DNA of 64,000 nucleotides from an alpha proteobacterium SCGC AAA028-C07 (GCA_000419465.1 ATTB01000004.1:22763-86762), one strand, 5' to 3'. Counted from the first letter of the stretch, positions 1-64,000 are shown. Program-made: numbers and translations. The notes: a model not told the origin generated them from the letters alone.

Positions 1-164
1 TTGGTGGTTTGCTTGTAGGTGCTGTTGAAAAAGTTTTAGAAGTTTATATTGGACCTTACTTTAAAGGTGGAATCGAAGCATGGGCTCCATATATGTTATC
101 AATATTATTTTTACTCTATAGACCAGAAGGTTTATTTGGAGAGAAAATAATTAGGAGAGTTTAA
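1..164 (+). CDS. livH: Branched-chain amino acid ABC transporter permease LivH, C-terminal end (partial at window start)
   Basis: Frame from nt 3 reads GGLLVGAVEKVLEVYIGPYFKGGIEAWAPYMLSILFLLYRPEGLFGEKIIRRV*, followed by livM. Confidence 0.85.
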   Translation, partial: GGLLVGAVEKVLEVYIGPYFKGGIEAWAPYMLSILFLLYRPEGLFGEKIIRRV

Positions 165-167
165 TTT

Positions 168-1196
168 ATGAAACCTGTTTTTATGAAATACACAAAAGCT
201 GACATTATAAATTTTGTTGTTTTGTTAGTAATAGGTTTTTTGGTTATCCCAAATGTTATTAAAACTGATTATTGGTACACTTCTATTTTAATACCTTGGT
301 TATGCTTAACTCTTGCAGCTCTGGGTCAAAATATTGTTATGGGATATACCGGACAATTATCGTTGGGTGCAGCAGGCTTTATGTGTGCGGGCGCCTATGC
401 ATGTTACAATATGATGCTTCGAATACAAGATATGCCTTTCTTAGGAGCATTAGTTTTATCAGGATTAATTGCAGCGGGTCTTGGAATTATATTTGGATTA
501 CCCAGTCTTAGAATTAGAGGAATTTATTTAATGGTTGCAACTTTAGCATCACAATTTTTTATTGTGTGGGTAATAGACAAATTCGGTTGGTTTAAAAACT
601 ATGACGTTTCTGGATCAACAACTTTTCAAAAAATTAATATAAATGGGGTGGCTTTTACTAGTGGGCATATGATGTATCTTTTAGTAGCAGCAATTGTAGT
701 CGTTATAACGCTACTCGCAATTAATATGGCTCGTGGTTCTACAGGCAGAAACTGGATGGCAGTTAGAGATATGGATATAGCCGCAGAGTCTATGGGGGTT
801 TCACTCTTAAAAACTAAGTTACAAGCTTTTGCAATTAATGCTTTTTTATGTGGTATCGCTGGTGCTCTTTATACTTATACGTATTTAAAAACTGTTGAGC
901 CGTTTGCTGCCTTTAATATTAGTTTATCTTTTAAAATTATGTTTATGGCGATCATTGGGGGACTTGGAACAATTTCAGGCGCATTTATTGGTGCAGCATT
1001 TATTTTGCTTTTCCCAGTTGTTCTAAATGCAATTGGTAACAATGTATTCCACGGCATGATTGATGCAACAATCATAAGTGCCATTGAGCAAGTCGTATTT
1101 GGTGGATTAATCATAACATTAATGATTTTTGAGCCGCTTGGATTTGCAAAATTATGGGAAACATTAAAACAAAAAGTAATAAGAAAAAAATCTTAA
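168..1196 (+). CDS. livM: Branched-chain amino acid ABC transporter permease LivM
   Basis: 342 aa multi-TM; GYTGQLSLGAAGFMCAGAY, GLPSLRIRGIYLMVATLA, AIIGGLGTISGAFIGA motifs. Confidence 0.9.
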   Translation: MKPVFMKYTKADIINFVVLLVIGFLVIPNVIKTDYWYTSILIPWLCLTLAALGQNIVMGYTGQLSLGAAGFMCAGAYACYNMMLRIQDMPFLGALVLSGLIAAGLGIIFGLPSLRIRGIYLMVATLASQFFIVWVIDKFGWFKNYDVSGSTTFQKININGVAFTSGHMMYLLVAAIVVVITLLAINMARGSTGRNWMAVRDMDIAAESMGVSLLKTKLQAFAINAFLCGIAGALYTYTYLKTVEPFAAFNISLSFKIMFMAIIGGLGTISGAFIGAAFILLFPVVLNAIGNNVFHGMIDATIISAIEQVVFGGLIITLMIFEPLGFAKLWETLKQKVIRKKS

Positions 1197-1465
1197 TTTA
1201 TTTTATTGCAGCGATTGGCATCGCGGTCATTATTTTAATAACAATAATCTTTGCAACCCGTAAATCTGCATTAGAAAAATGTGCAGATGTAGGCTTTATT
1301 TATATTTGGGGTGAGCAAAATAAAGCTTATTTAAACAAGAGTTTTAAGGAAAAAATGAATGATAATAAGAATTTTAAAGACTTTCCTTATACAAAAATAT
1401 TTGGAATTTGCGATCAAAGCCAACAACAATACCCAGAAAAGTTTAAAGAAAAATGGGGAAAGTAA
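1154..1465 (+). CDS. Small single-TM hypothetical protein
   Basis: 103 aa ORF overlapping livM 3' end; N-terminal TM then soluble domain. Confidence 0.5.
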   Translation: MGNIKTKSNKKKILIYFIAAIGIAVIILITIIFATRKSALEKCADVGFIYIWGEQNKAYLNKSFKEKMNDNKNFKDFPYTKIFGICDQSQQQYPEKFKEKWGK

Positions 1466-1473
1466 TTAAGTTT

Positions 1474-3144
1474 TTATAAACCAACAATCTTACCATTAAT
1501 ATAATCAATACTTTCCGCCGAAGGTATTTTTGATAATCCAGGCATTGTCATTATATTTCCAGAAATTATAACAATAAATTCAGCTCCAGCAGAAAAACGA
1601 ATTTCACGAACAACAATACTATGGTTTGAAGGGGCTCCTCTTAATTTGGGATCTGTAGAAAAAGAACTTTGAGTTTTTGCAATACAAATTGGAAAGTGTC
1701 CGTATCCTGTATCTTGTAAATTTTGAATTTGCGCTTTTACTTTATTGTCCATAGTAACTTCACTTGCTCTATAAATTTTCTTTGCAACTTTATTAATTTT
1801 TTCAATTAACGTGTCTTTATCTTCATAGGCATATTGCATTTTTTGATTAGAATTTTCAGATAACTCAATAACAATTTTTGCAAGATCAACAGCTCCTTTG
1901 CCACCATCACTCCAGTGTGAAGAAAGTACAGTTTTTACATTTAATTTTTTCATTCTTTCAAAGATTAACTGAATTTCTGCTGGTGTATCACTTGTAAATT
2001 TATTAATAGCTACAACGCAGGGTAAATTAAAAACCTTAGTCATGTTCTCAACATGACGTTCTAAATTAACAAGACCTTTATCAAGAGCAGAGATATCTTC
2101 TTTAGTTAAGTTAGAAAGTTCGGCGCCGCCGTGATATTTGATTGCTCGAACGGTTGCAACCAATACAGTTACTGAAGGATAGAGACCAGTTTTTCTGCAT
2201 TTAATATCAATAAATTTTTCAGCGCCTAAGTCAGCTCCAAAACCAGCTTCAGTAACTACGTAGTCTGCAATTTTTAATGCTGCTTTTGTAGCTATTACTG
2301 AATTACAACCATGTGCAATATTTGCAAACGGACCACCATGAATAAAGACTGGATTGTTTTCTAACGTCTGTACTAAGTTTGGAGCTAATGCATCTTTTAA
2401 AAGTGCAGTCATTGCACCAACGGCTTTTAAATCTTTTGCAAGAACGGGTTCATTTTTATTATTATAAGCTACAACAATTTGACTAAGACGTTTTTTTAAA
2501 TCTTCAATGGAAGTCGAAAGGCAAAAGATCGCCATGATCTCAGATGCAGCTACAATGTCAAAGCCCCCTTCACGTGGAAAGCCCTCTTTTTTTTCATTTA
2601 ATCCTAAAGTAATTTTGCGTAAAGCGCGGTCATTCATATCTATCGTACGTCTCCATTGAATAGTTTTGATATCAATTCCTAATTCATTGCCGTGATAAAT
2701 ATGATTATCTAACATTGCTGCTAACAAATTATGAGCAGCAGCAATTGCCGCAAAATCACCTGTGAAATGAAAATTAATATCTTCCATTGGTACTATCTGA
2801 GCCAGTCCACCACCTGTAGCTCCACCTTTAATTCCAAAGACAGGACCTAAGGAAGGCTCACGTAAACAAATCATTGTTTTTTTTCCAATGCTATTTAGAG
2901 CATCTCCTAAACCCACTGTTGTTGTAGTTTTTCCTTCTCCAGCAGGAGTTGGACTTATGGCTGTAACTAAAATTAGTTTTCCATCTTGTTTATTTTTTAA
3001 TTTATCTAAAAAAGAAAAAGAAACTTTCGCTTTATAACGACCGTAATTTTCAAGATCATCCTCATGGATACCTAATCGCCCTTTTGCGATGTTAGATATC
3101 TTTTGTATTTTGGCTTTTTGAGCTATCTCAATATCACTTGGCAT
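1474..3144 (-). CDS. fhs: Formate--tetrahydrofolate ligase
   Basis: 556 aa; [59 protein letters not shown]. Confidence 0.97.
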
Positions 3145-3328
3145 AATGTTTTTTAATCATTTTTAAGTATTAATCAGATTGTATCTTAAGTAAGTTTTTT
3201 TAAAATATACTAGAAAATATTAGCAATTAATACGTACATTATCTTTCACTTCTATTATTTCAAATTTATATTTGATAATAAATTTGTTCAATAATTTTTT
3301 AAATTATTCTAAATTTATATCTAGTTTT

Positions 3329-4006
3329 CTACTGAAGAGGATTGTCAAGGTGTCCCGTTTTAACATAAATCAGCGCACCTTCTGATTTTGTAAAAGGGGC
3401 ATGTTTACTGTAACAAGGACTTCTTATCCAAGTATGTTTTGGATAATAATTATGTTCATCGTGAAATACTCCATCTAATACAAATATCTCTTCACCTCCT
3501 GGATGAACATGCGGGTTAAAAATAGTATTTGGTGCCCAACGCACTAAAGCAGTGCTAACTCCATTAAATTCATGTAGTGGCATAACCGATAAACCCGGAA
3601 CTAATCCTTGGTACCAAATTTCTGTTTGAGTATTTATTTTAACAATTGCAATATCTTCAGGATGAAAGTGTCTTAATTTAACAAATAATGTGCAGCCTGT
3701 TTTTGAATAGGGTGAGTGCTTACTATTGGGTGGATTTCGCAAATAAGTACCTGCAGAATAATTACCGTTTTCATCAGAGAATGTTCCATCAAGAACTAAT
3801 ATTTCCTCTCCTTCGCCATGCTCATGTTGAGTAAAAGTGGAGTTTGGTTTGTATTTTACAATTGAACTTGCTTTTGCAACTTCACCCCCGACGCGGTCTA
3901 AATAAGCTCTATTAATTCCAGGAACAGGTGATGGGTTCCAAGTCATTTCTTCAGGCTTTATTACAACTTTTAATTTAAAATCTGCATTTATTTTCATAGC
4001 ATCCAT
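3329..4006 (-). CDS. Two-cupin (ChrR-like cupin) protein
   Basis: 225 aa with duplicated cupin motifs (FTQHEHGEGEEILVLDGTFSDE; FNPHVHPGGEEIFVLDGVFHDE). Confidence 0.8.
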   Translation of the reverse strand: MDAMKINADFKLKVVIKPEEMTWNPSPVPGINRAYLDRVGGEVAKASSIVKYKPNSTFTQHEHGEGEEILVLDGTFSDENGNYSAGTYLRNPPNSKHSPYSKTGCTLFVKLRHFHPEDIAIVKINTQTEIWYQGLVPGLSVMPLHEFNGVSTALVRWAPNTIFNPHVHPGGEEIFVLDGVFHDEHNYYPKHTWIRSPCYSKHAPFTKSEGALIYVKTGHLDNPLQ

Positions 4007-4084
4007 ACTAACTTAAAAATTAACTATTACTTAGTTTATAATTTTCAAGAATTACCGTGTAATATCAATTAATATAAAATCTTA

Positions 4085-4948
4085 ATGGCAATAAATTTTA
4101 ATATCTGGTTTAAAAGAACTTTAATTATAATTACTTCGCTTCTTATCGTTGGCTGCAGTGTTGTGACTTTAGGCTACAACCGCTTGCCGTTTCTTACAAT
4201 TTTTGAATTAGACTCCATTGTTGATTTAACTGAGGAACAAGAAAACCTCTCACGCATTCAACTTGATGCTTGGTTAGAATGGCACCGAGAAAAGCATCTT
4301 CCACAATATATTGTAAAATTAGAACAATGGGAAAAACTGATTATACAAGATTTAACCCCAGGTCAGTTTTGTAAAGAAGTAGATGTAATTAGAACTTTTA
4401 CCAATGAAGCAGTTGAAAAATTTATTCCAGCTCTCATTCCAATAGCTACAACTTTAACACCAGCTCAAATTGATAATTGGAATAAGTATCAGGAAGAAAA
4501 AGATAAAGAATTTGTTGAAAATTTTGGCAAAGGTAAGAAGGGTGAGATTATTAATGAGAAAAGATTAAAAAGAGCCATCGAACGAGCAGAGATGCTTTAT
4601 GGAACATTGAATACAAATCAAAAAGAAGCTTTGGCTAAACGATTAGAAAAAAGTGTGTTTAATGTTGAACAAGTTTTACCTGAAAGAAAACGCAGACACC
4701 AAGATGCAATAAATGCAGTAAAACTTATCCAATCAGGTGCAAAACCTTATTCAACTTTAAAAGCAGTGTGGGACCGTAATCAAAAATCACCCAATCCAAA
4801 CTATGCAGCTTATAGTGATAAAATGTTACAAGATGGTTGTAGTCAGTTATCTGAACTACATAATAAAACTACATTAGAACAACGCAAAAAAGCAGCACAG
4901 AAATTAAACGGTTATCGAAAAGATTTTGAAACTTTAATCAAACCCTAA
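4085..4948 (+). CDS. DUF6279-like lipoprotein
   Basis: 287 aa; lipobox IVGCS, then GYNRLPFLTIFELDSIVDLTEEQ pattern. Confidence 0.7.
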   Translation: MAINFNIWFKRTLIIITSLLIVGCSVVTLGYNRLPFLTIFELDSIVDLTEEQENLSRIQLDAWLEWHREKHLPQYIVKLEQWEKLIIQDLTPGQFCKEVDVIRTFTNEAVEKFIPALIPIATTLTPAQIDNWNKYQEEKDKEFVENFGKGKKGEIINEKRLKRAIERAEMLYGTLNTNQKEALAKRLEKSVFNVEQVLPERKRRHQDAINAVKLIQSGAKPYSTLKAVWDRNQKSPNPNYAAYSDKMLQDGCSQLSELHNKTTLEQRKKAAQKLNGYRKDFETLIKP

Positions 4949-5009
4949 ATTTAATTATTTTTTTAAATTTTATTCTCAATTTATATCGATCTATGATATT
5001 ATCTAAACA

Positions 5010-5102
5010 ATGCTAAAAGATTGGTACATTTATATTTTATATGGCTTAGCTTTAGGCTTTGCTATTTATCTAGGCGATAAATACATATTTAATTTTTTAT
5101 AA
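5010..5102 (+). CDS. Short 30-aa single-TM ORF (not in track)
   Basis: ATG..TAA reads MLKDWYIYILYGLALGFAIYLGDKYIFNFL; short intergenic spacing to the next gene. Confidence 0.4.
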   Translation: MLKDWYIYILYGLALGFAIYLGDKYIFNFL

Positions 5103-5115
5103 ACGGTATAATTAA

Positions 5116-5382
5116 ATGAACATCGAGCTTATTGTGGCTATTATATTGGCGATGATTTCATCCTTATTACCATCGATTTATAAAAAAATTACCGACAGTG
5201 CCAATATTGCAAACCCTTACATTATTGCAGCAGCTTTAATTTTGGGAACTCTTACAGCTTGTGTTTTTTATTCCTTAATTACAATTGGATTATTAGGAAC
5301 TTTATATTACTTCGTTATTTATATTTTTATCGCAGGCTCTATTTTTCTTACTCAATATTTAGTAAAGCTAAATTCAAAATAA
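5116..5382 (+). CDS. Small membrane protein, unknown
   Basis: 88 aa, three hydrophobic segments. Confidence 0.55.
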   Translation: MNIELIVAIILAMISSLLPSIYKKITDSANIANPYIIAAALILGTLTACVFYSLITIGLLGTLYYFVIYIFIAGSIFLTQYLVKLNSK

Positions 5383-5466
5383 AACGTCTTTTTATTATTA
5401 CATTCATTAGCTTTTGCATCTGCCGCACTGATTAAATACATATTTTAACAGCACAGTTATTAAACT

Positions 5467-5643
5467 TTATACAAATGGAAATAAGAAATTGAGTAAGTAA
5501 TTTAGTAAATTTAAGAATATAGATGAAAAAAAGAAAGTAATTAGAACAAGAATAATAATTAAAAGTATTATTTTTTTAAAAAAATTATTTTCTTTGATTG
5601 TTTCTTTTAGTTTATTATCAACTTTTTTTTTATTATTTTTCAT
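5467..5643 (-). CDS. Short 58-aa single-TM ORF (not in track)
   Basis: Minus-strand ATG at 5643 reads MKNNKKKVDNKLKETIKENNFFKKIILLIIILVLITFFFSSIFLNLLNYLLNFLFPFV*. Confidence 0.35.
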   Translation of the reverse strand: MKNNKKKVDNKLKETIKENNFFKKIILLIIILVLITFFFSSIFLNLLNYLLNFLFPFV

Positions 5644-5646
5644 TAA

Positions 5647-6075
5647 TTAATACTCAATATTGTTCATAATCATCATTATTATAAAGAAGATTTTTAGAGA
5701 GTGATCTGCAATTAATACTAAATATAATTTCTTATTCTGAATATTTTTTAAGTAAGCAGAGGATTCAAGTTTTAAAAAATTAAATTCCATAATCAAGAAA
5801 CTGAAAAGATTTAATAAAAAGAATACGCCTATATACATTATTGCGTACCCAACAATTAGTTCCATATTCAGCCTTACGCTCAATATAACTAATGAAAAAA
5901 TAAGGTTAAAAAGTAAATATTTTCCATAAATATTAAATAATGAGCGTAAGTGATAGTTGATATCGCTCTTATTTTTAAAAATTATATAAAATAAGAAGAA
6001 ACCTAGTAGGGTTATGCTTAAAGCCAACATAATCCACGGCAAAAAATAAACTACGTTAAAAATAAAGTAATTCAT
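5647..6075 (-). CDS. Hypothetical membrane protein
   Basis: 142 aa, multiple TM segments. Confidence 0.55.
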   Translation of the reverse strand: MNYFIFNVVYFLPWIMLALSITLLGFFLFYIIFKNKSDINYHLRSLFNIYGKYLLFNLIFSLVILSVRLNMELIVGYAIMYIGVFFLLNLFSFLIMEFNFLKLESSAYLKNIQNKKLYLVLIADHSLKIFFIIMMIMNNIEY

Positions 6076-6109
6076 TAATTAACTAACTAATTCGCGTTAA
6101 GTTAATGAA

Positions 6110-6592
6110 CTAATTAATTTTTACAGTAACTGTTCTTCTGTTTTGAGACCAAGCAATAGCATTTGAAGCAGGATTAACAGGTCTTTCTTTTCCATAGCTG
6201 ACAACATTTATTCTATTAGAAGCTAATCCATTGGCCATTAAATAATCTTTAACAGCAGTGGCTCTTTTTTCACCCAATGCCAAGTTATATTCTCTTGTTC
6301 CTCTTTCATCAGCATGGCCTTCTAGAGTTACATTTAGATTTGGATTATTTTTTAAGTAGTTCACTTGTTTTAATAATGTTTCTGTACCTTTTGATGAAAT
6401 ATTATATTTATTTGTTGCAAAAAATATCCTGTCAGGAACTCCATCAGCTAAATATTTAATAGTTTCATTTCCTATATAAATATCACCATCAATCTGCGGT
6501 GCTGTTGCCTGTTGAGTTGTTGCTTGTTGAGTTGTACAACTTACAATTAATGTTGAAGCAAGAACTAAAAGTAGGGTTGCTATTTTTTTCAT
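6110..6592 (-). CDS. pal: Peptidoglycan-associated lipoprotein (OmpA-like C-terminal domain)
   Basis: Lipobox LIVSCTT; NLNVTLEGHADERGTREYNLALGEKRATAVKDYL. Confidence 0.93.
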   Translation of the reverse strand: MKKIATLLLVLASTLIVSCTTQQATTQQATAPQIDGDIYIGNETIKYLADGVPDRIFFATNKYNISSKGTETLLKQVNYLKNNPNLNVTLEGHADERGTREYNLALGEKRATAVKDYLMANGLASNRINVVSYGKERPVNPASNAIAWSQNRRTVTVKIN

Positions 6593-6710
6593 TATTTTGA
6601 CTCCTTAAATTTTTTTCTAAACTTTATTTTTAAAATGTGTTCCAAATAAGATTTTTTGCAACTGCTGATTTAATATTCAATCAGAAAGTGATTATTATTT
6701 ATAATGATGA

Positions 6711-7106
6711 TTGCCAGATCTTATTAAGATAGAATTTGTTAATGAAAGAAAAAGAAATAATCATGATAGTATTTGCAGGATTATTTTTATTATTAGTTTT
6801 TTTATAAAAATTATGAAAATTAAAATATTATTTTTACTTGCTCTACTAGGCCTTTATTCTTGCTCTGCAATTTCTGAAAAAGCCACAGAAAAAGCTGCAA
6901 AAGAAAATGCGTATCTTTCAACTTTCTTAAAAGCGCCCTCAGCTAATCTTGTAAAAACTTTTGGAAAACCCACAGAAACTTTAGCTGAAAACGATCAGAC
7001 GATTTATGTTTATGAAGTAAAAGGCAAAGTATTCAATTGTCAGAGAAAATTCACAATTGGTAATAAAAATACTGTCACTGGATTTGTATCCACTTGTTGG
7101 GATTGA
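6711..7106 (+). CDS. Small lipoprotein; likely real start near nt 6813
   Basis: MKIKILFLLALLGLYSCSAI lipoprotein signal; soluble domain with C-terminal Cys pair. Confidence 0.6.
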   Translation: MPDLIKIEFVNERKRNNHDSICRIIFIISFFIKIMKIKILFLLALLGLYSCSAISEKATEKAAKENAYLSTFLKAPSANLVKTFGKPTETLAENDQTIYVYEVKGKVFNCQRKFTIGNKNTVTGFVSTCWD

Positions 7107-7153
7107 TATTAAATAATAATAAAGATTAAGTTCATATACTATTTGTAGCATCC

Positions 7154-7507
7154 ATGTATGAATTGCTTGCAACGCTTACGCTCATCATTCATTTTCTCTT
7201 TATTATATTTGTAATCTTTGGAGGTCTGTTATTTTTTATAAAACCTTGGACGTTGTATTTTCATGTTCCAGCATTTCTTTACGGAGTTTATATAGAATTT
7301 ACACAAAGTGTTTGCCCGCTCACTTACTTAGAAAATTATCTATTAACCAAAGCAAATCTTGCAACTTATTCCACAACCTTTATCCAAAATTATCTGTATG
7401 CAATTATTTACCCAATCAATCTAACTAAAGAGATTCAAATTAGTCTTGGAATTGCTCTGCTGATTATAAATGGAATAATTTATGGGTTTATTGTTAAGAG
7501 AAAATAA
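7154..7507 (+). CDS. DUF2784-like membrane protein
   Basis: 117 aa; HFLFIIFVIFGGLLFFIKPW and QSVCPLTYLENYL pattern. Confidence 0.75.
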   Translation: MYELLATLTLIIHFLFIIFVIFGGLLFFIKPWTLYFHVPAFLYGVYIEFTQSVCPLTYLENYLLTKANLATYSTTFIQNYLYAIIYPINLTKEIQISLGIALLIINGIIYGFIVKRK

Positions 7508-7628
7508 TCCTAAGCACCTTCGATAATCATGCCAATGGACTTTGCATTACAAAATACGAACTACTAGTATGGTTAAGAACCATGTCTTTCTTCAGCAAGA
7601 ATTTAAAGTAATTTTTAAAAAAATAAGA

Positions 7629-8012
7629 CTATTTTTTCTTTTTATCCATCACGATTGCAACGTGATCTGGATACTTCCACATAGCTCCAGTTATCATATC
7701 TACAATTCCAAGATCGATTGCAATACCAATAACCCCAGCTGTTTGTGCAGATGAAACTATTCTTGTTGTACTTGGTTCATGATTATCTGCAGAACAAGAG
7801 GCTATTAAATCTCCAGCTCCTTTTGAAACTTGTAATAAATTCGATTTACCAGAAACAGTTCCAACTGTTGCATTATCTTTATTAACAATTAAACATTTTG
7901 CTTCAATTGGATCTATTGAGAAAGAAATTACTTGGTTTGTACCTTGAGTAATAGAGGCGCAATTAGCCAGACCTAAAGAAAAAGTGATTATTAATAAAGT
8001 TTTTAAATTCAT
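7629..8012 (-). CDS. Lipoprotein, unknown function
   Basis: 127 aa; lipobox GLANCAS; resembles small translation-initiation-factor-2-like lipoproteins. Confidence 0.6.
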   Translation of the reverse strand: MNLKTLLIITFSLGLANCASITQGTNQVISFSIDPIEAKCLIVNKDNATVGTVSGKSNLLQVSKGAGDLIASCSADNHEPSTTRIVSSAQTAGVIGIAIDLGIVDMITGAMWKYPDHVAIVMDKKKK

Positions 8013-8152
8013 ATTGTTCTAACTTACGTTAATCTCATCAAATCAACAATCTAATATCAATATTTTATGCAAATATATTCTTGTCAGGGTTGTTAATCTG
8101 TGCTCAAATTAGATGTTTTTAAATAGCAATTTAAGATTTTAAAATATTTTTC

Positions 8153-9907
8153 ATGTTAGATAAGTTTAAGTTAAAGAATGTTAAATTTGCACTCTTTCCA
8201 AAATCCAAAATACAAAGCGAAGGAAGCGGCAAATCTGCAAATAGTTCATTAAATAATATCTCAAAAAAACTTTCAGATTTTTTTTCAAGTAAAATTAGTA
8301 AGATCAACGCAACCACAGAAGAAGTTGTCGGAATAGACATTAGTCATGAAGCAATTCACGTTGCGCAGGCAAGTAAAAAATCTGATGAAAAATGGGTGCT
8401 GGATAAATTTTCTTATCGATTTTTAGATCAGACAAAAATTAAAGAAAATTTATTAGAAAGTTCTGATTATTTAGTTTCAGAAATTACTTTAGCTCTTGCA
8501 AATGCAAATATTACAACAAAAAATGTAGCGCTTTCAATTCCTGTAACAAGCGCAATCATTCGAGTGGTGACTAGTCCGTTAATGACGGAAGAAGAATTAA
8601 AAAATGCAGTTGAGACGAATTCTCTGTGGGAAAATTTAATTCAATTATCTGATAACTTAAATGATTATTCTATTTTTCATCAAGTCATCAATAGAGATAC
8701 TGCAAAAAATTTGATGGATATTTTATTTGTTGCATCCAAATTATCCGATGTAAATGGTTACTCTGCTTTATTTAAAAAAGCAGGATTAAATCCTATCATC
8801 ATTGACGTTCGTTGTTTTACATTAAAGAATGCTGTGGATGAAAGAGCTAAAACAAGATTACTATTTAAAGACACTAAAGAACAAGAGCCGCAATCTGCAA
8901 TCTTAGAATTTGGACTGGAAGAAAATTATATTATTATTATTCATAATAGCATTCCAATTATCACAGATATTTTCTTACGCCCTCAGGAAAAATCAATTTT
9001 ACAGTCAGTAAGTGAAAATAATATCACTCAAGAGGCTGAAGATTTAATTCGAAGATATACATTGCAAATCAAACAGGCCATCGCTGACTATGAATCTAAA
9101 TTTCAAGCTAAAATTTCTGATATTAAAATTATTACCTCCCTTAAAAATTATGAAATTTTTTTAAAGATGTTTAAGAATAATATTTTAAATATTGGTGTGA
9201 ATGTTCTAGATCCTTTGTCTGAAGTTACTATTCCAGAATATAATAAAGAAAAAATTGATATTAAAAATAAATCTCCCTTCACATCGGCTATCGGACTTGC
9301 TTATAGAAAATTAGATGTATTTGGCTATTATAAATTTGTAACTGCCGTTAAAAATATTAACCTTTTACCTAACCGTGACACCATTCGTCAGCAGGCTAAG
9401 TTTAAATTTTTATCAGGCTTTGCCTTTAAAAATTTTGCAATAGGATTGGTTGCTCTTTATATATTCCTTACAGCTTTTTCATTTTTTAGAATTCAATATA
9501 ATGATAAAAAACTAGAGCAATTTGCAGCAATCGAGGTAGAATTTTCTAAGATTAATGCAGTTTATTCGCCCATAAGCAGGCAGGTAAATTTATTAAAACA
9601 ATCAAGTCAGATCGGTACAACTTTAAGATCTAATCAAAACAGTTCTTATCAAACATTAGTACAAATTTCTAATAGCACTCAACCGAGGGTGCGTTTTTCA
9701 AAAATTGAATATGATGGAAATTTAAATATTAAAATTGAAGGAACAGCTTTTTCAGATCAAGATATTTTAAATTTTGTAGCAGCTCTTAATAAACAAAAAA
9801 CAATTGCTTCAGCTACTTTATCATCGGTGAATGTGGCAGGACAACAAGGTCTATCAGCCGCACCATCGAAAGCATTTGTAATTTTATGTCAAGTGAGGCC
9901 TTCATAA
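8153..9907 (+). CDS. pilMN: Type IV pilus PilM-PilN fusion protein
   Basis: 584 aa; N-terminal PilM (VVGIDISHEAIHVAQ, actin-like), then NINLLPNRDTIRQQ (PilN N-terminal motif), TM and PilN-like periplasmic domain. Confidence 0.85.
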   Translation: MLDKFKLKNVKFALFPKSKIQSEGSGKSANSSLNNISKKLSDFFSSKISKINATTEEVVGIDISHEAIHVAQASKKSDEKWVLDKFSYRFLDQTKIKENLLESSDYLVSEITLALANANITTKNVALSIPVTSAIIRVVTSPLMTEEELKNAVETNSLWENLIQLSDNLNDYSIFHQVINRDTAKNLMDILFVASKLSDVNGYSALFKKAGLNPIIIDVRCFTLKNAVDERAKTRLLFKDTKEQEPQSAILEFGLEENYIIIIHNSIPIITDIFLRPQEKSILQSVSENNITQEAEDLIRRYTLQIKQAIADYESKFQAKISDIKIITSLKNYEIFLKMFKNNILNIGVNVLDPLSEVTIPEYNKEKIDIKNKSPFTSAIGLAYRKLDVFGYYKFVTAVKNINLLPNRDTIRQQAKFKFLSGFAFKNFAIGLVALYIFLTAFSFFRIQYNDKKLEQFAAIEVEFSKINAVYSPISRQVNLLKQSSQIGTTLRSNQNSSYQTLVQISNSTQPRVRFSKIEYDGNLNIKIEGTAFSDQDILNFVAALNKQKTIASATLSSVNVAGQQGLSAAPSKAFVILCQVRPS

Positions 9908-10590
9908 TGAATATTAATTTAGATACGTTAAAAAATATAAAAGTTGAGGATTTGGTTGCAAACCTTAAAGAATATTTTTCATCCTCAAAGGGATTATTAA
10001 AAGATAAAACCTTTGTCACTAAAGTTGCAGTAGGTCTGGTTTTGTTTTTTGTAAATTTTACAATTTATTCTATTTGGCTATCCCCAAAACTTGCAGAGCA
10101 AGGAGCTAAAATTAAGACAATGGAAGATTATAAAAAGAAGACAGTGCAATATAATGCAAACCTTACCAATCTTCAAAATGAACTAGCTTCTTTTAAGAAT
10201 GTTACCAATAGTGTGAATTTATTTTTTAGTAAAAAAGAAAGTGAAGAGCTTTATCAAAACCTAAGTACGTTTGCGACTTCTAATGGATTAAATATTACAA
10301 ATTTAGTTAAAGGAAACGCCCAAAAGGTTAATGTTGGAGGCGCTCCAGCCGTAGATAAGGACGGTAAACCAACAAACCCGCAAGGACAATATTATTATAA
10401 AATACCTGTTACCTTTCAAGTCAAAGGGAGTTACATTGGTTACTTAAAATTTAGATTAGCACTTTCAAGATCTAATAAATTTGTAAATTTTGATAATGAA
10501 AAGATTACAGTTAACCAAGGAGACAAAACAAACTCTGTGACAGCAGATGTTGGAATTTCAATTGTAGGATTGCCTGATGAATTTAATTAA
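9907..10590 (+). CDS. pilO: Type IV pilus inner-membrane PilO-like protein
   Basis: Position after PilMN; single TM, coiled coil, PilO-like domain; ATG overlaps upstream stop (TAATG). Confidence 0.8.
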   Translation: MNINLDTLKNIKVEDLVANLKEYFSSSKGLLKDKTFVTKVAVGLVLFFVNFTIYSIWLSPKLAEQGAKIKTMEDYKKKTVQYNANLTNLQNELASFKNVTNSVNLFFSKKESEELYQNLSTFATSNGLNITNLVKGNAQKVNVGGAPAVDKDGKPTNPQGQYYYKIPVTFQVKGSYIGYLKFRLALSRSNKFVNFDNEKITVNQGDKTNSVTADVGISIVGLPDEFN

Positions 10591-11524
10591 AATATTTATT
10601 TTTTTTATTGTTGTACATATTTTATTCGCTTCAGTTGTTAGAGCACAACAAACTGCACCTAATACACAAGCCCCTGTAAATGTTGCGCCAGTAAATCCAA
10701 CCAATCCAGGAACAGCTCCTAAGAAAGAAAGAACTGAACAAATCTTAATAGATCCTTTTAGTGGAAGCGCTAGTACGGCAAGCATCGATGTTAATACCAA
10801 TCCAGATCTTGCAAATTTTGTTGATCAAACTTTAGTTGGAGTAATTATTGGAGATAAAAAAAGAATAGCCGTATTACAATCGGCGCAAGGACAAGTGAAC
10901 CGTTTTAAAAGAAATGAAAAAATTAATTCAGAATATAAAATTTTAGAAATTTACAAAGATAAGATCTTAGTTGCGAGCTTGGATAACAATGAATATGAGG
11001 TTTATTTTAATAACGTTATCAAACCAGTTGAAAAGAAAAGGAAAAGCGCTCCTAAAAAACCTGTAAAACTTGAGCAGCAATTAGAAAATTCTTTAAATCC
11101 AAACGTTGATCCGCTTGCTCCAAAACTTACACCAAAAAAAGAGACCCCAGTAAAAAAACCTGCTGAGCCAAAGGCAAAGACAAATACGAATAAAGAAAAA
11201 ATTAAAAAAGCAGATCCTATTGTAACTCCTAAAGAAGAAGATCCTGCTTTATCAAAAGTTGACGAAGAAGAATTAAAACAGATGAAAATCATCGAAGAAG
11301 AGATGAGAAAACAAATGACCGATCAACAAGATAAACCTAAAAAGGCAGCGCCTGTAAGCACTAAAAAACCAGCTGTTAAAAAAGCAAAAGAAGAAATTGA
11401 TGATTCTTATAACCCCGATTTAGAACCTAAAATTATCAGAGAAGATAGTGATTTAGATAAAGGCGAAATGGAAAAAATATCGGATGTAGATATTGAAAAA
11501 ATTAAAGAGAAATTAAAGAAATGA
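10577..11524 (+). CDS. pilP: Type IV pilus PilP-like protein with long charged tail
   Basis: 315 aa; PilP-like LVGVIIGDKKRIAVLQSAQGQVNRFKRNEKIN then ~170 aa Lys/Glu/Pro-rich tail. Confidence 0.75.
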   Translation: MNLIKIFIFFIVVHILFASVVRAQQTAPNTQAPVNVAPVNPTNPGTAPKKERTEQILIDPFSGSASTASIDVNTNPDLANFVDQTLVGVIIGDKKRIAVLQSAQGQVNRFKRNEKINSEYKILEIYKDKILVASLDNNEYEVYFNNVIKPVEKKRKSAPKKPVKLEQQLENSLNPNVDPLAPKLTPKKETPVKKPAEPKAKTNTNKEKIKKADPIVTPKEEDPALSKVDEEELKQMKIIEEEMRKQMTDQQDKPKKAAPVSTKKPAVKKAKEEIDDSYNPDLEPKIIREDSDLDKGEMEKISDVDIEKIKEKLKK

Positions 11525-13029
11525 AATTTAATATTTTAATTTTTTCTGTTTTTTTATTATTGTCTGCTTGTTCATCACGACAAGTTGAAAAGCCGCTTAT
11601 TAAAACGGATGAATTTTTAGAGCAGGCTAAAAAAGATATTGATCGAACCGTAGAGCTTGGTCCAAAAGCTGTCATTGAAACAGATGAATTTAAAAAAGCA
11701 CAAGAGAATAAAAGACGTAATATTACCTCTGAAGAGACGAGAAGTTTTATTGGAGTGGGAACTAAATTTGAAAATTTAAAACAAAATATCAGTATTAATT
11801 TTAATAATGTCGAAATTAGAAATGTACTGGAAGCCATGGGTGAACTTGGTGACATTAACGTTTTGATTGGCGAAGAAGTGGGTGGAACAGTTTCAATTAG
11901 ATTGGATGGAGTTGCTTGGGATAAAGCCTTTCAAGCAGTATTAGATTTGAAAAATTTTGCAGGGGATTTTGATACTGAAGCACGTGTGATTAGAGTGCAA
12001 TCGCCAGAAAAATTAACGCAGCAATATCAATTCAAATCACAAATGGCAGATACTTTAAGCAAACGTCTTGCTTTAGAGACTTCAGTTGAGCCGGTGGTGA
12101 CTGAAATGTTTAAATTATTCTACATTACACCAGCACAAGCTAAAAAAACTTTAGATGAATTATTTTCAATTGGTGCAAGTTCTGCAGCAGGGGGCGCAGT
12201 GCAAACAACTTCGCAGTTAAGAATAACTGTTGAAGATTATACAAGATCAATTTTAGTTAGAGGTCGAAAACAGGACATAGATATTGTCGATAAATTTGTA
12301 AAACAAATTGACACTGTTACAGAACAGGTTTTAATTGAAGCATTTATTTTAAGTGCAAATGATAAATTTGAAAACCAACTTGCTGCAAGACTTGGTGGGG
12401 TTGGAACAGGAACTCGAACTAATGAATCAAGTGTCGTATCAGGTACTGCAGGAGGTGCGGCAGCCACGGCATCGGGAGTTACTTTAGGATCTGCTGCGGG
12501 GACTGTGATTGGTGGAGCGATTACTGGAGCTGCAACTTCTGGATTTGGAATATTAAGACAAATTGGAGCAACGGCTTTAAAGATAGAATTAACAGCAATG
12601 CAACAGGATAATTTGACAGTTATTTTATCTAATCCTAAAATTTTTACCCTTAACAATCAAAAAGCAACAATTATTCAAGGTGCAGAAAGAGCCTTTGAGA
12701 CTACTTCTTCAGCTGGAACTGCAACCACATTTAAAGAGGCTGCGCTTCGAATGGACGTAACTCCAAGTATTGTTGGTGATGGAAATGTTTTAATAAACGT
12801 GAAAGTTAATAACGATAGTTTTAACTCTGATACAACGATTAATAAGATGGAAATTAATACTAATCTTTTAGTCAGAGATGGAGATATTATTGTAATTGGT
12901 GGAATTAAAATGGATAACAAAAACTCACTCCTTAGAAGCACTCCTCTTTTGAATCTGCCTTTTGGAAAAGAAGTTACTGATACTACAAGCGATTTATTAG
13001 TTTACATTGCGCCAAGAATAATAAAGTAA
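11521..13029 (+). CDS. pilQ: Type IV pilus secretin PilQ (putative lipoprotein)
   Basis: 502 aa; secretin domain with VLIEAFILSANDKFE and C-terminal RDGDIIVIGGI..STPLLNLPFGKEV..LLVYIAPRII; N-terminal LLLSACSS lipobox. Confidence 0.9.
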   Translation: MKFNILIFSVFLLLSACSSRQVEKPLIKTDEFLEQAKKDIDRTVELGPKAVIETDEFKKAQENKRRNITSEETRSFIGVGTKFENLKQNISINFNNVEIRNVLEAMGELGDINVLIGEEVGGTVSIRLDGVAWDKAFQAVLDLKNFAGDFDTEARVIRVQSPEKLTQQYQFKSQMADTLSKRLALETSVEPVVTEMFKLFYITPAQAKKTLDELFSIGASSAAGGAVQTTSQLRITVEDYTRSILVRGRKQDIDIVDKFVKQIDTVTEQVLIEAFILSANDKFENQLAARLGGVGTGTRTNESSVVSGTAGGAAATASGVTLGSAAGTVIGGAITGAATSGFGILRQIGATALKIELTAMQQDNLTVILSNPKIFTLNNQKATIIQGAERAFETTSSAGTATTFKEAALRMDVTPSIVGDGNVLINVKVNNDSFNSDTTINKMEINTNLLVRDGDIIVIGGIKMDNKNSLLRSTPLLNLPFGKEVTDTTSDLLVYIAPRIIK

Positions 13030-13033
13030 ACAA

Positions 13034-14773
13034 ATGATTAAAATAGACCAGTCTAGCGAGCAAAATATTTTAAATATGTTAATGGAACATTCGCTTGTTG
13101 ACTTTAATCAAGTAAAAAAAATTACTGAAATTAGCAAAGAATCTGGAAAATCAAGATTAGAAATTGCCTTTGATTTAAATTACGCAGATGAAGCAAAAGT
13201 TTTAAAATTACTATCTACCTCTTATTCCCTTCCTATTATTGATTTAAAAGATCACGGTTTGAGTGAAGATATTAAAAAAATTATACCTATCAACTATATT
13301 CAAACTAATTCTTTAGTACCTTTTGAAATATCAGGTAAAAATATTAAAATTGCAATTGCTGATGCTTCAAAATTAAGTTTACTTAAAAATTTAAAAACTA
13401 TTACAGGTTTGGAGCCTGAATTATATGCAGCCAGTATTTCAGATATTCAAAATTTTATTGGAAAATTGCAAAAAATTGAAAATTCTAATGGTAAAGAAAT
13501 TCAAAAAAAAGAAGAGTTTGAAAGTATCGATCTTTCAAAATTAGAAGATGTTAAACTTGAAAGTTCAAAAGAAGAAAAAGAAATCACACCTATTGAAAAT
13601 GAATCTGATGTTATAAAATTTGGTCACGCTATTATCACTGAGGCTATTCTAGCTGGAGCTAGTGACATTCACATCGAACCATTTAAAAAAACTGCAAGAG
13701 TTCGATACCGAGTAGATGGTATTTTAATTAGCATGGATAAATTTTCAAAATTTTTAAATGAAAATTATTCAGCGGTTGTAACCCGTATTAAAATTTTAAG
13801 TAAACTCGATATTTCTGAAAGAAGACTTCCGCAAGATGGAGCAATTCCTTTTAAATATAAAACTATGGAAGTGGATTTGCGTATTTCAATTTTACCAACT
13901 AACAATAATGAGCGGGTGGTAATGCGTATTTTAAATAAAAATGCAGGTGAGAAAAAAATAGAACAACTTGGTTTTGATGATAATGATCTAAAAACTATTC
14001 TAAAGGCAATTTCTTCATCGCAAGGAATGGTGTTAGTGACTGGTCCGACTGGATCTGGAAAAACAACAACGCTGTATAGTATTTTAAAACACATCAATAG
14101 CCCAAAATTAAATATTTTAACGGCAGAAGATCCCGTGGAATATGAAATGGAAGGAATAGCGCAGGTGCAAGTGAGAGAAGATATTGGCTACACTTTTGCA
14201 ACTGCATTAAGATCTTTTCTACGACAAGATCCTGAGGTGATATTAATTGGTGAGATTAGAGATAAAGACACTGTTGATATTGCACTAAAAGCTGCACTCA
14301 CAGGTCACTTAGTATTCAGTACCATCCACACTAATGATGCAATTAGTACCATTACCAGATTACAAAATATGGGCACACCTGATTATTTAATTTCAGCAGC
14401 ACTTACCTTAGTGCTTGCGCAACGCTTGATTAGAAAAATTTGCCAAGATTGTAAGACAGTTGATGAAAACACAAATTTAAAATTATTAAATTCTATTGGA
14501 ATCAGTCCTGAAAAAGCCGCTCGTGCTAAAATTTTTAAAGGCGCGGGTTGTGCAAAATGTAATCAAACTGGCTATAAAGGCAGAATGGCAATTTATGAAG
14601 CCTTAGATATTTCAAGAGAGATTAAACAAGCAATTTTAGCAAATGTTGGAACTTTAGAACTATTAGCACTTGCTAAGAAAAATAATTTTAGAACGATGCA
14701 AGAAATGGGCCATGATTTATTATTATCAGGCGATCTTTCCTTTGCAGAATATCAAAGAGTCTTATTAGTTTAA
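13034..14773 (+). CDS. pilB: Type IV pilus assembly ATPase PilB
   Basis: 579 aa; GPTGSGKTTTLYSIL Walker A, AEDPVEYEMEGIAQVQV, CQDC...CAKCNQTGYKGR zinc motif. Confidence 0.97.
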   Translation: MIKIDQSSEQNILNMLMEHSLVDFNQVKKITEISKESGKSRLEIAFDLNYADEAKVLKLLSTSYSLPIIDLKDHGLSEDIKKIIPINYIQTNSLVPFEISGKNIKIAIADASKLSLLKNLKTITGLEPELYAASISDIQNFIGKLQKIENSNGKEIQKKEEFESIDLSKLEDVKLESSKEEKEITPIENESDVIKFGHAIITEAILAGASDIHIEPFKKTARVRYRVDGILISMDKFSKFLNENYSAVVTRIKILSKLDISERRLPQDGAIPFKYKTMEVDLRISILPTNNNERVVMRILNKNAGEKKIEQLGFDDNDLKTILKAISSSQGMVLVTGPTGSGKTTTLYSILKHINSPKLNILTAEDPVEYEMEGIAQVQVREDIGYTFATALRSFLRQDPEVILIGEIRDKDTVDIALKAALTGHLVFSTIHTNDAISTITRLQNMGTPDYLISAALTLVLAQRLIRKICQDCKTVDENTNLKLLNSIGISPEKAARAKIFKGAGCAKCNQTGYKGRMAIYEALDISREIKQAILANVGTLELLALAKKNNFRTMQEMGHDLLLSGDLSFAEYQRVLLV

Positions 14774-16008
14774 TGTTATATTTTGACTACACAGGAATTT
14801 CTTCTGGAAAATATGTAACGGGTGAGATTCAGGCTTTAAATCAAGAAGAAGCAGCTTTCAAATTAAAAAATGATAAAATCATTATTACAAAATTAATTAA
14901 ATCTAAAAAAAAAGTAGTTGGTGAAAAAAAAGTAGAAACAAGTTTTGATTTTGGTTCAAAAACTAAAGTTCCAGCCAAAGAGGTGATGATTTTCACTAAA
15001 CAATTTGCAACCATGATGAAGGCGGGTCTACCAGTATTAAATATTTTAATAATGTTAGAAGAGCAAATTACTCAAAAAAATTTAAAACGTATCGTTGGTG
15101 AAGTTAAAAAAGATTTAGAATCTGGAATCATTTTATCAAAATCATTTGAAAAACATCCGGCAGTTTTTGATAATATTTATGTCAATCTCACTAAAGCAGG
15201 CGAGGCTAGTGGTAAGTTAGATATTTTTTTAGAACGAATTGTTATTGGTTTAGAGAAAAGAGAGAAAATAAAATCTAAAATTAAAAGTGCTCTTTTTTAT
15301 CCAGCCACATTATTTACAGTTGCAATAGCAGTGACAATCTTCATGTTAATTAATGTAGTTCCTGTATTTGTAAAAATGTATCAAGGAATGGGTGCAAAGT
15401 TACCAGCGCCAACTGTTGTGATCATCGGTATTAGTAATTTTATTAGAAGTCCATTTGGCGGTGGTTTATTACTTGTTAGTGTTATTGCAGGTATTTTTAT
15501 TTTTAGACATTTAATTAAAACTAATTACGAAGTTAAAAAAAAATGGCATCGCTTTGTATTTAATATGCCCATCTTTGGAAATTTGATTCAAAAATCTATT
15601 TTTGCAAGAATTGCACTAGTACTTGGAAATTTAAATCAAGCGGGAGTTAACTTAATTGAAAGTATCGATATTGCAAAATCTATCACGACCAATACCTTAG
15701 TTATTGAAGGTTTAGATAATATAAAGAAGGGAGTTTTTTCAGGAGAATCTCTCACCAAGTTATTTAATAGAGAAAAAGTATTCCCCCAAACATTTGCTCA
15801 ATTAATATCGGTGGGTGAACAGACGGGAAGTTTAGACGACATGTTTGGCTCCATTGCAAGATATTATGAGGAAGAGTTTGATGTAGCTGTATCCAATTTA
15901 TCAAGTCTAATTGAGCCGATTATGATTGTTTTTATGGGCTTAACCATTGGGGGATTAATGGTTGCCATGTATGCCCCAATTTTCAATGTGGGAGCACTCA
16001 TTAAGTAA
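14773..16008 (+). CDS. pilC: Type IV pilus inner-membrane platform protein PilC
   Basis: 411 aa GspF/PilC; FTKQFATMMKAGLPVL, SVGEQTGSLDDMF, LIEPIMIVFMGLTIGGLMVAMYAPIF. Confidence 0.97.
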   Translation: MLYFDYTGISSGKYVTGEIQALNQEEAAFKLKNDKIIITKLIKSKKKVVGEKKVETSFDFGSKTKVPAKEVMIFTKQFATMMKAGLPVLNILIMLEEQITQKNLKRIVGEVKKDLESGIILSKSFEKHPAVFDNIYVNLTKAGEASGKLDIFLERIVIGLEKREKIKSKIKSALFYPATLFTVAIAVTIFMLINVVPVFVKMYQGMGAKLPAPTVVIIGISNFIRSPFGGGLLLVSVIAGIFIFRHLIKTNYEVKKKWHRFVFNMPIFGNLIQKSIFARIALVLGNLNQAGVNLIESIDIAKSITTNTLVIEGLDNIKKGVFSGESLTKLFNREKVFPQTFAQLISVGEQTGSLDDMFGSIARYYEEEFDVAVSNLSSLIEPIMIVFMGLTIGGLMVAMYAPIFNVGALIK

Positions 16009-16010
16009 AG

Positions 16011-16043
16011 TAATTGCTAAATATTCAAACAAACTAGCAATTA
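16011..16043 (+). terminator. Hairpin between pilC and first pilin
   Basis: Perfect 9-bp inverted repeat TAATTGCTA/TAGCAATTA; no clear T-tract, so may be processing/attenuation. Confidence 0.4.
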
Positions 16044-16119
16044 ACTTAATAAAAAATAGACTTTATTAATGTACTTTTTTTGGTTAGTATTAGGTTAAAT
16101 TTAAGTGGAGATAATAAAT

Positions 16120-16626
16120 ATGAAAAAAAGCTCAATTAAAGCATTTACATTAATCGAATTATTAGTCGTTGTAGCAATTATTGGAATTCTAGCTGCAGTA
16201 GGAGTCGTGTCTTTTGGAGGATTTACTGGTTCTGCCAAAATAAATTCAACAAAAGCTAATCACGCAGCTGCAATCAAATCTATCAGCGCTGAAATTAAAA
16301 AGTGTGAAATACAAGGTGGAAATTTATCACTTAAATCAACTGCAAATAGTTCAACTTCAAATAACGTTGCATGTTCTAAAGCAACCACTTCAACAGCTGC
16401 CCTTGCAACTGCTTTTATAAACCACTTAAATAATGAAAGTTTTAAAAATCCTTATGATACTGCTCAAGGGGCTTTTAACTCTTCGGGAACTACAACAGGA
16501 CAAACGATTATTACAGTAGTTACTGTAAGTGGTGTAACAACTATCCAATTACAAACTCGTTATCTTGAGTCCGATGGTGCGACAGTGACAGTACTTACAG
16601 GATCTGTAGCAGACGAAAGAGGTTAA
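16120..16626 (+). CDS. Type IV pilin-like protein, array 1 gene 1 (C-terminal ADERG)
   Basis: KAFTLIELLVVVAIIGILAAVGVVSFGGFTGSAK; ATG at 16120 preferred over upstream GTG 16105. Confidence 0.93.
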   Translation: MKKSSIKAFTLIELLVVVAIIGILAAVGVVSFGGFTGSAKINSTKANHAAAIKSISAEIKKCEIQGGNLSLKSTANSSTSNNVACSKATTSTAALATAFINHLNNESFKNPYDTAQGAFNSSGTTTGQTIITVVTVSGVTTIQLQTRYLESDGATVTVLTGSVADERG

Positions 16627-16640
16627 TTTAATATTTGTAG

Positions 16641-17117
16641 ATGCATAATCATAAAGCATTTACACTTATTGAGTTATTAGTTGTTGTTGCAATTATAGGA
16701 ATTTTAGCGGCAGTTGGCGTTGTCTCTTTTGGTGGGTTCACCGGTTCTGCAAAAATTAATGCAACAAAATCAAATCATGCACAAGTGGTTAAATATATTG
16801 CAGCAGAAACAAAAAAATGTGAGACCGGAGCAACTTATGCTATGGAGACTTCACCCACACAAAGACTAACCTGCGCTGGCAGATCCGTCCAAACTGTATC
16901 AACCTATGCATCATCAGGACTTGTGGGCTTAAAAGTTCCTTATGACTCTCAATATGGAGCTGTGTCATTTGAAAGTCCAAAAAATTCAGATGCTGATTTA
17001 GGTCGTAATCGTCTACAGCAAGGACAAAGCGCTAAATACATTAAAGTGTCTACTTGCTTTCAATCACCTTGCACGGACAGTGCAAATGTTCTCACCTCTG
17101 AAGTTGAGATATATTAA
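16641..17117 (+). CDS. Type IV pilin-like protein, array 1 gene 2
   Basis: KAFTLIELLVVVAIIGILAAVGVVSFGGFTGSAKINATK. Confidence 0.93.
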   Translation: MHNHKAFTLIELLVVVAIIGILAAVGVVSFGGFTGSAKINATKSNHAQVVKYIAAETKKCETGATYAMETSPTQRLTCAGRSVQTVSTYASSGLVGLKVPYDSQYGAVSFESPKNSDADLGRNRLQQGQSAKYIKVSTCFQSPCTDSANVLTSEVEIY

Positions 17118-17132
17118 TTTAAAATTTTTGAT

Positions 17133-17558
17133 ATGAGCAATAGTAAAAAAGGGTTTACACTAATTGAATTGCTTGTTGTTATTGCTTTAATTGGAATTTT
17201 ATCAACGATTGGCATTGTAACTTATACCGGTTTTACAGAATCTGCTGCGCAAAAATCTGCAGAGAGTAGTTTAAATTCTATGACCCTAGCTCAGCAAGAA
17301 TATCGCTCAAATAATGGAACCTATTATCCAACTTCAGGAACATCTGGAGCTTGTACGCCTACACTTGCAACATCAACCCTTTTAAATGATCAATTATTTG
17401 GTGGGACTCAAACTGATAATTTAACAAAGGGCAGATATTATTTTTGTTCAACTGCAACAGCATCATCTTACACGGTAACCGCAAAGCATACTTCAAAGGC
17501 TTGTCAGGTAACTCTTACTGAAAAAAATGTTTATACCAGAACAGGCTGTGATGGTTAA
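17133..17558 (+). CDS. Type IV pilin, PilE-like, array 1 gene 3
   Basis: KKGFTLIELLVVIALIGILSTIGIVTYTGFTESAAQ; AQQEYRSNNGTYYPTSG typical of PilE-type pilins. Confidence 0.9.
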   Translation: MSNSKKGFTLIELLVVIALIGILSTIGIVTYTGFTESAAQKSAESSLNSMTLAQQEYRSNNGTYYPTSGTSGACTPTLATSTLLNDQLFGGTQTDNLTKGRYYFCSTATASSYTVTAKHTSKACQVTLTEKNVYTRTGCDG

Positions 17559-18423
17559 ATCTAAAGCCTTTACGTTAATTGAGGTGTTAGTTGTCATGAT
17601 AATAATGGGAATTTTATCTTCTTTTGGGGTAATAGGTTATAATAATTATACAGCTTCTGTAAAAGACACTGCAACAAAATCAAATTATGAAACAATTAAT
17701 AAACTATCAGAATCTGAATTTGCTAAATGTAAACTAAACAAAAATTCAAAAATTTTTAATAATCATGATTGTAAATCATCAGCCCCACCCAGCATTACTC
17801 AGTTGGATGACTATTTTACAAATTCTCAAAAATTAAAAAATCCCTATGACCAAAAACAAAAAGTAATACAAAATGACATTTGTGTAGCAGGAGGGGTGAC
17901 TTTAAAGACAACTAATAAAGGGGTATTTGAAACAAGTTATTTTTCACAAAAAAATAATACTAAAAATACATCAAATATAAATTCCACTTGGGCACAAAAA
18001 TTCACAGACACTACATCAACAAGCGTTTCATTTGCATGCACACAAACTGCAAGCGCAAGCTCATCAGCAAGTTCAGTTACAGTCGGAAGTTTTGACTCCT
18101 ATAAGCCTCCTAATTCTGGAGCAGGAGCTGGAATTATCGTTGATAGAAACGGTAATATGCAAGATAAAATAAGTAATGGAGCTATGGCATGTGGCCCAGA
18201 TTGTTTTACAGCAAATTTTGACTCTTGGTTAAAGGGTGGTGGTCTAGATCCAAATCAATATAAAGTTGTTATGGCCGAGGGTGCAAGCTCAAGTGGAAAC
18301 GTTGCATCAGCATGCGCAAACAAGAATTGTAAATATAATTTTTCTGACAATACTTTTACAGTACTTAATTCTGGAAAGACTTATAAAGCTGGAGAAAGTA
18401 TAGATACAATTTATTCAAAATGA
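17551..18423 (+). CDS. Large type IV pilin-like protein, array 1 gene 4
   Basis: KAFTLIEVLVVMIIMGILSSFGVIGYNNYTASVKD; internal ATG at 17551 preferred; ~290 aa. Confidence 0.85.
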   Translation: MVKSKAFTLIEVLVVMIIMGILSSFGVIGYNNYTASVKDTATKSNYETINKLSESEFAKCKLNKNSKIFNNHDCKSSAPPSITQLDDYFTNSQKLKNPYDQKQKVIQNDICVAGGVTLKTTNKGVFETSYFSQKNNTKNTSNINSTWAQKFTDTTSTSVSFACTQTASASSSASSVTVGSFDSYKPPNSGAGAGIIVDRNGNMQDKISNGAMACGPDCFTANFDSWLKGGGLDPNQYKVVMAEGASSSGNVASACANKNCKYNFSDNTFTVLNSGKTYKAGESIDTIYSK

Positions 18424-18426
18424 TAA

Positions 18427-18981
18427 ATGGGTTTTAGAGCATTTACATTAATTGAAGTTTTGGTGGTGGTTATGATAATTGGAGTTTTATCTGCTGCTGG
18501 AATATTTGGTTTTAGTAAATATACTGATTATGCAAAGAGAAAAGCCACAGAAAAAAATTTTTTTACAGCTATAAGCGTTATCGAAGCTGAGATTGCAAAA
18601 TGCAAATTATCTGGCAATAGACCCACAGCACTGACTTTCAATTTACCCTGTCCTTTTCAGGCATCAGCATATTATCAAGAGTGTGCCGCTGTATATATGT
18701 CATGGAAATATAAAATTTATAATCCCTTAGCGCCCAAAGAAGAAAGCAGGTGGTCAGTAGGCAGTAGACCTGGAACACAATGCCCAACAACAGTTGAAGA
18801 AACTTTTAGAGGAGGAGTTAGATCGGGGGATGGTCAGCAGGATGGAGATGTAAATATTGTAATATGTCCAAGATCTCCTTATTGTTCTGCAGATCCAGCC
18901 ACAGATGGAAAAATGAAAGTGATGTGGTGGTATGATGGTTTAAAAATGCAAGACTCAAGAATCGTTCAATTGATAAAGTGA
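18427..18981 (+). CDS. Type IV pilin-like protein, array 1 gene 5
   Basis: RAFTLIEVLVVVMIIGVLSAAGIFGFSKYTDYAKRKATEKNF. Confidence 0.88.
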   Translation: MGFRAFTLIEVLVVVMIIGVLSAAGIFGFSKYTDYAKRKATEKNFFTAISVIEAEIAKCKLSGNRPTALTFNLPCPFQASAYYQECAAVYMSWKYKIYNPLAPKEESRWSVGSRPGTQCPTTVEETFRGGVRSGDGQQDGDVNIVICPRSPYCSADPATDGKMKVMWWYDGLKMQDSRIVQLIK

Positions 18982-19466
18982 TAAAAGCTTTTACATTAAT
19001 TGAACTATTAGTTGTTGTTGCAATTATTGGAATTCTTGCAGCAGTTGGAGTTGTCTCTTTTAGTGGTTTTACAGAAAGTGCAAAGGTATCAGCAACAAAA
19101 CAAATTCAGTCTCAAACTATCAAGTATACAAAAGCTGAAATTATGAAATGCAAACTTGGTGCTGCTACAGCTATGAGTGGGTATTTAAATTGCACAGCTT
19201 CTAATCCAGGTTTATTTGCCTTTAACGTTATGCAAGCTTTAACAAATGTGAGTTCTTTAAGAGTTGGAAATATTGATTATGGTGTGTTGAAGGACTCTAA
19301 AAATCCATATGATAATTCCTTACCCGCAATAAGATCAAGAGCTGATTATGAGGTGGGTCAAGTAAGTATTTCCGTTATTGATACAAATTTGCAGATAAAA
19401 ACTTGTTACAGAAGTGGATGTGCTGCAGCAGATACTTCTTTAGTTTTAGTTTCAACTACTGATTAA
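18978..19466 (+). CDS. Type IV pilin-like protein, array 1 gene 6
   Basis: KAFTLIELLVVVAIIGILAAVGVVSFSGFTESAKVSATK. Confidence 0.93.
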   Translation: MIKAFTLIELLVVVAIIGILAAVGVVSFSGFTESAKVSATKQIQSQTIKYTKAEIMKCKLGAATAMSGYLNCTASNPGLFAFNVMQALTNVSSLRVGNIDYGVLKDSKNPYDNSLPAIRSRADYEVGQVSISVIDTNLQIKTCYRSGCAAADTSLVLVSTTD

Positions 19467-19471
19467 ATGGC

Positions 19472-19498
19472 TTTTAAAGCAAATATTGCTTTTAAAAT
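19472..19498 (+). terminator. Hairpin between last array-1 pilin and pilT
   Basis: TTTTAAAGCAA..TTGCTTTTAAAA near-perfect inverted repeat. Confidence 0.35.
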
Positions 19499-19548
19499 AC
19501 AGGTTTTTTCCATTTTCTTTTAAGGTATAATTAATCAAATTTATAAAC

Positions 19549-20553
19549 ATGCTTAATAAAATTAGCGAACTTGCTAAAACTAATCTTAAAATTTCGGATT
19601 TTCATTTAAGAGAAGGATCTAATATTGCATACCGTGTATTAGGAGAAATCTTTCAGGATACAAACTCCTTAATTAAAAAAAGTGATTTAGAAGAATTATT
19701 AAAAAAAAATTGCACCGAAGAGGAAGTTCAAAATTTTCATAAAAATAATGAATTAGATTGCGCCATTAACCTTGCAGATTTTAGATTCAGAGCTAATTTT
19801 TTTAAAACATTAAATGGAATTGCTGCAGTGCTTAGAAGAATTGTAACTAAAATTCCATCTATGGAGGAGTTAAATTTACCACCTATTATGTATGAAATAG
19901 TTGAGGCGCATAAAGGTTTAGTTTTAGTAACTGGCCCCACAGGATCTGGAAAATCTACAACACTTGCCGCAATCATTGGAAAAATTAATGAACTAAGACC
20001 TAAAAATATTATCACCATTGAAGATCCGGTTGAGTTTATTCATCATGATAAAAAAAGTATTATTTCACAACGAGAAGTTGGCAAACAAACATCCTCATTT
20101 GCACGAGCTTTAAAAAGTGCACTTCGAGAAGATCCAGATGTTATTTTAGTTGGTGAGATGCGAGATTTAGAAACTATTTCCATGGCACTTACTGCAGCAG
20201 AGACAGGACATTTAGTTTTAGGAACACTCCACACAAGTGGTGCTCCTAATACTATCAATAGAATTATCGATGTTTTTCCTCCAGGTCAGCAGGGGCAAAT
20301 TAGAGCACAAATTGCAGAATCTTTGAAAATGATTATTACTCAAAAGTTAATAAAGAAAAAAGATGGAACGGGCCGAGTTGCGGCATTTGAAATTTTAACC
20401 TGCACTCCTCCAATTAAGAATTTAATTAGAGAAGCTAAAGTTCATCAGATTCCAAGCGTAATGCAAACTTCCCAAAAAGATGGAATGGTTACTATGGAAA
20501 AATCTATTGAGATCTTAACTCAAAGTGGGGCAATCTCAGGTGCAATTGATTAA
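19549..20553 (+). CDS. pilT: Type IV pilus retraction ATPase PilT
   Basis: GPTGSGKSTTLAAIIGKIN, ITIEDPVEF, ALREDPDVILVGEMRDLETISMALTAAETGHLVLGTLHT. Confidence 0.95.
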   Translation: MLNKISELAKTNLKISDFHLREGSNIAYRVLGEIFQDTNSLIKKSDLEELLKKNCTEEEVQNFHKNNELDCAINLADFRFRANFFKTLNGIAAVLRRIVTKIPSMEELNLPPIMYEIVEAHKGLVLVTGPTGSGKSTTLAAIIGKINELRPKNIITIEDPVEFIHHDKKSIISQREVGKQTSSFARALKSALREDPDVILVGEMRDLETISMALTAAETGHLVLGTLHTSGAPNTINRIIDVFPPGQQGQIRAQIAESLKMIITQKLIKKKDGTGRVAAFEILTCTPPIKNLIREAKVHQIPSVMQTSQKDGMVTMEKSIEILTQSGAISGAID

Positions 20554-21127
20554 ACAAAAAGGGTTTTCGTTAATAGAATTATTAGTGGTGATTGCCTTAC
20601 TTGGCATAATCTCACTTGTTGCAGTTCCAAATATTAGAGAATGGCTTGTAAAAAAAGAAATGGAGAAGGACTTAAATACCATTATGAGTATTGTTAAAAA
20701 TGTATCGAACGATATTGGCAATAATCTTTACGAAATGGGTGGAGTATTTTTTGATAATAACAACGGCAATGGATTAATTGTTAAAATTAGATATAGAGGA
20801 CCTGATAAATATCGTACTTTTCAAACTTGCAATAACAATGACTCTGAGTGGGATGGAGTTGAAACTTATAGTTCAAGTTCTGTATCAGAAAATTATTCAA
20901 CATTTTCAAATATTAGACTAGATAGAGCCACTGCCAATTTTTGTTTTTCAAAGAATTTTACAGTGAATTTCACAGGCAATGTAAGTTTGTGTCATAAAGA
21001 AAAAAATACTAATGCCATATGTCAGCTAGTGAATACAAATGACCCTTATTATGATCTAATTGTTCAAAGAACAGGAAAAGCCGGATTTTTAAAATATTCA
21101 TATGCAAAAAAACACTGGGTTCAATAA
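20525..21127 (+). CDS. FimT/GspH-like minor pseudopilin
   Basis: QKGFSLIELLVVIALLGIISLVAVPNIREWL; in minor-pilin operon; start uncertain. Confidence 0.8.
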   Translation: MGQSQVQLIKQKGFSLIELLVVIALLGIISLVAVPNIREWLVKKEMEKDLNTIMSIVKNVSNDIGNNLYEMGGVFFDNNNGNGLIVKIRYRGPDKYRTFQTCNNNDSEWDGVETYSSSSVSENYSTFSNIRLDRATANFCFSKNFTVNFTGNVSLCHKEKNTNAICQLVNTNDPYYDLIVQRTGKAGFLKYSYAKKHWVQ

Positions 21128-21542
21128 CAAAGGAATTAGCTTAATAGAAGCTCTAGTTTCTATCGTTATATTAACCGTTGGTATTGTGTCGGTTTTACAA
21201 TTATCGGTTTATGCCGTTCGAACTGCCGATGTTACACTTGAAAAAACTAAAGTTAATTTTTTATCTGAAATGATGATGGAAACTTTAGTTGTAAATCAAA
21301 GTGCCTTACAAAGTTATCAATTAAGCATCAATGATTGCAATTACACTTTTAATAATAATTTACAAAAAATTTGGACAGAAACTTATAAAAATGTTTTAGA
21401 CACCAATACTAAAACAACACGATGTCTTCCAGGAGATAAAAAACTTGCAACAATTTCCAATAATAACAATAACGCGAGTATTAATTTTAGTGTTGGGGGT
21501 GGTAAGCAAAATAAATTTTTAGGGTTTTCAAAAATTGAATAA
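21102..21542 (+). CDS. pilV: PilV-like minor pilin
   Basis: KGISLIEALVSIVILTVGIVSVLQL. Confidence 0.8.
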   Translation: MQKNTGFNNKGISLIEALVSIVILTVGIVSVLQLSVYAVRTADVTLEKTKVNFLSEMMMETLVVNQSALQSYQLSINDCNYTFNNNLQKIWTETYKNVLDTNTKTTRCLPGDKKLATISNNNNNASINFSVGGGKQNKFLGFSKIE

Positions 21543-22311
21543 TTTTTTAAAAAATAACAAGGGTTTAACCCTAGTTGAAATTCTAGTGGCCACCGTCATT
21601 GGCAGTATAACGGTTGCTGCAATTTATTTTTCTTTTGGAATATTTTCTAGCACTTACCTTGGCATAGTTGCAAAAGTACAAGTAAGTAAAGACATAAGAA
21701 ATGCATTGACGGTTATAACTAAGGATGTTCGTCTTGCAGGATATACTTCAAAAATTCCAACTCAGAGTGGAGGTGTGAGCTTTGCACCATTTTCAACGAT
21801 GAATAATAAAATTATTGTTAGAAAAAACACATATTTTAACCAAAATTCCATGCCCGGATCTTATGCTTCAGGAACTAATGATGTATTAGAAGTTATTTAT
21901 GATCGAGACCGAAGCACAAGAGTGAGAGTTTCTTATGCGCAAAGTAATGATGGTTTTTTGAAAAAAAGATTATCAAGATGTTTAAATGCAGACTGCTCTG
22001 GGGATAGCGATTATGTTTATAATGAAAATGGGTTTTATGATTATCAGCCTATCGCTGGTCAAGGGTTAGAGGGTTTTAAAGTCACAGCATTTAATTCTGC
22101 AGGAACTGAACTTACTTCTACGCAAGCAAATCAAGCCCAATTTATTAGGGTATCAGTTCTTTATTCATCTGCAACAAATGGTGAGGTTCATAAAACCGAA
22201 CAACAACAAACCTTTAAAGTGGAAGAATTAACAGTTTCTAAAAATGATAAATTTTTTAGAGATATGGCAAGTGTTCTAATTTATCCAAGAAATATTCAAA
22301 CATTAAAATGA
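21535..22311 (+). CDS. pilW: PilW-like minor pilin
   Basis: KGLTLVEILVATVIGSITVAAIYFSF..DIRNALTVITKDVRLAGY. Confidence 0.85.
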   Translation: MNNFLKNNKGLTLVEILVATVIGSITVAAIYFSFGIFSSTYLGIVAKVQVSKDIRNALTVITKDVRLAGYTSKIPTQSGGVSFAPFSTMNNKIIVRKNTYFNQNSMPGSYASGTNDVLEVIYDRDRSTRVRVSYAQSNDGFLKKRLSRCLNADCSGDSDYVYNENGFYDYQPIAGQGLEGFKVTAFNSAGTELTSTQANQAQFIRVSVLYSSATNGEVHKTEQQQTFKVEELTVSKNDKFFRDMASVLIYPRNIQTLK

Positions 22312-22973
22312 TAAAAAAGATAAAAAAAAATAACCAGCAAAAACAAAAAGGATTTGCCCTTGTGCTAGCCATTCTTTTGTTGGTTGTGATGTCCATAATG
22401 GGTGTGACATTGGTTACAATTGTTTCAGGAGATTTTAACGAAAATGAAAAAAGAGATGAGTATCAACAATCACTCTATGCGGCTGAAACGGCTGTCAACG
22501 ATGCAAAAGTTTGGCTAAGAAAAACAGGTTTGCCTACATCTCCACAAGCCTTTAATGGCGGTGGAGTGACTGGTTGGTGTCAGATTTCAAGATTTAATGA
22601 TTTAACAAATCTTGCAAATACTTTTGTTGTTGGAACTGCGCCAAGTGGTGGAAAGAATTTTAATACAATCATTAATTCCACCGGTGCTGATAAGACAAAA
22701 TATGAAAGTTTTGAATTTTATTGGTTTGTAACTTTCCCTCCAACTTGGGATACTGCAACGAGCACTTATAAGACAATAGCTCAAATTACAGCAAGCGCTT
22801 CAGGCAGTACAGGTACTAATGTTGGTGAAAGTGCAAATTATAAAAGCTCATCATCAAGCTCAGGTCTTTATTATAAAATTTATGCTTGTGGTAGAAAAAA
22901 GCCATCATTATTGAATCCTTTTGAAAATACTCCGGTTGCAGCTTTAGATGTAATAGTAAAGGCCGTTCGATGA
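22308..22973 (+). CDS. pilX: PilX-like minor pilin
   Basis: QKGFALVLAILLLVVMSIMGVTLV..YAAETAVNDAKVWL. Confidence 0.82.
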   Translation: MIKKIKKNNQQKQKGFALVLAILLLVVMSIMGVTLVTIVSGDFNENEKRDEYQQSLYAAETAVNDAKVWLRKTGLPTSPQAFNGGGVTGWCQISRFNDLTNLANTFVVGTAPSGGKNFNTIINSTGADKTKYESFEFYWFVTFPPTWDTATSTYKTIAQITASASGSTGTNVGESANYKSSSSSSGLYYKIYACGRKKPSLLNPFENTPVAALDVIVKAVR

Positions 22974-23485
22974 GAAAAATAAATTTTAAATATTTGATTT
23001 TATTTTTAATTCTTCTTACTAATGAAGTCTTTGCTTGTAATATTAAATTTAGAAATTTTGGCTCAAGCCCTGATGCTGTAAAATTAAATCCACCACCGTT
23101 CATGTTGAATGATCCTTTGGGAGGATTAAACATCTTAACTCCTATTTCAGCTTTATGTCCTCAAAATAAAGAATTATTTGGAACTATGGTCTCGTTATTT
23201 TACATCAATAATGAACTCGTTGAGATTAGATTAGAACGTTATAATCAAAACGATAGAGCATTGATGGACCTTGCAATTGCAAGGTATGGAGATTTTAAAC
23301 GTTCTTTAGCTTTCGATAGAAAAAATTGGCAAGGATTTAATAAATGGGAAAATAGTAATGAAGTCATAAATTATTTAGCAACTCCCATTCAAGGCGGCAA
23401 TACTGAAAAACTAAGCATTACCTCAAAGCAACACGTTAATAAAATTTCAGAATATTTTTCAAAAAAAGAACAATGGAAAAAATAG
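22970..23485 (+). CDS. Exported protein of unknown function between PilX and PilY1
   Basis: 171 aa, N-terminal signal peptide; overlaps pilX (4 nt) and pilY1 (13 nt). Confidence 0.7.
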   Translation: MRKINFKYLILFLILLTNEVFACNIKFRNFGSSPDAVKLNPPPFMLNDPLGGLNILTPISALCPQNKELFGTMVSLFYINNELVEIRLERYNQNDRALMDLAIARYGDFKRSLAFDRKNWQGFNKWENSNEVINYLATPIQGGNTEKLSITSKQHVNKISEYFSKKEQWKK

Positions 23486-26400
23486 CTAAAATTTTACTTC
23501 TTATTGTTTTTTTAGTTTTTACAAAAAATGTAAATTCTAAATCACCCCCTCCAGGCACTGGGACTAGCGATATTCCAGCAAATATCATGATTATGTTAGA
23601 TAATTCTGGCAGCATGAATTGGGCTTTAAATTCTAGCTCAGCAAGTAGTTTAGAATATCCAATCGATGTTGCAGTTGATAGTTCAGGTAATATTTATGCG
23701 CTTGAATATTTTAGATGCAGAGTTGTAAAGTATAATAGCAGCGGAACTTTTATAAGAGCATTTGGATCTTGTGGCAGTAATAACAATCAGTTGAGTGCTC
23801 CTCATCAAATTTTTGTAAGTGGTAATGAAATTTTTACCACAAATACAACAGATAATTTTATAAATATTACTGATCTAGATGGAAATTTTAAAAGAAGTCT
23901 TTTAATTCGCGATCAATTTGGGGTAGGTAGCGGCGCGGTTAGAGGTGTTACGGTATTTGGAAATTATTTATATTTAAATTTCGAGAGAGAAATAAGAATT
24001 TACGATAAAAATTCATCTGGATATGCGTCGCCAATACAAACGCGTACCGGAAGTAATTTAGTTAGTTATATAGTTGGGATGGATATTTCGAATGATGGTA
24101 CAAAATTATTAGTAAGTAATTATGATTTATCAAATAGTGGCTCTAAACTAGTTGTCTTTTCCTTATCTGGAGGATTAATGACTGGTGCCTATACGATTGT
24201 AAGTAATGACATTACTAGAGGTTGGGATGCAGTATTTGACAGTAGCAATAATATTTATGCAACAGACTATATTAATTATAGAATTCAGAAATTCACATCA
24301 TCTTATGTTAACTCTGCTAAGTATGGTTCTTACTCTAGTAGCACTCCATTTCTTCAACCAAGAGGTATAGGAAAAGACTCAGCGGATAATATTTACGTTG
24401 CAGATTTCTGGCAAAATAAAATTTATAAACTCAACTCTTCTTTAACTACCGTCTCTACGATTTCAGGTGGCAATAGAATGGATGTTGCAAAAAGTGTTAT
24501 AAAGAAAATTGTTTCTAATACTGAACTTACATCAAAAGCAAATTTTGGATTGATGGAATGGGGTTGGCCTTATGCAACAAGCAATGGTGGTCTCAGAATT
24601 AGAGTTCCAATAAGCTCATCTGGAGCTAAGACAATTTTTACTAATGTTGATGGAGTTATTGCTGATGGAGGAACTTATCTAAATAATGCTTTAAGTCTTG
24701 CAAAAAGTTATTTTGCAGGCTCAGCAGGATATCCTTCTCCTATAATTTCAGGAGCAAGTTGTCAGCTTAATTATTTGATTGTTATCAGTGATGGGGAATG
24801 GGCAGATCCTTCAGGTGTAGTAAGCACTGCAACCACACTTGCAAATCAAACTCCTCCTATTAAAACTTTCGCGGTAGGGCTTGCGCTTGGAAGCAGTTCT
24901 ACAAATTACACAAATCTTGCTGTAGCTGGTGGTACTAAAGTTCCATTATATGCAAGTAATGAGCAGGAATTATTAGCAGCATTAACCGATGCAATTAAAC
25001 AAGTAATTTCATCTACTTTAACGTTTTCAGCCCCAGCAGTTACTTCTGAGATAACAAAAGATAATTTTATTTATCAATCTACATTTAGTTATGCTCCAAA
25101 CAAGCAGTGGGAGGGAAGTTTAAAAAAATACAAATTAAATGCAGATAGTACTATCGGTAATTTAGAGTGGGATGCTGGTACAAAGCTTAATAGCAAAAGC
25201 GCATCTAGTCGACAATTATGGACAGTTGGATTATCAGGAACAGGCCTAAATAATTTTACTACATCCTATCGAAGTGAATTGAGAGATCGTTTCCAATCAA
25301 GTCTAGCATCATCCGATGCCCAAGTTGATAAATTAATAAATTTTGTAAGAGGAATTGATACTTACGATCAAGATGCAGACGGTAATACTTCAGAGGAGAG
25401 ACATAAATTAAATGATATTTACCATTCGCAAATTTCAATTGTAAGCCCTCCCTCATCATCTATTACTTATACTTCTATTTATGAGGACTCTTATTATCGA
25501 AGTGTAAATAATTACACAAATTTCACAGGCGGTGGAACTTGTGGAGGTGGATGTGCTAGTCGAAGGGAAATAGTTTTAGCAGGATCTAATGCTGGAATTT
25601 TACATGCTATTGATGCATCTTCTGGAGAAGAGTTGTGGGGATTTATTCCACCCAGCATGTTAAGTAAATTACCCAAAATAATATCTAGCACTGCAAATGT
25701 TACTAATGCAATTTTTGGAGTAGACGGCTCACCAGTTGTTAAAGATATTTATTATGGTGGAGTGTGGAGAACAATTGTTCTTACAGGATTAGGAAGAGGT
25801 GGTAATAGTTACTTTGCTTTAGATATTACAAATCCAAATTCTCCAACACATTTATTTACAATTGAAAATGATGATAATGGAAAAGTTGTAAACTTTTGGA
25901 ATAGTTCAGGCTTTAAAACTAGTTATCTGCATAGCTTTGGATCAGTTGCAGACGCCACTAAAGATTATTCAAAATTAGGAGAGACATGGTCGACACCTAG
26001 AATTATTCGTATACGTATAAGCAATGTTGATAAATGGGTTGCAGTTTTTGGCGCAGGTTTTAATGGAGGTGTAAATCCTAATTTAGGTTCTGCAGCATTT
26101 GTTATGGATCTTGAAAATGGCGGAAATCTTTTAAAAAAAATTGATATTACTGATAAATCAAACACTATTGCAAATTCGGTACCATCCGATCTTGTGGTTA
26201 TTACTGCAAATGGCACAACTAAAGCACAATATTATGGAGCAATGGTTTATGTGCCAGATTATGAAGGGAAAGTTACAAAAATTAACTTAACAAGCTCAGG
26301 TACTCTTTATCAATCCACACAATTATTTGATGCAGATTCCTCAACTACCAATGGTCGATATATATTAAACGGCGCAGAAGCTACTATAAATTCCGATACT

Positions 26401-26946
26401 TTATGGCTGTATTTTGGAACGGGGGACTCAGAAAAACTCCAAGATCAAATTTCAGGAACAGAAAACAGAATTTACGGTATCAAAGATGTGAATTTTCCAA
26501 ATTTCGTATCCTTAGGATCAGCCGGCACAATATCTAACTGCAGAAACACAACAACACAAACCAGCTGCCCAACAAGCAGTGATCTTGGTTGGTATGTCAA
26601 TTTACCAAATGCCCAAAAATTAACTGCTCAACCTACCATTAAAAATTCATCTGTATATTTTCCAGTTTATGAGCCAACAACGGGTGCATATATTTGTAAT
26701 ACTGGAAAAGCTATATTAAAAGCAACAGGAACAACTTGCGGCGACTCTTTGTTATCTGTAACTTTAGGAACTGGAGTTTTGTCTAAAGTTACAACTTCAG
26801 GCACTAAAGTAATTGTTGGAATAAGTGGAACTGCAGATACGAGTCAGGCCGCAGGATTTATTAAAAAAGATAATTTAATTACAGGTGAACAAGTTGGTAC
26901 ATCCTCAACTTCTACAATTATTACTGAGTCATGGAGAGAAAATTAA
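23473..26946 (+). CDS. pilY1: PilY1-like pilus tip/assembly protein with nested NHL-like propeller in vWA domain
   Basis: 1157 aa; MIDAS DNSGSM, NHL-like repeats (PIDVAVDSSGNIYALEYFRCRVVKYNSSG; PRGIGKDSADNIYVADFWQNKIYKLNS), C-terminal PilY1 propeller (GSNAGILHAIDASSGEELWGFIPPSML). Confidence 0.88.
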   Translation: MEKIAKILLLIVFLVFTKNVNSKSPPPGTGTSDIPANIMIMLDNSGSMNWALNSSSASSLEYPIDVAVDSSGNIYALEYFRCRVVKYNSSGTFIRAFGSCGSNNNQLSAPHQIFVSGNEIFTTNTTDNFINITDLDGNFKRSLLIRDQFGVGSGAVRGVTVFGNYLYLNFEREIRIYDKNSSGYASPIQTRTGSNLVSYIVGMDISNDGTKLLVSNYDLSNSGSKLVVFSLSGGLMTGAYTIVSNDITRGWDAVFDSSNNIYATDYINYRIQKFTSSYVNSAKYGSYSSSTPFLQPRGIGKDSADNIYVADFWQNKIYKLNSSLTTVSTISGGNRMDVAKSVIKKIVSNTELTSKANFGLMEWGWPYATSNGGLRIRVPISSSGAKTIFTNVDGVIADGGTYLNNALSLAKSYFAGSAGYPSPIISGASCQLNYLIVISDGEWADPSGVVSTATTLANQTPPIKTFAVGLALGSSSTNYTNLAVAGGTKVPLYASNEQELLAALTDAIKQVISSTLTFSAPAVTSEITKDNFIYQSTFSYAPNKQWEGSLKKYKLNADSTIGNLEWDAGTKLNSKSASSRQLWTVGLSGTGLNNFTTSYRSELRDRFQSSLASSDAQVDKLINFVRGIDTYDQDADGNTSEERHKLNDIYHSQISIVSPPSSSITYTSIYEDSYYRSVNNYTNFTGGGTCGGGCASRREIVLAGSNAGILHAIDASSGEELWGFIPPSMLSKLPKIISSTANVTNAIFGVDGSPVVKDIYYGGVWRTIVLTGLGRGGNSYFALDITNPNSPTHLFTIENDDNGKVVNFWNSSGFKTSYLHSFGSVADATKDYSKLGETWSTPRIIRIRISNVDKWVAVFGAGFNGGVNPNLGSAAFVMDLENGGNLLKKIDITDKSNTIANSVPSDLVVITANGTTKAQYYGAMVYVPDYEGKVTKINLTSSGTLYQSTQLFDADSSTTNGRYILNGAEATINSDTLWLYFGTGDSEKLQDQISGTENRIYGIKDVNFPNFVSLGSAGTISNCRNTTTQTSCPTSSDLGWYVNLPNAQKLTAQPTIKNSSVYFPVYEPTTGAYICNTGKAILKATGTTCGDSLLSVTLGTGVLSKVTTSGTKVIVGISGTADTSQAAGFIKKDNLITGEQVGTSSTSTIITESWREN

Positions 26947-27703
26947 AAATTTCATCCATAAAGATTAGATAAACAAGATTTCCAATAATTATAAAAGGTC
27001 CAAAAGGTATTTCATTTTTCATCTTTATTTTACCCATTATTAATTTTGGAGCAATTACAATCAGTGCAATAATTGATGCTAAAAATATTATAATAAATAC
27101 CGACTGAAAACCAAACCACAATCCAATTCCACAAAATAATTTTGCATCTCCTAAGCCCATCCCTTCAATATTTTTTAATTTTTTATATAATTTTATAATT
27201 CCCCAAATCATCCCATAACCTATAATTCCCCCAATAATCGATGAGATAAAATCTGAAAATATAAATTTATCTAGTTCTGGTATAAAATTTTTTAAAAAAC
27301 CTGAAATAATAAATATAAAATTTAAGGAATTTGGAATAATAAAATGTTTAAGATCAATAAAAAAAATAATTAAATAAATTGAGAAGATAAAAATAAGTAA
27401 TAACGTTTCAATTGAAAATCCAAACATATAGTAAATACCTAAAAAACTTACGGCTGAAATAATTTCAACAATTAAATATTTAGATGAAATTTTTTTCTTA
27501 CAATAGAAACATTTACCCCTTAGAAAAAGGTAGGAGAATATTGGAATATTAAAAAACCAGGAAATTTTTTTTTTACAATGAGGGCAGTATGAGCGATTTG
27601 TAACAATACTTTGTTCTAAAGGAAGTCTATAGATGCATACATTTGCAAAGCTTCCAAATATCGCTCCTAGTAAAAATAAGAGAATATAAATTTCAAAAAA
27701 CAT
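26921..27703 (-). CDS. pilD: Prepilin peptidase PilD
   Basis: 260 aa; GSFANVCIYRLPLEQSIV, CPHCKKKISWF, GMGLGDAKLFCGIGLW. Confidence 0.95.
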   Translation of the reverse strand: MFFEIYILLFLLGAIFGSFANVCIYRLPLEQSIVTNRSYCPHCKKKISWFFNIPIFSYLFLRGKCFYCKKKISSKYLIVEIISAVSFLGIYYMFGFSIETLLLIFIFSIYLIIFFIDLKHFIIPNSLNFIFIISGFLKNFIPELDKFIFSDFISSIIGGIIGYGMIWGIIKLYKKLKNIEGMGLGDAKLFCGIGLWFGFQSVFIIIFLASIIALIVIAPKLIMGKIKMKNEIPFGPFIIIGNLVYLIFMDEIFNFLSMTQ

Positions 27704-27770
27704 CAGGTTATTAATTTAAAATTATAAGCAAATAATGTATATTTTATTAGTTTATAATTAAAAAGAACCA

Positions 27771-28286
27771 ATGAAAATAAAGGGTTTTACTCTCATCGAG
27801 CTTCTTGTTGTTGTTGCAATTATTGGAATATTAGCTGCAGTCGGAGTAGTTGCATACAATGACTTTGTAGGAAGCACTAAAGTAAAGAGAGCAACTTATG
27901 ATCATAATCAGGCAATTAGACAGATGAAAACATTGATTTATTCATGCTCAACCGTTGGACATGTTATGCTCACAACTTCACCGGATGGTTCCACTTCTAA
28001 GTTTAATTGCAGTACAAGTTTTGCAGTTTTAAAAGTTCAATTTACTGCTCATTTTTTTTGGAATGGTTTTAGAAATATATGGGGCGATCCAAACAGATGC
28101 TGTGCAGTTGCCGGTGACAGTAGAATGAAAGGATATATGATTGGCTATTCTTGTAATCAAAATCCTGATCTAGGCTTTATGAATTTATGTGATGTAAGCT
28201 CTACATCAATGTATGCCAGTACAAATGTAGGAACTTCTAATGGTGGAAATAACATTATTACAACATATTTTGATATTCCTCGTTAA
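27771..28286 (+). CDS. Type IV pilin-like protein, array 2 gene 1
   Basis: KGFTLIELLVVVAIIGILAAVGVVAYNDFVGSTK. Confidence 0.92.
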   Translation: MKIKGFTLIELLVVVAIIGILAAVGVVAYNDFVGSTKVKRATYDHNQAIRQMKTLIYSCSTVGHVMLTTSPDGSTSKFNCSTSFAVLKVQFTAHFFWNGFRNIWGDPNRCCAVAGDSRMKGYMIGYSCNQNPDLGFMNLCDVSSTSMYASTNVGTSNGGNNIITTYFDIPR

Positions 28287-28324
28287 AAATAAAATTTATA
28301 ATATTTCAAGCAATAAAGTCAGTT

Positions 28325-28795
28325 ATGAAAAATAAAGGTTTTACACTTATAGAACTTTTAGTTGTTGTAGCGATTATTGGAATATTGGCTGCTGTAGCTG
28401 TGGTAAATTTTGGTGGCTTTACTGCAGGGGCTAAAGCAAGTGCTGTTAAAGCAAATCATACATCTGTTGTAAAATTTATAAGTACCAAAATTAATGAGTG
28501 TAATATTATGGGGAGCAAACCAACTAGCCAATTTTATTTAAAAAGCGCTCGTGGAGACAACACCGTCACAGTTGCATGCTCAAAAAATAATGTCAGTTCT
28601 TATGATCTTGTAGGACATTTTGTAAATCATTTTAATGGAACAGGGATTTCTTCAACGCGTGGTACGTCTGATGGAACACAAGTTACAATTAATGAGAATG
28701 GTAATATTTCTTTAACAATAAGAACTGCTTACATAGACCCAAATGACTCCACTAAAAGAATTTTTTTAGAAAATACAATTACTGATGAAAGATAA
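28325..28795 (+). CDS. Type IV pilin-like protein, array 2 gene 2 (C-terminal TDER)
   Basis: KGFTLIELLVVVAIIGILAAVAVVNFGGFTAGAK...ENTITDER. Confidence 0.93.
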   Translation: MKNKGFTLIELLVVVAIIGILAAVAVVNFGGFTAGAKASAVKANHTSVVKFISTKINECNIMGSKPTSQFYLKSARGDNTVTVACSKNNVSSYDLVGHFVNHFNGTGISSTRGTSDGTQVTINENGNISLTIRTAYIDPNDSTKRIFLENTITDER

Positions 28796-29324
28796 TAATA
28801 AAGCTTTCACATTATTAGAACTCCTAGTTGTAGTGGCTATTATTGGAATCTTAGCTGCGGTTGGAATGGTTGGTTATAATGGGTATACAACAGCAGCAAA
28901 AAGGAACGCAGTAAAAGCAAATTTTGCTATGACCCTTAAGTATATCAAAAGCGAAATAATGAAATGCGAATTAAATAGTAATAATAAAATTTTAGAAGGT
29001 TTAGTTGATTGCAAGGAAAGAGCTAAAGTAATTGCAGGAAATGCATCTAAAAATGAATTTAGAGAAAATTTTGGTATTAGCTTAGCACAGGCCATAAAGC
29101 TAAAAAATCCATATAAGACAGAAGCAAATGGAATCAGCGTTCAAAACTCATGTGATAGTGATAGCATGGTAGGATATGTATGTGTTTTATATAATAATTA
29201 TGCTGGTTATACGCTTGATAAATATTTAGCGATCGAAGCCTGTTATAAAGTCCCATGCCCGTCGAATGAAGGCTCTACAAGAAATGAAACAAATAAATTA
29301 TTTGCTGAAATAGACTTATTTTAA
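28785..29324 (+). CDS. Type IV pilin-like protein, array 2 gene 3
   Basis: KAFTLLELLVVVAIIGILAAVGMVGYNGYTTAAK; overlaps upstream gene by 11 nt. Confidence 0.92.
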   Translation: MKDNNKAFTLLELLVVVAIIGILAAVGMVGYNGYTTAAKRNAVKANFAMTLKYIKSEIMKCELNSNNKILEGLVDCKERAKVIAGNASKNEFRENFGISLAQAIKLKNPYKTEANGISVQNSCDSDSMVGYVCVLYNNYAGYTLDKYLAIEACYKVPCPSNEGSTRNETNKLFAEIDLF

Positions 29325-29347
29325 AAAAAATTTTATTTTTAAATAAT

Positions 29348-29911
29348 ATGAATAAAAAAGCTTTTACCTTAGTGCATATTTTAATAATTTTTGGTTTTAT
29401 TATTATAAGTGTATTGGTTAGTATTTTTGTAATTAAGAATTACTCACTCTCGAAGAAGATATCAAAAACTATCAACCAACATGAAAGCATTTATCGGTTT
29501 ATTGTGGCTTATCAATTTATGTGTAAAACTAGCTCGGCAAACGTTTTAACTTTTAAAACTTGTGCTGGAAATAATAGCGAATGTAAGAAGGGTAGAATTG
29601 TAACGCCAGGAGTAACTAAGATCTCATGTTCTAGCAAATCAGTAAGTGCTGAGAATGTTGCAGATTATTTTGTTATGCATTTTAACGAGAATGGATATGT
29701 AAATTATTATAATAAAAAAAATGCTAAAATTGATGAAAATTTAAAATTTTGCTGTCTTGTTAAAAATTCAAATCCTAAAAAAGGTCAAACTTATATTTAC
29801 GGAGATAATAAAAATAATATAATAAAAATTACAACAAATGTAGGAAGTAAACTTTCAAAGGATGTTTATTTAACTAATACAGTTGATTGGCCTGGTAAAG
29901 ATTTTAAATGA
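29348..29911 (+). CDS. Divergent pilin-like protein lacking Glu5 (His5), array 2 gene 4
   Basis: KKAFTLVHILIIFGFIIISVLVSIFVIKNYSLSKK; same position and size as neighbours. Confidence 0.75.
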   Translation: MNKKAFTLVHILIIFGFIIISVLVSIFVIKNYSLSKKISKTINQHESIYRFIVAYQFMCKTSSANVLTFKTCAGNNSECKKGRIVTPGVTKISCSSKSVSAENVADYFVMHFNENGYVNYYNKKNAKIDENLKFCCLVKNSNPKKGQTYIYGDNKNNIIKITTNVGSKLSKDVYLTNTVDWPGKDFK

Positions 29912-30417
29912 AAAATAAAGCCTTCACTCTTATAGAACTTTTGGTTGTTGTAGCTATCATTGGGATTTTAGCAGCCGTTGGCGTTGTTTCATTTAGCGGG
30001 TTTACTGATAGCGCTAAAGTATCAGGAACAAAATACAATTATAACTTAGTTTTAAAGTTTATAAGGACAGAACTTATTAAATGCGATGCTGGATCTTCAA
30101 GAATTTTTAGCAACACTGTTTTATGCTCTTCTTTAAGCCCCGGAACAATAATTCCTGCTGTTCAAGCTAATTTAAATGATCAAGGAGGATTTAGAACCAC
30201 CTATACTTTGAATAATACTCTTGTTAGAAATACAGGATCAAGTAGCTCAGATGCAAATGTTGGAGCTGTTTTTTTAAACGGTGGTTCTTTTGATAATACT
30301 TTTAACCCTGGTTTTTCTCCCGCTTTAACAGGAAATAGTTTTAGAGTAACAGCATGTTTTAAAACGCCCTGCACCGATCAGAATAATCAGTTACAAACAG
30401 TTATTTCTTTACCATGA
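29908..30417 (+). CDS. Type IV pilin-like protein, array 2 gene 5
   Basis: KAFTLIELLVVVAIIGILAAVGVVSFSGFTDSAKVSGTK. Confidence 0.93.
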   Translation: MKNKAFTLIELLVVVAIIGILAAVGVVSFSGFTDSAKVSGTKYNYNLVLKFIRTELIKCDAGSSRIFSNTVLCSSLSPGTIIPAVQANLNDQGGFRTTYTLNNTLVRNTGSSSSDANVGAVFLNGGSFDNTFNPGFSPALTGNSFRVTACFKTPCTDQNNQLQTVISLP

Positions 30418-30917
30418 AAAAAAATAATTCAGCATTTACTTTAATTGAGCTTTTAGTTGTCGTAGCTATAATTGGAATCTTGGCTGCGGTTGGAATTACT
30501 CAGTTTGGTGGATTTACGGAAAGCGCTAAGATTGCAGCTGTTAAAGCAAATGAGAAAACGGCCGCAAGTTATATTAGAAATACACTGATGAAATGTGAAT
30601 TTCAAAGTACAGTGGTTATTGAAACTTATGGTTCCATTGATTGTAAAGCAGTACAACATCATTCAGCAATTTCACCAATGCTTGCAGTTTTTAATAGTTA
30701 TCTACTTCCAAAATTTGGAAAAAACCCCTTTGACAGTTCATTAAATGCAATCGTTGTTTCAGGACAAGGCCAGGTTAATGGAATGCTTTCTTTAGATTAT
30801 GGTCGCCCTGATCAGTGTGATGGTAGAAGATGGTGCTTAAGATTAGTTGCATGGCTATCGAACGGCTATCCAAATGGACGAAATGATACTCAATTTTATT
30901 TTCCAAATTGGAACTAA
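30414..30917 (+). CDS. Type IV pilin-like protein, array 2 gene 6
   Basis: SAFTLIELLVVVAIIGILAAVGITQFGGFTESAKIAAVK. Confidence 0.93.
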   Translation: MKKNNSAFTLIELLVVVAIIGILAAVGITQFGGFTESAKIAAVKANEKTAASYIRNTLMKCEFQSTVVIETYGSIDCKAVQHHSAISPMLAVFNSYLLPKFGKNPFDSSLNAIVVSGQGQVNGMLSLDYGRPDQCDGRRWCLRLVAWLSNGYPNGRNDTQFYFPNWN

Positions 30918-31402
30918 TGAAAAATAAAAGTGCCTTTACTCTTATAGAGCTTTTAGTTGTTGTAGCAATAATTGGAATTTTGGCTGCGGTTGGGGTTGTT
31001 TCATTCGGTGGATTTACTCAGAGTGCAAAAATTAATGTCGTAAAATCTAATCATAATTCAATCATTAAATATTTAAATACTGAGATTAAAAGATGTCAGA
31101 TTCAAAGTAGCATCCAACTCAAATCCATGGGAAATAGCCAAAATATAAATGTTATCCCTTGCTCTAAATCAACGACAGATACAGCTACTTTTTTTAGAGC
31201 TGTTCAGGATCATTTAAATAACGAGGGCTTTAAAAATCCTTACAAAAATTCAGAAGTAGCCTTTTTTTCATCAGGTGGTAATAGCCTTGGTAGGACAGTT
31301 GGCATTTCATATTCCGGAAACTTAATTACGGTAAATTCCTCTTATAATAACTCAAGTGGAAACTTAGAAATCATTACATCAACAGTTACTGATGAAAGAT
31401 AA
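30917..31402 (+). CDS. Type IV pilin-like protein, array 2 gene 7 (C-terminal TDER)
   Basis: SAFTLIELLVVVAIIGILAAVGVVSFGGFTQSAKINVVK...STVTDER; TAATG start preferred over 30908. Confidence 0.93.
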   Translation: MKNKSAFTLIELLVVVAIIGILAAVGVVSFGGFTQSAKINVVKSNHNSIIKYLNTEIKRCQIQSSIQLKSMGNSQNINVIPCSKSTTDTATFFRAVQDHLNNEGFKNPYKNSEVAFFSSGGNSLGRTVGISYSGNLITVNSSYNNSSGNLEIITSTVTDER

Positions 31403-31925
31403 AGCTAAAGCGTTTACTCTTATAGAACTTTTAGTTGTTGTAGCTATTATTGGAATATTAGCTGCAGTTGGAGTTGTTGCTTATAATGGGTATACGGAAT
31501 CAGCTAAAAAAAAAGTTACTATAGCTAATCACTCAATAATTTATAGAACTATGCTTAATGAAATTAAAAAATGTGAAATTAATGGCTCAGGAGGATTATT
31601 AAACTTAAATGGAACAAATTTACTTCAATGTTCAGATATTTTGTCATCAACTAATAATTATGGAAAAGTAACAACTGCGATGAGCACATACTTTAGATCT
31701 GCAATTAAAAATTCCTATAACTCCAAAATTCCATCAACTTTTTATGGAAGATATCAAGGCTCATGCGTTGCAAGCGGTAGTCAACCGTCTACTTGGGAAG
31801 GTTTAAATGAACAAGGAGTTCATCATGTTGCAATGGGATGGGAAAGTAATAGAATAATACTTTACATTGATTCATGCATTGAGGCTTCCGGCTCAGCTGA
31901 AACTAAAATATACTATGTGAAATGA
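31392..31925 (+). CDS. Type IV pilin-like protein, array 2 gene 8
   Basis: KAFTLIELLVVVAIIGILAAVGVVAYNGYTESAKKK; overlaps upstream gene by 11 nt. Confidence 0.93.
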   Translation: MKDKAKAFTLIELLVVVAIIGILAAVGVVAYNGYTESAKKKVTIANHSIIYRTMLNEIKKCEINGSGGLLNLNGTNLLQCSDILSSTNNYGKVTTAMSTYFRSAIKNSYNSKIPSTFYGRYQGSCVASGSQPSTWEGLNEQGVHHVAMGWESNRIILYIDSCIEASGSAETKIYYVK

Positions 31926-32038
31926 CAAAAATTCAATTTTTTACTCCTGACTTTGAAGCTGTGTATGAGAAGGGTGTTTTGTTTGTTAAATATTGTTACT
32001 ACGGACTAATTCAAATTGTCAGCACTATTAATTTTTAA
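31922..32038 (+). CDS. 38-aa ORF translationally coupled to last pilin (not in track)
   Basis: ATGA overlap with pilin stop; MTKIQFFTPDFEAVYEKGVLFVKYCYYGLIQIVSTINF*. Confidence 0.35.
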   Translation: MTKIQFFTPDFEAVYEKGVLFVKYCYYGLIQIVSTINF

Positions 32039-32050
32039 TTATTAAAAATT
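32030..32050 (+). terminator. Candidate terminator of pilin array 2
   Basis: Perfect AATTTTTAA-TTA-TTAAAAATT inverted repeat (AT only, weak). Confidence 0.3.
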
Positions 32051-32088
32051 ATACTTGAAAATATTTAGTCCATTCCTATTTATTTTAT

Positions 32089-32499
32089 ATGGTTTCAGAT
32101 AAAAATGAATATTCAGGGTGGGCTGGGGTTAAGAAATTAGCCAAGGAACTAGATTATAGTTGGTTTGATGTTTGCGAGATCATATGGAAAACTAAATATC
32201 ATAAACAACCATCACTAAAAGAATTACTATTATTTTCAGTCATTAGAAAAAATTTAATTCAAATTGAAAAAAACAAGCAAGTCGTAGACCTTTCTGGAAA
32301 TCCGGTTGCTCGAAAAGAAGGCGAGGAAGATATTCATTACGCTATTCGAACAGATTTAGATTATTTTAAACAATATTACGATATCAAGAAAAAATGGAGC
32401 AAGGATCCTAATTTCTACAAATCTTTAAGACAAAAATATAAACTTTTATACAAAAGATTTGCGAAAGAGATCAATAGTAATGCGGTTATAATAGGTTGA
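32089..32499 (+). CDS. Hypothetical protein
   Basis: 136 aa ORF, basic, no recognised family. Confidence 0.5.
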   Translation: MVSDKNEYSGWAGVKKLAKELDYSWFDVCEIIWKTKYHKQPSLKELLLFSVIRKNLIQIEKNKQVVDLSGNPVARKEGEEDIHYAIRTDLDYFKQYYDIKKKWSKDPNFYKSLRQKYKLLYKRFAKEINSNAVIIG

Positions 32500-32580
32500 T
32501 TGCACAGATCGATCTGGGCCAGTGAAAAATTTTTTTTTCTTTGTTATTTTATTCAAATAAAAAATAAAAAAGGAGAAAAA

Positions 32581-33153
32581 ATGTTAAAAGAAAAAGTTAA
32601 TGGCACCTCTTTCAAAAGAGTTAATGCAAATAGAGAGAATGCTAAAAAAAGTACAGGACCTAAAACTGCAAGTGGCAAATTTAGATCTTGTCGTAATGCA
32701 TTAAAACACGGCCTTGATTCTAGAAAACATCTAATTATTGGCGAAGATGTTAAAGAATTTCAGGAAATGAAAGAATCTTACATTAAAATGTTAGAGCCTT
32801 CTAATATTCTTGAAGTTGAAGAATGCATGCAGATTATTGCAATGAGTTGGAAGATTAGAAGATTTTCTGTTGTTGAAACAGGTCTTTATAATCAAGACAT
32901 GATGCAACAATTAAAAAATAGTACCAATGAGATTTCTGCAATTTTACTAAAACGACCTGATTTCGAAAGTATTGCAAAGGAGCTTGATCAAGTTCCAGAA
33001 CTGCAAGGTCTTGCATTTAGAAGGGATTGTAAGGAAGAAAATGCAAATATTAAACTGAATACGATGTATGTCAGATTAATAATTACTCGAAATAAATTTC
33101 TTGAGAATTATTTTGCAAGAAAAAATTGGAATAACAATAAAAAAATACATTAA
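32581..33153 (+). CDS. Basic protein with N-A-x-KSTGPKTxxGKxxSxxNALKHGL motif, unknown function
   Basis: RVNANRENAKKSTGPKTASGKFRSCRNALKHGL; AAGGAG upstream of ATG 32581, preferred over 32500. Confidence 0.7.
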   Translation: MLKEKVNGTSFKRVNANRENAKKSTGPKTASGKFRSCRNALKHGLDSRKHLIIGEDVKEFQEMKESYIKMLEPSNILEVEECMQIIAMSWKIRRFSVVETGLYNQDMMQQLKNSTNEISAILLKRPDFESIAKELDQVPELQGLAFRRDCKEENANIKLNTMYVRLIITRNKFLENYFARKNWNNNKKIH

Positions 33154-33162
33154 GGAGGATTT

Positions 33163-33627
33163 GTGAAAAAATTATATTTTAGTGAAAGAGAAAAAAGACT
33201 TTCTAGTTCATTCTCTAAAAAGAATGACTATTACAAAGACTGTTATTTAGGCGAAACGAAGCCAATATTAGATCGTAAAATCAAAGACTTAGAAAAAAAG
33301 ATGATTGATGATTGTAAGGTTCAATTAAAAGCTTCAAAAAATAAAACAGAACAAGAATGGCTTAAAAACTTCATTATTACCTTTGAAGAACCTAATCATG
33401 TTGTTGAAAAGGAAATGGTTCCTGAAGTTAATAAAGTAGTTGAAGAAAAATTTGTTAAAAAGGTTGAAGTGAAGAAAAAAGAACCTTTTGTCTTTAAAAC
33501 AGAGCGTCCTAGGATTAATACCAGTCGATATGTGTATTGGTGTAATCCTTATGAACCGATTAACAGAGGTAAACTTGGAAGTACGCAGAGTTGGAGAAAA
33601 GAGAAAAAATTTCCAGTTTATTATTGA
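33163..33627 (+). CDS. Hypothetical charged protein
   Basis: 154 aa; GGAGG upstream of GTG start; Lys/Glu-rich. Confidence 0.5.
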   Translation: MKKLYFSEREKRLSSSFSKKNDYYKDCYLGETKPILDRKIKDLEKKMIDDCKVQLKASKNKTEQEWLKNFIITFEEPNHVVEKEMVPEVNKVVEEKFVKKVEVKKKEPFVFKTERPRINTSRYVYWCNPYEPINRGKLGSTQSWRKEKKFPVYY

Positions 33628-33740
33628 GGAAATTTAAGAATCACATTAGAGTGATACTTACTAATAAGGCGAACTTTGTAATGGGAAGCTGCATTTAGTG
33701 AGTGTCCTCTGTCTCTCTTTATCATTTTCCCTTAATTTTT

Positions 33741-34634
33741 ATGACTGAAATAGTAATTATTATTACCTGTGCCGTTGTTGTTGCATTTATTGCTTATAAT
33801 TTTTTTAAAGGCAAAAGTGGTGGTGACAATAATTTATTAAGTTCACAGCTTGCAGATTTAATTGTTAGGTTTTCTAAAGTTGAGGAGGCGACAAAGAATA
33901 TTTCAAGTACACAAGCTTCAATTGATAATACCTTTAAAAGTTTTGAAGGGATGTTGAATGATAGGCAAGAGCGAGGTGCTTTTTCTGAGACGGAACTTGA
34001 AAAATTATTAAAAGATAGACTTCCTTCACAGTATTTAAAATTTCAACACACTTTAAGTAATAACAAGCGAGTGGATTGCTTAATTGATTTAGGTGAAAAT
34101 TCGCAAAAGATTGGAATCGATTCAAAGTTTGTTTTGGATAATTATAAATATCTTCGCTCCGCTAAAACTGATGAAGAGATTAAGAAATATAAGAAATTAT
34201 TCGAAGATGATGTTGTTAATAACATTAAGAAGATCTCAAGCGATTACATAATTAGTGGCGAAACCACACCTCATGCCATTATGTTCATAAGATCAGAGGC
34301 AGTTTACCGTGAGATTAGTGAAAGTAATTTAATAAGTAAGGGCTTAGAGAAAAATGTTCTTATTGTTTCTCCAAGTTTACTTTGGGGATTACTAAATACT
34401 CTTCGCATGTTTTTAAAAGATTCTGAGATGAGTAAAAAAGCCCAAGTCGTTATTAAAGAAATTGGAATTATAGGCAAAGATATTGGTCGTTTAGCAGAGA
34501 GAGTCGCCGATGTTGAGAATAGATTTAATCAAGTATCACAACAGTTTAGAGGCATTAAAGTTTCTGCAGATAAAATTCAAAGCAGAGCTGAAAAGATTCA
34601 GGAATTAGAATCTAAGGATGAGATTACTAAATGA
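33741..34634 (+). CDS. rmuC: RmuC-family DNA recombination protein
   Basis: KFQHTLSNNKRVDCLIDLGENSQKIGIDSKFVLDNY..PHAIMFIRSEAVYREI; ATG at 33741 preferred. Confidence 0.8.
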   Translation: MTEIVIIITCAVVVAFIAYNFFKGKSGGDNNLLSSQLADLIVRFSKVEEATKNISSTQASIDNTFKSFEGMLNDRQERGAFSETELEKLLKDRLPSQYLKFQHTLSNNKRVDCLIDLGENSQKIGIDSKFVLDNYKYLRSAKTDEEIKKYKKLFEDDVVNNIKKISSDYIISGETTPHAIMFIRSEAVYREISESNLISKGLEKNVLIVSPSLLWGLLNTLRMFLKDSEMSKKAQVVIKEIGIIGKDIGRLAERVADVENRFNQVSQQFRGIKVSADKIQSRAEKIQELESKDEITK

Positions 34635-36055
34635 ACTACGTATTCTACGATTTTGAAACTTCTGGAAGATCAAGTTCTTGGGATCAGATTATTGAAGTAG
34701 GTGCTGTATTAGTTAATGATGATTTTCAAGTTTTAGCAGATCCACTCAATATTAGATGTTCATTAAAGCCAGGTCTTGTACCAGAGCCTTATGCATTAAT
34801 TGTAAATAATACGACACCACAAATTCTTAGAAAAACAAATTTATCTCATTACGGGATGCTGTCACAAATGGTTGAGCAATTTAATAAATGGTCGCCTGCA
34901 GTATTTGTTGGATATAATTCCATTTCATTTGACGAAGAATTTCTTCGCAAAAGTTTATTTAAAACTTTAAATGAACCTTATCTAACTCAGTATTCTGGAA
35001 ATAAACGTGGTGACATTTTAGGTTTAATTAGAACCGCACATTTGTATTACCCTGATTGCATCAAAACCCCAATGAGTGACAAAGGGAATGCAGTATTTAA
35101 ATTATCTGAGCTTACGGAGATGAATGGAATTAAACATGATAACGCACACAGCGCCTTATCAGATGTAATGGCAACTATTGGTATTGCACAAATTATAAAA
35201 GATAAAGCTCCATCTGTTTGGAAGGCAAGTTTGATGACAACCTCAAAAACCGAAGTGAATGCTATTGTTGAAAAAGAGAAAATATTTTGTGTAAATGAAT
35301 ATTTCTATGGTAAGGCTCGTCCCTTTGCTGTCACATTTGTTTGCTTTCATCCAAAATATAACTGGCCACAATGTTTTGATTTAAAAAGTGATCCAAGTAC
35401 TTATTTAAAAATGCCCTACACTCAGTTGAAGGAAGAATTAAAAAAGAGTCCAAAAGTTATTCGTAGCATTAAGAATAATAAACATCCTGTGATTATGAGT
35501 CCAAATTATGCAATAAACTTTGAAGGATACAAACAACTTGGTGCTGATAAATTATTAGAGCGAGCAAATATGATTCAATCTAATAAAGAATTTAAAGATA
35601 AAGTTACTAAAATTTTAAGTGAAGAAGCAGATGATAAAGAAGCTTTAGATTCACAAGTTGGTGTTATGGCGGAGGAATCTATTTATGCTGGAGGATTTGC
35701 AAAACCAGAAGATCAAAAGATGATGGTGGATTTTCATAAATCTGATTGGAAAAGTAAACTTGGACTGAGCGAAAAATTTAAAGATGAAAGATTTTCATAC
35801 TTTGCAAAAAGGTTAATTTATGAGGAAAACCCTGAAGTTTTAGGCAAAGACGAGTATAAAAAAATACATCGTGCAATAGCAGGACAAATTTTAAGTACTA
35901 ACGATGAGAAGTGGAACACAGTTCCTAAAGCATTTAAGGATATTGATGATTTGCGAGTTAAATATGATGAACTTAAGGATGAAAAAACTTTAGGTATGCT
36001 TAATGATTTAAGTGAATATATCGAGGAAATTCAAACAAAATATGAGAGTGCTTAG
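34631..36055 (+). CDS. sbcB: Exodeoxyribonuclease I
   Basis: FYDFETSGRSSSWDQIIEVGAVLV, VGYNSISFDEEFLRKSLF, HDNAHSALSDVMATIGIAQII. Confidence 0.92.
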   Translation: MNYVFYDFETSGRSSSWDQIIEVGAVLVNDDFQVLADPLNIRCSLKPGLVPEPYALIVNNTTPQILRKTNLSHYGMLSQMVEQFNKWSPAVFVGYNSISFDEEFLRKSLFKTLNEPYLTQYSGNKRGDILGLIRTAHLYYPDCIKTPMSDKGNAVFKLSELTEMNGIKHDNAHSALSDVMATIGIAQIIKDKAPSVWKASLMTTSKTEVNAIVEKEKIFCVNEYFYGKARPFAVTFVCFHPKYNWPQCFDLKSDPSTYLKMPYTQLKEELKKSPKVIRSIKNNKHPVIMSPNYAINFEGYKQLGADKLLERANMIQSNKEFKDKVTKILSEEADDKEALDSQVGVMAEESIYAGGFAKPEDQKMMVDFHKSDWKSKLGLSEKFKDERFSYFAKRLIYEENPEVLGKDEYKKIHRAIAGQILSTNDEKWNTVPKAFKDIDDLRVKYDELKDEKTLGMLNDLSEYIEEIQTKYESA

Positions 36056-36110
36056 TTGACAATTTATTAATGATTACTATTCTTAAATTATAACAACCTT
36101 TAGAGATTCT

Positions 36111-36431
36111 ATGGCAACAATTAAAACAACAGATGAAAGTTTTGACCAAGTCGTTTTAAAAAGCGACAAACCTTTTGTACAACGTTTTACAGCAGAGTGG
36201 TGTGGACCATGTAAAATGATAGCTCCTTTGCTTGAAGAGTTATCAGATGAGTTGAAAGATAAAGTTTTATTTGGGAGTCATAACATTGATGATGAACCAA
36301 ATACTCCAACAAAATTTGGAGTACGCGGTATCCCGACTATGTTGTTGTTTAAAGGTGGTAAGGTAGTGGACACTAAAGTTGGTGCATCTTCAAAGCAACA
36401 AATCAAAGATTGGATTTTATCTAAGATCTAA
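36111..36431 (+). CDS. trxA: Thioredoxin
   Basis: AEWCGPCKMIAPLLEEL..GVRGIPTMLLFKGG. Confidence 0.97.
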   Translation: MATIKTTDESFDQVVLKSDKPFVQRFTAEWCGPCKMIAPLLEELSDELKDKVLFGSHNIDDEPNTPTKFGVRGIPTMLLFKGGKVVDTKVGASSKQQIKDWILSKI

Positions 36432-37717
36432 TTAAGATTTAAAACTTCACCCATTAAATACAGCGATCCTGTAATGATGATGATTGCATTAGGATCTTCA
36501 TTTGCAATTTCATGAAGCGCTTCCGTTATTCCTTTTGAGGTATTTGCTTTAATACCAAATTCATTTGCAACCTTTGCTAAAACTTTTGGATCTTGAGAAT
36601 TATCCTGATTTGGAATTGATATTGTTTTAAGTGCAGTGATAGTGGATGAGAAATGTTTTAGAAAAACTTTTGGATCTTTTGTATTTAACATTCCAAGTAT
36701 CATATAAATCTTTTTATTTTTTAAAGTTTCAAGAAATTTATTAACTGCATCTGCTGCAGCCTCATTGTGAGCGCCATCGAGGTAAAGTTGATTATTTGGA
36801 TTAATATATTCTAATAATTTTCCTTTTGTGATCTTTTCTAGCCTTGCTCTATGCTTTGTATTTTTTAATGCTTGATTTACTTTTTTTGCATCTAGTTTCT
36901 TTAGTATTTTTTGCGCTGCTGCAATTGCAGTTCCAGCATTAATGAGTTGATGATCACCTTGTAAACTTGGTAAATCTAAATCAAATAGAGATTGATCATC
37001 TTGATAAATAAATCTGCCATTTTCTTTACTTACCTGAAAATCTTCACCAAAAATAAATCTTGGAGAACTATTCTTTTCTGTTTCTTTATCGATTTGTTTT
37101 AAAACTTGAGATGATTGTTTTGCAATTATTATCTGCGTGTCTTGCTTTAATATTCCACATTTTTCTGCTGTAATTTTCTCTAAGGTATCACCTAAAAATT
37201 CCATATGATCATAACTTATTGGAGTTATGATTTGTGCAATAGGATCGTTAATAACTGCTGTGGTATCTAATCGTCCACCAAGTCCACATTCTAATATTGT
37301 GTAATCTGCAGGCTGTTTTTGAAATGCAAGGTATGTTGCAGACGTTGTTGCCTCAAAAAAGGTTAAAGATAAGTTATTTTTTTGAATGTTTTCCATGGTC
37401 TGTTTTAAGACTTCATTGAGTAATTCATCGCTAATTTCTTTATCTTTTAAGATGATCCGTTCATTAAATCTTTGCAGATGTGGAGAGACATACATGTTCA
37501 CAGACTTTCCATGATGTTCAAGAATAGATTTTAAGAATGCACAAGTTGAGCCTTTGCCTTTGGTGCCAACACAATTGATAACGTTTTTTAATTTATCTTG
37601 TGGGTTGTTAAGTTTTTGAAGAAGAATTTTTATTCTATCTAAAGATAGATCTATTTTTTTAGGATGTAGGCTGAGTAATTGATCCAAGAGGACTTTGTTG
37701 CTGTTCACTGACGGCAT
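36428..37717 (-). CDS. folC: Folylpolyglutamate synthase / dihydrofolate synthase
   Basis: LLSLHPKKIDLSLDRI, GTKGKGSTCAFL, ILECGLGGRLDTTAV. Confidence 0.95.
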   Translation of the reverse strand: MPSVNSNKVLLDQLLSLHPKKIDLSLDRIKILLQKLNNPQDKLKNVINCVGTKGKGSTCAFLKSILEHHGKSVNMYVSPHLQRFNERIILKDKEISDELLNEVLKQTMENIQKNNLSLTFFEATTSATYLAFQKQPADYTILECGLGGRLDTTAVINDPIAQIITPISYDHMEFLGDTLEKITAEKCGILKQDTQIIIAKQSSQVLKQIDKETEKNSSPRFIFGEDFQVSKENGRFIYQDDQSLFDLDLPSLQGDHQLINAGTAIAAAQKILKKLDAKKVNQALKNTKHRARLEKITKGKLLEYINPNNQLYLDGAHNEAAADAVNKFLETLKNKKIYMILGMLNTKDPKVFLKHFSSTITALKTISIPNQDNSQDPKVLAKVANEFGIKANTSKGITEALHEIANEDPNAIIIITGSLYLMGEVLNLN

Positions 37718-38600
37718 TTATTTCACTGTTGAAGTACTTATTTTTATTAGTAAGTTGCGATATTAAAGTACTTATGACTTTTGGTAAATCTTTTCTTTGA
37801 ACAACCAAATCTATCTGGCCTTTCTCTTGTAAATATTCTGCTGTTTGAAATTCTGGTGGAAGTTCTTCTCTAACCGTCTCTTTAATAACTCTAGCACCCG
37901 CAAACGCAATTAGTGCTTTTGGTTCTGCAATGTTAATATCTCCAAGAAGTGCTATAGATGCTGTAGTTCCACCAGTTGTCGGATCAAGACAAACTGAAAT
38001 GAATGGAAGTTTTTCTTGTTTTAATGAATTGATAGCCACAATCATTCTTGGCATTTGCATTAATGAAAAGTTAGATTCTTGCATTCTCATTCCACCACTT
38101 GTTGAAAAGAAAACGTAGGCAAGTTTATTAGCATAAGCAAATTCAGCTCCTGCAACAAAAGCTTCACCTGCAGCGCGTCCTACAGATCCGCCCATAAAAT
38201 TAAAATTCATTGCACCTGCAACTAGATAAACGTTATTTACTTTGCCCGTTGCAAGCACTACCGAGTCATGTTGACCAGTATCTTCTCGAGCTTGTTTCAA
38301 TCTCGTTCCATAACTTTTTGAATCTGTAAAAAGAAGTGGATCATCGATTGCTGGAAGCATTGGAGATATTTCTTGGTATTGTCCTTCATCAAATAAAATT
38401 TGAAATCTTTCTTTAGGTTCGATGCGATGATGTTTGTTACATTTATTACAAACAAATAAATTTTCTTTTAAATCTTGTTTGTAAAGAACTGCACCACAAG
38501 AACAATTTTCCCACAATTTTCCTTCAGGGCCAATCTTTACACGGAATAGATTTTTAATTTTTGGTTTAATCCGTTTAAATTTATCTGTAATCCAGTTCAT
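37659..38600 (-). CDS. accD: Acetyl-CoA carboxylase carboxyltransferase subunit beta
   Basis: CSCGAVLYKQDLKENLFVCNKCNKHHRI zinc ribbon, FFSTSGGMRMQESNFSLMQM. Confidence 0.96.
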   Translation of the reverse strand: MNWITDKFKRIKPKIKNLFRVKIGPEGKLWENCSCGAVLYKQDLKENLFVCNKCNKHHRIEPKERFQILFDEGQYQEISPMLPAIDDPLLFTDSKSYGTRLKQAREDTGQHDSVVLATGKVNNVYLVAGAMNFNFMGGSVGRAAGEAFVAGAEFAYANKLAYVFFSTSGGMRMQESNFSLMQMPRMIVAINSLKQEKLPFISVCLDPTTGGTTASIALLGDINIAEPKALIAFAGARVIKETVREELPPEFQTAEYLQEKGQIDLVVQRKDLPKVISTLISQLTNKNKYFNSEINAVSEQQQSPLGSITQPTS

Positions 38601-39397
38601 TGTATTTTAGATCTTAGTGATTTTACTATTTTGTTGAGTGTTTTTACAGGGCTCTTCTTAGCCTTTAATGAGTCAGTAATTCCTTTACATAATTGACTAC
38701 CCACCACTAAACCATCGGCCGCTCTTAAAGATTTAATAGTTTTTTCAGTTATACCAAAGCCAATAACGATGTTCTTATTTTTGTTAATTCTTTTTATTTT
38801 AAAGTAATTTTTTAATATTTTTTTTGAGCTTACTTTTAATTTGCCACCTGTCGTTGACAACATAGAGATGTAATAAATCATATCATGCGAGTGTTTTACG
38901 ATTTGCTTCATTCGCTCATCTGATGTTGTTGGAGCTAGTAGTTGGACAAAGTTGATGTGATGTTTTTTACATTTATCTGCAAATTCTTTATTTTCTGGAA
39001 AGGGTAGATCCACCACAATTAGCCCATCCACACCTATGTTTTTACACTTATTTAAGAATTTATTTTCACCATATTGGATGATCTGATTATAGTAACCCAT
39101 CAGAATAGTCGGTTTTGCTGTGATAGTTTTTTTAAAATTTTTAACGATTTCAAATACATCATTTAATTTTATTCCATTTTTTAAAGCACGGTATGAACTG
39201 TTTTGAATTTGTTTGCCATCTGCAACAGATGTGTTGTGCGGCATTCCAATTTCACAAATATCAACATATGGAGAAATTGATTTAAGAATATCTAAAGTCA
39301 TTTTCTTGTTGTTATCGCCTGCAACAATGTAAGTAAGTAGAGCTGGTCTTTTTTCTAATTTACAATTTTCAAATGCGAGTGTGATGTTTTCGTTAAT
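38597..39397 (-). CDS. trpA: Tryptophan synthase alpha chain (divergent)
   Basis: CEIGMPHNTSVADGKQIQ, LMGYYNQIIQYG, GVDGLIVVDLPFPE, LLAPTTSDERMKQI; operon context with trpB and accD. Confidence 0.85.
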   Translation of the reverse strand: MNENITLAFENCKLEKRPALLTYIVAGDNNKKMTLDILKSISPYVDICEIGMPHNTSVADGKQIQNSSYRALKNGIKLNDVFEIVKNFKKTITAKPTILMGYYNQIIQYGENKFLNKCKNIGVDGLIVVDLPFPENKEFADKCKKHHINFVQLLAPTTSDERMKQIVKHSHDMIYYISMLSTTGGKLKVSSKKILKNYFKIKRINKNKNIVIGFGITEKTIKSLRAADGLVVGSQLCKGITDSLKAKKSPVKTLNKIVKSLRSKIQ

Positions 39398-39893
39398 CAT
39401 GATTTTTCCCAAGTCGCTTTAATAAAATTGATTCATCTTTTTTTGCATCACCGCAGGAATTTACAACGATGATTGTGTCTTTACTTAATTTTGGTGCAAG
39501 TTTTATAGCTGTTGCAAATGCATGTGATGGTTCAAGTGATGGTCTAATTTTTTCCATACTTGAAACCAATTTATAAGCAGCCAATGCTTCTTCATCTGAG
39601 GCAGAAGTGTATCTTGCTCTTTTTGCATCTTTTAAAAAGCAATGAAGAGGGGACACACCTGGATAATCTAACCCTGCACTTATGGACTGAGTTTTGCTAA
39701 TTTGTCCTTCTTTATCTTGCACCACATATTGTGCAGCACCATGTAGAATTCCAATTTTAGAATTATTAGTAAGTGGTGCTGCATGCAGTTTACTATTATT
39801 AGGTCCACCAGCTTCAACACCAATAAACTCAACTTGAGATTTATTGTAATCCATAAATGAATTCCAAAACCCAATTGCAGATGATCCTCCACC
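39393..39893 (-). pseudogene. trpB: 5'-truncated tryptophan synthase beta chain (C-terminal ~165 codons only)
   Basis: Reads VGGGSSAIGFWNSFMDYNKS...SISAGLDYPGVSPLHCFLKDAKRARYTSASDEEALAAYKL; N-terminal ~245 residues absent; identical over 95 nt to trpB at the window end. Confidence 0.85.
39799..39893. repeat. 95-bp perfect inverted repeat, left copy (partner 63906-64000)
   Basis: Reverse complement is base-for-base identical to 63906-64000; the repeat runs off the window end. Confidence 0.97.
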
Positions 39894-40989
39894 AACAATC
39901 TTTGATAATTTAAAAATAGGCAATCTAACACTTCCAAATAGAATTATTATGGCTCCGCTTACACGTATGCGAAGCAAACAACCTGGTAATATTCCTTGGG
40001 AATTAAATGCAACATATTATTCTCAAAGATCATCGGCTGGTTTTATTATAACTGAAGCAACACAAATTTCTCAACAAGGTCAGGGTTATCCTGGAACTCC
40101 TGGAATTCACAGCAAAGAACAAGTGCAAGGATGGAAATTAATTACTGACGCTGTGCACAAAAACGGTGGTCATATTTTTTTACAATTATGGCACGTTGGC
40201 AGAATTTCTCATTCATCTCATCAACCAAATAATAGTTTGCCTGTTGCGCCATCAGCTATTGCCGCAAAAAATTCCGGAACATTTACTGCTGATTGGAAAC
40301 CTACTCCTATTTTAACACCAAGAGCATTAGAAGCATTAGAACTTCCTGGCATTATTCAAGATTATGTAAACGCTGCCAAAAATGCAAAAGAAGCCGGTTT
40401 TGATGGCGTTGAAGTTCATATGGCAAATGGATATTTACTCGATGAATTTTTACAAGATGGAAGTAACAAAAGAACAGATGAGTTTGGTGGCTCTATAGAG
40501 AATAGAGTTAAATTTCCGATGCAAGTATTAGATGCTGTCATTGGTGTTTTTGGAAAAGATAGAGTTGGCGTGAGACTCTCTCCCTATGGAACTTTCAATG
40601 ATATGAACGACTCTAATCCTGTAGAATTATTCACTTATGTAATAGATCAATTAAATCAAAGACAAATTGCTTTCTTAGATATGATTGAGCCTAGAGCAAC
40701 ATCAGCTGGGGGTGGCGATGCTGTAGATACAAATGCGCCTTCTACTACAAAATTATTTAGAAAAAAATTTAAAGGAATATTTATTTCTGCTGGAGGTTAC
40801 ACGCCTGAAGATGCAAAAACAGCCGTTGAATCAAATGATATAGATGCTGTGGCATTTGGTAGAATTTTTATTGCAAATCCAGATTTGCCAAAACGCATCA
40901 AAACAAATGCACCTTTAAATCCCTATGACCGTGCAACGTTTTATGGTGGTGATGAAAAAGGTTATACGGATTATCCAGCTTTAAGCTAA
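39892..40989 (+). CDS. Old yellow enzyme / NADH:flavin oxidoreductase, start codon missing at junction
   Basis: In-frame PTIFDNLKIGNLTLPNRIIMAPLTRMRS continues upstream of listed ATG 39949; expected MPTxFD start codon replaced by trpB sequence. Confidence 0.9.
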   Translation, partial: PTIFDNLKIGNLTLPNRIIMAPLTRMRSKQPGNIPWELNATYYSQRSSAGFIITEATQISQQGQGYPGTPGIHSKEQVQGWKLITDAVHKNGGHIFLQLWHVGRISHSSHQPNNSLPVAPSAIAAKNSGTFTADWKPTPILTPRALEALELPGIIQDYVNAAKNAKEAGFDGVEVHMANGYLLDEFLQDGSNKRTDEFGGSIENRVKFPMQVLDAVIGVFGKDRVGVRLSPYGTFNDMNDSNPVELFTYVIDQLNQRQIAFLDMIEPRATSAGGGDAVDTNAPSTTKLFRKKFKGIFISAGGYTPEDAKTAVESNDIDAVAFGRIFIANPDLPKRIKTNAPLNPYDRATFYGGDEKGYTDYPALS

Positions 40990-40992
40990 ATT

Positions 40993-41877
40993 TTAAACAG
41001 GATCAATGTGAGTCATTAGGTTTAAAACCCTAGAGCTGCGCATCACTCTATTTCTTGCTTCTACTGCAATATCATGACCTTCTGCAACTGTTAAAGTTCC
41101 TTTAACTTCAATATGAACATCTGCAATAATACTATCGCCTACTTTTCTTGTTCTTAAATCATGAATATTAACAACACCTGGAGTTTCTAATATTATTTTT
41201 TTAATTTTTTCAACTTCATCAATATCTGCAGCTTTATCTGTTAGGGCATGAATTGCTTCATGACTAAAAGTCCATCCCATTTTTAAAATCATAACACCAA
41301 CAATGATTGCAGCGATTAAATCAAAGCTATGATAACCCAGAAGATTAAAAATAATTCCAATTGCAACAATTAAAGACGATGCTGCATCAGAACGTGCGTG
41401 CCAAGCATTAGCCATTAGCAGACTTGATTTAGCTCTTTTTGCAATATTTAAAAGATAACGAAATAATAATTCTTTAACTACTAAACAAATAATTGATGCA
41501 TATAAAGCTGTAACATGTACTGCCGCTATTTGATCAGAGTTTTCGAGTTTCTTACCTGCGCTCCAAATCATGGCACATCCAACAAAAAATAAAAGAACTC
41601 CTAAGAATAAGCCTACGGCATTTTCATATCTATGATGACCATAATTATGATCATCATCCGGTGGATTTAAAGATTTCTTACTTGTAATTAAAACTATTAA
41701 GTCGGAGAGCATGTCAGCTAAGGTATGAAAACCATCTGCTATCAGTCCTGATGATTTAGAAAAAAATCCAACAACTATCTGAAAAATAACTAGAAAAAAA
41801 TTAACAACTACGCTTGTCCATGTGCTCTTGTTCGCAATTTTTCTTTTTCTAACATAATTGGATAAAGAATCTGACAT
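40993..41877 (-). CDS. Cation diffusion facilitator family transporter
   Basis: SGLIADGFHTLADMLSDLIVL, DDDHNYGHHRYENA, NAWHARSDAASSLIVAIG. Confidence 0.93.
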   Translation of the reverse strand: MSDSLSNYVRKRKIANKSTWTSVVVNFFLVIFQIVVGFFSKSSGLIADGFHTLADMLSDLIVLITSKKSLNPPDDDHNYGHHRYENAVGLFLGVLLFFVGCAMIWSAGKKLENSDQIAAVHVTALYASIICLVVKELLFRYLLNIAKRAKSSLLMANAWHARSDAASSLIVAIGIIFNLLGYHSFDLIAAIIVGVMILKMGWTFSHEAIHALTDKAADIDEVEKIKKIILETPGVVNIHDLRTRKVGDSIIADVHIEVKGTLTVAEGHDIAVEARNRVMRSSRVLNLMTHIDPV

Positions 41878-41974
41878 GTGTTCTGGTGTATAAAATATAG
41901 AATGTGAATAAGCTATTTTATTTATTTGATTAAATAAAGTTTACCTATATGGTCTTTTTTTTATTAATATTTAA

Positions 41975-42397
41975 ATGCCAACAATACTTGATTACCTTCT
42001 ATTAACAGTTATCACGATATTTCCAGTTTTAAGTCTTGGAATAATGTTATTTTTTTCTTTTGTAATCGCACCAACTGTTCATAAATTCTTACCTACTGCA
42101 CAGTCAGGTCCATATATTAGAAGATTGTTCCCTATTTATTATATTATTAATGCAGCTCTTGCTTTGGGTTCTTTAATCGCAATTGCTTCTCTTGGAGTGT
42201 TTAATGCAATTTTTTACGCAAATGTAATTATCTTTGTTTTATTTACGCTTTGTTATTTTTATTTAATGCCAACAATCAATAAACAAAAAGCAAAAGATAA
42301 TCGCACATTTAAAATCTTACACGGTAGTTCTATTGTGATAAATTTCATTCAGATAATTCTACTAATATTAATTACTGTAGTACTATTAGATTTTTGA
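41975..42397 (+). CDS. DUF4149-like membrane protein
   Basis: 140 aa, four TM; SLGIMLFFSFVIAPTVHKFLP. Confidence 0.65.
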   Translation: MPTILDYLLLTVITIFPVLSLGIMLFFSFVIAPTVHKFLPTAQSGPYIRRLFPIYYIINAALALGSLIAIASLGVFNAIFYANVIIFVLFTLCYFYLMPTINKQKAKDNRTFKILHGSSIVINFIQIILLILITVVLLDF

Positions 42398-42404
42398 GAT
42401 CCTT

Positions 42405-43847
42405 TTACTTAGCCCGTCTGTAAATAATATCAAACACCATCGGTGAAAAAGTTGCAAATAAGAAAGACCAGAATAACAACGAATTAGTAAAAATTTCATT
42501 AAAAATACTTTTATTAAAAATAACTCCAATTAATAAGGATTTAGAAAAATCTGTGCTTGGAAAAAATAATAATCCTAAAAAAAGTCCAATCATTATTAAA
42601 ACTAGAGATTTTAAAGGATAAATTTTCTTTTGGTATAAACCTTTAAATATTACATAAACACAAGCGCAACAAAGAAGATCTGCTAATAAAAATAAATAAA
42701 GAACACTAAATTGATAAAGAGCAATAATTAAACAAATAATTGATAATAAAATTAAAATAATATTTGAAAGACTTTTATCTTTTAAATATTTAAAATTAAA
42801 AAAATCTTTGCTGTGAACAATTATAAGGCTTGATATTGAATTTAATAAAGTATCAACAGTACTAATAGTCAAGCACAGAGAAAAAATAAGAATAATTAAT
42901 GAAATGAAAATATCATTTTTATTTAAAATAATAGAAAAGAAAGCAAGATCTTCATTAAATTTTATTCCATTTAATTTAGAAATGCTTCCAGTCAGTCCCA
43001 TCAAAAAAACAATAAAAAAAATAACAAAAAACGAAATAAGCAAACTTTTGACTAAAATCTTGTCATTCTTAGCAGCATAAACCCTTTGCCAATTTCCTTG
43101 ATGAAATAAATTAGTTGCGGCAACTGCTATAAAAAACACAAAGCCAAATTGAAAAGATGATATTAAAGATTTACTATCAAATTTAATAAAGCCTTCCTGA
43201 AAAATATTAAGATTTAAATTGTTATTATTGTGTAAAAATAGTGAAAAAATTAAGTAAAAAAATAATAATATGATAACAACAAATTGAATGCCATCACTTC
43301 TAATAGTTGCTTTTAATCCGCCAAAGAGTACGTAAGTTAATGTAAAAAATAAAATAATAGATGCTGAAATCCAGATATTAAGTCCTGAGATATAATAAAT
43401 AAGCTTAGAAATTGCAGTCACTTCTGCACACAGAAATATAAATAAATAAAAGATCATTAAGGAAAAAATTAATTTGAATAAATTCTTTCCAAACTTCTTT
43501 AATACTAATTCGGTTAGTGATTTTCCTTTAGGTAATAATACTCTTATTTTTTTTCCAAAAAATATTAGCAAAATCATTGGAAAAGCAGTCCCAAGAGCAT
43601 AGCCAATAACAGACCCAAAACCACCCCATGTTGCGGCCGTTGGTGGTCCAAATAATATCCATGCGCCAAGTGATGATGCGATTAGAGTAGCGCTTAAACT
43701 AAATACGCCTTCATTACGATCTGAAACTAAATAAGTATTTAAGCTAACTTTCTTTCTAGAATAAAATATTCCAATAAATAGAAATAATGTTGAAATAAAA
43801 ACTACAACAACAAAAGCAAGATTTAAACTTAAGAAACTATCTATCAT
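42405..43847 (-). CDS. thiV: Sodium:solute symporter family transporter, ThiV-like (TPP-riboswitch controlled)
   Basis: 480 aa SSS-family protein (SLGAWILFGPPTAATWGGFGSVIGYALG; ATNLFHQGNWQRVYAAK) directly downstream of a TPP riboswitch. Confidence 0.8.
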   Translation of the reverse strand: MIDSFLSLNLAFVVVVFISTLFLFIGIFYSRKKVSLNTYLVSDRNEGVFSLSATLIASSLGAWILFGPPTAATWGGFGSVIGYALGTAFPMILLIFFGKKIRVLLPKGKSLTELVLKKFGKNLFKLIFSLMIFYLFIFLCAEVTAISKLIYYISGLNIWISASIILFFTLTYVLFGGLKATIRSDGIQFVVIILLFFYLIFSLFLHNNNNLNLNIFQEGFIKFDSKSLISSFQFGFVFFIAVAATNLFHQGNWQRVYAAKNDKILVKSLLISFFVIFFIVFLMGLTGSISKLNGIKFNEDLAFFSIILNKNDIFISLIILIFSLCLTISTVDTLLNSISSLIIVHSKDFFNFKYLKDKSLSNIILILLSIICLIIALYQFSVLYLFLLADLLCCACVYVIFKGLYQKKIYPLKSLVLIMIGLFLGLLFFPSTDFSKSLLIGVIFNKSIFNEIFTNSLLFWSFLFATFSPMVFDIIYRRAK

Positions 43848-43920
43848 TTTTCCCTAATTGAATTACCAATCCAGGTTAAAGGGTCTAATCTCAGCCTCTT
43901 TCGAAGCACCCCTAAAACTT
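43848..43920 (-). promoter_or_regulatory. TPP riboswitch (THI element)
   Basis: Minus strand: TTAGGGGTGCTTCGAAAGAGGCTGAGATTAGACCCTTTAACCTGGATTGGTAATTC matches GGGGUGC..GGCUGAGA..ACCCUU..AACCUGA.CUGG.UAAU core. Confidence 0.93.
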
Positions 43921-43940
43921 AGTCGAAGAAATACTAAATC

Positions 43941-43971
43941 AGTATTTAGAGACTTACAATCTCTAAATACT
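43941..43971 (-). terminator. Hairpin downstream of porin-like gene
   Basis: Perfect 12-bp stem AGTATTTAGAGA/TCTCTAAATACT, 7-nt loop. Confidence 0.6.
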
Positions 43972-43993
43972 AACTAGTAATAATATTATTTAA

Positions 43994-44740
43994 TTAAAAT
44001 GACTTAGATGCGCCAACTACAAAGAACTCTTCATCTTTCCAATTAGAATTCCATGTTTGTCTACTTCTATCTTGCTTAATGTAATCTGCTATTAAGTTTA
44101 ATCCCATGAACTCTTTAGATAAACCTAACTTATAAAATGACAAATTATCGTCCCAATCTCCATAAGAAACGTTTAATGATGCTGGACCGAAATTATGTGA
44201 CAAACCTATTTCATAATATTGATCGCCTGTTAAACCGCTAGGATTTGCATCTGCTCCGGGTCTAAATCCATCTGTGTCGTCTTGTTCATAAGAAATACTT
44301 AAAGATGTACTTTTTGTAGCAGCAAGAACAGCCTTTGCATAAAATTGCCCAACATCCAGGTTTAAATTTGACTCAGCCTGAGGGTATGTAAACCAACTGT
44401 AACCAATATCAAAAGTTAGTTTATCAAAAGTTTTTCTAAGACCAATATTATAATCTAATTCATAATCATAACCTCCGCCGCTTGCAACCGGTTTATCAGG
44501 TGTCGCATAAAAAAGTCCTGCTCCTAGGATTAATTGAACATTGGTATTTGAAGCAAACTCTCCAGTTAATGTAGCTGTAGGTTTGTCTCTATTGTTATCA
44601 AGTCCTTTAGATATATACTGAGAAGCCACACCAACAGTTCCTGTTATAACGCCCGCGTTTCCAACTTTAGTTTGCGCATTTGATGCATTAGACAATAAAG
44701 CTATAGAAGCGATACTTGAAATTGCTATTTTTTTAATCAT
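43994..44740 (-). CDS. TorF-family putative outer-membrane porin
   Basis: Signal peptide; ITGTVGVASQYISKGLDNNRDKPT; alternating beta-strand pattern, C-terminal F. Confidence 0.8.
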   Translation of the reverse strand: MIKKIAISSIASIALLSNASNAQTKVGNAGVITGTVGVASQYISKGLDNNRDKPTATLTGEFASNTNVQLILGAGLFYATPDKPVASGGGYDYELDYNIGLRKTFDKLTFDIGYSWFTYPQAESNLNLDVGQFYAKAVLAATKSTSLSISYEQDDTDGFRPGADANPSGLTGDQYYEIGLSHNFGPASLNVSYGDWDDNLSFYKLGLSKEFMGLNLIADYIKQDRSRQTWNSNWKDEEFFVVGASKSF

Positions 44741-44905
44741 ATTTTTTTAAGTTTTATTTTTTATTTATATGTAACTAATTTTTGTTTAAAATCAAAATGA
44801 TAATTATAAATATCTGTTATGTGTTGCTTGCATGCAACAGTATAAAAAATTATATAAGTATATTTTATAAAATGACATTCGAATATGCTTAAAACGCATA
44901 ACTAT

Positions 44906-45364
44906 TTAGACGTAGTTAAGCGGCAGACTTGAAGTTTGTTTTATCTCTTCCATAGAGAAAGAAGTCGCAACTGAAAAGATATCTATTTGATCAGTAAGCT
45001 TAGTATAGAATTTATTGTATTCTTCCATGGTTGGGACGAGCACTTTTAATAAGTAATCAATGCTTCCACTTAATCTATAAAACTCAACAACTTCCGGCAT
45101 AGAGCTTATAATGTTTATGAACTTCTTGGCCCATTCCATATTGTGTTGATTGGTTCTAACTGAAACAAAAGCTACAGTTTTAAGATTAAGCTTATTACGA
45201 TCTGCCACCGCAACCTTCTTCTTTATATATCCTTCTTTATATAACTTATTAATTCTAGCCCAACATGGAGTGGCTGAAAGGTTCACTTTCTTGGATAATT
45301 CAGCAATTGGAATATCCGCATTCTCTTGGAGTTGGGATAATATTTTTTTATCTATCTCATTCAT
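44906..45364 (-). CDS. Lrp/AsnC-family transcriptional regulator
   Basis: EIDKKILSQLQENADIPIAELSKKVNLSATPCWARINKLYKEGYI. Confidence 0.93.
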   Translation of the reverse strand: MNEIDKKILSQLQENADIPIAELSKKVNLSATPCWARINKLYKEGYIKKKVAVADRNKLNLKTVAFVSVRTNQHNMEWAKKFINIISSMPEVVEFYRLSGSIDYLLKVLVPTMEEYNKFYTKLTDQIDIFSVATSFSMEEIKQTSSLPLNYV

Positions 45365-45524
45365 ATGATTTTATTCTGATATAATTAGCATATTTAAAAT
45401 AAAATACTAGTTTTACTCTCTTAAAAGCTAATTTTTAACTTATTTTTCTGCATATATTGAATTAAACAGAAATAAATACTAAATCAGCTTCACATTAAAA
45501 AATTAATGCAAAAGGAAATATAAA

Positions 45525-46442
45525 ATGAAACTAATTAAAAAAGTTGTTCTACTTTGGGCTTTGTTATTTACAGCTCCAGTAGTTGCGGCTCCAAGCGATT
45601 TTTTAGTAACTACGGATTGGTTAGAAAAAAATCTTAACAACCCTAAACTTCGATTAATTGAAGTAAGTGTTGATACTGGAGTATACGAAAGAGGTCATAT
45701 TCAAGGTGCAGTAAATTTTAAATGGCACACTGATTTAGTAGATCCTGTAAAAAGAGATATCACTAGCAAAGAAAATTTTGAAAAATTACTTCGTCAGGCA
45801 GGCGTTAACAATGACAGCACAATTGTAATCTATGGAGATAGCAATAACTGGTTTGCTGCATGGGGCGCTTGGGTATTTGATGTTTACGGAGTAAAAAATG
45901 TTAAGTTACTTGATGGCGGCAGAAAGAAATGGGAAGCAGAAAAGAGACCTTTAACTCCACTTGCAACTAAAGTTGCTGCTGGAAATATCAAAGTATCTGA
46001 TGCTAACAATGCTTTACGCGCAAGATTAATTGATGTTGTTGCCGTTGCTAATAAAAAATCTGATACAGCATTAGTAGACATTAGATCACCAGATGAGTTT
46101 ACTGGAAAGATTTTTGCTCCAGCTGGTGTTCAAGAGACTGCGATTAGAGCTGGCCATATTCCAGGTGCAGTTAATGTTCCTTGGGGACAAGCTGTTGCTG
46201 AAGATGGTACGTTTAAATCTCCAGAAGAACTTAAAAAAGTTTACGCTGCAGTTGGTATTGATGGAAAAAAACCAATCATAACATATTGCAGAATTGGAGA
46301 GCGTTCTAGTCATACTTGGTTCGCGCTAAGCAAAATCCTAGGTTACAATGTTAGAAATTACGATGGTTCATGGACAGAATATGGAAATTCTGTTGGTAAC
46401 CCTGTAATTAATACAGCTGGAACTGTTTGGGGTGGAAAATAA
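45525..46442 (+). CDS. Exported rhodanese (thiosulfate/3-mercaptopyruvate sulfurtransferase-like)
   Basis: Signal peptide; two rhodanese domains; active-site loop ITYCRIGERSSHTWF. Confidence 0.93.
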   Translation: MKLIKKVVLLWALLFTAPVVAAPSDFLVTTDWLEKNLNNPKLRLIEVSVDTGVYERGHIQGAVNFKWHTDLVDPVKRDITSKENFEKLLRQAGVNNDSTIVIYGDSNNWFAAWGAWVFDVYGVKNVKLLDGGRKKWEAEKRPLTPLATKVAAGNIKVSDANNALRARLIDVVAVANKKSDTALVDIRSPDEFTGKIFAPAGVQETAIRAGHIPGAVNVPWGQAVAEDGTFKSPEELKKVYAAVGIDGKKPIITYCRIGERSSHTWFALSKILGYNVRNYDGSWTEYGNSVGNPVINTAGTVWGGK

Positions 46443-46509
46443 TAACTAATTAGCGAATTAAATCGCTACTTGTTATCTTTCTAGAATTTAGTAAATCTTT
46501 TCTATTATA

Positions 46510-46543
46510 AAATAGCGGTACACGTAGTACCGCTATTTTTTTT
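46510..46543 (+). terminator. Rho-independent terminator just upstream of yeeE/yedE
   Basis: AAATAGCGGTAC-ACGTA-GTACCGCTATTT perfect 12-bp stem followed by T-tract. Confidence 0.85.
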
Positions 46544-46558
46544 ATTTTAGGAGTTAAA

Positions 46559-47743
46559 ATGGCAAAAGTAAATTATCAGATTAATAGTAGTATTCCTGCT
46601 TTTAAAAATTTTTTAGGAATAGTTGTAATTCTTATTATTGCCTTCATTTTAAATTCTCAAATTGAAAATTTACAAGGCGGCACTGCCCTCTCTTTATCTT
46701 TGTGGCTTGGAATTTCCTTTGGTGCAGTTTTGCAAAGAAGTAGATTTTGTTTTTATTGTTTAAGTAGAGATTTTATTGAAATAAAAAACGCTAAAGGATT
46801 ATTTGGAATTATCGTAGCTCTTATTATTGGAACACTAGGTTATCATTTAATATTTGGTGCTTTCCTTATAGATCCAATAGCGCCTCGTCTTCCACCAAAT
46901 GCTCATATCGCTCCTGTTAGTTGGGTTTTAGTATTAGGCTCTTTTAGCTTTGGTCTTGGAATGGCAATTGCTGGATCATGTATTAGCGCTCAACTTTATA
47001 GACTTGGCGAAGGTCTTTTGTCTGCATTAATTGCATTTATTGGAATTATACTTGGGTTCGTTTTAGCTTTTTTAAGTTGGAACTTTCTTTATCTTGAGGC
47101 TATTCAGCAAGCGCCACTTATTTGGTTTCCTCATTATCTTGGATACAAAGGATCAATCGTTTTACAAATTACGTTATTAATTTTTTTAGCTTTATTACTT
47201 TTAAAATTTCATAAAAAACAAAAAGAAATAAACAAAACTCAAAAATGGTGGCAAATAAAATGGCCAACTTATGTTGGTGGAATTTTAGTTGCCCTAATTG
47301 CAACTGTTGCATTCTTAAGAGTATCTCCTCTAGGTGTAACAGCTGAGATTGGAAGTATCGCAAGAACAAGTGCTGGTTATTTTAATATTTTACCAGCGCG
47401 TCTTGAAGGCTTAGATACTTTAAGAGGATGCTTAACAATTGTTAAAGAAACATTCTGGTCTAATAACGGCTTATTTATTTTTGGTTTACTGCTTGGGTCT
47501 TTCGCTCTTGCAACCTTCTCTGGTGATTTTAAAATTCAAATTCCTAAAATTAAAGAAAGTGTACGATCGTTTGTTGGTGGTATATTAATGGGATTTGGTT
47601 CTATGATTGCGCTTGGTTGTACAGTTGGAACTTTATTATCAGGTATTATGGCAGCATCATTATCTGGTTGGATATTTTTAATTTTTTGTGGAGCTGGTTT
47701 ATATTTAGGCTGGTTCCTTAGAAAAAAATATAAACTTAATTAA
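46559..47743 (+). CDS. YeeE/YedE-family (TsuA-like) sulfur-compound transporter
   Basis: RSRFCFYCLSRDF, AIAGSCISAQLYRLGEG, IALGCTVGTLLSGIMAASLSGW. Confidence 0.9.
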   Translation: MAKVNYQINSSIPAFKNFLGIVVILIIAFILNSQIENLQGGTALSLSLWLGISFGAVLQRSRFCFYCLSRDFIEIKNAKGLFGIIVALIIGTLGYHLIFGAFLIDPIAPRLPPNAHIAPVSWVLVLGSFSFGLGMAIAGSCISAQLYRLGEGLLSALIAFIGIILGFVLAFLSWNFLYLEAIQQAPLIWFPHYLGYKGSIVLQITLLIFLALLLLKFHKKQKEINKTQKWWQIKWPTYVGGILVALIATVAFLRVSPLGVTAEIGSIARTSAGYFNILPARLEGLDTLRGCLTIVKETFWSNNGLFIFGLLLGSFALATFSGDFKIQIPKIKESVRSFVGGILMGFGSMIALGCTVGTLLSGIMAASLSGWIFLIFCGAGLYLGWFLRKKYKLN

Positions 47744-47753
47744 AAAAACTTTA

Positions 47754-48734
47754 ATGACTACAACAAGTTTAATAAGCAAAATTGGAAATACTCCTTTAAT
47801 TTATTTAAAGAAGGCATCAGAGATTTCAGGATGTAAAATTTATGGTAAAGCAGAATTTTTAAATCCTGGAGAGTCTGTAAAGGATAGAGCTGCGCTTTAT
47901 ATTTTAAATGACGCCATTAAAAATGGTAAATTAAAAAAAGGTGGAACGATTGTTGAGGGGACCGCTGGTAATACTGGAATTGGAATTGCATTAATTGCAA
48001 AGGAACTTGGTATTAAAACAGTTATTGTTATTCCAGATACACAATCAACAGAAAAAAAAGAAACTCTAAGACAGTTAGGTGCTGAACTAATTGAAGTTCC
48101 AGCTGTGCCTTATGATAATCCAAACAACTATGTAAAACATGCAAAAAAAGTTGCTGATGACATTGGCGGTTATTGGGGCAATCAATTTGACAATACAATC
48201 AATCAACAAGCTCACATCGAAACAACTGCTGAAGAAATTTGGACTCAAACTAATGGTCAAATAGATGGTTTTATTTGTGCTTCAGGAACAGGCGGAACAA
48301 TTTCTGGTGTTTCAATTGGTCTAAAGAAGCATAATAAAAATATTAAAATTGCAGTAAGTGATCCATTTGGTTCTGCTCTTTATAGCCATTTTAAAACTGG
48401 AAAATTAGTAATGAATGGCAGTTCCATCACTGAAGGCATTGGAACATCAAGAATAACTAAGAATTATGAGGGTGCTTTGCTTGATGATGCTTTTCAAATT
48501 AATGATACTGATGCTTTAAATATTGTATTTGATTTACTTCGTGATGATGGATTGTGTCTTGGCAGTTCGTCTGGAATAAATGTTGCAGGAGCAATTGAAC
48601 TTGGAAAAAAAATGGGGCCTAACAAAATTATAGTTACAATTTTATGTGATGTTGGAACTAGATATGCAAGCCGACTGTTTAATCGTGAATTTTTAAAATC
48701 AAAAGGACTGCCGTGTCCAGATTGGATTAAATGA
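47754..48734 (+). CDS. cysK: Cysteine synthase
   Basis: IGNTPLIYL, NPGESVKDRAALY, GTAGNTGIGIALIAK, SGTGGTISGVS. Confidence 0.92.
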   Translation: MTTTSLISKIGNTPLIYLKKASEISGCKIYGKAEFLNPGESVKDRAALYILNDAIKNGKLKKGGTIVEGTAGNTGIGIALIAKELGIKTVIVIPDTQSTEKKETLRQLGAELIEVPAVPYDNPNNYVKHAKKVADDIGGYWGNQFDNTINQQAHIETTAEEIWTQTNGQIDGFICASGTGGTISGVSIGLKKHNKNIKIAVSDPFGSALYSHFKTGKLVMNGSSITEGIGTSRITKNYEGALLDDAFQINDTDALNIVFDLLRDDGLCLGSSSGINVAGAIELGKKMGPNKIIVTILCDVGTRYASRLFNREFLKSKGLPCPDWIK

Positions 48735-49864
48735 TTATTGATAAAAGCAAAATTAAAACCATAGATATAAAAAAACCTCTACAATTAGAGTCGGGTCAGG
48801 TTCTAGATAGCTTTACAATTGCCTATGAAACTTTTGGAACGTTAAACCAAAATAAGGATAATGCTATTTTAGTATTTCATGCTTTAAGTGGTGATCAATT
48901 TGCAACAGGAACTAATCCTATTACAGGAAAAGATGGCTGGTGGGTGACAGCAATTGGACCTAACAAGGCGGTCGATACGAATAAATATTTTATAATTTGC
49001 GCAAACGTTTTAGGTGGTTGCATGGGAACAACAGGTCCAACATCTATTAATCCTAAAACTAAAGAATTTTATTGTAACTCTTTTCCATTAGTTACCATAA
49101 AAGATATGGTCAATGCTCAAGTGCTATTGCTTGATCATTTTCAAATTGAAAAAACTTTGTGTGTGTTAGGTGGCTCAATGGGTGGAATGCAAGTTCTTCA
49201 GTTTTGTTCATCCTATCCTGATAGAACTTATTCAGCGATTCCAATTGCGTGCACAGCAAGTCACTCTGCACAAAATATTGCATTTAATGAATTATCTCGT
49301 CAAGCCATTATGGCTGATCCTGAGTGGAGTAATGGTGATTATTTAAAATTAAATAAAAATCCCAGAAAAGGATTATCCGTTGCCCGAATGGCAGGTCACA
49401 TTAGTTATTTGTCTGAAAAAGGATTGCAGGAAAAATTTGGAAGAAAACTACAACAGACTGGTGACTTTAAATTTAATTTTGATGCGGACTTTCAGGTTGA
49501 AAGTTATTTAAAGTATCAAGGTAATGCTTTTGTTGATCGTTTTGATGCTAATAGCTATTTGTATTTAACACGCGCCATGGATTATTTCGATTTATATCGT
49601 GAGAATAATGGTGTTCTTGCTAACGCGTTTAAAGACGCAAACATTAAACATTGTTTAATTTCTTTCTCAACAGACTGGCTTTACCCAACAAGTGAGTCAA
49701 AAAAAATTCTTATTGCGCTCAATTCAATTGGAGCGGATGTAAGTTTTGTTGAGATTATTACAAATAATGGTCATGATGCTTTTCTTCTTGATGAGCCTGA
49801 GTTTTTAAGAAGTCTTAAAGGATTTTTAGATTCAGCTTATGAATCTTTTAAAGCATCTAACTAA
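48731..49864 (+). CDS. metX: Homoserine O-acetyltransferase
   Basis: VLGGCMGTTGPTSINP, CVLGGSMGGMQVLQF, HISYLSEKGLQEKFGR. Confidence 0.95.
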   Translation: MIIDKSKIKTIDIKKPLQLESGQVLDSFTIAYETFGTLNQNKDNAILVFHALSGDQFATGTNPITGKDGWWVTAIGPNKAVDTNKYFIICANVLGGCMGTTGPTSINPKTKEFYCNSFPLVTIKDMVNAQVLLLDHFQIEKTLCVLGGSMGGMQVLQFCSSYPDRTYSAIPIACTASHSAQNIAFNELSRQAIMADPEWSNGDYLKLNKNPRKGLSVARMAGHISYLSEKGLQEKFGRKLQQTGDFKFNFDADFQVESYLKYQGNAFVDRFDANSYLYLTRAMDYFDLYRENNGVLANAFKDANIKHCLISFSTDWLYPTSESKKILIALNSIGADVSFVEIITNNGHDAFLLDEPEFLRSLKGFLDSAYESFKASN

Positions 49865-49868
49865 TTAA

Positions 49869-50270
49869 ATGACCGAAATTAAAAAAGACGACACCGTTAC
49901 TGTTTCTGAAGTAGGACCTGGCCCATTTGTACAAAGCGTAACCGTTAGAGGACATAAACTTTTTGCAGATGAGCCGTTATCTTTTCCTGAAGGAACAGAT
50001 AAAGGCTTAAGTCCAAATGACTTTTTACTTTCCTCACTTGGTTCTTGCACTTCTATAACTCTTAGAATGTATGCTCGTTTAAAAAAATTACCTCTTGATA
50101 AAATTATCATTACTCTAAATAGAAATGAAAATGGAGATATTGATAGAAAGATTGAGCTTATTGGTAATTTAACCGATGAACAAAGAAACAGATTGTTTGA
50201 AATTTCAAATAAGTGCCCTATTCACAAAGCTCTAACGAATTCTGTAAAGATTAATTCTAAATTAATCTAA
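49869..50270 (+). CDS. OsmC-family protein
   Basis: LSPNDFLLSSLGSCTSITLRMYARLKKLPLDKI..CPIHKAL. Confidence 0.9.
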   Translation: MTEIKKDDTVTVSEVGPGPFVQSVTVRGHKLFADEPLSFPEGTDKGLSPNDFLLSSLGSCTSITLRMYARLKKLPLDKIIITLNRNENGDIDRKIELIGNLTDEQRNRLFEISNKCPIHKALTNSVKINSKLI

Positions 50271-51568
50271 ATAGTTGCAAGCGCCTGATCAATATCAGCT
50301 AAAATATCATCTGGATGTTCGATACCAATTGATAATCTTACATACCCTGGTGTAACTCCTGCTTTTAATTGCTCCTCAGGAGAAAGTTGGGAATGCGTTG
50401 TTGAAGCTGGGTGAATTGCAAGACTTCTTGCATCACCTATATTTGCAACATGATATAAAAGTTTTAAAGCATTAATAAATTTCTTGCCCGCATCAACTCC
50501 ACCTTTTAATTCGATACCACACAAAGCTCCAAAGCCGCCTTTTAAATATTGCTTAGCACGTTTTCCAACTTCCCCATCGTAAAGACTTGGATAAATAACT
50601 TTTTGAACTTTGTTGTGTTTAGTCAAATATGAGACAACTTTTTCAGCATTAGAACAATGTTGCTTCATACGCAAAGCTAATGTTTCTAATCCTTGGATTA
50701 TTTGCCATGCATTAAATGGTGATAATGGCGCTCCTAAATCTCTGAGCAAAACAACTCGTGCTCTTATAATAAATGGAATGTTAGCACCTGTTAATTTTGG
50801 AACAACTTCACCCCAAACAGCACCACCGTAAGAAGGATCTGGCTCATTATAGAATGGTTGTCTTTTTTTATTTGCAGTCCAATTAAAATTTCCACCATCA
50901 ATAATTACGCCGCCAATAGAATTTCCGTGCCCACCAATAAATTTAGTAAGAGAATGCATAACGATTGCAGCACCATGCTCTAAGGGTTTGCAAATAATTG
51001 GTGACGCAGTGTTATCCATAATCAATGGTATTCCAAATTTTTTACCAATTTCTGCAACTTCTTTAATTGGAAAAATTCTAAGATAAGGATTTGGACATGT
51101 TTCTCCATAATATCCTCTTGTCTTATCGTCTGTTAATTTTTCAAAATTTTTAGGATCAATTGGATCTGCAAAACGAACTTCAATGCCTTGATCTTTTAAA
51201 GTATTTTTAAATAAATTTACTGTTCCGCCATATAAATCAGTGGATGCAACAATATTGTCTCCTGCTTTACATAAGTTTTGTACACAAAATGCAGATGCAG
51301 CCTGACCTGATCCTACAGCTAGAGCTGCAATTCCACCCTCTAAAGCTGCTACTCTTTTTTCAAGAACATCTACCGTTGGATTCATAATCCTTGTGTAAAT
51401 GTTTCCAAATTCTTTTAAGGCAAATAAATTTGCCGCATGATCTGTGTTGTTGAATTGATAACTTGTTGTTTGATAAATCGGTACCGCAACTGATGTTGTT
51501 GCTGGATCACTTCTGTAATCGCCGCCGTGTAATCCTATGGTTTCTGGATGTTTGCTAGATGTGGTCAT
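50267..51568 (-). CDS. metY: O-acetylhomoserine aminocarboxypropyltransferase
   Basis: PETIGLHGGDYRSDPATTSVAVPIYQTTSYQF; MHSLTKFIGGHGNSIGGVI. Confidence 0.95.
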   Translation of the reverse strand: MTTSSKHPETIGLHGGDYRSDPATTSVAVPIYQTTSYQFNNTDHAANLFALKEFGNIYTRIMNPTVDVLEKRVAALEGGIAALAVGSGQAASAFCVQNLCKAGDNIVASTDLYGGTVNLFKNTLKDQGIEVRFADPIDPKNFEKLTDDKTRGYYGETCPNPYLRIFPIKEVAEIGKKFGIPLIMDNTASPIICKPLEHGAAIVMHSLTKFIGGHGNSIGGVIIDGGNFNWTANKKRQPFYNEPDPSYGGAVWGEVVPKLTGANIPFIIRARVVLLRDLGAPLSPFNAWQIIQGLETLALRMKQHCSNAEKVVSYLTKHNKVQKVIYPSLYDGEVGKRAKQYLKGGFGALCGIELKGGVDAGKKFINALKLLYHVANIGDARSLAIHPASTTHSQLSPEEQLKAGVTPGYVRLSIGIEHPDDILADIDQALATI

Positions 51569-51638
51569 TTATTTTTTAATTAAATAATATTATGCAAAAT
51601 ATAAGTTATTTAATGCTGATAAATCAATAATAATTAAA

Positions 51639-51710
51639 TTACTTCTTTCTAAAAAGTAATATTAACAAAAGTATAATTACAATAAGTAATCCTATGATGA
51701 TAATAGCCAT
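51639..51710 (-). CDS. 23-aa single-TM micro-ORF (not in track)
   Basis: Minus-strand ATG 51710 reads MAIIIIGLLIVIILLLILLFRKK*. Confidence 0.35.
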   Translation of the reverse strand: MAIIIIGLLIVIILLLILLFRKK

Positions 51711-51794
51711 CTACTCATTATAGCTTACTTTTTGTAAATTATCTAAATTAATACGGACTTTATTGAATCTTTTTTTAGGTTTATAATAATTAAT

Positions 51795-52100
51795 ATGAAT
51801 ACATTTAAAGATAGAGAAAAAGGATTTGAAAAAAAATTCGCTAACGATCAAGAGGCAGAATTTAAAATTAGCGCAAAAAGAAATAAACTTTTAGGGGGTT
51901 GGGCTGCTGATATTTTAAAATATGATGAAGAAAAAAAGAAAAATTATATTGTTGAAATCATAAAAGCAGATTTTCAAGAAGCGGGTGACGAAGATGTATT
52001 TAGAAAAATTAAAAAAGATTTAGAAGGAAGTAATATTCAAGATGCAGATATTAGAAAAAAAATGTCTGAATTTTTAGAGGCGGCTAAGCAACAAATATAA
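51795..52100 (+). CDS. DUF1476 protein (F1-ATPase zeta-subunit/inhibitor family)
   Basis: FKDREKGFEKKFANDQEAEFKISAKRNKLLGGWAA. Confidence 0.88.
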   Translation: MNTFKDREKGFEKKFANDQEAEFKISAKRNKLLGGWAADILKYDEEKKKNYIVEIIKADFQEAGDEDVFRKIKKDLEGSNIQDADIRKKMSEFLEAAKQQI

Positions 52101-52108
52101 ATACTATA

Positions 52109-53407
52109 ATGTATTTATATTCTAAACTTCAAAGTCTAGATAAAGATATTTCTATTTGTTTTATTGGATGTGGAAAGTTTATTTCCATGTTCTTATCTCA
52201 ATACAATCAATTACAAAAAATTAAAATTGTAGCAATTGTCGATATTAATATCGAGAAAGCAAAATCTAATTGCAAAAATAGTGGCCTTAGTCAAAAAACA
52301 ATTGATCAAATTCAATTTACCAATTCTTTAGATGAAGCATTAAAAAAAGATATTGATATCTTTATTGAAGCAACCGGTGATCCCATTATTGGAACTGAAC
52401 ACGCGGTTAAAGTTATAAATAATAAAAAAAATATTATTATGGTAAATGTTGAAGCTGACGTTCTTTGTGGAAAATATTTATCAGATCTAGCTAAGAAAAA
52501 TAATGTGATCTACAGCATGGCATATGGCGATCAGCCAGCACTCATTATGGAACAAATTGAATGGGCAAAACTTAATGGTTTTTTAGTAGTTGGTGCAGGA
52601 AAAGGTACAAAATACCATCCCAGTTTTGAATACTCAACACCTGATACTGTTTGGAAAAATTATGGAATGACAGATGAACAGGCAAAAAAGGCTGGAATGA
52701 ATCCCAAAATGTTTAATTCTTTTACAACAGGAGACAAATCCTCAATTGAAATGGCAGCAGTTGCAAATGCATCTGGTCTTCGATGTCCAAAAAATGGCTT
52801 AACTTATCCAGCAGTCGGCGTTTATGATATTGCAAATAAACTTATTCCAAAATCTGCAGGTGGAGTTTTAGATTTTGAAGGACAAGTTGAAGTTATTTCT
52901 TCAATTGATGAAAATAAAAATGATATTCCAAATGATTTAAGATGGGGTGTTTACATTGTAATTAAAGCTCAAAATGAATATTCAAAAAATTGCTTTAAAG
53001 AATATGGAATGATTACAGATAAATCTGGAAACTATTCTGCAATCTGGAGACCTTACCATTATATTGGTCTTGAACTTGCTCAATCTATGTATGTGATTGC
53101 AATAGATAAACGTGCAACAGGACAAACAAATTATTTTAATGCAGATGTTGTTTGTGTTGCAAAAAAAGATATCAAAATTGGTGAAGTATTAGATGGTGAA
53201 GGCGGATTTGCTGCTCGAGGTAGATTATTTACTGCTGAAAGAAGTATTAAAGAAAACCTTTTGCCATTGGGGCTTTCAGGTGGTGCGGTTGCTAAAAAGA
53301 ATATAAAAAAGGATGATCTTATTTATATGGATGATGTTGAAATCAAATGGAATAAGGAAGTATTAAAAGCCAGAGAGTACCAAAAAAATCTAATTATCAA
53401 TGGATAA
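52109..53407 (+). CDS. NAD(P)-binding homoserine-dehydrogenase-like protein with C-terminal SAF domain
   Basis: Rossmann IGCGKFISMFLSQ..AIVDINIEKA; C-terminal VCVAKKDIKIGEVLDGEGGFAARGR. Confidence 0.8.
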   Translation: MYLYSKLQSLDKDISICFIGCGKFISMFLSQYNQLQKIKIVAIVDINIEKAKSNCKNSGLSQKTIDQIQFTNSLDEALKKDIDIFIEATGDPIIGTEHAVKVINNKKNIIMVNVEADVLCGKYLSDLAKKNNVIYSMAYGDQPALIMEQIEWAKLNGFLVVGAGKGTKYHPSFEYSTPDTVWKNYGMTDEQAKKAGMNPKMFNSFTTGDKSSIEMAAVANASGLRCPKNGLTYPAVGVYDIANKLIPKSAGGVLDFEGQVEVISSIDENKNDIPNDLRWGVYIVIKAQNEYSKNCFKEYGMITDKSGNYSAIWRPYHYIGLELAQSMYVIAIDKRATGQTNYFNADVVCVAKKDIKIGEVLDGEGGFAARGRLFTAERSIKENLLPLGLSGGAVAKKNIKKDDLIYMDDVEIKWNKEVLKAREYQKNLIING

Positions 53408-54164
53408 GCCAAAAGAAGCATTTAAAGATGAACAATTTCTAGAAAGTCCTGAAGGAAGGTCTATTAGAATTTTATCTGAGTATGAGAAAGTAAAATCCTT
53501 ATTTGAAATACATAAAATTATCGACACAATCACGTTTTTTGGTAGCGCTAGATTTAAATCAAAAGAACATCAAAATAATAATTCAGAAATAGATTCTGAA
53601 AATTCAGAATATTATGAACAAGCTCGCACACTCGCATTTAAATTTACTACTTGGGCAAAAGAATATTCAAAGGAAAGTAATCGATTTGTAGTTGCAACAG
53701 GAGGTGGCCCTGGAATTATGGAAGCTGCGAATAGAGGAGCACTTGAAGCGGGTGGAAAAAGTATAGGTCTTGGAATTAGACTTCCTGAAGAACAAAAAAA
53801 TAATAATTATATAACTCCAGGTTTAAGTATGCAGTTTTATTATTTTTTTATGAGAAAATTTTTTCTAACCCAACCTACTAAAGCAACTGTTATGTTTCCT
53901 GGTGGCTTTGGAACACTTGATGAGTTAACAGAAATTTTAACCTTAAAACAAACTGGCAAAACTCAACAACCCTTGCCCATCGTATTAATAGGAAAAAAGT
54001 TTTGGAATACCACTCTTAATTTTGACTATCTAGTTGAAAAAAAAGTAATCGGTAAAGAAGATCTTAATTTATTTTTAATCACTGATTATGTTGATCAAGC
54101 TTTTGATTTTGTATCGTGTATTTTAAAAGAAAAGTGTTTGGATAATCCACAAGCACTTATTTAA
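53400..54164 (+). CDS. LOG-family protein (putative lysine decarboxylase fold)
   Basis: VATGGGPGIMEAANRGALEAGGKSIGLGI..FMRKFFLT..FPGGFGTLDELTEILTLKQ. Confidence 0.93.
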   Translation: MDKPKEAFKDEQFLESPEGRSIRILSEYEKVKSLFEIHKIIDTITFFGSARFKSKEHQNNNSEIDSENSEYYEQARTLAFKFTTWAKEYSKESNRFVVATGGGPGIMEAANRGALEAGGKSIGLGIRLPEEQKNNNYITPGLSMQFYYFFMRKFFLTQPTKATVMFPGGFGTLDELTEILTLKQTGKTQQPLPIVLIGKKFWNTTLNFDYLVEKKVIGKEDLNLFLITDYVDQAFDFVSCILKEKCLDNPQALI

Positions 54165-55105
54165 TATCCTCTCTTTAAATCTACTGATTTTGGAATTCTA
54201 TTCTTTAATCGATACATTTTAATGTTTTTACAAACAATATTAGATGCTGTGTCCATATCAGTGTGAGCTGAGATATGTGGAAGCACCGTTACATTTTTAT
54301 GTTTCCATAAAATACTTTTCTTAGGCAAAGGTTCTTGTTCAAACACATCAAGTACTGCATGTTTAATTCTTCCAGAATTCAAATGTTTGACTAAATCGTT
54401 TACATTAATGATTGCTCCTCTTGCAAAGTTAATAATACTCGCTCCTTTTTTTAAATAAGACAAAGTTTTATAGTTTAATAAATATTTAGTTTTTCTAGTT
54501 AGAGGTATTAAGCAAACTAAAATATCTGTTTGCTGTAACATTTTTTTTAAACCCAGTTCACCTGTAAATGATTTAACTTTACTAATATTTTTCTTCGCCC
54601 TGCTCCATCCACAAACATTAAAATTATTTTGAATTAGTTTAGTTGCTGATGCCGCACCAAGTTCTCCTAGGCCTATGAAGCTCACAACTTTTTTTGATGG
54701 CTTTATATAATCACTCTCTTTCCACACTCTTTTATTCTGCTGAACTTGATAAAAATGCATATCGCGGTGAAGATATAAAACCCAAGACAATACTGCTTCG
54801 GCCATGGTTCTATTCATTTCAGGATCAATGAGACGAACAATCTTAACGCTGTCTCCCTTGAAGCTTTCAACTAATTTTTCAACTCCGACCCAAACACTTT
54901 GGATCCACTTCAAATTTTCTAATTTTTTAACTTCAGTTGGATTTGGGTTTGCAACAATAGCCACATCTATTTTTTTATAATCTGATTTTTTTAAACTTGA
55001 GAATTTAACAATTCTTTCCTTTGGAAGCTTTTTCTTTAAAATTTTTAACCACTGATCGATATCAGCTTTCGGAAGCATAGATATGAATGGAACGATTGAT
55101 TTCAT
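54161..55105 (-). CDS. D-2-hydroxyacid dehydrogenase (glyoxylate/hydroxypyruvate reductase-like)
   Basis: FIGLGELGAASATKL, NFARGAIINVNDLVKHLNSGRIKHAVLDVFEQEPLP. Confidence 0.9.
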   Translation of the reverse strand: MKSIVPFISMLPKADIDQWLKILKKKLPKERIVKFSSLKKSDYKKIDVAIVANPNPTEVKKLENLKWIQSVWVGVEKLVESFKGDSVKIVRLIDPEMNRTMAEAVLSWVLYLHRDMHFYQVQQNKRVWKESDYIKPSKKVVSFIGLGELGAASATKLIQNNFNVCGWSRAKKNISKVKSFTGELGLKKMLQQTDILVCLIPLTRKTKYLLNYKTLSYLKKGASIINFARGAIINVNDLVKHLNSGRIKHAVLDVFEQEPLPKKSILWKHKNVTVLPHISAHTDMDTASNIVCKNIKMYRLKNRIPKSVDLKRGY

Positions 55106-55169
55106 TGGTAATAATTATTTAATATAATTGACAATAAAATAACATAAAATTAGTTTAGCAACTAAATCC

Positions 55170-56300
55170 ATGAACGCCTTTAATAACAAACGAAATTTCT
55201 TTAGAGTAGCAAAAGACAAATCTTTATCATTTTTATTATTATTACTTGCAAGTTGCACTTCGGTTCCTATCACTAATAGAAGTGGTAAAGATGATTCCCA
55301 AACAATTTTCAAAAAAGAAGAATCTTACATTAGACCCTATCATCATTTACCTGATGGGACTTTTAGAAATCCCGAAGGAAGTATTGAAAGAGAAGATTAT
55401 GAATTTCCTTGGTTTAAATTTACCAAAGAAAGAATGGCGGTCAAAGTTAAGATACCTGAAGATCATGTTGTTCCCAAAGATACCGTTCTTACAAGTTTGG
55501 CAGCTTTAGAAAATGAAGACACTATCACTTGGATTGGTCATGTGACTTTTTTAATTCGGATAGGTGGAAAAACTATAATTACAGATCCTTTCTTTTCACC
55601 TAATGCAGGTCCATTAGCGTTAGGCCCCAGACGATATATTAGTCCTGCAATTAAATTGTCAGAACTTCCAAAGACAGATTTATTGTTACTCACTCACAAT
55701 CACTACGATCACTTAGACGATGAGGCGACTAAAAATTTTCCACATAAAAAAGCGAAAGTATTATGTCCTTTAAAACTTTCTAAATTTTATAAAGATCATA
55801 GATTTAAAGATGTAAGCGAGATGGATTGGTACCAAGAAAAACAAGTAGATGATTTAAAAATAACTTTTCTTCCTGCGGTCCACTGGTCAAAAAGAGAATT
55901 ATTTGATCGTAACAGAACTTTATGGGGAAGTTATTTAATTGAATATCAAAGAAAGAAAATTTTATTCTGCTGCGATACTGCAACGGGCGAAGTTTATAAA
56001 AAATTAGGAAGAGAATACGGTCCAATTGATATTGCTTTTATAAATATTGGCGCCTATGAGCCTGTGGAAATTATGAAATACTCTCATGCAAATCCTGCCG
56101 AGGCTTTGGAGATTGGTAGAAATTTAAGAGCTAGAAAAATAATAGGCACCCATTGGGGCACTATCTTGATGTCATTAGAAGATCCATTTGAACCGCCTAC
56201 AAAATTCATAGCTAATGCTAAAAATTTTGGTTACCAAGAAAAAGACGCAGTGCTTTTTAAAATTGGCGAAACTAAAACAATTAATCAAATTTTAAGCTAA
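55170..56300 (+). CDS. Metallo-beta-lactamase-fold (NAPE-PLD-like) lipoprotein
   Basis: LLLLLASCTSV; TWIGHVTFLIRIGGKTIITDPFFS, LTHNHYDHLD. Confidence 0.88.
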   Translation: MNAFNNKRNFFRVAKDKSLSFLLLLLASCTSVPITNRSGKDDSQTIFKKEESYIRPYHHLPDGTFRNPEGSIEREDYEFPWFKFTKERMAVKVKIPEDHVVPKDTVLTSLAALENEDTITWIGHVTFLIRIGGKTIITDPFFSPNAGPLALGPRRYISPAIKLSELPKTDLLLLTHNHYDHLDDEATKNFPHKKAKVLCPLKLSKFYKDHRFKDVSEMDWYQEKQVDDLKITFLPAVHWSKRELFDRNRTLWGSYLIEYQRKKILFCCDTATGEVYKKLGREYGPIDIAFINIGAYEPVEIMKYSHANPAEALEIGRNLRARKIIGTHWGTILMSLEDPFEPPTKFIANAKNFGYQEKDAVLFKIGETKTINQILS

Positions 56301-56343
56301 AATTTAAAAGCAATTTAATAAATTTCAAGTAAAAGTAACCTCC

Positions 56344-57411
56344 ATGAGTTTAAAAAACTTCTTCGATTTCAACTTTCAAACTTTAAAACAGTTTTTATTA
56401 ATAGACCTGAAAATTGAAGAAAAGAAAACTTCCATGCGTGCAAAACAGCTTTGGCAGGCTGTTTATAAAAAAGGTTTAGAAGAGTTAAGTCACTTAACAA
56501 CTTTGCCTGTAGAACTAAGAGATAAGTTAATTTCCAAAATAACATTAAAAAAACCTAAAATTGCAGACACACAAACATCTGAGGATGGGACCATAAAGTG
56601 GTTAATTGAGTTATTAGATGGCAATAAAGTTGAGTGTGTTTTTATTCCAGAGAAAACTCGAGGGACTCTTTGTATTTCATCGCAAGTTGGCTGCACATTA
56701 AACTGCAGATTTTGTCATACTGGAACCCAAAGACTTGTAAAAAATTTAGATTTTTCTGAAATTGTTAACCAGGTCATGATTGCAAAAGAACAATTGGACG
56801 ATTGGAAAGAGCAGAAAATAATTACTAATATTGTTTTAATGGGAATGGGTGAGCCTTTTTATAATTATGACAATGTTAAAACTGCAGTTGAAATCTTAAA
56901 AGATAAAGACGGTCTAAATTATGGACCAAAGAAAATAACAGTCTCAACTGCTGGTATTGCAGATAAAATTCCACTAGCTGCAAAAGAAATTGGAACTTAT
57001 TTAGCATTATCATTACATGCGCCAACAGATGAAATTAGAGAATTAATTATGCCAATCAATAAAAAATTTAAAATCAAAGATTTAATTGAACAGTGTAAAT
57101 ACTATGCGGAAACCGTTAATGAAAAGATCACTCTAGAGTACGTTATGTTAAGAGGTATTAACGACAGTAAAGAATGTGCAAACCAACTTACAAAAATAAT
57201 GGCGCAGTTTCCTTGCAAAGTAAATTTGATCGAATTTAATCCATGGCCTGGAGTTAATTATTTACCAACGGAGAGAGAAGATATGGAAAGTTTTTCTAAA
57301 ATTATTCAAGACGCTGGTTATATTTCAACGATTAGAAGATCTAGAGGACAAGATATTTTAGGCGCCTGTGGTCAGCTTAGAACTGAAAGTGAAAGAAAAA
57401 AACTTAATTAA
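56344..57411 (+). CDS. rlmN: Dual-specificity 23S rRNA/tRNA methyltransferase RlmN
   Basis: Radical-SAM CRFCHTGTQ; MGMGEPFYNYDNV; LGACGQL. Confidence 0.96.
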   Translation: MSLKNFFDFNFQTLKQFLLIDLKIEEKKTSMRAKQLWQAVYKKGLEELSHLTTLPVELRDKLISKITLKKPKIADTQTSEDGTIKWLIELLDGNKVECVFIPEKTRGTLCISSQVGCTLNCRFCHTGTQRLVKNLDFSEIVNQVMIAKEQLDDWKEQKIITNIVLMGMGEPFYNYDNVKTAVEILKDKDGLNYGPKKITVSTAGIADKIPLAAKEIGTYLALSLHAPTDEIRELIMPINKKFKIKDLIEQCKYYAETVNEKITLEYVMLRGINDSKECANQLTKIMAQFPCKVNLIEFNPWPGVNYLPTEREDMESFSKIIQDAGYISTIRRSRGQDILGACGQLRTESERKKLN

Positions 57412-57414
57412 GTT

Positions 57415-57705
57415 TTAGTTGTCTTGATCTTTTTCTAAAGTTTCTTCGATTTCTTTTTGATCATCTAAAGAAATTACCATTTCTTCAGCCTGATCCTCTT
57501 TAGCTACAAAATCTTCTCCATCTGCTATTGCATCTGGATCAATCTCTTTTTTCTGACTAACTGGTTTTACTGCAGCAAGTTTTGCAAATTTATCTTCGTA
57601 AGTTTGAGTTTTTCCACAAGGACAAACTATTGGATTCTTATTGAAATCGTAAAATTTTTTACCACACTCACAAAGTCTTTTAGTACCCCAGTTTTTTTTA
57701 TCCAA
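57415..57705 (-). CDS. TIGR02300-like zinc-ribbon protein
   Basis: WGTKRLCECGKKFYDFNKNPIVCPCGK; acidic tail; adjacent to aroA. Confidence 0.85.
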   Translation of the reverse strand: MDKKNWGTKRLCECGKKFYDFNKNPIVCPCGKTQTYEDKFAKLAAVKPVSQKKEIDPDAIADGEDFVAKEDQAEEMVISLDDQKEIEETLEKDQDN

Positions 57706-57796
57706 TGTAGCCTCTAAATATTGTTAAATTTGTCGATTAATTTTTGCTTGTATATAAAGTTTAATGTAATTATCAACTTAATAAAAAATCAGCAAA

Positions 57797-59095
57797 ATGG
57801 ATAAAAAATTGCCAAAATTTGTAGGAACTATCAACATCCCAGGCGATAAATCTATTTCACACCGAGCACTCATCATTGGATCACAAGCAACGGGAATTGT
57901 AAAAGTTTCAAATCTTTTAGAATCTGCAGATGTTTTTAGCACAATGAACGCGCTTAGAAAATTTGGTGTTCATATTATTAAACGAGGAAAAGATTATCAC
58001 GTTTATGGTTTAGTGGTTGGCGGACTTAGAGAATATAACGGCACGATCAATTGCGGAAATAGCGGAACAACTGCAAGATTAATGATGGGACTGCTTTCAA
58101 CATATCCAATTACAATAAATTTTATCGGAGACAAGTCTCTATCTAAACGGCCAATGGCTAGAGTGATTAATTTACTTAGAGAATTTGGTGCAAATGCATT
58201 GCCAGAAAATAAAAATACAATGCCATTTAAATTTCTAGGATCTTATGTTGGATTGCAAAATAATCAAAAATTAAACATTCCAAGTGCACAATTAAAATCA
58301 GCTTGGTGTTTAGCTGCATTAAATACAAAAGGAATTTCAACATTAGAGGAGCGTTTTGAAACGCGTGATCATACTGAAATCATGCTTAAATATTTAAATG
58401 CTAATATTAAAGTTAAAAAATCAAAGAATAAAAAGATCATCTCTATCTTTGGAAAAACGCCAATTGATGCAAAAGATATCTCGGTTCCGGGAGATATTTC
58501 ATCAGCTGCCTTCATGATCATCCTTGCACTTATTTCTAAAAATTCAACAGTTACAATTAAAAATGTTTTATTAAATCCAACGCGAACAGGAATCTTAGAT
58601 GTGCTTAAAAAAATGAAAGCTAAGATTAAAATTAAAAATAAGAAAATTATTTGTGGAGAAATCGTTGGCGATATTGAGGCTAAAAGTTCTAATTTAAAAG
58701 CAACAACAGTTTCTGAAAAAATGGCACCACGATTAATTGATGAGTACCCTATCCTTTTCATTGCGGCTTGTTTTGCAAAAGGAACTTCTAATTTTAAAGG
58801 AATAGAAGAACTTCGTGTAAAAGAGTCTGATCGAATTAAATCTATGGAAGGTGGACTAAAACCACTGGGTGTTAAAATTAGCTCAACAAAAAGTTCTGTA
58901 AAAATTACAGGTACAAATTCTTTTAAATTAAATAAAAAAATTAAAATTGACGCTAAGGGTGATCACCGAATTGCAATGTCGTTCTATGTACTTTCGCAAG
59001 TTCTAAATAAATCATTTAAGATTAAAGACTTTAATTATGTAAAAACTAGTTTTCCAAGTTTTACCAAAACAATTAACAAACTTAAAAAAAATTGA
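57797..59095 (+). CDS. aroA: 3-phosphoshikimate 1-carboxyvinyltransferase
   Basis: GDKSISHRALIIGS, NCGNSGTTARLMMGLL, GDHRIAMSF. Confidence 0.96.
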   Translation: MDKKLPKFVGTINIPGDKSISHRALIIGSQATGIVKVSNLLESADVFSTMNALRKFGVHIIKRGKDYHVYGLVVGGLREYNGTINCGNSGTTARLMMGLLSTYPITINFIGDKSLSKRPMARVINLLREFGANALPENKNTMPFKFLGSYVGLQNNQKLNIPSAQLKSAWCLAALNTKGISTLEERFETRDHTEIMLKYLNANIKVKKSKNKKIISIFGKTPIDAKDISVPGDISSAAFMIILALISKNSTVTIKNVLLNPTRTGILDVLKKMKAKIKIKNKKIICGEIVGDIEAKSSNLKATTVSEKMAPRLIDEYPILFIAACFAKGTSNFKGIEELRVKESDRIKSMEGGLKPLGVKISSTKSSVKITGTNSFKLNKKIKIDAKGDHRIAMSFYVLSQVLNKSFKIKDFNYVKTSFPSFTKTINKLKKN

Positions 59096-59778
59096 AAAAA
59101 AAAGTAAATAGATTAAGAGTTGCAATTGATGGCCCAGCAGCCTCTGGTAAAAATACTTTAGCTAAACAAATTGCAAAAAAATATAAACTTCTTCATTTAG
59201 ATTCTGGAAAGCTTTATAGATACTTTGCCTTGCAAGTTCATCAAAGCAAAGATCAAAAAGTTAATTACGCAAAACTAAATCAAGCTTTAAAAAAATTAAC
59301 CCTTAAAAAACTTAAAGATAAAAGACTTACAACGGAACCTGTTACAAAAATTGCATCCATCATCTCAAAGAAAAAAAGAATAAGACAAATGTTAAAAAAG
59401 GTTCAGCATGATCTTGCTTACAACCCGCCAAAGAAATTTAAAGGATCCATTCTAGATGGACGAGACATTGGAACAGTGATTATGCCTGACGCTCATGTGA
59501 AAGTTTATCTAACAGCGAGCTTAAATGTCAGAGCCGTACGTAGATATAAAGAGTATAAAAAAATGGGGATTAAGACGACCTTAGGAAGAGTTAAAAGCGA
59601 TATAAAAAAGAGAGACTATGAAGACACGCATCGTAAGATATCTAGCTTAAAACCTGCAAAAGATGCTGTATTGCTAGATAGTTCTTTTTATAATACAAAA
59701 GCCGCCTTTGTCGAAATAGACAAAGTGATAAGGAATGAAATTAAACGACTGAATGCGACAAAACATAAAAGCCTATAA
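59092..59778 (+). CDS. cmk: Cytidylate kinase
   Basis: AIDGPAASGKNTLAKQIAKKY, LDGRDIGTVIMPDAHVKVYLTA. Confidence 0.95.
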   Translation: MKKKVNRLRVAIDGPAASGKNTLAKQIAKKYKLLHLDSGKLYRYFALQVHQSKDQKVNYAKLNQALKKLTLKKLKDKRLTTEPVTKIASIISKKKRIRQMLKKVQHDLAYNPPKKFKGSILDGRDIGTVIMPDAHVKVYLTASLNVRAVRRYKEYKKMGIKTTLGRVKSDIKKRDYEDTHRKISSLKPAKDAVLLDSSFYNTKAAFVEIDKVIRNEIKRLNATKHKSL

Positions 59779-61483
59779 CAACGACTCTTCGAGCAACGAA
59801 TTCGCAGCTTTACTTCAAACAGATCTAGATAAACGAGTTACAGCAGAAAGTTCATTAGTAAACGGAATCGTATCGCGTATTGAAGAAAAAATTATTTTAA
59901 TCGATGTTGGTCTAAAATCTGAAGGCGTAATTAATAAGAGTGAGCTTACAAGTGATGAGCTTGAAACTTTAAAAGTTGGAGATGAGCTTGAAGTATTTAT
60001 TGAAAGATTAGAATCTAAACACGGTGAAGTTATTTTATCTCGTGAAAAAGCAAAACGAGTTAAATCTTGGAACAGAATTCAAAAAGCATTTGATGATCAG
60101 ACAAAAGTAACTGGAACTATTAAGAGTAGCGTTAAAGGTGGATTTGCTTGCGAGATATTTGGAATTCAAGCATTCGTTCCATCATCACAACTTGCAGATG
60201 CTCCAATTAGAAATCCAAACGACTTTATAAATAAACCCTTAGAATTTTTAATTATCAAAATTGATAACATTAGAATGAACGTTATTGCATCACGAAGAGT
60301 TTTATTAGAAGAAACTAAAAACGTGAGCAAAGATGAAGTTCTTACTAAATTTAAAGTTGGCGACATCGTAAAAGGAAAAATTAAAGCAATCCAATCATAT
60401 GGTGCGTTCGTATCTGTTGAATCTTTAGATTGTCTATTACACACATCTGAAATATCTCACCTTAGAGTTTCATCTCCTGAAGAAATTTTCACAGTTGGTG
60501 AAGAAGTGACTGCAAAAATTATTGAAATTGATAATACACAAAAAAGAATGTCGCTTTCAATTAAAGCAATGACACCAGATCCATACATTGGTGTTGAGAA
60601 TAAATATAAAGTGGGTGAAATTTACGAAGTTAAAATTTCTAAATTAACTGACTTTGGTGCATTTGCAGAACTTGATGCGGGTATTGCTGGATTAATTCAT
60701 ACATCTGAAATTAAACACTTAAACAAAAACGTAAACCCTAGAACAGTGTTTAAAGTAGGTGATGTTGTTAAAGTAAAATTAAAAGAATTAGATTTAGAGA
60801 AAAAGAAACTTGTTCTTTCTTATAAAGATACACAAGAAAACCCAATTGAAGATTTCAAAAAACGTTATCCAATTAACACAATATTAGATGCGAAAATTGT
60901 AAACAAAAAAGAATTTGGTCTGTTCTTAAATACAGGAGATTCTGAAATCGATATCTTCATTCACTACAAACAATTAGATTATTCTGAAAGTTCAGATGCT
61001 TTAAATGCTTATAAAAAAGGCGACACAGTTAAATTTAAAATCATCGACATTAAAGATGATAAAGTAAACGGTTCTGTAAGAGCACTTCTTGAAGATCCAT
61101 TTGATATATTTAAAGATAAGAAAAAAGGTGATGTAGTAACTGCAAAAGTTGCTGAAATTTTAGATAATTATATTAGAGTAAATGTGGGTGAGAAACGTTT
61201 CTCAGTTATTATTAGAAAAGCAGAAATTGCTGTTGAAAAAGCAGATCAAAGAACAAATAGATTTGCAGTGGGCGATGCATTAGATGCAATGATTGTTCTT
61301 TTAGATGAGAAAGAAAGAAAAGTGGAGTTGTCGGTTAAAAAATTAGAAGAGAAACAAACTAAAGAAACGATTAAGAAATATAAAAACGTCGACAGTGGTG
61401 CAAGTTTGGCAGACATCTTAGGCCCTGCTATGCTATCTGAGAAAAAACCTAAAAAGTCCAAAAAAGATAAAAAAGAAGAGTAA
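59753..61483 (+). CDS. rpsA: 30S ribosomal protein S1
   Basis: Tandem S1 domains; between cmk and ihfB. Confidence 0.96.
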   Translation: MRQNIKAYNNDSSSNEFAALLQTDLDKRVTAESSLVNGIVSRIEEKIILIDVGLKSEGVINKSELTSDELETLKVGDELEVFIERLESKHGEVILSREKAKRVKSWNRIQKAFDDQTKVTGTIKSSVKGGFACEIFGIQAFVPSSQLADAPIRNPNDFINKPLEFLIIKIDNIRMNVIASRRVLLEETKNVSKDEVLTKFKVGDIVKGKIKAIQSYGAFVSVESLDCLLHTSEISHLRVSSPEEIFTVGEEVTAKIIEIDNTQKRMSLSIKAMTPDPYIGVENKYKVGEIYEVKISKLTDFGAFAELDAGIAGLIHTSEIKHLNKNVNPRTVFKVGDVVKVKLKELDLEKKKLVLSYKDTQENPIEDFKKRYPINTILDAKIVNKKEFGLFLNTGDSEIDIFIHYKQLDYSESSDALNAYKKGDTVKFKIIDIKDDKVNGSVRALLEDPFDIFKDKKKGDVVTAKVAEILDNYIRVNVGEKRFSVIIRKAEIAVEKADQRTNRFAVGDALDAMIVLLDEKERKVELSVKKLEEKQTKETIKKYKNVDSGASLADILGPAMLSEKKPKKSKKDKKEE

Positions 61484-61540
61484 TCCCTACAACTATAAAA
61501 AGATTGTAAGTTCAATCACTTACCCATAAAAATAGGGTCA

Positions 61541-61879
61541 ATGAAGCGTTCCACTTTAATAAGTGATTTAGCCATCCGCTATAAATATTTAAACCATCCT
61601 CAGGTAGAAAAAATGGTGGAGCTGGTATTTAAACATTTAGCAAATGCCCTCTCGCAAGATCAAAGAATTGAGATCAGAGGCATTGGAACATGGCATGTAA
61701 AAACAAGAAAGCCAAGATTAGCAAGAAATCCAAGAACAGGCGAGAAAGTGCAAGTGGGTATAAAAAAAAATATCGCATTTAGAATGGCAAAAGATTTAAA
61801 ATTTAGAATTAACTCAAATACATCTCCAGCAGAAATAGATAAAAAAATTGAGATGATGTATGACAATAAAAAAAAATGA
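61541..61879 (+). CDS. ihfB: Integration host factor beta-like HU/IHF protein
   Basis: IEIRGIGTWHVKTRKPRLARNPRTGEKVQV. Confidence 0.93.
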   Translation: MKRSTLISDLAIRYKYLNHPQVEKMVELVFKHLANALSQDQRIEIRGIGTWHVKTRKPRLARNPRTGEKVQVGIKKNIAFRMAKDLKFRINSNTSPAEIDKKIEMMYDNKKK

Positions 61880-62562
61880 AGAAACAACCTATCTTCGTTG
61901 CGGTGGATACCAACAATATCAAGCGCGCAACTCAAATTGTAAATGCAACGAATAAATATATTTATGGGGTCAAATTTGGCCTTGAGTTCTTCTGTTCAAA
62001 AGGAGGACGTGAAGCTGTTAAAAAATTTAAAAACAAAAACGTTAAAATATTTCTAGATTTAAAATTAAAAGACATTCCAAACACTGTTTATAAAGCAATT
62101 AAAAGTTTAAAAGACGTTAGTCCTGATTATCTAACTATTCATGCAAGTGGTGGATTAGAGATGATGAAAGCTGCAAAAAAAGCACAAAGTGAGACAAATA
62201 AAAAATTAAAAATATTAGCTGTTACTATTTTAACATCTCTTACTAATAAAGATTTAAAACAAATGGGATCAAACTCTAGTGTTGAATCTCAAGTGCAAAA
62301 GCTTGCACAAACTGCAAAACTTGCAAAAATTCATGGAATAGTTTGCTCAGCTCATGAGATAAAAAAAGTTAGAAAAGTTTCAAAGAATTTTGAAATTGTT
62401 GTGCCTGGAATAAGACTAACAAACAAAGTGCAAGATCAAAAAAGAGTAATGTCACCAAAACAAGCATTAAAACTTGGCGCAACACATTTAGTCATTGGCA
62501 GAGACATTACCAAAGGAAATCCTAAAGCTAATATTAAAAAAGTTTTAAACGCTTTAATTTAA
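61876..62562 (+). CDS. pyrF: Orotidine 5'-phosphate decarboxylase
   Basis: VKFGLEFF, IFLDLKLKDIPNTV, VVPGIRL, LVIGRDITK. Confidence 0.94.
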   Translation: MKKQPIFVAVDTNNIKRATQIVNATNKYIYGVKFGLEFFCSKGGREAVKKFKNKNVKIFLDLKLKDIPNTVYKAIKSLKDVSPDYLTIHASGGLEMMKAAKKAQSETNKKLKILAVTILTSLTNKDLKQMGSNSSVESQVQKLAQTAKLAKIHGIVCSAHEIKKVRKVSKNFEIVVPGIRLTNKVQDQKRVMSPKQALKLGATHLVIGRDITKGNPKANIKKVLNALI

Positions 62563-63171
62563 ATGCACCCAAAAGTTAAGATTTGTGGCATGACCAATGC
62601 TGAAACCATTCAAACTGCAATCAAACATAAAGTTGATTATTTAGGTTTTGTATTTTATCCAAAATCTCCAAGAAATTTAACACCCGATCAAGCAAAAGAA
62701 CTGACTAAAAATATTCCACAGAATGTAAAAAGAATTGCAGTGCTAGTAAATGCAAAGGATGAATTTATAGAAGAAATTAAAGATTACTTTGATTGCTTTC
62801 AATTGCATGGTCATGAAGATGTAAAAAGAATTAAAGAATTAAAACAAAAATTTAATAAAGGAATTATAAAAGCAATTAGAGTAACTGATGAAGCAAGCGC
62901 GAGAACATTTTCTCAGTTTGAAGATGAAGTCGACATGCTAGTCTTTGATAGTCCTGCGATGGAAAAAACCGCAAAATTTGATTGGCAAATTCTAACTAAA
63001 CTTAAAATAACAAAACCTTATTTGGTTGCAGGCTCATTAAATATTAATAATGTGGATGAAATTTTAAAGTACAATCCATATGGTATTGATGTGTCAGCGG
63101 GGGTAGAAAGTAGCGTTGGCGTTAAAAGTAATGAAAAAATTATAGAATTTTTGGACAAAGTTAAATCATGA
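62563..63171 (+). CDS. trpF: Phosphoribosylanthranilate isomerase
   Basis: VKICGMT, YLGFVFYPKSPRNLTP, FQLHGHED, YGIDVSAGVES. Confidence 0.95.
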   Translation: MHPKVKICGMTNAETIQTAIKHKVDYLGFVFYPKSPRNLTPDQAKELTKNIPQNVKRIAVLVNAKDEFIEEIKDYFDCFQLHGHEDVKRIKELKQKFNKGIIKAIRVTDEASARTFSQFEDEVDMLVFDSPAMEKTAKFDWQILTKLKITKPYLVAGSLNINNVDEILKYNPYGIDVSAGVESSVGVKSNEKIIEFLDKVKS

Positions 63172-64000
63172 TTAGAATACAAAAAGGAAAACCCGTCATC
63201 GATCAGCATGATAAAAACTATATGTATGCTGGTAAATTTGGCGGTAACTTTGTTCCAGAAACACTTAAAAAACCCATCGATGATCTTACAAAACTGTTTA
63301 ATAAACTAAGAAAAGATAAAAAATTTATCAAAGAAAGAGACTATTATTTTAAACATTACGTAGGCACCCCTACTTCATTCATAAAACTTTATAATTTATC
63401 TCATCAATTAGGTGGTGCGCAGATTTATGCAAAAGTTGTAAGTGAAGCAAATGGTGGAGCACATAAAATTTACAATGCAATTGTTCACGCACTTATTTGT
63501 AAACACGCTGGTAAAAAATACATCATTGGCGATACCGGCGCAGGTTACGCTGGAAAAATGCTTTCAATGGCTGCTAAAAAATTTGGACTTAAATGTAAAA
63601 TATTTATGGGTACCAAAGATATGGCAAGACAAAAACCAAATTGTGATGCCATCCGTGCAAATGGTGCAGAAATTATACCAGTAGATTCTGGTAGCAAAAC
63701 ATTAGTAGATGCAGTTTCAGAATGTATGCGTTACTGGGTTTCAAATTGCGACACGACGCATATGTGTGTTGGCTCAACTGTTGGTCCTAATATATTTGTT
63801 AAAATTTGTGCGTGGAGTACAGCGCAAATTTCAAGGGAACTTATTGTTCAAATAAAAAAAGAATTTGGAAAAATTCCAAAGAAATTAAAATTAATAAATT
63901 GTGTAGGTGGAGGATCATCTGCAATTGGGTTTTGGAATTCATTTATGGATTACAATAAATCTCAAGTTGAGTTTATTGGTGTTGAAGCTGGTGGACCTAA
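63168..64000 (+). CDS. trpB: Tryptophan synthase beta chain (divergent), partial at window end
   Basis: ATGA overlap with trpF; open from 63168 to window end; YAGKFGGNFVPETL, GGAHKIYNAI, GDTGAGYAG, CVGGGSSAIGFW. Confidence 0.88.
   Translation, partial: MIRIQKGKPVIDQHDKNYMYAGKFGGNFVPETLKKPIDDLTKLFNKLRKDKKFIKERDYYFKHYVGTPTSFIKLYNLSHQLGGAQIYAKVVSEANGGAHKIYNAIVHALICKHAGKKYIIGDTGAGYAGKMLSMAAKKFGLKCKIFMGTKDMARQKPNCDAIRANGAEIIPVDSGSKTLVDAVSECMRYWVSNCDTTHMCVGSTVGPNIFVKICAWSTAQISRELIVQIKKEFGKIPKKLKLINCVGGGSSAIGFWNSFMDYNKSQVEFIGVEAGGP
63906..64000. repeat. 95-bp perfect inverted repeat, right copy (partner 39799-39893)
   Basis: Base-for-base reverse complement of 39799-39893; continues beyond the window. 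Confidence 0.97.

Follow-up and report, generated by a model that had tools for sequence, protein, structure and literature searches.

Does a type IV pilus tip protein carry one beta-propeller nested inside its vWA domain in addition to the usual one at its C-terminus? The question is raised by the gene at 23473-26946 in a 64,000-nucleotide stretch of DNA (hereafter, the window) from the alpha proteobacterium SCGC AAA028-C07. The original prediction, made from the sequence alone, was that this gene encodes PilY1 and that an NHL-like propeller interrupts the vWA domain just after the MIDAS motif. The source genome is incomplete (about 0.85 Mb; 75.6% complete, 32 contigs), and the named homologues of the protein are almost all from Pelagibacteraceae (SAR11).

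By its domains, its MIDAS, and its operon, the product is PilY1, the tip protein of type IVa pili, from a SAR11 bacterium (Table 1). Genes of the PilV, PilW, PilX, and GspH types lie directly 5' of it (that is, it is encoded with minor pilins, as expected of PilY1). The C-terminal propeller is separate from the proposed nested one and is real, as predicted: PF05567 matches residues 695-923 with 54.8 bits (cut-off 28.1), a match that is seen with the C-terminal piece or in the genome search only and is absent from a full-length hmmscan. In a PDB sequence search, P. aeruginosa PilY1 (3HX6) matched residues 695-797. The calcium motif Dx(D/N)xDG matches once, at residue 632 in the linker, and not within the C-terminal propeller.

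Table 1. The pilY1 gene of the window, the parts of its product, and the neighbouring genes. Positions are nucleotides of the window; residues are those of PilY1.
Feature	Position	Strand	Basis or remark
PilT/PilU-family retraction ATPase	19549-20553	+	TIGR01420, 427.8 bits (cut-off 319.1)
Four minor-pilin genes	20525-22973	+	Several matches below curated cut-offs; starts at 20525 (prepilin, GspH/FimT type), 21102 (PilV-like), 21535 (PilW-like), and 22308 (PilX-like)
Secreted protein, 171 aa, no known family	22970-23485	+	Directly 5' of pilY1; position kept in SAR11 and UBA5680
pilY1 (protein P0001, 1157 aa)	23473-26946	+	PF05567 on C-terminal part; 3HX6 match
Probable signal peptide, residues 1-22	23473-23538	+	Hydrophobic N-terminus ahead of KSPPPGTGTSDIPAN (sequence only)
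vWA strand beta-1 with MIDAS DxSxS, residues 36-48, ANIMIMLDNSGSM	23578-23616	+	Strand 36-43, pLDDT about 90
Inserted segment, residues 49-333	23617-24471	+	Alignment to empty-site homologue (L109); SAR11 insert lengths
Predicted six-bladed NHL-type beta-propeller, residues 63-331, 24 strands	23659-24465	+	AlphaFold2; Foldseek; Pfam NHL
Remaining vWA domain from alpha-1 onward, residues 334-513	24472-25011	+	Pfam and structure model
MIDAS threonine T401 (GGT)	24673-24675	+	Invariant in alignments A1 and A2
MIDAS aspartate D440 (SDG)	24790-24792	+	Invariant in alignments A1 and A2
Linker region, residues 514-690	25012-25542	+	Without Pfam family; DxDxDG calcium-type motif at residue 632
C-terminal PilY1 beta-propeller region, residues 691-1157	25543-26943	+	PF05567 match 695-923
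Prepilin peptidase (PilD)	26921-27703	-	PF06750, PF01478; 3' of pilY1

In the window's PilY1, DNSGSM runs from residue 43 (nt 23599) to residue 48, and GGNRMDVAKSVIKKIV begins at residue 332 (nt 24466); the original prediction had located both points correctly. About 285 residues separate the MIDAS strand (36-48) of the vWA domain from its continuation, which starts with alpha-1 at residue 335. Within the gap, the Pfam NHL model is significant (E = 3.8e-9, or 2e-10 with the N-terminal piece alone; 40.6 bits, cut-off 20), and 31 of 41 members match it at E ≤ 0.01. Both Pfam VWA models align only from residue 332, past the MIDAS strand, and enter at profile position 13 or 17. In the PDB sequence search, NHL propellers matched residues 42-138 and 244-335.

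We modelled the protein with AlphaFold2 (model m27a7566baeba, from an alignment of 41 natural sequences; mean pLDDT 85.7, pTM 0.68). The predicted elements follow in the order beta-1 (36-43), 24 strands (63-331), alpha-1 (RMDVAKSVIKKIV, 335-347), and the remaining strands and helices of the vWA domain, which places the repeats within the vWA fold and not outside it. The 24 strands form six blades of four strands each, and the best Foldseek matches were the NHL propellers of TRIM71 (TM 0.83) and Thin (TM 0.77), by target length. D43, S45, S47, T401, and D440 are invariant in all 41 sequences, and the last two are C-terminal to the insert. No second MIDAS follows the repeats; the sole other DxSxS in the protein (residue 218) is within the propeller itself.

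The nearest homologue outside SAR11, from the Pseudomonadota bin UBA5680 (locus L109), offers a natural empty site. It has two copies of pilY1, with the junctions DNSGSM-RGN-RMIDAKAVIKTIV and DNSGSM-GNSATS-RMAQAKAVINALV. Because these copies align to the SAR11 protein on both flanks of the insert and skip it cleanly, its boundaries are fixed to within a few residues. The UBA5680 pilY1 genes are themselves split (L109 411-2087, 2057-3490, 4116-5822, and 6660-8693), with the rest of the propeller in a later ORF. Both genes end at the same point (..QCWDACG[EK]WP), and the second of the later-propeller ORFs begins with a secreted papain-like domain (C39-type by eye).

Every SAR11 PilY1 with a readable junction has an insert of 268-326 residues at this site, and the longer SAR11 forms (1500-1630 aa) also carry an insert. 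The window's protein had matches in 89 of 397 genomes of a family sample, and a profile had matches in 132 of 298 genomes of an order sample, some of them weak; homologues are also present in complete, single-contig SAR11 genomes. In one divergent SAR11 clade, the NHL score is marginal and below the Pfam cut-off, yet the predicted structure retains a propeller-like form and is matched best by the designed Pizza6 propellers. Genomes G076, G324, and G452 each have at least two pilY1 paralogues of differing length classes. Outside SAR11, searches with an N-terminal profile found no nested form in class- and phylum-wide samples (387 and 399 genomes), which rare nested cases could escape; the profile gave only partial matches to NHL repeats or to pieces of vWA domains. 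In another family of alphaproteobacteria with small genomes, a PilY1-like ORF (L239, on contig 31 of G520) runs into the contig end just before alpha-1, and its last residues (FVDYIGRG) might come from the end of a propeller blade. A follow-up within that family turned up no nested form, and one further match that we opened was an unrelated propeller protein. The original prediction had called the nested NHL propeller unusual: it is unusual outside SAR11, but within SAR11 the insertion is the rule. We rejected the idea that the feature is peculiar to the window's gene because of its SAR11-wide occurrence. The NHL propeller was most simply inserted once, early in the SAR11 order.

Could the architecture be other than it appears? 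Pfam alone leaves the two vWA parts unjoined across the insert in the window's protein, as would be seen if the repeats were an ordinary domain flanked by two separate pieces, the MIDAS strand ahead and the later vWA part behind. We rejected this arrangement as very improbable: in the model, beta-1 precedes the propeller and the remaining vWA fold follows it, the empty-site homologue has both parts directly joined, T401 and D440 (the MIDAS partners of D43, S45, and S47) are invariant and lie C-terminal to the insert, and a second MIDAS is absent. An error of assembly or a gene fusion in the window's genome is more improbable still. The assembly is incomplete, which might invite such a suspicion, but the same architecture appears in many independent single-cell and metagenome genomes of SAR11, and we rejected an artefact on the strength of those homologues. 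Structure prediction, domain searches, the empty-site homologue, and the survey of homologues all support the original prediction of an NHL-like propeller inside the vWA domain. Overall, prediction and the empty-site homologue confirm the nesting of an NHL propeller in what is modelled as an intact vWA fold with a complete set of MIDAS residues.

To place the insertion point in a wider context, we considered 25 vWA-containing PilY1 proteins from outside SAR11 (including the empty-site copy from UBA5680). The distance from SGSM to alpha-1 is 3-24 residues in nine of them and 112-308 residues in the other 16. None of the inserts in this set matched a propeller family. Because 16 of the 25 carry inserts there, the MIDAS loop is a site at which PilY1 proteins take on extra material, and the beta-1/alpha-1 loop is a family-wide insertion hot spot. 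In P. aeruginosa PilY1, the vWA domain spans residues 48-368 and its "vWAp" part begins at S178 (PMC8806160); these published boundaries suggest another insertion in the same loop, one that would hold the signalling cysteines 147 and 152. The hot spot is also consistent with published work on Acinetobacter ComC, a PilY1 orthologue, in which lineage-specific insertions alter the vWA scaffold, and adhesion, twitching, and DNA uptake all depend on one of them (PMC10374093).

The inserted propeller is hypervariable, and its cores are exchanged between otherwise near-identical genes. Comparison of the window's PilY1 with that of a close relative (G232) gives an identity of 61% for the insert and 93% for the remaining vWA domain; dN is 0.336 for the insert versus 0.034 for the vWA, and dS is 0.80 versus 0.56. 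Among 20 disjoint close pairs, dN was higher in the insert than in the vWA for 18 (median ratio 3.5), and the insert/vWA ratio of dS was 1.02; these estimates come from a simple method and the inserts are harder to align, while the drops in raw nucleotide identity are less affected. Median omega was 0.30 for the insert versus 0.07 for the vWA, and a raised rate with dN/dS below 1 is also compatible with relaxed constraint. The fold and the approximate length of six blades are kept even though the inserts share, on average, as little as about 27% pairwise identity. The change is not uniform along the propeller: by blade, it is greatest in 3-4 and least in 1 and 6, which join the vWA domain (p = 6e-8). 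Loops are more variable on the face usually called the top than on the bottom face (p = 0.013), a modest enrichment among neighbouring sites that are not independent.

As for exchange, propeller core and flank point to different nearest relatives, with a clear gain, in 14 of 65 sequences. Two loci, L090 and L094, share 92-94% identity throughout the operon as against 57-64% in the propeller core, and dS between them is about 1.0 in the insert versus 0.08 in the vWA domain. The insert of L090 is closest to that of L127, which is otherwise distant from L090. The operons of L090 and L094, near-identical with a difference almost confined to the propeller core, are a clear case of exchange of a segment within a gene. 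Beyond the original prediction, then, the architecture is SAR11-wide, its insertion point is a PilY1 hot spot, and it is in the propeller that the gene is hypervariable and recombines.

On the + strand around pilY1 (16144-31925), the window has a tandem array of 14 or more prepilin genes whose leader is of the FTLIE[LV]L type, and many of their products have near-identical N-termini and are diverse beyond them. The 171-residue secreted protein encoded just ahead of pilY1 had no Pfam or NCBIfam match. An ORF for a secreted protein of about 170-190 residues is also directly 5' of pilY1 in L060, L061, L065, L069, L090, L094, L102, and L120, and the window's protein is related to the UBA5680 versions (L109 31-414 and 3568-4119; 38.9 and 23.8 bits). 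We regard this protein as a candidate partner of PilY1. Among the open-licence papers that we searched, none showed pili made by SAR11.

What might the propeller do? In the species that have been studied, PilY1 occupies the pilus tip; its vWA domain is outermost and is needed for adhesion (PMC8806160). In the proposed mechanism, a six-bladed NHL propeller would occupy the beta-1/alpha-1 loop that carries the DxSxS half of the MIDAS. Because the ends of the insert leave the vWA domain at the MIDAS loop and at the start of alpha-1, the propeller should sit beside the metal site, probably at the distal tip of the pilus. The C-terminal propeller and the minor pilins would anchor the protein to the fibre. 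With the vWA/MIDAS scaffold conserved and the propeller varying by point change and allele exchange, the propeller may set what the tip binds, perhaps glycans or proteins on the surface of a particle or cell; alternatively, its variation may let the tip avoid phage binding. The MIDAS loop and alpha-1 are the moving part in other vWA domains. The two tethers of the propeller are close together, and through them the force of retraction could reach these same elements.

A conserved metal-site scaffold with a diversifying propeller is what we would expect of a recognition head with interchangeable specificity, and the inserted propeller is most likely a diversifying recognition module beside the MIDAS. 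To the whole explanation, in which a propeller inserted into the MIDAS loop diversifies the recognition head of the tip, we assign a probability of roughly 0.6. Its main competitor, which we think unlikely but worth serious consideration, gives the propeller a purely structural role (a spacer or shield, stiffening or covering the MIDAS) with no specific ligand, and puts its fast change down to relaxed constraint. The omega of the insert, which stays below 1, would fit this, as would the fact that other PilY1 proteins have, at this very point, unrelated insertions of comparable size, and a model of A. baylyi ComC in which additional folds form a planar shield around the MIDAS (PMC10374093). However, a mere spacer does not predict that the fold and approximate length would be kept at such low identity, that change would be concentrated in blades 2-5 and in the loops of one face, or that cores would be exchanged between near-identical genes, and these observations disfavour it. 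Less probable again is a reading in which escape from pelagiphages that exploit the pilus tip, rather than altered adhesion, is the main driver of diversification in the propeller. Allele exchange within otherwise near-identical genes and variation concentrated away from the vWA junction would both be expected under phage pressure, but the same pattern fits adhesion to varied surfaces. A viral Foldseek search returned general propellers only.

The recognition module that we favour has partial parallels in known systems. P. aeruginosa PilY1 shares the C-terminal PF05567 propeller (3HX6), an N-terminal vWA domain with a complete MIDAS, and a minor-pilin operon; unlike in SAR11, no NHL propeller has been reported in its vWA domain, and RGD is absent from the window's PilY1. 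The NHL propellers of TRIM71, Thin, Brat, and PknD have the same six-bladed fold (Foldseek TM up to 0.83) but belong to other proteins, and to our knowledge none of them is nested in a vWA domain. In the alpha subunit of integrins, a vWA (I) domain and a beta-propeller are likewise combined as insert and host, next to the MIDAS. The order is reversed, however: the alpha-I domain of integrins is inserted (PMC4237329), so that the vWA lies within the propeller, whereas the structure model of SAR11 PilY1 has the propeller within the vWA. We view this parallel as a resemblance and claim no homology. That SAR11 pili bear a kind of reversed-integrin head, in which a MIDAS-containing vWA holds a swappable, hypervariable NHL propeller that is exchanged between strains and sets which surface or phage is met, is a tentative idea, and we would put it at somewhat below even odds.

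Closer to home, ComC, in which finger-like protrusions are embedded in the vWA domain, also has a lineage-specific vWA insertion in a pilus-tip protein, with cassettes replaced between strains (PMC10374093), but that insertion is a beta-finger with a Tyr-rich motif and no propeller, whereas the SAR11 insert is order-wide and always in the MIDAS loop. Myxobacterial PilY1 clades belong to the same family and vary in the N-terminal domain, but vWFA and DUF4114 are the only N-terminal domains known in them (PMC13190605). In the literature we searched, which lies largely outside subscription journals, nothing linked PilY1 with NHL or NHL repeats with the type IV pilus tip. Insertions in the vWA domain have already been published for Acinetobacter ComC; a propeller at that place appears unreported.

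Few cells in the ocean are as abundant as those of SAR11, which are commonly viewed as free-living drifters. If their conserved pilus tip does bear a recognition head that diversifies, the question arises of what these cells touch or avoid. The principle seen in Acinetobacter, that PilY1/ComC proteins gain function via insertions in a conserved vWA scaffold, would extend to SAR11. The MIDAS loop tolerates a whole propeller, and with a natural empty-site control available, the SAR11 protein could serve as a test bed for how a domain in this loop affects MIDAS binding and force sensing. Overall, the propeller in the MIDAS loop suggests that SAR11 pili carry a recognition head that can be swapped.
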